Assembly: GCA_023700985.1 (NCBI GenBank)
Contig: JAMPXV010000005.1
Coordinates: forward strand, 1 to 35,766
DNA from: Lysobacter sp.
GTDB lineage: Bacteria; Pseudomonadota; Gammaproteobacteria; Burkholderiales; Usitatibacteraceae
Direction: 5' to 3'
Length of the DNA stretch: 35,766 nucleotides
The notes beneath the pieces are model-generated. The model saw only the letters and a program-made list of their open reading frames with translations. It did not search any database and had not been told where the DNA came from. This document shows, one piece after another, positions 1 through 35,766 of this stretch. Every line of letters begins with the position of its first letter. Position 1 is the stretch's first letter. The translations under genes and the position numbers were made by a program.

Positions 1-106
1 ACCCGTTCGCCGCTCGCCGCCAGGTTGCCCCGCGCTGCCGCTCGACTTGCATGTGTAAAGCATTCCGCCAGCGTTCAATCTGAGCCAGGATCAAACTCTT
101 CAGTTC
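1..106 (-). rRNA. rrs: 16S ribosomal RNA, 5' end (partial)
   Basis: The minus strand reads the conserved 16S start AGAGTTTGATCCTGGCTCAG (complement of about 82-101), followed by the ATTGAACGCTGGCGG block and the ACACATGCAAGTCGA segment before V1. The gene runs off the left edge, so only about the first 100 bases are present. The mature 5' end near 106 is set by comparison with known betaproteobacterial 16S starts and could be off by a few bases. The helix sequence around ATGCTTTACACATGC is typical of Betaproteobacteria. Confidence 0.95.
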
Positions 107-303
107 AATCCATCAAAACTCACAAAGAATCACATGGATTCCAAGTGAGTACTGCAAAGTGCTTAACTTTCGGCCCCTCGCCTTGCGGCTCAGAACCTCG
201 CGCACCCACAGCACCCACCTCTATCGGCTGTAACTTGTTAAAGAGCGTTCGCGCCTGCCTCCGTCGGGAGACCCCCGAACGAATTGGGGTGGCTGCGAAA
301 AGA
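107..303 (-). other. rRNA operon leader (transcribed spacer) with boxB-like hairpin and boxA
   Basis: This is the transcribed leader between the promoter and the 16S 5' end. On the minus strand it holds a small hairpin (arms 264-268 and 274-278, 5-nt loop), then the boxA element CGCTCTTTAACA (complement of 236-247), close to the rRNA antitermination consensus. The order hairpin-boxA is the usual rrn antitermination layout, where NusB/S10 bind boxA. The remainder (107-235) should include one arm of the 16S processing stem, whose partner lies beyond the window. No protein gene is supported here. Confidence 0.8.
236..247 (-). promoter_or_regulatory. rrn boxA antitermination element
   Basis: The complement reads CGCTCTTTAACA and matches the bacterial rRNA boxA consensus (TGCTCTTTAACA) at all but the first base. 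Its place downstream of a short GC hairpin and upstream of 16S supports the call. Confidence 0.85.
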
Positions 304-308
304 CAGCG

Positions 309-336
309 ATTATAGCGCCTTTTTCGGCCCGGTCAA
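309..336 (-). promoter_or_regulatory. rRNA operon promoter (sigma-70 type)
   Basis: The minus strand has a -35 TTGACC (complement of 331-336), a 16-bp spacer and a perfect -10 TATAAT (complement of 309-314), followed by a GC-rich discriminator. A 16-bp spacer and GC-rich discriminator are typical of stringently controlled rrn P1 promoters. Transcription should start near 301-303. Upstream DNA is GC-rich, so no A/T-rich UP element is evident. Confidence 0.88.
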
Positions 337-355
337 GCACATTGCCCGGCCGGGA

Positions 356-1561
356 TCAGGAAACCGCCCGAAGGCTCACCCGGGCGAACTTGCGCTTGCC
401 CACCTGCAGGACGTAGGTCGCCCCGGCCGCCAGCTTGAGCGCCTTGTCGGAGACCTTCTCGCCGTCCACCTTCACGCCCCCCTGCTCGATCATCCGGATG
501 GCCTCGGAGGTGCTGGGGCAGACGCCCGACGACTTGAGCACCTGGCCGATGCCCCCGCCGTCGGCCGGGACGTCGATCACCTGCTCCGGGAGGTCCTGGG
601 GGATCTCGCCGTGGCGGAAGCGCGCCTCGAAATCCTCCAGGGCGCGCCGGGCCGCCGCCTGGTCGTGGAACCGGGCGATGATCTCCTGGGCGAAGCGCAC
701 CTTGATGTCGCGCGGATTGGCCCCCTCGGCGACCGAGCGCTTCCACCCGGCGATGGTGTCGAGCGACTCGAAGGAAAGCAGCTCCACGTAGCGCCACATC
801 AGCTCGTCGGAGATGCTCATGAGCTTGCCGAACATCTCCCCGGCGGGGTCGTGGATGCCGACGTAGTTGCCCAGCGACTTCGACATCTTGTTCACGCCGT
901 CGAGCCCCTCGAGGAGCGGCATCGTGAGGATCACCTGCGGCTCCTGGCCGTGGTGCTTCTGCAGCTCGCGCCCCACGAGGAGGTTGAACTTCTGGTCGGT
1001 GCCGCCCAGCTCGATGTCGGCCTTCATCGCGACCGAGTCATAGCCCTGCATCAGGGGGTAGAGGAACTCGTGGATCGAGATCGGGCGCTGCTCGGCGAAG
1101 CGCTTCGAGAAGTCGTCGCGCTCCAGCATCCGCGCCACCGTCGAGGTCGCCGCCAGCTTGATCATCCCCGCGGCACCGAGCTGGTTGCACCACGCCGAGT
1201 TGAAGAGGATCTCCGTCCGGCCCTCGTCCAGGACCTTGAACACCTGCGCCTTGTAGGTCTCCGCGTTCTCCGCGATCTGCCCCGGCGTGAGCGGCGGCCG
1301 CGTGGCGTTGCGCCCGCTCGGGTCGCCGATCATCCCCGTGAAGTCGCCGATGAGGAACATGACGTGGTGCCCCAGTTCCTGCAGCTGGCGCATCTTGTTC
1401 AGCACCACGGTGTGGCCGAGGTGCAGGTCGGGGGCCGTCGGGTCGAATCCCGCCTTCACGCGCAGGGGCTTGCCCTTCGCGAGCTTGCGAAGAAGGTCCT
1501 CCTCGAGGATCAGCTCGTGGGCGCCACGCCGGATGGTCTCGAGGTCGGATCGTTGACTCAT
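356..1561 (-). CDS. tyrS: Tyrosyl-tRNA synthetase
   Basis: This class I enzyme charges tRNA-Tyr with tyrosine in the cytoplasm. The 401-residue protein has the HIGH-type signature HLGH at 47-50, the tyrosine-site motif GGTDQ at 186-190, the KMSKS loop at 225-229, and a C-terminal S4 RNA-binding domain from about 335 to the end. Length fits the roughly 400-residue TyrS subclass. I chose the ATG at 1559-1561 because homology begins there; the frame stays open further upstream, but that stretch runs antisense to the neighbouring peptidase gene. It is divergent from that peptidase gene. It points toward the rRNA operon, whose -35 box starts 19 bases past the stop codon, with no clear terminator between them. 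Confidence 0.97.
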
Positions 1562-1634
1562 TGATTTGATTCCGTTTTTTACCTGAGGGCGGGGATTTCC
1601 TGCTATCCTGCGGCCTTTACATCCCGCCCTGCCG

Positions 1635-2957
1635 ATGAACGTCGAAAAGGCCGTCATTCTAGCGCAGCGCCTCGCCACCCTCCTGCCCGTCCGGCAGCTG
1701 GCCTTCGGGGCGACCCTGCTCGGCCTTCCCGCGCTGGGCGTGGTGACCGCCTTCGGCCTCGCGCCGGGAACGGTGGTCGACACCGTGGAACGCGCCAGCA
1801 TCACCGTCGACGTCCCGCTGCCGGAGCTCGCGCCGGCACCGGCCCCCGCCGTGCAGCGGTTCACCAACCAGGAACGCGTGATGCGCGGCGATACCGTCGC
1901 CGGGTTGATGGCCCGGCTCGGCATCTCGGACGACGCGGCGATGTCGTTCCTGCGCGCCGACCCCGTCGGCCGCCAGATCTTTCGCCAGCTGATCCCGGGG
2001 CGGACGATGCAGGCCGAGATGGACGACGGCGGCGGGCTCGTCTCGCTTCGCTACTTCGTCGGGCCGGGCAAGGTCCTCGAGGTGACGCGCGGCCCCGACG
2101 GCTTCTCGGCCCGCGAGCGCGCCGCGCAGGCAGAGCCCCGCGCCTACTACAAGTCCGCGACGATCAACTCGTCCCTCTTCGCCGCGACCGATGCCGCCGG
2201 GATCCCGGACGCCATCGCGATGCAGCTCGCGCGCGTCTTCGCCACCGACCTCGACTTCCACGTCGACATCCGCAGCGGCGACCGTTTCGCCGTGATCTAC
2301 GAGATGTCCTACGAGGACGGCGAGCTCGTCTCGCCAGGCCGGATCCTGGCCGCGGAATTCGTGAACCAGGGCCGTACCTACAGCGCGATCCTGTTCCAGG
2401 ACGAGGAGGGCGACGACGCCTATTACGAGCTCGACGGGACCAGCCGCGCCAAGGCCTTCCTGCGCTCCCCGGTGGAGTTCTCGCGCGTGAGCTCGGGTTT
2501 CGGCCGTCGCATCCACCCGATCTTCAAGTCCTCGCGCGCCCACACCGGCACGGACTTCGCGGCACCCACGGGAACCCGGGTCCTCGCGGCGGCCGACGGC
2601 CACGTCGTCTCGGCCGGGTGGCGCGGCGGTTACGGCAAGGCGGTCGAGATCCGCCACGGGGGGGCGATCACCACGCTGTACGGGCACCTGTCCGGATTCG
2701 CGCCGGGCATGAGGGCCGGCGCGCGCGTCCGGCAGGGCGACCCCATCGGCTTCGTCGGCGCAACCGGCTGGGCGACCGGCCCGCACCTGCACTACGAGTT
2801 CAAGATCTCCGGCATTCACCAGGATCCGATGAGGGTCGCGCTGCCGAAGGCGACCCCCGTTCCCGCCAGCCTGAGGGCCCGCTTCGACACCGAGGCGGCC
2901 AGCGCCGGCGCCCGCATCGCGATGGTCCGCTCGTCGCCCTCGCTTCGATTCGAATAG
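1635..2957 (+). CDS. M23-family murein endopeptidase (MepM-like)
   Basis: Probable zinc endopeptidase that cuts peptide cross-links in periplasmic murein. The 440-residue protein has a hydrophobic N-terminal segment (about 21-43) that anchors or exports it, a Pro/Ala-rich linker (about 61-73), an OapA/LysM-like region (about 75-150), a middle domain, and a C-terminal LytM domain (about 280-400). The LytM zinc and catalytic residues are present: H303-x3-D307, H351 in YGHL, and H384-L-H386. The start lacks a Shine-Dalgarno sequence; a possible -10 TATCCT (1604-1609) lies 25 bases before the ATG. It ends 1 base before anmK, so the two are probably cotranscribed. Family resemblance is to MepM/YebA; substrate preference is not visible. 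Confidence 0.92.
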
Positions 2958-2958
2958 C

Positions 2959-4050
2959 GTGCGCGGCCTGGCGATCGGCATCATGTCGGGGACCAGCCTC
3001 GACGGGGCTGACGCCGTCCTGGCCGACTTTTCCGCCGTCCCGCCGCGCTGCGTGGCCGCCTCTTCCCTTCCCTTTCCCGCGGACCTGAAGCAAGGCCTCC
3101 TCGCCCTGAGCACCCCTGGGAGCGACGGTCTCGACGCGGCAGGTGCCTGCTCCGTCCGGCTGGCCGACATCTACGCCGAAGCGGTGGCGCTCGTTCTGGA
3201 GGAGGCCTCGCTGCCGGCCTCCGCCGTCGAAGTGATCGGTTGTCACGGGCAGACGGTCCGCCACCGGCCCGATCTCGGCTTCACGATCCAGCTCAATGAC
3301 GCCGCACGGCTGGCGGAGCGGGCGGGAATCGACGTGGTGGCGGACTTCAGGAGCCGCGACGTGGCCGCAGGCGGCCAGGGCGCCCCGCTGGTGCCGGCAT
3401 TCCACGACGCGGTTTTCCGCCACCCCTCGCTCCACCGCGTCGTGGTGAACATCGGGGGAATCGCGAATGCCTCGTCGCTGACCCCCGGCCACTCCTTCGC
3501 CGGCTTCGACACCGGGCCCGGAAACGTCCTGATGGACGGATGGGCGCGCCGACACCTCGGCGCCGAATTCGACGTGGACGGACACTGGGCCTCGCAGGGG
3601 CGGGTGATCCCGGGGTTGCTGGCGAGGCTGCTCGAAGAGCCGTTCTTCGCGAAACCGCCGCCCCGGAGCACCGGCAGGGAGCTCTTCAACGAAGCGTGGC
3701 TGGCCGCCCGGCTGGGAAACGACACTTCTCCCGCCGACGTCCAGGCCACGCTCCTGGAACTGACGGCGCGAACGGTGATGGAAGCGATCGGCCGCCATTG
3801 CGGCACGCCCGACGAGGTCTACCTTTGCGGAGGCGGTGCCCGCAACGCGAGGCTTGCGGCTCGGATCGGCGAGCTGGCGTCGCCCTGCCCCGTTTACCCG
3901 ACGGACCGCCTGGGCGTGCCGACGGGACGCGTCGAGGCCATGGCCTTCGCCTGGCTGGCGCTCAAGTGCGCCCGGCGCGAGCCGCTCGACCTCGCCGCCG
4001 TCACCGGCGCGAGGCACCCCTGCATCCTGGGCGCCCTCTACCCGGCCTGA
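2959..4050 (+). CDS. anmK: Anhydro-N-acetylmuramic acid kinase
   Basis: AnmK converts 1,6-anhydro-MurNAc, released by lytic transglycosylases, to MurNAc-6-phosphate in murein recycling. The 363-residue protein opens with the family signature GIMSGTSLDGAD (7-18) and has NIGGIAN (164-170), GFDTGPGNVLMD (182-193) and CGGGARN (290-296), as expected for the ASKHA sugar-kinase fold. It starts with GTG one base after the peptidase stop codon. A strong inverted repeat follows and probably ends this unit. MltA, which makes the anhydro sugar, and the recycling enzymes AmgK and MurU are elsewhere in the window. Confidence 0.96.
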   Translation: MRGLAIGIMSGTSLDGADAVLADFSAVPPRCVAASSLPFPADLKQGLLALSTPGSDGLDAAGACSVRLADIYAEAVALVLEEASLPASAVEVIGCHGQTVRHRPDLGFTIQLNDAARLAERAGIDVVADFRSRDVAAGGQGAPLVPAFHDAVFRHPSLHRVVVNIGGIANASSLTPGHSFAGFDTGPGNVLMDGWARRHLGAEFDVDGHWASQGRVIPGLLARLLEEPFFAKPPPRSTGRELFNEAWLAARLGNDTSPADVQATLLELTARTVMEAIGRHCGTPDEVYLCGGGARNARLAARIGELASPCPVYPTDRLGVPTGRVEAMAFAWLALKCARREPLDLAAVTGARHPCILGALYPA

Positions 4051-4054
4051 AAAG

Positions 4055-4084
4055 CCGAAGGGGGAGCCGAGGCTCCCCCTTCGG
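4055..4084 (-). terminator. Rho-independent terminator between convergent anmK and erpA
   Basis: A perfect 14-bp inverted repeat (4055-4068 and 4071-4084) separates the two convergent genes. On the minus strand it is followed by TTTT, so it works best as the end of the erpA transcript. On the plus strand there is no T-run, so it can only act weakly for anmK. Confidence 0.8.
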
Positions 4085-4102
4085 GCACGAAACGGCCCGG
4101 TG

Positions 4103-4456
4103 TCAGGCGGTGAACGACGACCCGCAACCGCAGGTCGACGACGCGTTCGGGTTCTTGATCACGAACTGGGCGCCTTCGAGGCCTTCCGAGTAGTCGATCT
4201 CCGCGCCCACCAGGTACTGGTAGCTCATGGGGTCGATGAGGAGGCTCACGCCGTTCTTCTGCATGACGGTGTCGTCCTCGTTGACGGCCTCGTCGAAGGT
4301 GAAGCCGTACTGCAGGCCCGAGCAGCCGCCGCCGGTGACGAAGACGCGGAGCTTCAGCTCGTTGTTGCCCTCTTCTTCGATGAGGGCTTTCACCTTGTTG
4401 GCCGCGTTGTCGGTGAAGACCAGCGGATCGGGCATCGTGGTGGACATGTCGTTCAT
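4103..4456 (-). CDS. erpA: A-type iron-sulfur cluster insertion protein ErpA
   Basis: ErpA carries [4Fe-4S] clusters to apo-enzymes, in E. coli including IspG and respiratory enzymes. The 117-residue protein has the three conserved cluster cysteines: C45 in GGGCSG, and C109 and C111 in CGCG. It follows the bactofilin gene by 30 bases in the same direction and is the last gene before a terminator. The related protein IscA is distinguished mainly by context; the longer N-terminus and the position next to anmK and argC favour ErpA. Confidence 0.94.
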
Positions 4457-4486
4457 GGAAATCTCCTGGGTTGTGTGCTTGCCGCG

Positions 4487-4894
4487 TCAGTCCGATGCGC
4501 TGGTCGCGGTCTTGAACTCGACGACCTTGTCGCTCTTCTGCGGGTTTTCGTAGATCAGCTGCCCCATCACGATCGCGCCCACGTGGACCTCGATCGACTT
4601 GTACGCCACGTCCCCTGTGACCCGGGCCTTGGGGAGAAGTTCGACGTACTCGGTCGCCCGGATCGGGCCGGCGACCGTGCCGTTCACGACGACGTGGCCC
4701 ACGTCGATCTCGCCTTCCACCTTGGCGAGTTCCGAAATCACCAGCGTGCCCGGCTTGTTGCCGGTCGCCTTGACGTTGCCCTTCACGTGCCCGTCGATGC
4801 GCAGGCCGCCCACGAAGCTGATGTTGCCTTCGATGACGGTTCCGGCCCCGATCAGGCTGTCGATCGGGCTCGGCTTGTTGCTCTTGCCGAACAT
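4487..4894 (-). CDS. Bactofilin (polymer-forming cytoskeletal protein)
   Basis: Bactofilins polymerise into beta-helical filaments at the inner membrane and often position murein enzymes. This 135-residue protein has a short unstructured N-terminus (1-20) and then regular beta-helix repeats with G/V-rich turns (about 20-115), covering nearly the whole chain as is usual for the family. The ATG at 4892-4894 follows a GAGGGG ribosome site. The longer open frame upstream overlaps the previous gene and is not needed. It begins 10 bases after the DUF6776 stop codon. An M23 peptidase gene lies 1.5 kb away; bactofilin-peptidase pairs are known in other bacteria, but a link here is only inference. Confidence 0.93.
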   Translation of the reverse strand: MFGKSNKPSPIDSLIGAGTVIEGNISFVGGLRIDGHVKGNVKATGNKPGTLVISELAKVEGEIDVGHVVVNGTVAGPIRATEYVELLPKARVTGDVAYKSIEVHVGAIVMGQLIYENPQKSDKVVEFKTATSASD

Positions 4895-4904
4895 GGCATG
4901 CCCC

Positions 4905-5651
4905 TCATTGCAGGTTGACGCTCCGGGAAAGTTTAACCTGTCCCCCGGGAAGCGCAAGGACCCGGACTTCGTACCCCGTGAGGGCGGCTCCCTCCGGGAT
5001 CCGGAACCGGCCGTCGACCTTCTGGTAGAAGCGGAAGTCCACCGCCCCGGCCTGCTCCCCTTCGGACGGGCCGGGGAACGACAGGGTGGAGGCGGTTCCC
5101 TGGTGCGCGATCCGCGCCAGGAGCTGGACCTTGCCCTTGAAGTCCTGCCTGCGCTGGCCGCCCTGGGTGAGCAGGAGGCGATAGCGGTACTCGTGGGGAA
5201 GCCCGTCCTGCTCCACCTTCAGGTTGGCCATCCCGAGCCCCTCAGGGGTGGCGCCCGACGACATGATGTTGCGCAGGAACCCCAGGTCCTCCTTGAGCGT
5301 CGCGTTCTCGTCCTGGAGCTGCGAGACGTTGCGCGCGAGCTCCATCTGCGCCGCCTTGTCGATGGCGAGCTGCCGGTCCCGCTCGGCTACGGCGGCGCGC
5401 GACGCCTCGAGGTCGCGCTTGAGCTGCACGTTCTCCTCGCCGAGGGACTCGATCTGGCGCTTGGCCTCCTCGCGGTTGAAGCCCGTGATGCGGTAGCTGT
5501 TCTCGACGAGCCACCAGACGGCGCCGGCGACCGCGGCCATCATCAGGAGGTTCAGGAACCAGCGCCAGTACCAGGCCATGTGCGAGCGGATCGTCATCCG
5601 CGAGGAGCGGATGCCGAAGTTGCTGCGCAGGCGCCGGGCCAGGCCTCTCAC
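4905..5651 (-). CDS. DUF6776-type single-pass membrane protein with coiled coil
   Basis: I recognise this as the uncharacterised family found next to argC and bactofilin in betaproteobacteria; its function is unknown. With the GTG start at 5651 it has 248 residues: a basic N-terminus, one membrane segment (about 25-46), a coiled coil rich in E, Q and L (about 60-120), and a beta-rich C-terminal domain likely in the periplasm. The GTG overlaps the argC stop as GTGA, suggesting coupled translation. An ATG at 5595-5597 (19th codon) is the alternative start, but the basic segment before it looks like part of the protein. The coiled coil suggests an oligomer or a partner, perhaps the adjacent bactofilin. 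Confidence 0.85.
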
Positions 5652-6676
5652 GGCAGCAGAGCCACCTGATCGAGGGCGCGGCCCTCGGGTAGCCCGAAGG
5701 CGATGTTCATGTTCTGCACGGCCTGCCCCGCCGCGCCCTTGACGAGGTTGTCCTCGACCGCCAGGACCACGAGCGTGTCGCCGCCCATCGGCCGGTGGAC
5801 CGCGATCCGGCACATGTTCGAGCCGCGCACCCACCGGGTCTCGGGCTGCGTGCCGGCCGGCAGGACGTCGACGAAGGCCTCGCCCGCGTAGCGCTTCTCG
5901 AAGAGCTGCTGGAAGTCCGCTTCGCGCGTGACGCGCGCGTACACCGTCGCGAGGATCCCGCGGATCATCGGCACGAGGTGCGGGACGAACGTGAGCCCCA
6001 CCTCCCCGCCGCTCGCCTCGCGCAGGCTCTGCACGATCTCCGGGTGATGGCGGTGTCCGCCGACCGCGTACGCCTTGAAGTTGTCCGCGGCCTCCGAGAA
6101 GAGGATGTCGACCTCGGCCTTGCGGCCCGCGCCGCTGACGCCGGACTTCGCGTCCGCGACCAGGTGCGCCCTGTCCACGAACCCGGTCTCGACCAGGGGC
6201 AGGAGAGCCAGCTGCACCGCGGTCGCGTAGCAGCCGGGATTGGCGACGAGCCTCGCGCCGCGAATCTTCTCGCGGTTCATCTCGGGCAGGCCATAGACCG
6301 CCTCCGCGACGAGCTCGGGCGCCGCGTGCTTCATCTTGTACCACCGCTCCCAGGTCGCGATGTCCCTGATGCGGAAGTCGGCCGAGAGATCGATCACCTT
6401 GACGCCCGCGTCGACGAGCTGCCTCGCCTGGCCCATGGCCACGCCGTTGGGCGTGGCGAAGAAGACGCATTGGCAGGCGCCGAGGTCGGTCGAAGCCGGA
6501 TCGCTGAACGCGATGTCGACGCGCTTCCGGAGCGACGGGAACATGCGGGCGACCGGCGTTCCCGCCTCGCCGCGCGACGTGATCGCCGCGATCTCGACGT
6601 CGGGGTGGGCCGCCAGCAGCCTCAGCAGCTCCACGCCCGTGTAACCCGTGCCTCCGACGACGCCAACCTTGATCAT
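5648..6676 (-). CDS. argC: N-acetyl-gamma-glutamyl-phosphate reductase
   Basis: ArgC reduces N-acetylglutamyl phosphate to the semialdehyde with NADPH, the third step of arginine synthesis. The 342-residue protein has the Rossmann loop GGTGYTG (8-14), the catalytic cysteine C149 in NPGCYAT, and a GGHRHHPEI segment near residue 206 that carries the expected active-site histidine. The ATG at 6674-6676 follows AGGAGAGG. It begins a run with the DUF6776 protein, bactofilin and erpA, and no other arginine gene is present. It lies about 50 bases past the rpsI terminator; a separate promoter was not clear. Confidence 0.96.
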
Positions 6677-6727
6677 CTATCGACACCTCTCCTGTCGGCT
6701 GTCGGAGACAACCGCACGATCCCAGAA

Positions 6728-6759
6728 CGACAAAGCCGCCTTGCAGGGCGGCTTTGTCG
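6728..6759 (-). terminator. Terminator after rplM-rpsI
   Basis: A perfect 13-bp inverted repeat (6728-6740 and 6747-6759, 6-nt loop) lies 33 bases past the rpsI stop codon. The second arm on the minus strand includes GCTTTGTCG and is followed by TT, so the T-run is short. It separates the ribosomal protein operon from argC. Confidence 0.75.
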
Positions 6760-6792
6760 AGTTCGGGCAACCCCGGACAGCGCTCTCCCGCC

Positions 6793-7185
6793 TTAGCGTT
6801 TCGAGTACTGCTTGCGGCGACGCGCCTTGTGGAAGCCGACCTTCTTGCGCTCGACCTCGCGCGCATCGCGCGTGACCAGCCCGGCCTTCGACAGGGCCGG
6901 CTTGAGCGTCGGGTCGTACTCGATGAGGGCCCGCGTGATGCCGTGGCGAACCGCACCGGCCTGCCCGGATTCACCGCCGCCGAACACGTTCACCTTGATG
7001 TCGAACGTCTGGGCGTGGTTCGTGAGCTCCAGCGGCTGGCGCACGATCATGCGGCCGGTCTCGCGCGAGAAGTACTCGTCGAGCGGCTTCTCGTTGACGA
7101 CGATCTTGCCCTGGCCGGACTTGATGAAGACACGGGCCACCGCGTTCTTGCGACGGCCGGTGCCATAGTTGTATTTGCCGATCAT
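6793..7185 (-). CDS. rpsI: 30S ribosomal protein S9
   Basis: S9 (uS9) sits in the small-subunit head, and its C-terminal tail reaches the P-site tRNA. The 130-residue protein has the normal length and ends in the conserved basic tail RRKQYSKR. It contains the family segments [11 protein letters not shown] and RETGRM. It follows rplM by 12 bases and is cotranscribed with it, the standard arrangement. Confidence 0.98.
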
Positions 7186-7197
7186 GGTCGTCGCTCC

Positions 7198-7629
7198 TTA
7201 GATCTCGAGGGCTTTGGGCTGCTGGGAGGTGTGCGGGTGCGCGGGGCCGGCGTAGATCTTGAGCTTCTTGATCATGGCGTAGCCCAGGCGGCCCTTCGGC
7301 AGCATGCCCTTCACCGCGAGCTTGAGGATGCGGTCCGGGTGCCGCGCCTGCAGCTTGTCGAAATTCGTCTCGTAGATGCCGCCCGGGTAGGTCGAGTGGC
7401 GGTAGTACTTCTTGTCGCTCGCCTTGGCGCCGGTGACGCGCAGCTTCTCGACGTTCACGACGACGATGTAGTCGCCGGTGTCGACGTGGGGGGTGAATTC
7501 GGCCTTGTGCTTGCCGCGCAGCCGGCGCGAAACCTCGACGGCGAGACGCCCGAGCACCTTGTCGGTGGCGTCCACGACGAACCAGTCGCGCTTGACTGTC
7601 CGCGGATTGGCGGAAATGGTGGTCTTCAT
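7198..7629 (-). CDS. rplM: 50S ribosomal protein L13
   Basis: L13 (uL13) is an early-assembling large-subunit protein. The 143-residue protein has the expected length and landmarks: [17 protein letters not shown] near the N-terminus, [16 protein letters not shown], and the MLPKGRLG motif. The ATG at 7627-7629 follows an AGGAA site. It is the first gene of rplM-rpsI, with a near-consensus promoter about 90 bases upstream and a leader that includes a GC hairpin. Confidence 0.98.
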
Positions 7630-7663
7630 GAAAGTTCCTGTTTTATGGACCCCCTGGGTGCTC

Positions 7664-7677
7664 CCGGCGGGCGCCGG
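7664..7677 (-). promoter_or_regulatory. GC hairpin in the rplM 5' leader
   Basis: Two perfect 6-base arms (7664-7669 and 7672-7677) with a 2-base spacer lie in the untranslated leader, about 35 bases before the rplM start. In E. coli this operon has been reported to be repressed by L13, so an operator role is possible, but nothing in the sequence proves it. Confidence 0.35.
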
Positions 7678-7716
7678 AAATACTTTGGGACCCTTGTTTG
7701 GAAAAGCGAACTCGAA

Positions 7717-7745
7717 ATTTTAGAGAAATCAGGCCCTTGTGTCAA
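7717..7745 (-). promoter_or_regulatory. rplM-rpsI promoter (sigma-70)
   Basis: The minus strand has a perfect -35 TTGACA (complement of 7740-7745), a 17-bp spacer and a -10 TAAAAT (complement of 7717-7722). This is the closest match to the sigma-70 consensus in the window, as expected for a ribosomal protein operon. The start point should be near 7710, giving a leader of about 80 bases. Confidence 0.88.
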
Positions 7746-7825
7746 ACACCCCCCTTCCGGAGCTGCCCGTGGGGACGTACAGCCCCCCCTCGGATAGAAT
7801 TCGGCTTCGCCCCCCCAACGCCCCC

Positions 7826-8884
7826 ATGGATACGATCCGTTTCGAGCAGTACGCCCGGGTTGCCGGCGTCGCCTTCCTGGTCATCGCCTGTTTCCTCATC
7901 ATCCGGCCGTTCCTCGCCGCGATCCTCTTCGCCACCGTCCTTTGCCTGTCGACCTGGCCGGCATTCCGCTGGGTCCGGGACCGCCTCGGGGGCCGGAACA
8001 CGGTGGCGGCCCTCCTTTTCGTCCTGGTGATGCTCCTGGCCATCGCGCTTCCCGTGGCGCTGGCGGGATTCAGCCTCGTCACCCATTCCGCGCAGGCGAT
8101 CGACTTCGTGAAGGGGTTCATCGACCGCGGCCCGTTCGAGCTGCCTGCGTGGGTCAAGGCGCTTCCGGTCGTGGGGGCTTCCATCGACGAGTACTGGCAC
8201 CAACTGTTCGGCAATCGGGACGAGATCGTCGCCCTGGCCAAGCGCCTGGCCGAGCCCGCCAAGGGGCTGCTCGTCGCCGCCGGCTCGGCCGCGGGCGAAG
8301 GGCTCCTGTACATCCTGCTCGCGATCTTCATGGCGTTCTTCTTCTACAGGGACGGGGAGGCGGCGGGCCGCATGGTCCGCGACGGCATGGCCCGCCTGGC
8401 GGGTGGGGAGCAGGGCGCCGCAGTGCTCGCAACGGCGCAGAGTGCGATCAGGGGCGTCGTGTACGGCCTCATCGGCACGGCGCTGGCCCAGGCCGCGGTG
8501 GCGCTCGTGGGCTTCCTCATCGCGGGCGTGCCGGGCGCCATGGCGCTTTCCGCGCTCACCTTCGTCCTGTCCTTCATTCCCATGGGACCGGCGGTCCTCT
8601 GGGGCGGCGCGGCGGCGTGGCTCTACTCGAACGGCGAGACGGGGTGGGCGATCTTCATGCTCGCCTACGGCTTCTTCGTGATCAGTTCCGTGGACAACTT
8701 CATCAAGCCGATCCTGATGAGCCGCGCGGGCAATCTCTCGATGCTGCTCGTCGTGCTCGGCGTTTTCGGCGGCGCGGTGGCCTTCGGGTTCATCGGCATC
8801 TTCGTCGGGCCGACCCTGCTCGCGGTGGCGTGGAGCCTCCTCAACGCGTGGCTCAAGGCCCAGCAAACCCGGGAGTCGGTATGA
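7826..8884 (+). CDS. AI-2E/PerM-family membrane transporter
   Basis: A 352-residue polytopic inner-membrane protein of the UPF0118/AI-2E family, whose members export small molecules or ions. Hydrophobic segments occur near 10-45, 55-80, 140-170, 210-270, 275-300 and 305-345, with a soluble loop near 90-140 as is typical. The substrate cannot be told; autoinducer-2 transport was shown only for TqsA-like members. I chose the ATG at 7826, because the upstream in-frame stretch is proline-rich, runs through the promoter region and does not look like this family. A possible -10 TAGAAT (7795-7800) lies 25 bases before the ATG and there is no clear Shine-Dalgarno site. Confidence 0.88.
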   Translation: MDTIRFEQYARVAGVAFLVIACFLIIRPFLAAILFATVLCLSTWPAFRWVRDRLGGRNTVAALLFVLVMLLAIALPVALAGFSLVTHSAQAIDFVKGFIDRGPFELPAWVKALPVVGASIDEYWHQLFGNRDEIVALAKRLAEPAKGLLVAAGSAAGEGLLYILLAIFMAFFFYRDGEAAGRMVRDGMARLAGGEQGAAVLATAQSAIRGVVYGLIGTALAQAAVALVGFLIAGVPGAMALSALTFVLSFIPMGPAVLWGGAAAWLYSNGETGWAIFMLAYGFFVISSVDNFIKPILMSRAGNLSMLLVVLGVFGGAVAFGFIGIFVGPTLLAVAWSLLNAWLKAQQTRESV

Positions 8885-9297
8885 AGGCGCGAGTGAAGCT
8901 GGTGGAGGGAATCACGTTCGTCGCCGAGAGCGGCAGCGGCCACGCCGTGGTGATGGACGCCTCGCCCGACGTCGGCGGCCGGAACCTCGGCGCGCGGCCG
9001 ATGGAGATGCTCCTCATGGGCGCCGGTGGGTGCAGCGCGATCGACGTGGTCCAGATCCTCCGCAAGGCCCGCCAGGACTTCGTCGACTGCGTGGTCGAGC
9101 TCGAGGCCGAGCGCGCGCCGGAGGATCCCAAGGTCTTCACGCGCATCCACATGCACTACATCGTCACCGGGCGCGGCCTCAACCCGGCCCACGTGGAGCG
9201 CGCGATCAAGCTCTCGAAGGAAAAATACTGCTCCGCGACGATCATGTTCGCGAAGACCGCGGACGTGACCGCGGACTTCGAGATCCGCGAAGCCTAG
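8881..9297 (+). CDS. OsmC-family protein (YhfA-like)
   Basis: OsmC/Ohr-family proteins are small cytoplasmic dimers, several of which reduce organic peroxides using two cysteines. This 138-residue protein has both: C51 in GAGGCSAID and C117 in KYCSA. The closest pattern is the YhfA-like branch, whose physiological substrate is unclear. The ATG overlaps the previous stop codon as ATGA, so it is probably translated together with the transporter gene. Its TAG stop shares three bases with the coq7 stop on the other strand (CTAG, 9294-9297). Confidence 0.9.
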   Translation: MKARVKLVEGITFVAESGSGHAVVMDASPDVGGRNLGARPMEMLLMGAGGCSAIDVVQILRKARQDFVDCVVELEAERAPEDPKVFTRIHMHYIVTGRGLNPAHVERAIKLSKEKYCSATIMFAKTADVTADFEIREA

Positions 9298-9923
9298 AAC
9301 CGGTACGCCGTCTCCGTCATCACCTTCGCCATCAGGCGCATCGCGCCGCGGATCGGCGCGGGCAGGTCTTCCCCCCCCAGCGAGCGGCCGCTGTCGGCGT
9401 GCGCGATCTCGTCCGTGCGCATCTGCTCGAGGATGGCCCGGCTGCGCGCGTCGCCGGCCGGGAGCTGCTCGATGTGGCCGTCGATGTGCTTCTCGACCTG
9501 CCGTTCCGTCTCGACCAGGAAGCCCATGCTCCAGCGATCGCCGGCGGCGCCGGAAACGACGCCGAGCGCGAACGAGCCCGCGTACCAGATCGGCGAGAGC
9601 AGGCTGGGATGGGAATCGAGTTCCCGGAGGCGTTCGGCGCACCACGCCAGGTGATCGCGCTCCTCCGCACCCGCCCGCTCCAGCGCGCCACGCACCCGCG
9701 GGTCGCGGGCCATGAGGGACTGCCCGGCGTAGAGGGCCTGTGCGCACACTTCCCCCGCGTGGTCGACGCGCATGAGGCCCGCCACGTGCGAACGCTCCGG
9801 GGCCGCTTCGCCCGGCATGGGACGGGGCCCCGGCGTGGGCCTGGAGGGCGTCACGGCGCCGGAAAGCGTCCGGAGCGCATTGTCGGCGGAGACCAGGAGG
9901 CGGTCGAGTCGAGTGGTGGTCAT
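9294..9923 (-). CDS. coq7: Ubiquinone C6 hydroxylase Coq7 (di-iron)
   Basis: Coq7 hydroxylates the demethoxyubiquinone ring at C6, replacing UbiF in many proteobacteria. The 209-residue protein has the di-iron ligands expected for the family: E58 in DHAGE, E88 and H91 in EERDH, E140 in ETE, and E172 and H175 in DEIAH. A loosely conserved Pro-rich N-terminus precedes the core. It is a single gene, convergent with the OsmC gene with shared stop bases. Two flavin ring hydroxylases of the same pathway lie at 19432-21740. Confidence 0.95.
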   Translation of the reverse strand: MTTTRLDRLLVSADNALRTLSGAVTPSRPTPGPRPMPGEAAPERSHVAGLMRVDHAGEVCAQALYAGQSLMARDPRVRGALERAGAEERDHLAWCAERLRELDSHPSLLSPIWYAGSFALGVVSGAAGDRWSMGFLVETERQVEKHIDGHIEQLPAGDARSRAILEQMRTDEIAHADSGRSLGGEDLPAPIRGAMRLMAKVMTETAYRF

Positions 9924-9964
9924 GCGTTCATCCTATCCCGCCGCGGGCCCGGCGAAGAGACGGC

Positions 9965-9999
9965 AAAAAGAAAACGGGCGCGGCTTGCGCCGCGCCCGT
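9965..9999 (-). terminator. Rho-independent terminator of the porin gene
   Basis: An 11-bp perfect stem (9974-9984 and 9989-9999) with a 4-nt loop is followed on the minus strand by TTTTCTTTTT. It starts 28 bases past the porin stop codon. This is the best intrinsic terminator in the window. Confidence 0.92.
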
Positions 10000-10027
10000 G
10001 ATTCCTGCTGGTATTGCCCGGCGTTGC

Positions 10028-11050
10028 TTAGAAGTAGTGGAACACGCCGACGCCGAAGCCGGTGGGGTTGGATCCCGTGCCGCCAACGGAGCCGCCCGCG
10101 CCGAAGTTGCAGTTTCCGGACGAGTTGTTGTCGACGTCCACGTAGGAAAGCTGCCAGTGGGTGCGCTTCGAGAAGCGATAGCGCCAGCCGGCACCGATCA
10201 CGTCGCACTCGGCCGCGCCCTGCTCGGAGCTCTGCCAGGTCACGAGGAACTCGTGCTTGTTCATCTTGTACTGGCCGCCGATGTAGTACGACTTGTCCTT
10301 GGCGCTGTTGTGCTTCTTGTACTCGCCGTAGTGGCCGGAGATGCGGAAGTTGCCCATGTCGAAACGAGCGCCGAGGACGTTGCCTTCTTCCTTCGCGCCG
10401 GCCGTCGCGGTGCTTCCGGCCTGGTCGTCGTGCTGCTCGTACGCGTAGGCGATGTACAGGGGGCCCTTGCTGTAGACCAGCGACGCGCCCAGGTCCTTCG
10501 GGTCAGTGGTGGCGGTCTTGTTTTCGTCGGTCTGGTACATGGCCTTGAGCTGGAACCCGCCCCAGTTCGGCGACCAGTACTGGACGAGGTTCGCATTGCG
10601 ACGCGAGAAGTTGCCCTGGTCCATCGTGCCGGCCGTGTAGTCGGCCTTGTTCACGTCGCCCCAGAGGTCCGTGGCGCCGATCGCCATCTTCATCGGGGTG
10701 TCCCAACGGCCGATCATGACGCTGCCGAAGCCGCCCTGGAGACCCACGCCGCTGTTACGGTTTGCGAAGCCAGTTGCGCCGCCGTTCGCGTCATCGGAAT
10801 CGAACGCGGTCTCGAACTGGAAGAAGGCCTTGAGGCCGCCACCCAGGTCTTCCGTGCCGCGAACACCGATCAGGGACGGGTGGTCGACCAGGCGAACGCG
10901 GTCGTCGGCACCGTTGGTGCCCTTGGCCTCGACCCACTCGAGGTCCATCCGCATCGCACCGTACAGGGTGACAGGGTTGGCCGACTGGGCCATGACGGTC
11001 GGGGCAGCACAAGCACCCGCCACTGCCAGCGCGATCAGTTTCTTGTTCAT
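10028..11050 (-). CDS. Gram-negative outer-membrane porin (betaproteobacterial type)
   Basis: A general diffusion porin of the betaproteobacterial porin family (Omp32-like), forming a trimeric beta-barrel in the outer membrane. The 340-residue precursor has a signal peptide (about 1-21, cleaved after MA before QSANP), the family opening VTLYGAMRMDLE, alternating amphipathic strands, and a terminal aromatic residue (VFHYF) recognised by the BAM machinery. The ATG at 11048-11050 follows AAAGGAG. It has its own promoter and terminator, so it is monocistronic. A run of eight C lies next to the promoter (see findings). SurA, encoded in this window, would be a natural chaperone. Confidence 0.94.
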   Translation of the reverse strand: MNKKLIALAVAGACAAPTVMAQSANPVTLYGAMRMDLEWVEAKGTNGADDRVRLVDHPSLIGVRGTEDLGGGLKAFFQFETAFDSDDANGGATGFANRNSGVGLQGGFGSVMIGRWDTPMKMAIGATDLWGDVNKADYTAGTMDQGNFSRRNANLVQYWSPNWGGFQLKAMYQTDENKTATTDPKDLGASLVYSKGPLYIAYAYEQHDDQAGSTATAGAKEEGNVLGARFDMGNFRISGHYGEYKKHNSAKDKSYYIGGQYKMNKHEFLVTWQSSEQGAAECDVIGAGWRYRFSKRTHWQLSYVDVDNNSSGNCNFGAGGSVGGTGSNPTGFGVGVFHYF

Positions 11051-11165
11051 CAGAATCTCCTTTGTTGAAGTGAGGCCGAATTCACTGAAGCTCGTGGGAA
11101 CCTCTTGGGGATCTACGCCCCGATTTTTGGCACTTCTCCCAGAATTTATTTGAGAAGCCAACAGC

Positions 11166-11194
11166 ATCATGCCAAAGCCGGACCCTTCTCTCAA
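11166..11194 (-). promoter_or_regulatory. Putative porin promoter
   Basis: The minus strand has TTGAGA (complement of 11189-11194), a 17-bp spacer and CATGAT (complement of 11166-11171). The predicted start lies about 110 bases before the porin ATG, leaving a long 5' leader. A run of eight C (complement of 11195-11202) directly abuts the -35. The -10 match is moderate. Confidence 0.5.
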
Positions 11195-11203
11195 GGGGGG
11201 GGT

Positions 11204-11241
11204 GGGAAATGTGCAACAAACCGGGGGGGTTGTTGCTTCCC
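11204..11241 (-). terminator. Possible terminator or structured element after trpC
   Basis: A two-part inverted repeat lies 12 bases past the trpC stop codon: arms 11213-11219 and 11230-11236 (7 bp) around a loop with seven G/C in a row, extended by 11204-11208 with 11237-11241. There is no T-run after it on the minus strand, so intrinsic termination would be weak. It separates the trp genes from the porin promoter. Confidence 0.4.
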
Positions 11242-11252
11242 TGCAACGCCCA

Positions 11253-12047
11253 TCAAGCGCCGGAAAAAAGCCTGGAAAGCTCCCGACCGGGGTCCTCGGC
11301 CGACATCATAGCACTGCCTACCAAGTAGGCGCTCACTTTCCCGGCCCGCAAGCGCCTGACATCCTCGGAAGTGGCGATTCCGCTCTCGGCCACCAGGATC
11401 CGATCCGCCGGAACGAGGCCCATCAGCTCGAGGCTCGTTTCGAGCCGGACCTCGAAATTCCGCAGGTTCCGGTTGTTGACCCCGATCAAGGGCGTGGAAA
11501 GCCGCAAGGCCCGCTTCAGCTGCCCCGCATCGTGCGATTCGACGAGGACATCCATGCCGAGCGAGGCGGCCAGCGCCTCGAGTTCCAGCAGCGTGGCGTC
11601 GGGCGCGGCATCCATGATGAGGAGGATGCAATCGGCTCCCCAGGCCCTCGCCTCGACCACCTGGTAGGGGTCGACGATGAAGTCCTTGCGGATCACCGGC
11701 AACGCGCAGGCGGCCCGCGCCGCGACGAGGTCCTCGCGCGAGCCGCCGAAGTACTCGCGATCGGTGAGCACGGAAAGGCAGGCGGCCCCGTTGGCCTCGT
11801 AGGAGGCCGCGATGCGCGCCGGGTCGAAGTCGGCCCGGATGAGGCCCTTGCTGGGGCTCGCGCGCTTGATCTCGGCGATGACGGCGGGCCGGCCCGCGGC
11901 GACGCGCGCCTTGAGCGCGGCGGCGAACCCGCGCGGGGGAGAAGCCTCGCGCGCCGCCCTCTCGAGTTGCGCCAGCGGCACGGCCGCTCGCGCCGCCTCC
12001 ACCTCGCGCCGCTTCGTCGCGAGGATCCTGTCGAGGATATCGCTCAA
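11253..12047 (-). CDS. trpC: Indole-3-glycerol phosphate synthase
   Basis: TrpC closes the indole ring from carboxyphenylamino-deoxyribulose phosphate. The 264-residue TIM-barrel protein has the signature [11 protein letters not shown] (58-68), with catalytic E59 and K61, and the phosphate-site and catalytic segments [14 protein letters not shown] and AESGI. The start is a TTG overlapping the trpD stop as TTGA. No ATG or GTG lies in a plausible place, and homology starts at this codon (SDILDRILA). It is the last gene of trpEGDC; trpB and trpA are not in the window. Confidence 0.95.
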
Positions 12048-13081
12048 GCGTCCGCCCTGGCGAAGGACTGCGTGAAGGAGACGAGCTGGTCGAGCTTCGC
12101 CTTGGCCGCACCCGAGGCGATCGTGTCCCGCGAGAGCGCGACGCCATCCCAGAGGCTGGGGACGACGCCGGAGACGTAGAGTGCCGCGGCGGCGTTCAGG
12201 AGGACCACGTCCCGCGAAGGCCCCGGCTCGCCCCCCAGCACCGCCAGCACGCGGGCGCGCGACTCCTCGGGCCCGGCCACCTGGATCGTCTCGACGGGCG
12301 CCGTTTCCAGCCCGAACTGCTTGGGCTCCACCACGTACTCGGTGATGAAGTCGTGCTTCAGCTCCGCCACCGCGGTCGGGCCGGTGATCGTGATCTCGTC
12401 CAGGCCGTCGTGGCCGTGCACCGTGAGCACGTGGCGGCTGCCGAGCATCTTGAGCACGCGCGCCTGGATGCCCACCAGGTCGGGGTGGAAGACGCCCATC
12501 ACCTGGTTGGCCGCACCCGCGGGGTTCGTGAGCGGCCCCAGGATGTTGAGGATCGTGCGCATGCCCAGCTCCTTGCGCACCGGCGCGGCGTGCTTCATGG
12601 CCGGGTGGTGGCTGGGCGCGAACATGAACCCCAGGCCCACCTCGCGCAGGCAGACGCCTACCTGCTCGGGCGTGAGCGCGAGGTTGATGCCGAGGCCCTC
12701 GAGCACGTCCGCGCTTCCCGACTTCGACGAAACGGAGCGCCCCCCGTGCTTGGCCACCCGCGCGCCGGCCGCCGCCGCCACGAAGGCCGCCGTGGTCGAG
12801 ATGTTGAAGGTGTGCGACCGGTCGCCGCCGGTGCCGCAGGTGTCCACGAGGTGCCCGAGATCGGCCGCGTCGACCTTCGTGGAGAACTCGCGCATCACGG
12901 AGGCCGCGGCGGCGATCTCGGAGACGGACTCGGTCTTCACGTGCAGCCCCATGAGGATGGCCGCGAGCTGCACCTGCGTGACCTTGCCCTCCATCACCTG
13001 GCGCATCAGGTCGACCATCTCGTCGTAGAAGATCTCGCGCTTGTCGCACAGGCGGTTGATCGCTTCGTGGGCGGTGAACAT
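12044..13081 (-). CDS. trpD: Anthranilate phosphoribosyltransferase
   Basis: TrpD joins anthranilate to PRPP, the second step of the tryptophan branch. The 345-residue protein has the PRPP loop GTGGD (83-87) followed by FNIST, the [15 protein letters not shown] segment (111-125), and a helical N-terminal domain, all typical of the family. It is not fused to trpG, unlike E. coli TrpGD. It starts two bases after the trpG stop codon. Confidence 0.97.
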
Positions 13082-13083
13082 GG

Positions 13084-13650
13084 CTACTCCTGGGTGAGGA
13101 AGTTGCGGAGCAGGGCGTGGCCGTGCTCCGTGAGGATCGATTCGGGATGGAACTGCACGCCCTCCACGGCCAGTGTCCGGTGGCGCACGCCCATGATCTC
13201 CCCGTCCTCGGTCCACGCCGTGATCTCGAGTTCGGCGGGGCAGCTCGCGCGCTCGATGGCGAGCGAGTGGTAACGCGTGGCGTTGAAGGGCGACGGGAGC
13301 CCGCGGAAGACGCCCTTGCCGCCGTGATGGATGGGCGAGACCTTGCCGTGCATCAGCGTGCGCGCGTGCACCACGCGCCCGCCGAAGGCCTGTCCGATGG
13401 CCTGGTGGCCCAGGCACACGCCGAGGATGGGAATCTTCCCGGCGAAGCGCGCGATCGCCGGGAGCGACACGCCCGCCTCGTTGGGGGTGCACGGGCCCGG
13501 CGAGATCACGATGCGCGCCGGCGCCAGCGCCGCGATCTCGTCGACCGTGACCTCGTCGTTGCGGAAGACTCGGACGTCCTCGCCCAGCTCGCCGAGGTAC
13601 TGCACCAGGTTGTAGGTGAAGGAGTCGTAGTTGTCGATCATGAGCAGCAT
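13084..13650 (-). CDS. trpG: Anthranilate synthase component II (glutamine amidotransferase)
   Basis: TrpG releases ammonia from glutamine and passes it to TrpE. The 188-residue class I amidotransferase domain has the catalytic cysteine C79 in GVCLGHQ and the H168-P-E170 pair. It begins with the family segment [16 protein letters not shown]. Such subunits often also serve PabB for folate synthesis; no pabB is seen here. It lies 10 bases after trpE. Confidence 0.97.
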
Positions 13651-13660
13651 GGCGGGCTCC

Positions 13661-15139
13661 TCATGCGGCGGGGGCGTCGAGCCCCGCGTTGGTGGCCTCG
13701 GCGGCCGCGAGGAGCGCGCGCGCCTTGTTGCGCGTCTCCAGCCACTCCTGCTCCGGGATCGAGTCCGCGACGACCCCCGCCGCGGCCTGCACGTGCAGCT
13801 CGCCCGCCTTCACGACGCCGGTGCGGATGGCGATGGCGAGGTCGAGGTTGCCGTTGAATCCGAGGTAACCCACGGCGCCGGCGTATACGCCGCGCCTTTC
13901 GGGCTCGAGCTCGTCGATGATCTCCATCGCGCGCACCTTCGGCGCGCCGGCCACCGTCCCGGCCGGGAAGGTGGCGCGCAGGAGCTGCATGGGCGTGAGG
14001 GAGGGGTCCACCTCGCCCTCCACGTTGGAGACCATGTGCATCACGTGCGAGTAGCGCTCCACCGCCATCCGCTCGGTCACGCGCACGGTGCCGATGCGCG
14101 CGATGCGGCCGATGTCGTTGCGGCCGAGGTCGATCAGCATCAGGTGCTCGGCCCTTTCCTTGGGATCGTTCACGAGCTCGCGCTCCATGGCGAGGTCCTT
14201 CTCCGGGGTGGCGCCGCGCTTGCGCGTGCCGGCGATGGGTCGCACCGTGACCGTGTCGGCCTCGCGCCGCACGAGGATCTCGGGGGAAGCCCCCACGAGC
14301 TGGCTGTCGCCGAAGTCGAAGTAGAACATGTAGGGCGACGGGTTGATGGAGCGCAGCGCCCGGTAAAGATTGACCGGCGAGCCCGCGAAGGGCTGCGTGA
14401 GGCGCTGCGAGACCTGCACCTGCATCACGTCGCCGTCGGTGATGTAGCGCTTGGCCTTCGCCACCGCGGCGTAGAAGGCCGCCTCCCCGATGTTGGACCG
14501 GGGGACCGGCGGCGCGGCCACGGGGACGTGCACGGGCAGCTTCGCCGCGCCGCGCAGCCTTCCGCGCAGGGATTCGAGCCGGGCGCGGGCGCGGGCGTAC
14601 GCATCCGGCTCGCGCGCGTCGGCGTAGACGATCAGGTGCACCTTGCCGGCGATGTTGTCGACGACCGCGAGCTCCTCCGAGAGGAGCAGGCGCACGTCGG
14701 GCAGGCCGATCGGGTCCGGGCGCGCGTCGCGGGCGAGCTTGGGCTCGATGTAGCGCACGGTGTCGTAGCTGAAGTAGCCCGCGAGCCCGCCCGCAAAGCG
14801 CAGGTCGGAGGCGAGAGGAGCGGCCGCCACGCGCTTGAGGTACTCGTCCACGAAGGCGAGCGGGTCGCCCGCGTCGCGCTCCTCGGCGACCACGCCGTCG
14901 CGGATGACGCGGCCGCGGTCGCCGGCCACCTCGATGCGCTCGCGCGCGGCCAGCCCGATGATCGAGTAGCGGCCGAACCGCTCGCCCCCGATCACCGACT
15001 CCAGGAGATAGGTCCCCGGCGCGTTGGCGAGCTTGAGGTAGAGCGAAAGCGGGGTGTCGAGATCGGCGAGCGTCTCGAGGGTCAGGGGGATCCGGTTGAA
15101 GCCGGCGCGGGAAAGCGCCAGGAATTCTTGCTCAGTCAT
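13661..15139 (-). CDS. trpE: Anthranilate synthase component I
   Basis: TrpE makes anthranilate from chorismate and is usually the feedback-controlled step. The 492-residue protein carries the LLES motif (45-48), part of the tryptophan inhibitor site, so feedback inhibition is likely. It also has the chorismate-binding core with [19 protein letters not shown] and AGTVAGAPK. The ATG at 15137-15139 has no clear Shine-Dalgarno sequence. It is preceded by a short Trp-rich reading frame (15188-15238), which points to translation- or structure-based control. Confidence 0.97.
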
Positions 15140-15187
15140 GTTTCACCACACGGTATTCGAGTCGAAGGGCGGTCGGGCGGGACGCTT

Positions 15188-15238
15188 TCAGCGCCAGCTT
15201 TGCCATCGCCAGTCGAGCAGGAATCCGCGCGGTGCCAT
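15188..15238 (-). CDS. trpL: Candidate tryptophan leader peptide upstream of trpE
   Basis: A 16-codon frame reads MAPRGFLLDWRWQSWR and ends in TGA, 48 bases before trpE. Three of its last seven residues are tryptophan, as in known trp leader peptides. It lies inside the only gap between gph and trpE, about 34 bases after a -10-like TACAAT (complement of 15279-15284). The leader stop codon lies in a 6-bp stem-loop (GGCGCT-GAA-AGCGTC). I see no room for a classical attenuator with a T-run before trpE. A second frame of 24 codons (15132-15206) overlaps the trpE start in another phase. The frame could be chance, but position and Trp content argue against that. Confidence 0.6.
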   Translation of the reverse strand: MAPRGFLLDWRWQSWR

Positions 15239-15268
15239 GATGAGTGTCTCGGGGAGAGTTCTCGGTGC

Positions 15269-15952
15269 CTAGGCCGCCATTGTAATCGATCTGACGGCCT
15301 CTTCCACGCTCGCCACGACGGCGTCCGCCCCGAGGTCGTCGAGCGACAGGCCCTCGCGATAGCCGTACGGGACCACCACGACGGGGCAACCGGCGGCGCG
15401 CGCGGACTGCACGTCGTTCAGCGAGTCGCCGACCATCAGCGTCTCGCCCGGGGTCGCCCCCAGCGTCCGGGCGGCGAAGAGCATCGGGTCGGCGTGCGGC
15501 TTCTTGCGCTCGACCGTGTCGCCGGAGACGACCACGCCGAAATAGCGCCGCAGCCCCGTGAGCTCGAGGAGCGGCTCGGTGAAGCGCCCCGCCTTGTTGG
15601 TGACCACGCCCATCGCGATGCCGGCGCGCTCCAGCGCCTTCAGCCCGTCGACCACGCCGGGGTAGGGTCGCGACCGGTCCGCGATGCCGGCGATGTAGTG
15701 CCGCTCGAAGCTCTCCATCGCACGGCGGCGCTCCTCGTCGGACCCGCCGCCGGTCGCCTCGAAGCACCGGCTCACCAGGTTCACCACGCCCTTGCCGATG
15801 TAGTCGCGGATCCCGTCCTCCGGCAGGGGCGGGCGGCCGAGGTCGGCGAGCATGCGGTTGGCCGCCGCCGCGAGGTCCTGGGCCGTGTCGACGAGCGTGC
15901 CGTCGAGGTCGAAGAGCGCGGCGCGGTAACGCCTCTGCAGCACGGCCGCCAT
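15269..15952 (-). CDS. gph: Phosphoglycolate phosphatase (HAD family)
   Basis: Gph removes phosphate from 2-phosphoglycolate formed in DNA repair. The 227-residue HAD protein has the nucleophile motif DLDGT (D15, D17), the helical cap domain, the VVTNK motif, ERKKPHADP with the conserved lysine, and the GDSLND acidic motif. I chose the ATG at 15950-15952, spaced well from a GGGGG site; a GTG at 15958 overlapping the rpe stop is the alternative. Order rpe-gph-trpE is a common proteobacterial arrangement. Confidence 0.93.
   Translation of the reverse strand: MAAVLQRRYRAALFDLDGTLVDTAQDLAAAANRMLADLGRPPLPEDGIRDYIGKGVVNLVSRCFEATGGGSDEERRRAMESFERHYIAGIADRSRPYPGVVDGLKALERAGIAMGVVTNKAGRFTEPLLELTGLRRYFGVVVSGDTVERKKPHADPMLFAARTLGATPGETLMVGDSLNDVQSARAAGCPVVVVPYGYREGLSLDDLGADAVVASVEEAVRSITMAA
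15279..15284 (-). promoter_or_regulatory. Possible trp operon -10 element
   Basis: The minus strand reads TACAAT within the last codons of gph. A start about 7 bases downstream would give a leader of about 130 bases before trpE, containing the Trp-rich frame. No good -35 is seen (GTGGAA at 17-bp spacing), so the site may need an activator or be incidental. Confidence 0.35.
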
Positions 15953-15954
15953 CG

Positions 15955-16614
15955 TCACGCCCCCGCCAGCGCCTCGCGCAGCCGGCGGATCGCCGCCGCG
16001 CGGTCCTTCTCGCCGAACACGGCGGAACCCGCTACGAAAGTGTCCGCGCCCGCCTTGGCCACCGCGGCGATGTTGTCCGCCTTCACGCCGCCGTCGACCT
16101 CCAGCCAGATGTCGCGGCCGCTCTCGTCGATGCGCCGGCGGGCCTCGCGGATCTTGGGCAGTGCCGAGGCGATGAAGGACTGGCCGCCGAACCCCGGGTT
16201 CACGCTCATGATCAGTATGAGGTCGACCTTGTCCATCACGTGGTCCAGCCACGCGAGGGGCGTCGCCGGGTTGAACACGAGGCCGGCCTTGCAGCCCTGG
16301 TCGCGGATGAGCGAGAGCGTGCGGTCCACGTGCTCGCTCGCCTCCGGGTGGAAGCTGATGATCGAGGCGCCGGCCTTCGCGAAGTCGGGGACGATGCGGT
16401 CCACGGGCTTCACCATCAGGTGCACGTCGATGGGCACGCTGCAGTGGGGCTTGAGCGCCTCGCAGACGAGCGGGCCGACGGTCAGGTTGGGGACGTAATG
16501 ATTGTCCATCACGTCGAAGTGCATGAGGTCGGCGCCCCCCGCGATGACGTCCTTCACCTCGTCGCCGAGGCGTGCGAAGTCGGCGGAAAGCAGGCTTGGA
16601 GCGATGCGGTACAT
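15955..16614 (-). CDS. rpe: Ribulose-phosphate 3-epimerase
   Basis: Rpe interconverts ribulose-5-phosphate and xylulose-5-phosphate in the pentose phosphate pathway. The 219-residue TIM barrel has [12 protein letters not shown], the metal-site segment [22 protein letters not shown] and EVDGGV, all family landmarks. A possible -10 TAGAAT (complement of 16646-16651) lies 31 bases before the ATG. It is divergent from apaG and heads the gph and trp run. Confidence 0.97.
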
Positions 16615-16702
16615 GGCGGTCTTCCACTGGCGTCCGGATCAGGAAATTCTACGCGATTCCCCTCGGCGTTTCGCCTCCCGGTTTCCTGCTAACATCGATT
16701 CC

Positions 16703-17086
16703 ATGCCCGATCCGAAACGCTACGTGATCGCCGTCACGGCGCACTCGACCTACCTCCCCGACCAGTCGGACGAGGAGGACGACCGCTACGTGTTCGCCTA
16801 CACGATCCGCATCACCAACACCGGGACCGTGACCGCGCAGGTCGTGAGCCGCCACTGGATCATCACCGACGCCGACAACCAGGTGCAGGAAGTGCGCGGC
16901 ATGGGCGTGGTGGGCGAGCAGCCGGTGCTCAAGCCGGGCGACACGTTCGAGTATTCCAGCGGCTCGTCGATCCCCACGGCCGTGGGAACCATGCGCGGCA
17001 CCTACCAGCTGGTCGCGGAGGACGGCACGCGCTTCGAGGCGCCGATCCCGGAGTTCGCGCTGAGCGTTCCGCGCGTCCTGCACTAG
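16703..17086 (+). CDS. apaG: ApaG/CorD-type domain protein
   Basis: ApaG is a small cytoplasmic immunoglobulin-like fold protein linked to Co2+/Mg2+ tolerance; its biochemical role is not settled. The 127-residue protein has the typical YVFAYTIRITNTG and SRHWIITDA segments and the GV-GEQPVLKPGDTFEY-SG region. A -10-like TAACAT (16690-16695) ends 7 bases before the ATG, and there is no Shine-Dalgarno site, so the transcript may be leaderless. Its TAG stop shares CTAG with a small gene on the other strand. Confidence 0.95.
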   Translation: MPDPKRYVIAVTAHSTYLPDQSDEEDDRYVFAYTIRITNTGTVTAQVVSRHWIITDADNQVQEVRGMGVVGEQPVLKPGDTFEYSSGSSIPTAVGTMRGTYQLVAEDGTRFEAPIPEFALSVPRVLH

Positions 17087-17220
17087 CCGCGCGGCGGCTC
17101 GTCCCTGCCCTCCTTGCTTTCCTCGCCCGGCCCGGCCCTGGGCTTGCGCGGCAAAGTCCACCACACGATGCCGATGGCGATCGCGAGCGCCGCCGCTATT
17201 TCGAGAAATACCCAGCCCAT
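17083..17220 (-). CDS. Small single-pass membrane protein (45 residues), unknown function
   Basis: I do not recognise this family. The frame encodes one hydrophobic segment (residues 3-23, with a Glu at 7 and two Trp at its end) and a strongly charged, Pro-rich tail (24-45). The ATG at 17218-17220 follows a good GGGGAGG ribosome site, better than many annotated starts here. The stop overlaps the apaG stop as CTAG (17083-17086), the same junction seen at two other convergent pairs in the window. It occupies almost all of the apaG-mltA gap. An N-in/C-out or C-in topology cannot be fixed; basic residues after the segment favour a cytoplasmic tail. Confidence 0.62.
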   Translation of the reverse strand: MGWVFLEIAAALAIAIGIVWWTLPRKPRAGPGEESKEGRDEPPRG

Positions 17221-17240
17221 TCGCGCCTCCCCGGATTCCT

Positions 17241-17269
17241 GCGGTGTCGGACAAGGTGTCTGACACCGC
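17241..17269. repeat. 13-bp inverted repeat before mltA (REP-like or terminator/operator)
   Basis: Arms 17241-17253 and 17257-17269 pair at 12 of 13 positions with a 3-base spacer; the core is GTGTCGGACA / TGTCTGACAC. On the plus strand it is followed after two bases by TTTT. It lies between the divergent small membrane gene and mltA, so it is not placed as a terminator for either. It may be a dispersed palindromic repeat or a regulator site. Confidence 0.6.
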
Positions 17270-17291
17270 CATTTTCTCACGACCCTTCCGC

Positions 17292-17297
17292 TATACT
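17292..17297 (+). promoter_or_regulatory. mltA -10 element, leaderless start likely
   Basis: TATACT ends 7 bases before the mltA ATG, so the predicted transcript starts at or next to the start codon. No Shine-Dalgarno site lies between. The -35 is weak (CCATTT at 17-bp spacing). Confidence 0.5.
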
Positions 17298-17304
17298 CGG
17301 CCCG

Positions 17305-18606
17305 ATGCCGCAAGCCACCATTCTTCGTCTCCGCGCCCCGCGCGCACGCGCCGCCTTCGCGCTCGCCATGTCGCTGCTGGCCGCCGCCTGCGCCACGGCG
17401 CCCGAGCCGGTCGCGATGAAGGCTCCCGAGCCCCTCATCTGCCCGCCCGCCGAGAAGCCCGTCTGCCCGCCGGCCAAGCCCGCGCCATCGCCCGCGCCCG
17501 CGCCGGCCCCCGTCCCCGAGGTGGAATACCGGGGGCGCCTTGCGCCGGCCTCGTGGATGGACCTGCCGGACTGGGGCCGCGAGTCGTTGCGCGACTCGCT
17601 CGTCGCCTTCGTGAGGGGCTGCACCGCGCTGGCGAAGCAGCCGGCGTGGCAGGCCGTCTGCGCCGATGCCTCGGCATTGCCGCCCAACAGCCCCGACCGC
17701 GACATCGCGGCGTTCTTCGAGTCCCGGTTCGACCCCCACCAGGTGGTCAATGCCGACGAGTCGACATCGGGAATGGTGACGGGCTACTACGAGCCGCTGC
17801 TGCGCGGCAGCCGCACGCGCACCGCCAAGTACCGCTACCCGCTCTACGCGGTGCCGCAGGACCTGCTCGTGATCGACCTCTCGTCGGTGTACCCGGACCT
17901 CAAGCACAAGCGCCTGCGCGGCCGCGTCGAGGGCAACCGCGTGGTGCCGTACCTGGCGCGCGGCGACATCGAGGTCGATCCGGCTCCCCTGAAGGGCCTC
18001 GAGATCGCCTGGGTCGACGACGCGGTAGAGCTCTTCTTCCTGCACATCCAGGGGTCCGGGCAGGTTCAGCTGGAGAACGGCGAGCGCGTCCGCGTGGGCT
18101 ACGCGGAACAGAACGGACACCCCTTCCGCTCGCTCGGCCGCCTGCTGATCCAGCGCGGCGAACTGCCGCCGGAGCGGGCCTCCATGCAAGGAATCAAGGA
18201 CTGGGCGCGCCGCCACCCGGCCAAGGTGCAGCGCTACCTCAACGAGAATCCGAGCTTCGTGTTCTTCCGGGAGCTGCCCGGCGACCTGCCCGGCCCGATC
18301 GGCTCGCTCGGCGTGCCGCTCACCGCCGAACGCTCGATCGCCGTCGACCCGCGCGTGGTCCCGCTGGGCGTGCCCGTCTACCTCGCCACCACGTGGCCCA
18401 ATTCGCCGCAGATCCTGAACCGCCTCATGGTGGCCCAGGACACGGGCGGCGCCATCAACGGCGGCGTGCGCGCGGATTTCTTCTGGGGCTTCGGGGATAG
18501 CGCCGGCAACCAGGCCGGCAAGATGCGGCAGGCCGGGCGCATGTGGGTGCTGCTGCCGAAGGGCTACACGCCGCCTTCCACGGTCCAGGCGGCCGCGAAG
18601 ACCTGA
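17305..18606 (+). CDS. mltA: Membrane-bound lytic transglycosylase A (lipoprotein)
   Basis: MltA cleaves murein glycan strands and leaves 1,6-anhydro-MurNAc ends; it acts from the inner face of the outer membrane. The 433-residue protein starts with a lipoprotein signal (C29 in LLAAAC, the -3 position being Ala rather than Leu) and a Pro/Ala-rich linker (about 45-75). Then come the MltA domain (GMVTGYYEPLL, ELFFLHIQGSGQV) and the 3D domain with catalytic Asp in VAQDTGGAI. It is longer than E. coli MltA because of the linker. Products would feed AnmK, AmgK and MurU encoded nearby. Confidence 0.95.
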   Translation: MPQATILRLRAPRARAAFALAMSLLAAACATAPEPVAMKAPEPLICPPAEKPVCPPAKPAPSPAPAPAPVPEVEYRGRLAPASWMDLPDWGRESLRDSLVAFVRGCTALAKQPAWQAVCADASALPPNSPDRDIAAFFESRFDPHQVVNADESTSGMVTGYYEPLLRGSRTRTAKYRYPLYAVPQDLLVIDLSSVYPDLKHKRLRGRVEGNRVVPYLARGDIEVDPAPLKGLEIAWVDDAVELFFLHIQGSGQVQLENGERVRVGYAEQNGHPFRSLGRLLIQRGELPPERASMQGIKDWARRHPAKVQRYLNENPSFVFFRELPGDLPGPIGSLGVPLTAERSIAVDPRVVPLGVPVYLATTWPNSPQILNRLMVAQDTGGAINGGVRADFFWGFGDSAGNQAGKMRQAGRMWVLLPKGYTPPSTVQAAAKT

Positions 18607-18638
18607 ACCCGCCTCGGGTGCCGGCGGGCGTGCCCGCC
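18607..18638. terminator. Weak bidirectional hairpins between mltA and dsbC
   Basis: Two small perfect stems fill the gap between the convergent genes: 5 bp (18607-18611 with 18615-18619) and 7 bp (18623-18629 with 18632-18638). Neither is followed by a T-run on either strand, so termination may rely on Rho. Confidence 0.35.
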
Positions 18639-18640
18639 CG

Positions 18641-19360
18641 TCACTTGGCGGACTTCGCGTCCGCGAGCCGCTTCTCGAAGGTCGCCATGGGGATCGCCCC
18701 CGGCACGCGCTCGCCGTCCTCGAAGAAGATGGTCGGCGTGCCGGTGATGCGCTTTTCGCGGCCGAAGGCGAGGACCTTGTCGATCGGCGTGTCGCAGTTC
18801 GCGGGCCCGGCCGGTTGCGTGTCCTTGATCATGAGGTCCATCCAGGCCTTGGTCCGGTCGGCGGCGCACCAGACGGCCTTCGACTTGTCGGTCGAATCCT
18901 GCGAGAGGATCGGGTACAGGAACGTGTAGACCGTGATGTCGGTGACGTTCACGAGCTCGCGCTCGAAGCGCTTGCAGTAGCCGCAGTTGGGGTCGGCGAA
19001 GATGGCGATGCGCCGCGATCCGTTGCCGCGCACGACCTTGATGGCCGATTCCAGCGGCAGGCTGTCGAACTTGATCGCGGAGAGCCTGCGCATCCGCGCC
19101 TCGGTCACGTTCTCGCGCGACTTCGTGTCGATGAGCGAGCCCAGCAGGAGGAAGGTGGTCTTCTCGTCCGTGTAGAAGATCTCGCCGGCGCCGGACACCT
19201 CGAGGAGGCCGCCGTAGCCGCTCTTGCGCACCGCCTCGATCTGGGCCTCGGGGAACTTCTTGCGCAGCTCGGCGCGGATGCGGTCGAGATCCTGCGCGAC
19301 GGCGGGAAGGCCGATGAACAGGGCGATAAGGGGGGCGAACAGGCTGGCGGGGAGTCTCAT
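18641..19360 (-). CDS. dsbC: Periplasmic thiol:disulfide isomerase DsbC
   Basis: DsbC reshuffles wrong disulfides in periplasmic proteins and is kept reduced by DsbD. The 239-residue precursor has a signal peptide (about 1-22, VAQ), an N-terminal dimerisation domain (about 23-85), and a thioredoxin domain with active site C126-G-Y-C129 and cis-proline P209 in TGTPT. Structural cysteines C165 and C189 match the family. The ATG follows a run of seven C, so no Shine-Dalgarno site is evident. It is the last gene of the amgK-to-dsbC run, 71 bases after its neighbour. Confidence 0.94.
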   Translation of the reverse strand: MRLPASLFAPLIALFIGLPAVAQDLDRIRAELRKKFPEAQIEAVRKSGYGGLLEVSGAGEIFYTDEKTTFLLLGSLIDTKSRENVTEARMRRLSAIKFDSLPLESAIKVVRGNGSRRIAIFADPNCGYCKRFERELVNVTDITVYTFLYPILSQDSTDKSKAVWCAADRTKAWMDLMIKDTQPAGPANCDTPIDKVLAFGREKRITGTPTIFFEDGERVPGAIPMATFEKRLADAKSAK

Positions 19361-19431
19361 GGGGGGGCTCGATGGTTCCGGGATTGGGCCGCGGCCCGGC
19401 GGGGAAGTTCCCGGAGCGGACCCGGCGGCGA

Positions 19432-20598
19432 TTATCGCATTGCGTGCGCCGCGAGGAGCCGCTTCGCCCAGGGCGTGGCGTCGACCGCCCGCAGCCCGGC
19501 GTTGCGCGCCAGGCCGGCAAGGCGCGCGTCGATGCCGAAGAGCCACTCGAGGCGGTCGGTGACGAACTGCATGGCGTCCACGTCCGCGCGCCGCGACCGC
19601 TCGTGGCGGCGCAGCAGGCCGAAGTCGCCGGGACGCTCGAGCGGCGAGCGGGAGTCCAGCGTGCGCGCGAGGCCCGCCGCGTCCTGGAACCCGAGGTTCA
19701 CTCCCTGCCCGGCCAGCGGGTGCACGCCGTGGGCGGCGTCCCCCACCAGCACTGCGCCGGGCACGGCGATGCGCGGCACGCGCACCAGGCGCAGCGGAAA
19801 GCGCGCCACCTCCGAGTCCGGCGCGAGGTCCCCCAGCGCGGCCCCCCCGGCATCGCGAACGCGCTCCGCGAGGATCGCGGGTTCGAGCGCGGCGAGCTCG
19901 TCGGCCAGCCCGTCGCGCGCCGACCAGACGATCGAGATGCGGTCTCCCGGCAGCGGCAGCCACGCCAGGATGCCGTCGGGCCTGAACCACTGCCGCGCCG
20001 TACCCGCGTGCGGCTTTTCGCAGCGGAAGTGGGCGACGACCGCGGTCTCCGGGTAGCGCTTGGCGTGCGCGGCGAGGCCCAGCTCGCGGCGCACCCGCGA
20101 GTCGGCGCCGTCCGCGCCCACCAGCAGGTCGGCCTCGACCACCGTCCCGTCCTCCAGCTCGGCCCGCGCGCCGCCGGGTCGCGCCGCGATGCCGCGGAGC
20201 GCCGAATTCGCGCGGATCATGGCACCCCGCTCGCGCGCCGAAGCCTCGATCGCGCGCGCCATGCGGTTGCCCTCGGCGATCCAGGCGAGCGGCCGCCCCG
20301 GCGGCGCGGCGAACTCGAGGCGGCTCGCGCCGTCGTCGCCGAACACCTCCATGCGCGCGACGGGCGCGATCCTGTCAGGAGGCATGCGCTGCCAGGCGTC
20401 GATCTCGCGCAGGAACGCGCGCGTTCCCTCGCTCAGCGCGAAGACGCGGATGTCGAGCCCATCGGGATCCGCGGCGGGCCGCGGCGGGCCGCCCTCCAGC
20501 ACCGTGACCTCGTCCGCGCAGGCTGCCGCGAAGGCGAGGCCCACCGCACCCCCGCCCACGACGACGACGCGGCCGCGGGCCGTCGGGCGCGCGCTCAC
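19432..20598 (-). CDS. Ubiquinone flavin hydroxylase, UbiI/VisC-like
   Basis: A class A flavoprotein monooxygenase of the UbiH/UbiF/VisC family. The 388-residue protein has the FAD dinucleotide motif VVVVGGGAVGLA near 12, the second FAD motif VGADGADSRVRREL, and the ribityl motif VLVGDAAHGVHPLAGQGVN. UbiH is next door and Coq7 covers C6, so this is most likely the C5 hydroxylase (UbiI-like, or UbiM-like). The sequence alone does not settle regiospecificity. It starts with GTG overlapping the ubiH stop as GTGA. Confidence 0.85.
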   Translation of the reverse strand: MSARPTARGRVVVVGGGAVGLAFAAACADEVTVLEGGPPRPAADPDGLDIRVFALSEGTRAFLREIDAWQRMPPDRIAPVARMEVFGDDGASRLEFAAPPGRPLAWIAEGNRMARAIEASARERGAMIRANSALRGIAARPGGARAELEDGTVVEADLLVGADGADSRVRRELGLAAHAKRYPETAVVAHFRCEKPHAGTARQWFRPDGILAWLPLPGDRISIVWSARDGLADELAALEPAILAERVRDAGGAALGDLAPDSEVARFPLRLVRVPRIAVPGAVLVGDAAHGVHPLAGQGVNLGFQDAAGLARTLDSRSPLERPGDFGLLRRHERSRRADVDAMQFVTDRLEWLFGIDARLAGLARNAGLRAVDATPWAKRLLAAHAMR

Positions 20599-21740
20599 CG
20601 GGAGGGCGCCCCGTGGATCATGCGGCCGGCGAGCCAGCGCCGCGCGGGAGGCACGAGGTCGAGCAGCGTGAGGGCCGCTCCCCGGCCCCAGGTCGGCAGG
20701 CGACGGCCGTCCATGAAGGCGCCCACGAGGAAGTCGGTGAAGGCGACCCCGCGCCCGGCGTCCCGGCGCCGCGCGCCGCGATAGGCCTCGAGCACCGCGG
20801 CGGAGCCCGGGTCGCCCGCGGGATCGTCGGCGAGGATCGCCGCGAGCGCCGCCGCGTCGCGAAGGCCGATGTTGAGACCCTGGCCGGCGATGGGGTGCAT
20901 CGCCTGCGCGGCATTGCCCGAGATGACCGTGCGCAGCGCGATCGTCGAGTTGATGGTCCGCAGCTTCAGCGGGAACGCGGCGCGTGGGCCCGCGGCGACG
21001 AAGCGTCCGGCGCGGTCGCCGAAGTGAGCCTGCAGCTCCGCGAGGAACGCCGCGTCGTCCAGCGCGAGGAGGCGATCGGCTTCCGCCGGCGTCGCCGTCC
21101 AGACGAGCGAATAGCGGTCCCCGACCGGCAGCAGCGCCACCGGCCCCTTCGGCGTGAACCGCTCGTAGGCGCGGCCGCGATGCGGCCGGTCCGCGTGCAC
21201 CGGCCCGGTGAGCGCGACCTGGCCGTAGTCCTTCTCGGCGTAGGCGAGGCCCGGGATGCGCCGCGCGTTGGCGCCGCCGTCGGCCAGCACGAGGAGCCGC
21301 GCCTCGACGGCCTCGCCGCCGGCCAGGCGCAGCGTCGCCGCCTCCGTGCCGAGCTCGATGGCCTCGCAGGGGGTGCCCCAGGAGACGGTCACGCCCAGCT
21401 CGCCGAGGCGGCGGCCCAGGGTCTCCTCGAGCAGCGCATAGGAAACGGTGTAGCCGAGCGCCTCGAGCCCCTGGTCGGCGGCGGTGATGAGCGTGCGCCC
21501 GGGCCCGCCCTTCTGCGAGACGTGGATGTCGGCGATGGGCGTCGCCCCGGCCGCGGGCCAGCCGCCGGCCTGCTCGAGGCACTCGCGGCTCGCCTGCGAC
21601 AGGGCGAGCGTTCGCGCATCGCGGGAGGGCGCCTCTCGGGCCTCCACGACGCGCACCGACCGGCCTCCCGGGGCGAGGAGTGCGGCGAGCGCGGCCCCCA
21701 CGGGCCCCGCTCCCACGATCGCGACGTCGACGCGACTCAC
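20595..21740 (-). CDS. ubiH: Ubiquinone C1 hydroxylase UbiH
   Basis: UbiH adds the C1 hydroxyl in aerobic ubiquinone synthesis. The 381-residue flavoprotein has the FAD motif VAIVGAGPVGAAL (6-18), ADGGANARR, and the GNAAQAMHPIAGQGLNIGLRD segment. It resembles E. coli UbiH rather than UbiF/UbiI in stretches such as DIHVSQKG and GRAYERFTPKGPVALLP. It starts with GTG at 21738-21740, 13 bases after pepP. PepP-ubiH-visC order matches the classical E. coli arrangement. Confidence 0.92.
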   Translation of the reverse strand: MSRVDVAIVGAGPVGAALAALLAPGGRSVRVVEAREAPSRDARTLALSQASRECLEQAGGWPAAGATPIADIHVSQKGGPGRTLITAADQGLEALGYTVSYALLEETLGRRLGELGVTVSWGTPCEAIELGTEAATLRLAGGEAVEARLLVLADGGANARRIPGLAYAEKDYGQVALTGPVHADRPHRGRAYERFTPKGPVALLPVGDRYSLVWTATPAEADRLLALDDAAFLAELQAHFGDRAGRFVAAGPRAAFPLKLRTINSTIALRTVISGNAAQAMHPIAGQGLNIGLRDAAALAAILADDPAGDPGSAAVLEAYRGARRRDAGRGVAFTDFLVGAFMDGRRLPTWGRGAALTLLDLVPPARRWLAGRMIHGAPSR

Positions 21741-21753
21741 GGGATCTCGCGGG

Positions 21754-23070
21754 CTAGCCGCGGACCGCGGCCTCGACGTCCGCCACTCGCTTCGGGCAGG
21801 CGGCCGTGAGGTTCTCGCGGCCCTTCGCGGTGACGAGGATGTCGTCCTCGATGCGCACGCCGATGTTCCAGAAGTGCTTCGGCACGTTGTCGGCGGGGCG
21901 GATGTAGCAGCCCGGCTCCACGGTGAGGACCATGCCGGGCTGGAGCTTCCTCCACTTGCCCTTGCGCATGTAGTCGCCCGCGTCGTGCACGTCGAGGCCC
22001 AGCCAGTGCCCGGTGCGGTGCATGTAGAACTGCTTGTAGGTCTCGTCGGCCAGCACCTTGTCGACGCTGCCCTTGCAGAGCTTCATGTCGATGAAGCCGC
22101 GCACCAGCACGCGCGTGGCGGCGTCGTGGTAGTCGATGAAGGCCGCGCCCGGCTTCACGGCCTTGATGGCCGCCTCCTGCGCCGCGAGCACCAGCTCGTA
22201 GACGTCCTTCTGCGCCGCGCTGAACCTGCCGTCCACCGGGAAGGTGCGCGTGATGTCGGCCGCGTAGCTGTCGAGCTCGCAGCCGGCGTCGATGAGCAGG
22301 AGGTCGCCCTTCTTCAGCTCCGCCGTGTTCTCGCGGTAGTGCAGCACGCAGGCGTTGGCGCCGGCGGCGACGATCGAGCCGTAGGCGGGCGAGCGGGCGC
22401 CGTGGCGGCAGAACTCGTGCAGCAGCTCCGCCTCGATCTCGTACTCGCGCCTTCCCGGTTGCGCGGCCTGCATCGCCCTCACGTGGGCGGCGCTGGAGAT
22501 CTCCCCGGCGCGGCGCATGATCGCGATCTCGTGCGCGTCCTTGAAGAGGCGCATGTCGTTCACCGCGGCGCGCACGTCGCGGATCTCGGCCGGGGCGGTG
22601 ACGCCGGTGCGCACCTTGGCGCGCACCGCGTTGAGCCATCCGGTGACGCGCGCATCCCAATCGGGGTCGGCGCCGACGGGCGTGTGGATGACCGGCTGGT
22701 CCGCGATGAGCTCGGGGATCAGCGTGTCCAGCTCCCCGATGGCGTGCGCGCGGTCGAAGCCGAACGCCTGGCGCGCGAGCTCGGGCCCGTAGCGAAACCC
22801 GTCCCAGATCTCGCGCTCGAGGTTCTTCTCGCGGCAGAAGAGGATCTCGCGCGGCTTCCTCCCCAGCACGATCACCAGGACGGCCTCGGGCTCGCGGAAG
22901 CCGGTGAGGTAGTAGAAGCCGCTGTCCCACCGGTAGTCGTAGTGGGAGTCGGCGTTGCGGGTGCGCTCGGGCGCGGTCGGCAGGATCACCACGCCCTCGC
23001 CCAGCGTCCGGGCGAGGCTCGTGCGGCGGTTGCGGAACGGCTTGGTCTGGTGGGGGTTTTCGAGCTTCAT
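21754..23070 (-). CDS. pepP: Xaa-Pro aminopeptidase P
   Basis: PepP removes N-terminal residues before proline, using two Mn ions, in the cytoplasm. The 438-residue protein has the five metal ligands of the pita-bread fold: D261 and D272 (LLIDAG...AADITRTF), H355 (HRTGHWLGLDVHD), E385 (TVEPGCYI) and E408 (VRIEDD), at spacings like E. coli PepP. It starts at the ATG at 23068-23070. It lies 49 bases after the PaiB-like gene and directly before ubiH. Confidence 0.96.
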   Translation of the reverse strand: MKLENPHQTKPFRNRRTSLARTLGEGVVILPTAPERTRNADSHYDYRWDSGFYYLTGFREPEAVLVIVLGRKPREILFCREKNLEREIWDGFRYGPELARQAFGFDRAHAIGELDTLIPELIADQPVIHTPVGADPDWDARVTGWLNAVRAKVRTGVTAPAEIRDVRAAVNDMRLFKDAHEIAIMRRAGEISSAAHVRAMQAAQPGRREYEIEAELLHEFCRHGARSPAYGSIVAAGANACVLHYRENTAELKKGDLLLIDAGCELDSYAADITRTFPVDGRFSAAQKDVYELVLAAQEAAIKAVKPGAAFIDYHDAATRVLVRGFIDMKLCKGSVDKVLADETYKQFYMHRTGHWLGLDVHDAGDYMRKGKWRKLQPGMVLTVEPGCYIRPADNVPKHFWNIGVRIEDDILVTAKGRENLTAACPKRVADVEAAVRG

Positions 23071-23119
23071 GGACGTCCGTGGCGGGGGCGCGCGGGAAGG
23101 CGCCGCGAGGCCGCCGATT

Positions 23120-23755
23120 CTACCGGGATTCCGGAGGGCGGACCGCGTGCGCGCGCATGAGGGCGGCGAGCTCGCCGTGCCCCTCGTGCTCGAGGGCGTC
23201 CGCCACGCCCGCCACGTCAACAGGGGCGCGGTTCTGCGAGAGCTTGAACTTGCCCTCGAGCCGCTCGACCGCGACCTCGAAACCGACGATCGCCGCGAGG
23301 AGCTTCGGCGTGAAGTCCGCGGGAAGCCCCTCCATGCGCCAGGGCGCGGGCCGGCCGTCCTCGTAGGCTCGCGAGAGGCGGTCGAGCAGCGCGGGCAGTT
23401 CCGCGGGCGGCAGCAGGCGCGCCGGGCCGCGCGCGTGCACGGTCGTGTAGTTCCAGGTCGGCACGCTGGGGTGGTGGGCGTACCAGCCCGGGGAAACGTA
23501 CGCGTGCGGGCCGCTGAAGATCGCGAGCGCCTCGCCGGCCGCCTCCAGTTCCTGCCAGTGCGCGTTGGCGCGCGCCACGTGCCCCAGGAGCCTGAGCCGC
23601 CCGCCGTCGCCGCGCTCGAGCAGGAACGGCACGTGGCTCACCGAAAGGCCGGCGGGGCCGGCGGTGACGAGCGTGCCGAAGGCGTTCGCCTCCACGAATC
23701 GCTCGAGGGTGGCGGCGTCGTCGACGCGGAAGTGGCGCGGGATGTAGAAGGTCAT
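23120..23755 (-). CDS. PaiB-like FMN-binding split-barrel protein
   Basis: The 211-residue protein matches the PaiB/Negative transcriptional regulator family, a split beta-barrel that binds FMN or heme. Landmarks are MTFYIPRHFRVDD at the start, GTLVT, SVSHVPFLLE, ARANAHW, YVSPGWYAHHPSVPTWNY and KLSQNR. In Bacillus PaiB affects protease and sporulation genes, but no DNA-binding domain is visible here, and members in proteobacteria have no settled role. The ATG overlaps the murU stop as ATGA, so it is probably cotranslated with murein-sugar recycling genes. Confidence 0.88.
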   Translation of the reverse strand: MTFYIPRHFRVDDAATLERFVEANAFGTLVTAGPAGLSVSHVPFLLERGDGGRLRLLGHVARANAHWQELEAAGEALAIFSGPHAYVSPGWYAHHPSVPTWNYTTVHARGPARLLPPAELPALLDRLSRAYEDGRPAPWRMEGLPADFTPKLLAAIVGFEVAVERLEGKFKLSQNRAPVDVAGVADALEHEGHGELAALMRAHAVRPPESR

Positions 23756-24441
23756 CGCGAGAGCCTCGCGTCCAGTTCGGCAAGCTGCTCGGGCGTGCCG
23801 AGGTTTTCCCAGGCTCCATCGAACCGCTCGCCGGTGACGCGCCCTTCGTCGACGAACCGGTACGCCCAGGGGAAGAGCTTCAGGTGCGTGCCGGCAGGGA
23901 TGCCCGCGAAGAGACCGGGATGGAACACCGCGATGTTGGCATAGGTGAGGCGCGGCCCGTCGCGGCGCACGCGCCCGCCTGCGAGCCCCATGTCGCCGGC
24001 CGGGTGGTAGGGCGGGTTGTCGACGAGGACGAAGTGCGCGGCGCGGCGGACCGGGTCGGCCGCGATTTCCCGCGCCGCCTCCGCGAGCCGCGCGAAGTCG
24101 TAGTCCGTGTAGATGTCGCCGCTCACCACGACGAACGGCCCCGGGCCCAGCAGCGCCAGGGCGTTGGCGATGCCGCCCGCCGTCTCGAGCGCCGTGCCCT
24201 CGCGCGACCAGGAGATGTCCAGCCCCCAGCGAGCGCCGCCGCCGACCGCGGCCTCGAGCTGCCCGCCCAGGTGCGCGTGGTTGATCACCACCCGCCGGAT
24301 GCCGCCGGCCGCCAGGCGCCCGAGCTGCCAGTCGATGAGCGCCTTCCCGCCGACGGGGAGCAGCGGCTTGGGCGTCGCATCGGTGAGCGGGCGCATGCGC
24401 TCGCCGCGGCCGGCCGCGAGGATGAATGCGCTGGGCGCCAT
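23752..24441 (-). CDS. murU: N-acetylmuramate alpha-1-phosphate uridylyltransferase
   Basis: MurU makes UDP-MurNAc from MurNAc-1-phosphate and UTP in the recycling route that bypasses fosfomycin-sensitive MurA. The 229-residue nucleotidyltransferase has LAAGRGERMRPLTDATPKPL (8-27), VVSGDIYTDYD as the metal-binding GD segment, and ENLGTPEQLAEL at the C-terminus. It lies 18 bases after amgK, as in Pseudomonas. The alternative, another sugar-phosphate nucleotidyltransferase, is unlikely given that neighbour. Confidence 0.93.
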   Translation of the reverse strand: MAPSAFILAAGRGERMRPLTDATPKPLLPVGGKALIDWQLGRLAAGGIRRVVINHAHLGGQLEAAVGGGARWGLDISWSREGTALETAGGIANALALLGPGPFVVVSGDIYTDYDFARLAEAAREIAADPVRRAAHFVLVDNPPYHPAGDMGLAGGRVRRDGPRLTYANIAVFHPGLFAGIPAGTHLKLFPWAYRFVDEGRVTGERFDGAWENLGTPEQLAELDARLSR

Positions 24442-24459
24442 GGGCCGGTCGCCTCCGCG

Positions 24460-25452
24460 TCAGAAGGTGAAGCCCGCGACGGGCTGCACGCCTTCGAGCC
24501 GGTCGAGGAGACGGGCGAGCGGGGCCAGCTCGCGGTAGCGAGTGCAGGCGTGCCGCACGTACGCGAGGAAGCGCGGGGTGTCGCCGAGGTAGCCGGGCTT
24601 GCCGTCGCGGTAGTGGATGCGCGCGAAGATGCCGAGCACCTTCAGGTGGCGCTGCAGCCCCATCCACTCGACGTCGCGCCAGAAGTCGCCGAAGTCGGCG
24701 CGCACCGGCAGCCCGCGGCGGCGCGCGGCCTCCCAGTAGCGGATCGTCCCGTCGAGCACGCGCTCCTCCTCCCAGCTCACGAACGCGTCGCGCCACAGCG
24801 AGGCGACGTCGTAGCTGATCGGGCCGTGCACGGCGTCCTGGAAGTCGAGCACGCCCGGGTTGGGCTCGGACACCATGAGGTTGCGCGGCATGAAGTCGCG
24901 GTGCACGAAGACGCGCGGCTCCGCGAGGTTGGAGGCCAGGATGCGCGCGAAGACCGTCTCCAGGTCCCCGGCTTCCCCGGCGTCCAGCGTCACCCCGAGG
25001 TGGCGGCCGATGTACCAGTCGGGGAAGAGCGAGAGCTCGCGGCGCAGCAGCGCCTCGTCGTAGGGCGGCAGCTCTCCCTCGCGGCTCGCGGCCTGCCAGC
25101 CGACCAGCGCGGCGGTGGCGTCGCGGAAGAGGCGATCCTCGTTCGTGCCGTCGAAGGCCTGCAGGTACGTGCGGGCGCCGAGGTCCGAGAGAAGCAGGAA
25201 GCCCTGCGCGAGGTCCTGCGCCACGATTTCCGGGACGTGCACGCCGGCCGCGCGCATGAGCGAGGCGACCTTCACGAAGGGCCCGCAGTCCTCCCTTTCG
25301 GGCGGCGCGTCCATCGCGACCCAGGTGCGCCCCTCCGAGGAAACGCGGAAGTAGCGCCGGAAGCTCGCGTCGGCGCTCGCGGGCTGCAGCGTGAAGGCTT
25401 GCCCGCCGAGGGCTCGGCGTAGCCAGGCGTCGAGCGCCTCGAGACGGTCCAT
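24460..25452 (-). CDS. amgK: MurNAc/GlcNAc anomeric kinase
   Basis: AmgK phosphorylates the C1 hydroxyl of MurNAc and GlcNAc and feeds MurU. The 330-residue aminoglycoside-phosphotransferase-fold protein has the catalytic loop HRDFMPRN (H184-R-D186, N191) and the metal motif DFQD (203-206). The ATG at 25450-25452 is the start; the frame continues far upstream only as antisense of lptD. It is divergent from lptD, and a -10-like TAGAAT (complement of 25493-25498) lies 40 bases before it. The amgK-murU pair opposite lptD is also known in pseudomonads. Confidence 0.94.
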   Translation of the reverse strand: MDRLEALDAWLRRALGGQAFTLQPASADASFRRYFRVSSEGRTWVAMDAPPEREDCGPFVKVASLMRAAGVHVPEIVAQDLAQGFLLLSDLGARTYLQAFDGTNEDRLFRDATAALVGWQAASREGELPPYDEALLRRELSLFPDWYIGRHLGVTLDAGEAGDLETVFARILASNLAEPRVFVHRDFMPRNLMVSEPNPGVLDFQDAVHGPISYDVASLWRDAFVSWEEERVLDGTIRYWEAARRRGLPVRADFGDFWRDVEWMGLQRHLKVLGIFARIHYRDGKPGYLGDTPRFLAYVRHACTRYRELAPLARLLDRLEGVQPVAGFTF

Positions 25453-25524
25453 GGGGCGTGAAGCGGGGCGGCTTTCGCGTGTATTCTTGCCGATTCTAGC
25501 ATCGCGCCCTCCCACTCCCGCCCG
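25453..25524. promoter_or_regulatory. Divergent promoter region between amgK and lptD
   Basis: This 72-base gap must hold both promoters. Candidate -10 elements are TATTCT on the plus strand (25482-25487) for lptD and TAGAAT on the minus strand (25493-25498) for amgK. They lie back to back, 5 bases apart. No convincing -35 or sigma-E-type GGAACTT motif is seen, and neither gene has a clear Shine-Dalgarno site. Confidence 0.35.
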
Positions 25525-27735
25525 ATGGTCCGTCGCTGCCTCACGCTCGTCGTCGCCTGCGCGTGCGCCTTGCCAGCCGCAGCCGGCGAGGGCGTACCCC
25601 TGAGGCTCGAACGTCGCCTCGCCCCGCCGCCGCCGCGCGTCGACCGGGACGCCGTGCGCTTCCTCTCCGCCGACCGCATCACCGCCGACGAGGCGCGCAC
25701 CGTGACCGCCACGGGCAACGTCTCGCTGCGCCAGCGCGGCGCGATCATCACGGCCGACCAGCTGGAGTACTCGGCGGCGACGGACACGGCGGTGGCCTCC
25801 GGCAACGTGCGCCTCGAGCGCGACGGCAGCACCGCGACGGGCCCGCGGCTCCTGTACCGGGTCGCCGAGGGCACGGGCGAGATGGAAAAGCCGGTCTTCG
25901 AGATACCGAAGACCGAGGAGCGGCGCAACGCCTCGAGGGGCAGCGCCGAGGCGGCCATCCTCGAGGGCGAGCAGGTGAGCCGGCTGCTTCGCGCCGAGTA
26001 CACCACCTGCCCCGTGCCGCGTGACGACTGGGTGCTGCGGGTGAGCGAGCTGGAGCTCGACGGCAAGGCGCAGGTCGGCACGGCCTGGAACTCCTCGGTC
26101 TGGTTCTTCGGCGTGCCGATCCTGTATTCGCCCTGGCTCTCCTTCCCGATCAACAACGAGAGGAAGACCGGGTTCCTGGCCCCCACGCTGGGATCCTCCG
26201 GGCGCGGCGGCTTCGAGTTCGCGCTGCCGTGGTACTGGAACATCGCCGAGAACCAGGACGCGACGATCACGCCGAAGATCTTCTCGAAGCGCGGCCTGCA
26301 GGTGGGCGGCGAGTACCGCTACCTGCGCCCGGGCTACGCCGGCCAGGCCGACGTGGAGTTCCTTCCCAACGACTCGATCACCGACAGCGACCGCTACTTC
26401 CTGGGATTCAGGCACGTCCACCAGCTCCCGCGCGGCTGGTCCGTGGCGGTGAACGCCCAGGGCGTCTCGGACGACGACTACTTCCGCGACCTGTCGACGC
26501 GCATCGCCGCGACCTCGCAGACGAACCTGCCCCGCGACGTGATCCTCGGCTACGGGGACGAGAACTGGACCTTCTCGGCGCGCGCCATCGCCTACCAGAC
26601 CCTGCAGGACCTGACCGCCCCCGAGCCCCTGGTCGAGCCCTACCGGCAGGTGCCGCAGCTCGTCGTCTCCGGGCTCAAGCAGGGCGTGTACGGGACCGAC
26701 TGGCGCATCGCGGGCGAGCTCACCAATTTCAGCCATCCGGAACTCGTGGACGGCCAGCGCCTGATCGTCTACCCGCAGGCCTCGGTTCCCTTCCGGCGCT
26801 CCTGGGGCTACCTGACCCCGAAGCTCGGCTTCCACTTCACCCGCTACAACATCTCGCCCAACGAGAACGGGTTCGAGGACGCCACCCGCAGCGTGCCCAT
26901 CGCGAGCGTGGACGCCGGGCTCTTCTTCGACCGCCCGTGGGATTTCCGCGGCACGGACTACCTGCAGACCCTCGAGCCCCGCTTCTACTACGTGCGCGTG
27001 CCCTACCGGGACCAGTCGCGGCTGCCCAATTTCTCGACGGACGAGACGGACTTCGGCGCGAACACGCTGTTCCGCGAGAACCGGTTCATCGGCGGCGACC
27101 GCATCGGCGACGCGAACCAGGTCACCCTCGCGGTCACCAGCCGCCTCGTGGAGTCGGGCACGGGCCTGGAGAGGCTCTCGGCCACCCTGGGCCAGATCTA
27201 CTACCTCGACGCGCAGCGCGTGACGCTGGACCCCGGCACCGCCCCTCGCGAGGACAGCCGGTCGGACCTCGTGGCGCTGGTCTCGGGGCAGGTGAGCCCG
27301 TCGTTCTCGCTCGCCGCCGGCCTCGAGTACAGCGCAAGCCGCGGGAGCGCCCGCCACATCGACGTGGGCGCGCGCTACAACCCGGCGCCCGGCCGCCTGG
27401 TGAACGCCGCCTACCGCTACACCCGCGACGAGATCAAGCAGGTCGACCTCTCCGCGCAGTGGCCGGTCTCGCCGTCGCTTTCCGTCGTGGGGCGCTGGAA
27501 CTGGAGCTTCGACGACAAGAAGCTCATCGAGGGGGTGGCGGGCTTCGAATATAATGCGGGCTGCTGGGAGATCCGCGCGGTCGCGCACCGGTTCATCACC
27601 GCGACCCAGCAGGTTTCGACCTCCTTCCAGATCCAGCTCGAGCTCTCGGGCCTTTCGAGGATCGGCATCAACCCGCTCGAGACGCTCAGGCAGAACATTC
27701 CCGGCTACCGCCGGTCCGACGAGATTCCGCGATGA
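25525..27735 (+). CDS. lptD: LPS-assembly outer-membrane protein LptD
   Basis: LptD is the 26-strand barrel that, with LptE, inserts lipopolysaccharide into the outer leaflet. The 736-residue precursor has a signal peptide (about 1-21), an OstA/LptA-like beta-jellyroll (about 40-150), and the barrel (about 190-725). Only two cysteines follow the signal peptide, C162 and C680. They sit where E. coli has its inter-domain disulfides, so one bond would be formed instead of two. It heads the lptD-surA-pdxA-rsmA run, and its stop overlaps surA as ATGA. Confidence 0.96.
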   Translation: MVRRCLTLVVACACALPAAAGEGVPLRLERRLAPPPPRVDRDAVRFLSADRITADEARTVTATGNVSLRQRGAIITADQLEYSAATDTAVASGNVRLERDGSTATGPRLLYRVAEGTGEMEKPVFEIPKTEERRNASRGSAEAAILEGEQVSRLLRAEYTTCPVPRDDWVLRVSELELDGKAQVGTAWNSSVWFFGVPILYSPWLSFPINNERKTGFLAPTLGSSGRGGFEFALPWYWNIAENQDATITPKIFSKRGLQVGGEYRYLRPGYAGQADVEFLPNDSITDSDRYFLGFRHVHQLPRGWSVAVNAQGVSDDDYFRDLSTRIAATSQTNLPRDVILGYGDENWTFSARAIAYQTLQDLTAPEPLVEPYRQVPQLVVSGLKQGVYGTDWRIAGELTNFSHPELVDGQRLIVYPQASVPFRRSWGYLTPKLGFHFTRYNISPNENGFEDATRSVPIASVDAGLFFDRPWDFRGTDYLQTLEPRFYYVRVPYRDQSRLPNFSTDETDFGANTLFRENRFIGGDRIGDANQVTLAVTSRLVESGTGLERLSATLGQIYYLDAQRVTLDPGTAPREDSRSDLVALVSGQVSPSFSLAAGLEYSASRGSARHIDVGARYNPAPGRLVNAAYRYTRDEIKQVDLSAQWPVSPSLSVVGRWNWSFDDKKLIEGVAGFEYNAGCWEIRAVAHRFITATQQVSTSFQIQLELSGLSRIGINPLETLRQNIPGYRRSDEIPR

Positions 27736-29081
27736 ACACGCTCCGCCCCCTCCTGCGAACGGTCGCCCTGCTGGCCTCGGTCGCCGCCGCCGTCGCGCTC
27801 GCCCAGGCGCCTTCCCCGCCGCGGCTCGATACGCGCCTGACGCCCCCCGCCAAGGGCGTCGTTCCCATCGACCGCATCGTGGCGGTGGTGAACGACGACG
27901 TCATCACGGCCATCGAGCTCGCCGAGCGCACGCAGCTCGTGGCGGGCCAGCTGCGCCGCGGCGGCGGGCAGGTGCCCCCGGCCGACGCCCTCCAGCGCCA
28001 GGTCCTGGAACGCATGATCAACGACCTCGTCCAGGTCCAGATGGCCCGGGAGACGGGCATCCGGGTGGACGACGCCACGGTGGAGAAGACGATCCAGCGC
28101 ATCGCGGACGACAACAGCATGTCCATGACCGCCTTCCGCCAGGCGCTCGAGCGCGACGGCATCCGCTACGCCCGGTTCCGCGAGGACATGAGGAACGAGG
28201 TCCTTCTCGCGCGCCTCCGCGAGCGCGAGGTCGAGAACGCGGTGGTGGTGACCGACGCGGAGGTGGAGACCGAGCTCGCCCGCGCCGCCAAGGAGCGCGG
28301 CGGCGACGCGGAGTTCAACCTGCAGCACATCCTGGTGATGGTGCAGCAGCAGGCCAACCCGGAGCAGATCGAGGTCCGCCGCCGGCGCGCCCTGCAGGCG
28401 CTTTCGGAGCTGCGCAAGGGCGCGACCTTCGCCGAGATCTCCGCGACCTACTCCGACGCGCCCGACGCCCTGCAGGGCGGCAACCTCGGCTGGCGTGCCG
28501 CCGGCCGCCTCCCGGCGCTCTTTCTCGAGGCCCTGGAAAGGCTCAAGCCCGGCGAGGTGAGCGACATCCTGAGGAGCCCCAACGGCTTCCACATCGTGAA
28601 GCTGCTGGACAAGCGCAGCAAGGAGAAGGCGGCCGCCGTCTCCCAGACGCGCGCGCGCCACATCCTCCTGCGGGCCAAGGAAGGCTCGAACGAGGCCGAG
28701 TTGCGCGAGAGCCTCGCCCGCCTGCGCACGCGCATCGTCGCGGGCGAGGACTTCGCCGAGCTGGCCCGCGTGCACTCGGAGGACGGCACCGCCCAGAAGG
28801 GCGGGGACCTCGGCTGGATCTCGCCCGGCGAGACCGTGCCGGAATTCGAGCGCGCGATGAACGCGCTGGGCAGCGGCGAGATCAGCCAGCCCGTGCAGTC
28901 GCCGTTCGGCTGGCACCTCGTGCAGGTCCTCGAGCGCCGCACGGAGGACATGAGCGAGGACCGCCGCAAGCTCGCCGCGCGGCAGACGGTCCGCTCGCGC
29001 AAGGCCGACGAGGCCTACCAGGACTGGCTGCGCCAGATGCGCGACCGCGCCTTCGTCGAGAACCGCCTCGAAGAGCGCTAG
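27732..29081 (+). CDS. surA: Periplasmic chaperone and peptidyl-prolyl isomerase SurA
   Basis: SurA carries unfolded outer-membrane proteins, including LptD and porins, to the BAM complex. The 449-residue precursor has a signal peptide (about 1-25), a SurA N-domain (about 40-180), two parvulin domains (about 190-285, FNLQHILVMV and GGNLGWRAAGRLP; and about 305-400, RARHILLRAKEG and GGDLGWISPGETVPEFE), and a C-terminal helix. Both parvulin copies keep the conserved histidine. Translation is coupled to lptD through ATGA. Confidence 0.97.
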   Translation: MNTLRPLLRTVALLASVAAAVALAQAPSPPRLDTRLTPPAKGVVPIDRIVAVVNDDVITAIELAERTQLVAGQLRRGGGQVPPADALQRQVLERMINDLVQVQMARETGIRVDDATVEKTIQRIADDNSMSMTAFRQALERDGIRYARFREDMRNEVLLARLREREVENAVVVTDAEVETELARAAKERGGDAEFNLQHILVMVQQQANPEQIEVRRRRALQALSELRKGATFAEISATYSDAPDALQGGNLGWRAAGRLPALFLEALERLKPGEVSDILRSPNGFHIVKLLDKRSKEKAAAVSQTRARHILLRAKEGSNEAELRESLARLRTRIVAGEDFAELARVHSEDGTAQKGGDLGWISPGETVPEFERAMNALGSGEISQPVQSPFGWHLVQVLERRTEDMSEDRRKLAARQTVRSRKADEAYQDWLRQMRDRAFVENRLEER

Positions 29082-29109
29082 GCGCTCGACGCGGACGCAC
29101 CGCCGCGAA

Positions 29110-30111
29110 ATGGAACCCAGGCCCCGCATCGCCGTCACGGCGGGAGAGCCCGCGGGCATCGGGCCCGACCTGTGCGCGATCGCCGCCGCCGGGCGGTTCG
29201 ACGCGAGGCTGGTCTTCGTCGGCGACCGCGCCGTCATCGCCGATCGCGCGGCGCGGCGCGGCCTCGCCTTCGACCTGCCCGACTACTTCCCGGGATCCGC
29301 GGCTCCGCGCTCGCTCCTGCACCTGCCCGCCCCCGCCCCGGTGACCGCCGGGCGGCTCGACCCCGCGAACGGCCGCCACGTGCTCGCCCTCCTCGACCGC
29401 GCCCTCGACGGCTGCCGCTCGCGCGAGTTCGCCGCGATGGTCACGGCCCCGGTGCAGAAGTCCACGATCAACGACGCGGGCGTGGCCTTCACCGGGCACA
29501 CGGAGTACCTCGCCGGGCGCACGGGCACCGCGCGCGTCGTGATGATGCTGGTGGGGGGAGGGATGCGCGTGGCGCTCGCCACCACCCACCTGCCGCTCGC
29601 GGCGGTGCCGGCCGCGATCACGCGCGAGGGGATCGTCGAGACCCTGCGCATCGTCGATCGCGAGCTGCGCGCGCGCTTCGGCATCGACCGGCCGCGCATC
29701 CTCGTGGCAGGCCTCAACCCGCACGCGGGCGAATCCGGCCACCTCGGGCGCGAGGAGGTCGACACGATCTCCCCGGCCCTCGAGTCCCTGCGCCGCGAGG
29801 GGATGGCGCTCACCGGGCCGCTGCCGGCCGACACCCTCTTCACGGCCCGCCTCCTCGAGGGCGCCGACGCGGTGCTCGCGATGTACCACGACCAGGGGCT
29901 CCCCGTGCTCAAGCACGCATCCTTCGGGCACGCCGTGAACGTGACGCTCGGCCTGCCCGTGATCCGCACCTCGGTCGACCACGGCACCGCGCTGGACCTC
30001 GCGGGCAACGGCGACATCGACGCAGGCAGCATCGGCGCCGCGATCGACCTCGCCATCGACCTCGCGCGCCGCGAGCAGGAACGCGCCGACGCCCATGCTG
30101 CCGCGTCCTAA
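29110..30111 (+). CDS. pdxA: 4-hydroxythreonine-4-phosphate dehydrogenase
   Basis: PdxA oxidises 4-phosphohydroxy-threonine in pyridoxal phosphate synthesis. The 333-residue protein has the opening VTAGEPAGIGPDL, TGHTEYLA (128-135), and three metal histidines H160, H205 (NPHAGE) and H260 (MYHDQG), with the same 45- and 55-residue spacings as E. coli PdxA. It starts 28 bases after surA and overlaps rsmA by 17 bases. Confidence 0.97.
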   Translation: MEPRPRIAVTAGEPAGIGPDLCAIAAAGRFDARLVFVGDRAVIADRAARRGLAFDLPDYFPGSAAPRSLLHLPAPAPVTAGRLDPANGRHVLALLDRALDGCRSREFAAMVTAPVQKSTINDAGVAFTGHTEYLAGRTGTARVVMMLVGGGMRVALATTHLPLAAVPAAITREGIVETLRIVDRELRARFGIDRPRILVAGLNPHAGESGHLGREEVDTISPALESLRREGMALTGPLPADTLFTARLLEGADAVLAMYHDQGLPVLKHASFGHAVNVTLGLPVIRTSVDHGTALDLAGNGDIDAGSIGAAIDLAIDLARREQERADAHAAAS

Positions 30112-30862
30112 GAAGCGGCTGGGGCAGCACTTCCTCACCGACCGGCACTACCTCGACCGCATCGTCGCCGAGATCGACGCGCGCCCCGGCGAGGCGATGC
30201 TCGAGATCGGCCCGGGGCCCGGGGCCCTCACCGAGCGCCTGGCGCCGGTCGTGCAGCCCCTGCACGTGGTCGAGATCGACCGCGAGCTGGCCGCCGCGCT
30301 GCGCGAGCGCTTCGCGCCCGGGCTGGTCGTGGTGCACGAGGGCGACGCGCTGGAGTTCGACCTCTCGGCCCTGCCCGAGGGGCTTCGCGTCGTGGGGAAC
30401 CTCCCGTACAACGTCTCCACGCCGCTGCTCTTCCACGTGGCCGCCTTCGCGCCGCGGATCCGCGACTGCGTCTTCATGCTGCAGAAGGAGGTCGTGGACC
30501 GCATGGTCGCCGAACCCGGCACGCCGGACTACGGGCGCCTCTCGGTGATGCTGCAGTACCGGTTCGCGATGGCGCTCGCCTTCCGCGTGCCGCCGGGGGC
30601 CTTCACGCCGCCCCCGAAGGTCGACTCGGCCATCGTGCGCATGGAACCGCTGCGGGAAGGCCGCCGCACCGCGCGCGACGAGGCCCTCTTCACGGCGATC
30701 GTCGGGGCCGCGTTCTCGCAGCGCCGCAAGACGCTGCGCAACGCGGTGCGCTCGCTCGTGGACGAGGCGGCGTTCGCCCGCGCGGGCGTGGATCCGCAGC
30801 GCCGCGGGGAGACGCTCTCGGTCGCCGAGTTCACCGACCTCGCCGACGCAGCGGGCGCGTGA
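30095..30862 (+). CDS. rsmA: 16S rRNA dimethyladenosine transferase
   Basis: RsmA (KsgA) dimethylates two adjacent adenines near the 3' end of 16S rRNA late in 30S assembly. The 255-residue protein has KKRLGQHFL (6-14), the SAM loop EIGPGPG (37-43) and the catalytic NLPYN (102-106), followed by the C-terminal helical domain. It overlaps pdxA by 17 bases. Its stop overlaps the next gene as GTGA. Loss of this enzyme gives kasugamycin resistance in other bacteria. Confidence 0.97.
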   Translation: MLPRPKKRLGQHFLTDRHYLDRIVAEIDARPGEAMLEIGPGPGALTERLAPVVQPLHVVEIDRELAAALRERFAPGLVVVHEGDALEFDLSALPEGLRVVGNLPYNVSTPLLFHVAAFAPRIRDCVFMLQKEVVDRMVAEPGTPDYGRLSVMLQYRFAMALAFRVPPGAFTPPPKVDSAIVRMEPLREGRRTARDEALFTAIVGAAFSQRRKTLRNAVRSLVDEAAFARAGVDPQRRGETLSVAEFTDLADAAGA

Positions 30863-31635
30863 ACTCCGCGGCTGCGGCCAGCGTCCTGTCGCGCATGCGC
30901 ACCCTCGCCGCACTGGCCCTCCTCGCGATCGCCCCGGCGGCGGCCTCCGGCATGCAACCCGTCGGCCGGTTCGAGATCGACCGCACCGAAGTCACGATCG
31001 GGCAGTTCCGCCGCTTCGCCGAGGCGACGGGCACGGCCACCCGCGCCGAGCGCGAAGGCGGCGGGCACGCCTACGAGTCAGGGTGGGTGCGCAAGCCCGG
31101 CTGGACCTGGCGCGCGCCCTTCGGCCGCCCGGGTGGCGATCGCGAGCCGGCCGTCCACGTGACCTTCGACGAGGCCAAAGCCTTCTGCCGCTGGGCGGGC
31201 AAGCGCCTGCCCGACGACGCCGAGTGGGTGGAAGCCGCCTACACCGAGCGCCGCGCGAGCCCGCCCGCGCCATTCGCCACGGGAAGGACCTACCCCTACC
31301 CCACGGGCGAGCACCCCTCCGGCGCCAACTGCCTCGGCGACTGCGGCGCGACCCGGCCTGTCGAGCACGGCGCGCCCCTCGCGCGAGGCCAAGGCCATGC
31401 CGAGGCGGGCACGACGCGCGAGGGCGTCAACGGCCTCTTCGACATGGGCGGGAACGCCTGGGAGTGGGTCGACGCCGGCACGCCCGGCGAGCGCCGCACG
31501 CGCGGCGGCTCGTGGTGGTACGGAAGCGCGCAGATGCGCGCCGGCCACGTCGCCGGCAAGGCCCCGGACTTCGCCGCGGTCTACATCGGCTTCCGGTGCG
31601 CGCGCGACCGCGCGCCCACGGGGGCCGCCCGCTAG
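30859..31635 (+). CDS. Secreted SUMF1/FGE-sulfatase-domain protein, non-catalytic type
   Basis: The 258-residue protein has a hydrophobic signal segment (about 14-31) and a formylglycine-generating-enzyme-like fold: [15 protein letters not shown] (39-53), [23 protein letters not shown] (about 101-123), [13 protein letters not shown] (192-204), [11 protein letters not shown] (213-223) and IGFRCARD (243-250). The two copper-binding active cysteines of true FGE, expected just after GGS, are absent, so it is probably a binding or structural domain. The GTG start overlaps the rsmA stop as GTGA; an ATG at 30895 would also give a good signal peptide. Its TAG shares CTAG with gloA. Function is not known. 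Confidence 0.82.
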
Positions 31636-32015
31636 GCCTTCTGGATGAACTCGATCTTGTAGCCGTCCGGGTCCTCGACGAACGCGATCACGCTGCCGCC
31701 GTGCTTCATCGGGCCGGCCGGGCGCGTCACCTTCCCGCCGCGCGCCGTCGCCTCCTCGCACGCCTTGTAGGCGTCGGGCACGGCGATGGCGATGTGCCCG
31801 AAGGCGTTGCCCATGTCGTAGGACTTCGTCTCCCAGTTGTGCGTGAGCTCGATGACGGCCCCCTGCGACTCGTCGCCGTAGCCCACGAAGGCGAGCGTGA
31901 ACTTGCCGTCCGGGTAGTCCTTGCGGCGGATGACGTTCATGCCCAGGACCTCGGTGTAGAAGCGGATGGAGCGGTCGAGGTCGACGACCCGGATCATGGT
32001 GTGCAGGATGCGCAT
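31632..32015 (-). CDS. gloA: Lactoylglutathione lyase (glyoxalase I)
   Basis: GloA turns the methylglyoxal-glutathione hemithioacetal into S-lactoylglutathione. The 127-residue vicinal-oxygen-chelate protein has all four metal ligands at the E. coli positions: H5, E56, H74 and E122. It is of the short Ni/Co-type. It lies 9 bases after the YgjP-like gene and ends convergent with the SUMF1 gene with shared CTAG. Confidence 0.97.
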
Positions 32016-32024
32016 GGCTTTCCC

Positions 32025-32753
32025 TCAGAAGGAACGGTAGAGATGGTCGGTGGCTTCCAGTTCGTCGCGAAGCCGCATGTAATCCGGGCAGAGGCGGCCG
32101 ACCTCGGCCCAGAATTCGCGCGAATGGTTCATGTGCCGCAGGTGCGCGAGCTCGTGGCAGACCACGTAGTCGACCAGCGCCGGCCTCGCCTTCACGAGGC
32201 GCCAGGCCAGGCGCACCTCGCGCCGGCTGTTGCAGCTCCCCCAGCGCGAGTTGGCCGACGAGAGCATGACGCGGGGCGGCGCGAGGACCGCGAGCCGCGA
32301 GAAGAAGAAGGCGCGCTGCGCGAAGTGGACGAGCGCGCTGCGCCGGTACCAGGCCACCACCGCGCGGCGGATGGCCTCCTCGCCCGTGGCGGGCGCCGAA
32401 ACCAGCAGCTCGGCGCCCTCCAGCTGCGCGGCCGCCCGCCTCTGCGTCTGCACGCGAAGCGTGAGCGCTTCGCCCAGGTAGGGCAGGCTCGCGCCGTCGT
32501 CCCAGCGCTGCACCGGGACCTGCCGCCCGCGCCAGACGGCGAGCTTGCCCAGCACCCACTTCTCGCTTTCCAGCACCATGCGCTCGACGCGCGCGAGCGG
32601 CACCGTGAGCGGCGCGCTCACCGTGAGGCCCGAGGCGTCTACCTTCAGCCCGATGCCCCGCCGGCCGCGGCGCCGCACGAGCGTGTAGCCGAGCGGCTCG
32701 CCCGCCAGCTCGAGCGTGCGCGGCTCGCGCGAGGGGGGCTCACGGCCCGGCAT
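32025..32753 (-). CDS. YgjP-like (DUF45/M48-type) zinc metallopeptidase
   Basis: The 242-residue protein is a soluble putative metallopeptidase. It has the zinc motif H200-E-x2-H204 in CHELAHLRHMNHSREFW, with the further conserved H210, and the upstream signature NSRWGSC (168-174). The N-terminal half (about 20-120) is the usual beta-rich domain. No signal peptide is seen. Its ATG overlaps plsC by 14 bases. The substrate of this family is not established. Confidence 0.9.
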   Translation of the reverse strand: MPGREPPSREPRTLELAGEPLGYTLVRRRGRRGIGLKVDASGLTVSAPLTVPLARVERMVLESEKWVLGKLAVWRGRQVPVQRWDDGASLPYLGEALTLRVQTQRRAAAQLEGAELLVSAPATGEEAIRRAVVAWYRRSALVHFAQRAFFFSRLAVLAPPRVMLSSANSRWGSCNSRREVRLAWRLVKARPALVDYVVCHELAHLRHMNHSREFWAEVGRLCPDYMRLRDELEATDHLYRSF

Positions 32754-33465
32754 AGCGCTCCGGGTTGAGCTTCACCATCTCGCCCTCGATCCACTCCTCG
32801 ACCTCGCGCGTGACCGAGACGGCGTCCCGCCCCTTCGTCTCGATGGGCGGGCCGATCACGACCTGCACCGTCCCCGCGTGCTTGCGGAAGGCGTTGCGAC
32901 CCCAGAACTCGCCCGCGTTGTGCGCGACCGGCATGATCGGCGTGCCCGTCCTCGTGGCGAGCGTGGCGCCGCCGATGCCGTAGCGCCCGCGCTTGCCCAC
33001 GCGCACGCGCGTGCCCTCGGGGAAGATCGTCACCCAGAGGCCGTCGGCGATGCGCTGCATGCCCTGCTGCACGATCTGCTCGCGGGCGGCCACGCCGCTC
33101 TTGCGGTCGATCGCGATCGAGCGCACCGCGGCGAGCCCCCAGCCGACGAACGGCAGCCAGAGGAGCTCGCGCTTGATGATCCAGCACTGGTAGGGAAAGG
33201 TCGCCTCGATGAAGAGCGTCTCCCAGGCCGACTGGTGCTTGGCCATGATCACCGCGGGCGTCTTCGGCACGTTCTCCCACCCGTGCACCTCGTAGCGGAT
33301 GCCGCAGGACCACTCGCACCACCTGACCATCCACCGGGCCCATTCGCGCGCCATCCACAGCGCGGCGCGCTTGCCGAAGAGGCCGCTGATCGGCACCCCG
33401 ATCCCGAATACCGCCGTGATCGGCACGGCACCGATCAGGAAGAGGAGGGAGCGGAGGAAGGTCAT
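32740..33465 (-). CDS. plsC: 1-acyl-sn-glycerol-3-phosphate acyltransferase
   Basis: A membrane acyltransferase that makes phosphatidic acid or a related lysolipid product. The 241-residue protein has hydrophobic N-terminal segments (about 5-30) and the acyltransferase motifs. Motif I reads KHQSAWET, with H77 and Glu at 82 instead of the usual Asp (HX4E, not HX4D). Motif III is FPEGTR (148-153). The HX4E form occurs in betaproteobacterial members of this neighbourhood. The ATG overlaps the gmhB stop as ATGA. Confidence 0.9.
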   Translation of the reverse strand: MTFLRSLLFLIGAVPITAVFGIGVPISGLFGKRAALWMAREWARWMVRWCEWSCGIRYEVHGWENVPKTPAVIMAKHQSAWETLFIEATFPYQCWIIKRELLWLPFVGWGLAAVRSIAIDRKSGVAAREQIVQQGMQRIADGLWVTIFPEGTRVRVGKRGRYGIGGATLATRTGTPIMPVAHNAGEFWGRNAFRKHAGTVQVVIGPPIETKGRDAVSVTREVEEWIEGEMVKLNPERYAGP

Positions 33466-34004
33466 TCTTTCGCGGCCACCAGGTGGCGGGACACTTCCGC
33501 GAGGTCGGCGAAGACGAGCGTCCTGCGCGGCAGGAGCCCGTTCTCCTTCGTGGTCTTTCCCTTGCCGGTGAGCACGAGGATGGGCTGCCCCCCCACGGAG
33601 TCGGCGGCCTGCAGGTCGCGGATCGCGTCGCCCACGCAAGGCACGCCCTTCAGGTCGACGTGGTAGCGCGCCGCGATCTCCTCGAACATGCCCGTCTTCG
33701 GCTTCCGGCAGTTGCAGTTCTCCGCGTCGGTGTGCGGGCAGAAGAACAGCGCGTCGATGCGCCCGCCCTGGCGGAACACCATCTCCATCATCTTGTCGTT
33801 CATGGCGTTGAAGGTCGCCATGTCGAAGAGCCCGCGGCCGATGCCCGACTGGTTGGTCGCCACCACGATCCGGAACCCCCCCTGGTGCAGTCGCGCGATG
33901 GCCTCGATGGCCCCCGGGATGGGCTGCCATTCGGCCGGCGACTTGATGTAGCGGTCGCTGTCGTGGTTGATCACGCCGTCGCGGTCGAGGATGACGAGCT
34001 TCAT
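33462..34004 (-). CDS. gmhB: D-glycero-manno-heptose-1,7-bisphosphate 7-phosphatase
   Basis: GmhB removes the C7 phosphate in making ADP-heptose for the LPS inner core. The 180-residue HAD protein has the nucleophile motif DRDG (D7, D9), TNQSGIGRG, the structural zinc site C89-x-H91 and C97-x-C99, and RKPKTGMF. It begins 4 bases after the glyS stop and is coupled to plsC. The zinc loop separates it from histidinol phosphatase-like relatives only partly; LPS context supports the call. Confidence 0.94.
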   Translation of the reverse strand: MKLVILDRDGVINHDSDRYIKSPAEWQPIPGAIEAIARLHQGGFRIVVATNQSGIGRGLFDMATFNAMNDKMMEMVFRQGGRIDALFFCPHTDAENCNCRKPKTGMFEEIAARYHVDLKGVPCVGDAIRDLQAADSVGGQPILVLTGKGKTTKENGLLPRRTLVFADLAEVSRHLVAAKE

Positions 34005-34008
34005 GGCG

Positions 34009-35766
34009 CTAGGCGGCGAGCCGCGAGATGTCGGCCACGCGGTTCAGGAGCTTCTCCAGCCCCGTGAGGAGTGCCAGCCGGTTGGCGCGCACCGCGAGGT
34101 CCTCCGCGTTCACGAGCACCTTGTCGAAGAAGGCATCGACCGCGCCGCGCACGCCCGCCAGGGCGACGAGGGCGGGCTCGAAGCGCGCGCCCGCCACGTG
34201 GGCGTCGACCGCCGGGGTCATCGCCGCGATCGCCGCGTGCAGGCTGCGCTCCTCGTCCTGGGAGAAGAGCGAGGCGTCGACGCGGTCGGAACGGCCGGAC
34301 TTGTCGAGGATGTTCTTCACGCGCTTGTTGGCCGTCGCGAGGGCCTCGGACTCGGGCAGCCGCGCGAACGCCACGACGGCGTCCAGCCTCGCGCGGAGCT
34401 CGTCGAAGCGCGCGGGGCGCTGGGAGACGACGGCCTCGACCTGGTTGGTGGTGAAGCCGAGTTCGCGCAGGTAGCCGCGCAAGCGGTCGTAGACGAAGTC
34501 CTCGACCGGCTCCGTCGCCTGTCCCTGGAAGGGTTCGGCGGCCAGTCTCACGAGGTCGTGGAAGTCGACGTCGAGGCCGCGCTCCGCGAGGATGCGGATC
34601 ACCCCGAGGGCGGCGCGGCGCAGGCCGAACGGGTCCTTGTCCCCGGTGGGAACCTGCCCGATCGAGAAGAGGCCCGCGAGCGCGTCGAGGCGGTCGGCGA
34701 GTGCCACCGCGATGCTCACGTCGCCGTCGGGCAGGTGGTCGCCCGCGAAGCGCGGCCAGTAGTGCTGCTCGATGGCGCGCACGACCGAGGGCTCCTCGTC
34801 GTCGGCGGCCGCGTAGTACTTGCCCATGATGCCCTGCAGCTCGGGAAACTCGCCCACCATCAGCGTCACGAGGTCGGCCTTGGCGAGGAACGCGGCGCGG
34901 TCGGCGTAGGGCATGCCGGTGGCGCCGCGCGGCAGCTTCATCTGGATGCGGGTGGCGAGCTTGCGCAGCCGCTCCACGCGCTCGAGCTGGGTGCCGAGCT
35001 TGCCGTGGTAGACGATGGTCGCGAGCTGCGGCACGCGCTCGGCGAGCTTCGTCCTGCGGTCGGTGTCGAAGAAGAAGCGCGCGTCCGCCAGGCGCGGGCG
35101 CACCACGCGCTCGTTGCCCTGCACGATCCGCGAGGGATCCTCCGGGCGCAGGTTCGAGACGACGAGGAACTTCTCCGTGAGCTTTCCCTCCGCGTCGAAG
35201 AGGGGAAAGTACTTCTGGTTCTGCCGCATCGTGAGGATGAGGCACTCCTGCGGGACCTCCAGGAACTCGCGCTCGAAGCGGCCGACGTACACCGTCGGCA
35301 TCTCGACGAGCGCCGTCACCTCGTCCAGGAGCGCGGCCACCTCCGCCCCGGGGCCCAGCGTGGCGCCTTCGCGCGCGGCGGCGGCCTGCAGCCCCTCCAG
35401 GATGGCGGCGCGGCGCGGCGCGAAGCCGGCGACCACCCCGCCCTCCTTCGCCAGTCGCGCCTCGTACTCGTCGGCGTTCGCGAGCGCGATGTCGCGTGCG
35501 CCCTGGAAGCGGTGGCCGTGGGTGATGCGCCCGGCCGCGAGCCCCAGCGCGGTGACGCCCACCACGTCGGCGCCGTGCAGCGCCACGAGCCCGTGGGCGG
35601 GGCGCACGAACTGCACCGTGGTCTTCCCGTCCGCCAGCTGGTAGCTCATGACCTTCGGGATGGGCAGCGCGGCGATCGCCTCCTCGAGGGCGGCCTGCAG
35701 CCCCTGCGCGAGGGGCACGGCGGGCGCGACCGTCTCGGCGAAGAGGGTCTCGGCCTTGCCGTCCGT
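34009..35766 (-). CDS. glyS: Glycyl-tRNA synthetase beta subunit (partial, N-terminus outside window)
   Basis: GlyS is the beta chain of the heterotetrameric bacterial GlyRS and binds tRNA-Gly. The frame is open to the right edge, with 585 residues present out of the usual 690-700, so roughly the first 100 are missing. Family landmarks include the FVRPAHGLVALH segment, LILTMRQNQKYFPLFD, NERVVRPRLADARFFF, GKLGTQLERVERL and PTGDKDPFGLRRAALGVIR. The last block is the conserved GD-KDPFGLRR site. An internal GTG at 35716-35718 is not the start. glyQ would be expected just upstream beyond the edge. Confidence 0.97.
   Translation of the reverse strand, partial: TDGKAETLFAETVAPAVPLAQGLQAALEEAIAALPIPKVMSYQLADGKTTVQFVRPAHGLVALHGADVVGVTALGLAAGRITHGHRFQGARDIALANADEYEARLAKEGGVVAGFAPRRAAILEGLQAAAAREGATLGPGAEVAALLDEVTALVEMPTVYVGRFEREFLEVPQECLILTMRQNQKYFPLFDAEGKLTEKFLVVSNLRPEDPSRIVQGNERVVRPRLADARFFFDTDRRTKLAERVPQLATIVYHGKLGTQLERVERLRKLATRIQMKLPRGATGMPYADRAAFLAKADLVTLMVGEFPELQGIMGKYYAAADDEEPSVVRAIEQHYWPRFAGDHLPDGDVSIAVALADRLDALAGLFSIGQVPTGDKDPFGLRRAALGVIRILAERGLDVDFHDLVRLAAEPFQGQATEPVEDFVYDRLRGYLRELGFTTNQVEAVVSQRPARFDELRARLDAVVAFARLPESEALATANKRVKNILDKSGRSDRVDASLFSQDEERSLHAAIAAMTPAVDAHVAGARFEPALVALAGVRGAVDAFFDKVLVNAEDLAVRANRLALLTGLEKLLNRVADISRLAA

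What the first reader, a model, noticed from the sequence alone, without database searches (positions are those of the whole stretch)
15100..15290. Trp-rich leader peptide before trpE without space for a classical attenuator
The gph-trpE gap encodes a 16-residue frame with three Trp near its end (DWRWQSWR). Its stop codon sits in a 6-bp stem-loop whose 3' arm (GAAAGCG, complement of 15183-15189) can instead pair with CGCTTTC in trpE codons 8-10 (complement of 15111-15117). Those trpE bases also form a 7-bp hairpin (15102-15121). With only 48 bases between leader stop and trpE start, no T-run and no trpE Shine-Dalgarno site, ribosome stalling at Trp codons might control trpE translation rather than transcription end. 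A second short frame (15132-15206) overlaps the trpE start and could compete or couple.
Basis: partly seen in the sequence, partly recalled or inferred. Interest (0 to 1): 0.6.

Follow-up and report, generated by a model that had tools for sequence, protein, structure and literature searches.

The report
Tryptophan leader hairpin hiding trpE start
Just before the first tryptophan-making gene lies a tiny tryptophan-rich reading frame whose RNA is predicted to fold back over that gene's ribosome-landing site, so shortage of tryptophan could switch the gene on by letting ribosomes land rather than by letting transcription continue; the same layout recurs in many related bacteria.

Summary
The leader frame is real (window 15238-15188, minus strand, MAPRGFLLDWRWQSWR*) and conserved: 22 of 23 family genomes with a readable region upstream of trpE carry one, and 102 of 168 loci of the order carry a Trp-rich frame, against 2.45 expected and 0 antisense. 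What is conserved is larger: the whole leader frame is the 5' arm of one hairpin whose base pairs leader codons 1-6 and their 5' flank with the trpE Shine-Dalgarno and start, the leader stop lying at the tip (-52 kcal/mol, z -5.0). In 29 chosen representatives native pairing is -25.4, shuffled -17.1 kcal/mol. Terminators are not clearly enriched (29 of 111 loci, 22 expected); TrpR was not found in 21 genomes. Best reading: Trp-codon translational attenuation. Weak point: in my model one stalled ribosome hardly opens the site; a second, queued one is needed. No expression data exist here.

The parts
15188..15238 (-). trpE leader frame, MAPRGFLLDWRWQSWR*, Trp codons 15211-15209, 15205-15203, 15196-15194
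   Evidence: conserved in relatives
15221..15244 (-). 5' arm of the outer helix (5' flank, leader start codon, codons 2-6)
   Evidence: fold; native against swapped and shuffled partners
15131..15158 (-). 3' arm of the outer helix: trpE Shine-Dalgarno GGTGA (15147-15143), start codon 15139-15137 and codons 2-3
15190..15218 (-). 5' arm of the inner stem; spans all three Trp codons
15161..15186 (-). 3' arm of the inner stem, after the leader stop codon; the stop (15190-15188) sits at the tip
15206..15208 (-). CGA arginine codon directly before the second Trp codon; preferred at W-R-W in relatives
   Evidence: CGA in 44 of 51 W-R-W; 46 of 112 leaders have CGA before a Trp codon, and all 12 inspected outside Burkholderiales
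15279..15284 (-). TACAAT, -10-like hexamer in the last codons of gph; candidate promoter of the leader-trpE transcript (inferred)
   Evidence: sequence; -10-like hexamers upstream of leaders in 45 of 110 loci, 20 of 110 in one shuffle each; the stricter two-hexamer scan found none
13661..15139 (-). trpE, anthranilate synthase component I
   Evidence: TIGR00564
13084..13650 (-). trpG-type amidotransferase gene
   Evidence: TIGR00566
12044..13060 (-). trpD (approximate start)
   Evidence: TIGR01245
11253..12044 (-). trpC (approximate start)
   Evidence: NF001373
15269..15931 (-). gph, phosphoglycolate phosphatase (approximate start), upstream neighbour
   Evidence: TIGR01449

Best explanation
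A Trp-sensing leader peptide that controls translation of trpE. The leader RNA, when free of ribosomes, folds into one long hairpin in which the leader start region is paired with the trpE Shine-Dalgarno and start, while the Trp codons and the post-stop segment form the upper stem. The first ribosome loads on the leader before the trpE site has been transcribed. If Trp-tRNA is plentiful it finishes, leaves, and the hairpin closes over both start sites: trpE is off, and untranslated message may then be lost to Rho or decay. If Trp-tRNA is short, ribosomes stall at the Trp codons and, with a second ribosome queued at the leader start, keep the 5' arm occupied when the trpE site emerges: trpE is on. 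Shown here by computation: the conserved frame, the conserved hairpin, the paired trpE start region, no clear enrichment of hairpin-plus-U terminators, no TrpR found. Inferred: that stalling occurs, that it opens the site, the order of events and the sign.
For: Frame conserved in 22 of 23 readable family loci and far above chance. Window fold -52.0 kcal/mol, z -5.02, 0 of 200 shuffles as good; the hairpin persists in a 196-nt fold. 111 leader loci: mean z -2.88; 106 of 111 have at least 6 leader-to-trpE-site pairs; median 20 such pairs against 4 in 1110 shuffles, at least 10 in 100 of 111 against 28%. Native against swapped partners: 80 loci in sets chosen by me, -24.7 against -16.5 kcal/mol, and also inside five clades and one mixed set. 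Representatives: 29, -25.4 against -17.3 swapped and -17.1 with composition-kept shuffles, 19 of 29 with p<0.05. 11 loci outside Burkholderiales, kept by eye: -23.9 against -17.9. trpE Shine-Dalgarno window at least 60% paired in 80 of 111. Terminators 29 of 111 against 22.2 expected. TrpR in 0 of 21 genomes, E. coli control positive.
Against: In an equilibrium model a single ribosome at the first Trp codon raises mean Shine-Dalgarno accessibility only from 0.25 to 0.34, at the last Trp codon to 0.26; only with a second ribosome on the leader start does it reach about 0.50. Column-wise covariation is modest: 22 Rhodocyclaceae-like sequences 85.2% paired against 83.4% shuffled (2 of 500), covariation score 6 of 500, but 'pairs with a change on both sides' 269 of 500; in 9 close relatives 12 of 500 for pairing, 85 of 500 for the score and 102 of 500 for double-sided changes. 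10 of 29 representatives and 7 of 11 loci outside Burkholderiales are not significant alone. The two start codons pair with each other in only 52 of 111 predicted folds. Window-level z is weak in much of the Rhodocyclaceae-like clade. Leaders mostly lack a clear Shine-Dalgarno by eye. Terminators show a small excess (p 0.07), so some lineages could use termination. G005, placed in the same genus, lacks the leader: gph overlaps trpE. No expression data.
Confidence: 0.55

Rival explanations
1. Classical transcription attenuation: the hairpin or a part of it is an intrinsic terminator, and the stalled ribosome favours an antiterminator.
For: A Trp leader before trpE is the classical arrangement; attenuation of trpE and trpGDC is in the title of a Pseudomonas putida paper (seen only as a reference in PMC8297930), and that paper's figure legend reports premature 3' ends beside a possible upstream frame at trpGDC of P. 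aeruginosa in azithromycin-treated biofilms (passages). A U-tract follows a stem in 40 of 112 loci under a lax test, e.g. L055 and L017; strict terminators 29 of 111 against 22.2, p 0.07.
Confidence: 0.15
2. Rho-dependent attenuation: after normal leader translation the C-rich segment behind the stop recruits Rho; a ribosome stalled near the stop masks it, as in tnaC of E. coli (recalled).
For: Post-stop segment in the window is C-rich by eye; the last Trp codon is 1-2 codons before the stop in 98 of 112 leaders, so a stalled ribosome would cover the stop.
Against: The segment is base-paired in the predicted leader fold, and a Rho site does not explain pairing of the leader with the trpE start. 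Not tested directly.
Confidence: 0.13
3. The leader is a translational opener: any ribosome that translates it unfolds the trpE site, so Trp shortage would not raise trpE specifically, or coupling is constitutive; compare mgtQ-mgtB in Salmonella (PMC8092293, abstract read).
For: Same geometry: a small frame inside an RBS-hiding stem.
Against: Does not explain the 2-4 Trp codons in 111 of 112 leaders, mostly at their end.
Confidence: 0.1
4. The hairpin is a passive by-product of GC-rich sequence and trpE coding constraint; the leader acts by another route.
For: z-scores in the Rhodocyclaceae-like clade are mostly weak (about -0.6 to -2.7; exceptions L040 -4.3, L055 -4.2, L049 -3.2).
Against: Composition-preserving shuffles and partner swaps; loci without a detected leader show median 6 long-range pairs, mean z -0.83 (52 loci).
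Confidence: 0.07

Closest known systems
E. coli-type trp attenuator (Rfam RF00513 Trp_leader)
   Same: Short Trp-rich leader frame before trpE; stop codon near the tip of the first stem (recalled for E. coli)
   Different: No clearly enriched terminator or U-tract; the 5' half of the leader frame pairs with the trpE start; no Rfam match at the gathering score in the window except 16S rRNA and no Trp_leader match in ten loci at E up to 5
Translational attenuation of erm/cat resistance genes (recalled; ermB paper PMC8274638 seen in a listing)
   Same: A ribosome stalled in a leader frame is thought to free a hidden ribosome-binding site
   Different: The signal would be uncharged tRNA-Trp, not a drug; one nested hairpin spans the whole leader frame and covers both start regions
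LEU element of Actinobacteria (PMC1262725, passages read)
   Same: Leader peptide codons predicted to pair with the Shine-Dalgarno of a biosynthetic gene (leuA)
   Different: There the Leu codons themselves pair with the site, a pseudoknot is predicted, and the authors doubt codon-dependent control; here the Trp codons lie in the upper stem
mgtQ-mgtB, Salmonella (PMC8092293, abstract read)
   Same: Small frame inside an RBS-sequestering stem-loop; its translation frees the site
   Different: Acidic codons destabilise the ribosome; no amino-acid sensing described in the abstract
odc1 motif (PMC8632094, passages read)
   Same: Upstream frame associated with a stem that hides the main ribosome-binding site
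   Different: Alphaproteobacterial, conserved 11-residue peptide; Trp codons not mentioned in the passages seen

Membership tests
Classical trp transcription attenuator | Leader peptide with regulatory Trp codons | tested here: met
   (that they regulate is not tested)
Classical trp transcription attenuator | Intrinsic terminator (GC stem plus U-tract) between leader and trpE | tested here: not met
   window none; relatives 29 of 111 against 22.2 expected, p 0.07
Classical trp transcription attenuator | Antiterminator that competes with the terminator | tested here: inconclusive
Rfam RF00513 Trp_leader | Covariance-model match | tested here: not met
   window, gathering; 10 loci, E up to 5
Ribosome-stall translational attenuation | Downstream Shine-Dalgarno or start paired in the ribosome-free RNA | tested here: met
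   by prediction: (Shine-Dalgarno window at least 60% paired in 80 of 111)
Ribosome-stall translational attenuation | Pairing maintained by selection | tested here: met
   column covariation only modest
Ribosome-stall translational attenuation | Stalled ribosome frees the site | tested here: inconclusive
   weak with one ribosome, clearer with two
Ribosome-stall translational attenuation | Regulation by Trp in vivo | not testable with these tools
   needs reporters or ribosome profiling
TrpR repression as the alternative Trp sensor | TrpR gene present | tested here: not met
   0 of 21 genomes, own genome 86% complete; E. coli control positive
LEU element | Regulatory codons pair with the Shine-Dalgarno in a pseudoknot | tested here: not met
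   here codons 1-6 and their 5' flank, not the Trp codons, pair with the site; pseudoknots not modelled

The most novel reading that the evidence does not exclude
A widespread, old class of trp control in beta- and gammaproteobacteria without a terminator: a one-shot RNA latch in which the leader and trpE start regions lie in the same hairpin base, so that the fate of the first ribosome (stalled or finished) sets whether the message is ever translated; a conserved CGA codon before Trp slows decoding and tunes the sensor.
Probability: 0.3. Interest if true: 0.78.

Novelty: new variant of a known kind. Interest (0 to 1): 0.6.

Why it matters
The trp operon is the textbook case of attenuation by transcription termination. 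If this reading holds, many Proteobacteria, including lineages in which no TrpR was found here, sense Trp with the same kind of leader peptide but act on translation initiation, through a structure that no Rfam family matched in the loci tested. It gives a single, easily tested RNA design, with named isolates among the carriers (Dechloromonas agitata L037, Azonexus hydrophilus L040).

Tried and rejected
Second frame 15206-15132 as a coupling frame: not kept open more than a control frame. Intrinsic terminator in the window or as a rule in relatives; the 40 of 112 came from a lax test without a control. Rfam: nothing but 16S rRNA in the window, only below-threshold chance-like matches elsewhere. 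Inner stem alone: family mean z -1.33 (22 loci) with the leader arm kept and the post-stop segment shuffled, other 89 loci -0.51; native -21.6 against swapped -20.3, 111 loci: present but weaker than the outer helix. CGA explained only by base pairing: its A is paired in 29 of 47, so pairing is not the whole reason.

Papers: ten full-text searches (all that were allowed) gave listings in which I saw no title or abstract start describing this element in Betaproteobacteria. Seen: PMC4833913 first of three parts; passages of PMC8632094, PMC8297930, PMC1262725, PMC2395257, PMC3766115, PMC7755916 and PMC5343134; outline and abstract of PMC8092293. PMC5343134 calls the E. coli and Shewanella trp attenuators 'translational' in passing, so the word alone is no precedent. 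Subscription papers, among them the Pseudomonas putida one, could not be read, so novelty is not proven.

Rows dropped before counts: of 179 loci, L001 (a duplicate stretch) and L025 (too short) were left out, then 8 identical upstream sequences, leaving 169; 54 of 169 had no leader by my rule. One search used 168 of them within 150 nt of trpE. Counts on 110-112 loci keep leaders whose stop lies 30-130 nt before trpE and, where folded, stretches without N. The sets and the 29 representatives were chosen by me; they are not strictly one per family (four from f1, two from f15, three from f43, L040 and L164 from one clade, four of unknown family). Outside Burkholderiales 40 upstream regions were read, 19 met the two-Trp rule; 11 or 12 were kept by eye for an R-W motif near trpE, 7 dropped. 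Wilcoxon and binomial p-values are not corrected for kinship.

Full report
What is there. On the minus strand the window reads rpe-gph-trpE-trpG-trpD-trpC. Between the gph stop (15271-15269) and the trpE ATG (15139) lies a 16-codon frame, 15238-15188, MAPRGFLLDWRWQSWR*. The genome (319 contigs, 86% complete) is probably a betaproteobacterial MAG; the closest named record, with 98% TrpE identity, is titled 'Betaproteobacteria bacterium'.

The frame is conserved. In the GTDB family, 25 of 28 genomes gave a TrpE match at the cut-off. In 22 the upstream stretch is readable and holds a Trp-rich leader, mostly ending WRWxxWR*. G016 and G024 are cut off before the trpE start. G005 lacks it: its record is that of L110, and gph overlaps the trpE start. 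L034, with 84% TrpE identity, also shows none. Over 168 loci of the order and its closest TrpE matches, 102 carry such a frame within 150 nt of trpE, against 2.45 expected from shuffles and 0 on the opposite strand. Of 112 leaders, 98 end one or two codons after the last Trp, and 111 have two to four Trp codons.

The structure. Folding the region from leader start to trpE start gives one long hairpin: -52.0 kcal/mol, z -5.02, no shuffle of 200 as good; it persists in a 196-nt context (z -3.12). The base of the hairpin pairs 15244-15221 (5' flank and leader codons 1-6) with 15158-15131, that is, with the trpE Shine-Dalgarno GGTGA, the start codon and the next two codons. The upper stem spans the three Trp codons, and the leader stop is at the tip. 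In L006 the change GGATTC to GGTTTC in the leader is matched by GAATACC to GAAAACC before trpE. In the Rhodocyclaceae-like clade an upstream CCTC pairs with the Shine-Dalgarno GAGG, and AAATGAC at the leader start pairs with GTCATTT, so the UUUU there need not be a terminator tail.

Statistics. For 111 leader loci the mean z is -2.88, and 106 have six or more pairs between the leader 5' part and the trpE site. The median is 20 such pairs against 4 in 1110 composition-kept shuffles; 52 loci without a detected leader have median 6 and mean z -0.83. Swapping partners between loci weakens pairing from -24.7 to -16.5 kcal/mol (80 loci in sets chosen by me, p 1.3e-14, kinship not corrected); it also does so inside five clades and one mixed set (each p 0.01 or lower), a further clade of 3 loci being too small to test. 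With 29 representatives chosen by me, native is -25.4, swapped -17.3, shuffled -17.1; 19 of 29 are significant alone. The Shine-Dalgarno window is at least 60% paired in 80 of 111; the two start codons pair with each other in 52 of 111. Column-by-column covariation is only modest: 85.2% against 83.4% paired (2 of 500), covariation score 6 of 500, but double-sided changes 269 of 500; in nine close relatives 12 of 500 for pairing, 85 of 500 for the score and 102 of 500 for double-sided changes.

How far it reaches. Of 40 upstream regions from gammaproteobacteria outside Burkholderiales, 19 met a two-Trp rule. Of these I kept 11 by eye; their native pairing is -23.9 against -17.9 shuffled (p 0.001 over the set, 4 of 11 alone). 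Twelve were folded: L191, L195, L196, L202 and L212 show the same hairpin with z -3.1 to -4.5; L185, L197 and L217 are weak (z -0.4 to -1.2).

What it is not. No terminator-like site lies in the window. Strict terminator-like sites occur in 29 of 111 loci against 22.2 in shuffles (binomial p 0.07): no clear enrichment. A lax test gave 40 of 112, so single lineages (for instance L055 or L017) may terminate. No Rfam regulatory family matched the window or the ten loci tested. TrpR was found in 0 of 21 genomes while the control found it in E. coli.

Mechanism. The most likely reading is translational attenuation by Trp codons: finished leader translation lets the hairpin close over both start regions; stalling keeps it open. 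The weak step is quantitative. In an equilibrium model (111 loci) mean Shine-Dalgarno accessibility is 0.25 free, 0.34 with one ribosome at the first Trp, 0.26 at the last, 0.25 with a ribosome at the stop, and 0.50-0.51 only if a second ribosome also covers the leader start. The last Trp codon is never before codon 10 with the starts that I chose, which may leave room for a queued ribosome, but E. coli trpL is similar (recalled), so this is no proof. A kinetic version, decided by the first ribosome before the trpE site is made, is inferred.

A codon oddity. Arg in W-R-W is CGA in 44 of 51 cases, against 24 of 308 other leader Arg codons and 122 of 2908 in trpE. 46 of 112 leaders have CGA directly before a Trp codon, 66 do not (the Rhodocyclaceae-like clade among them); all 12 leaders inspected outside Burkholderiales, kept for R-W but not for the codon, have it. 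Its A is paired in 29 of 47, so base pairing is not the whole reason. A relative has tRNA-Arg(ACG) (the 30 best of 44 tRNA loci were fetched and 23 of them scanned; no TCG anticodon was seen). That CGA is read by inosine and may slow the next codon is general knowledge, not tested here.

Known work. Closest are the E. coli trp attenuator, erm-type translational attenuation, the LEU element (PMC1262725, passages read) and mgtQ (PMC8092293, abstract read). Attenuation of trpE in Pseudomonas putida is in print (title seen in a reference list; paper not held); I cannot say whether it describes this structure. Ten full-text searches of an open-licence library listed nothing that I recognised as this element in Betaproteobacteria.

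Noticed in passing
window 15208-15206 and relatives: CGA codon between or before Trp codons is strongly preferred (44 of 51 W-R-W; 12 of 12 inspected leaders outside Burkholderiales) although CGA is rare in trpE (122 of 2908 Arg); absent in the Rhodocyclaceae-like clade.
   Followed up: partly
window 15206-15132 (-): Out-of-frame ATG inside CGATGG opens a 24-codon frame that ends inside the trpE start; not conserved as a frame.
   Followed up: yes
G000 and 20 relatives: No TrpR-family protein (PF01371) found in 21 genomes.
   Followed up: partly
L023, L028: The leader-to-trpE pairing in L023 (-50 to -60 kcal/mol) is made of a near-perfect inverted ACCACAGAGACACAGAGGCACAGAG-type repeat, part of which is also in L028; it looks like a dispersed repeat (recalled, not tested).
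   Followed up: no
L019: Counted as without leader, but has a one-Trp frame MNLLEAHIFGERWR (read by eye) and a strong fold (z -4.8); perhaps a decaying or minimal leader.
   Followed up: no
L030, L146: The internal out-of-frame ATG is in frame with trpE and open, so trpE could start inside the leader.
   Followed up: no
L034: Record titled Actinomycetota carries a TrpE 84% identical to that of this betaproteobacterium; probably a mis-binned or mislabelled MAG.
   Followed up: no
L110, L250: In G005, placed in the same genus, gph overlaps the trpE start and there is no leader.
   Followed up: partly
window 1-106 (-): Piece of a 16S rRNA gene (model positions 1-107) at the contig end.
   Followed up: no
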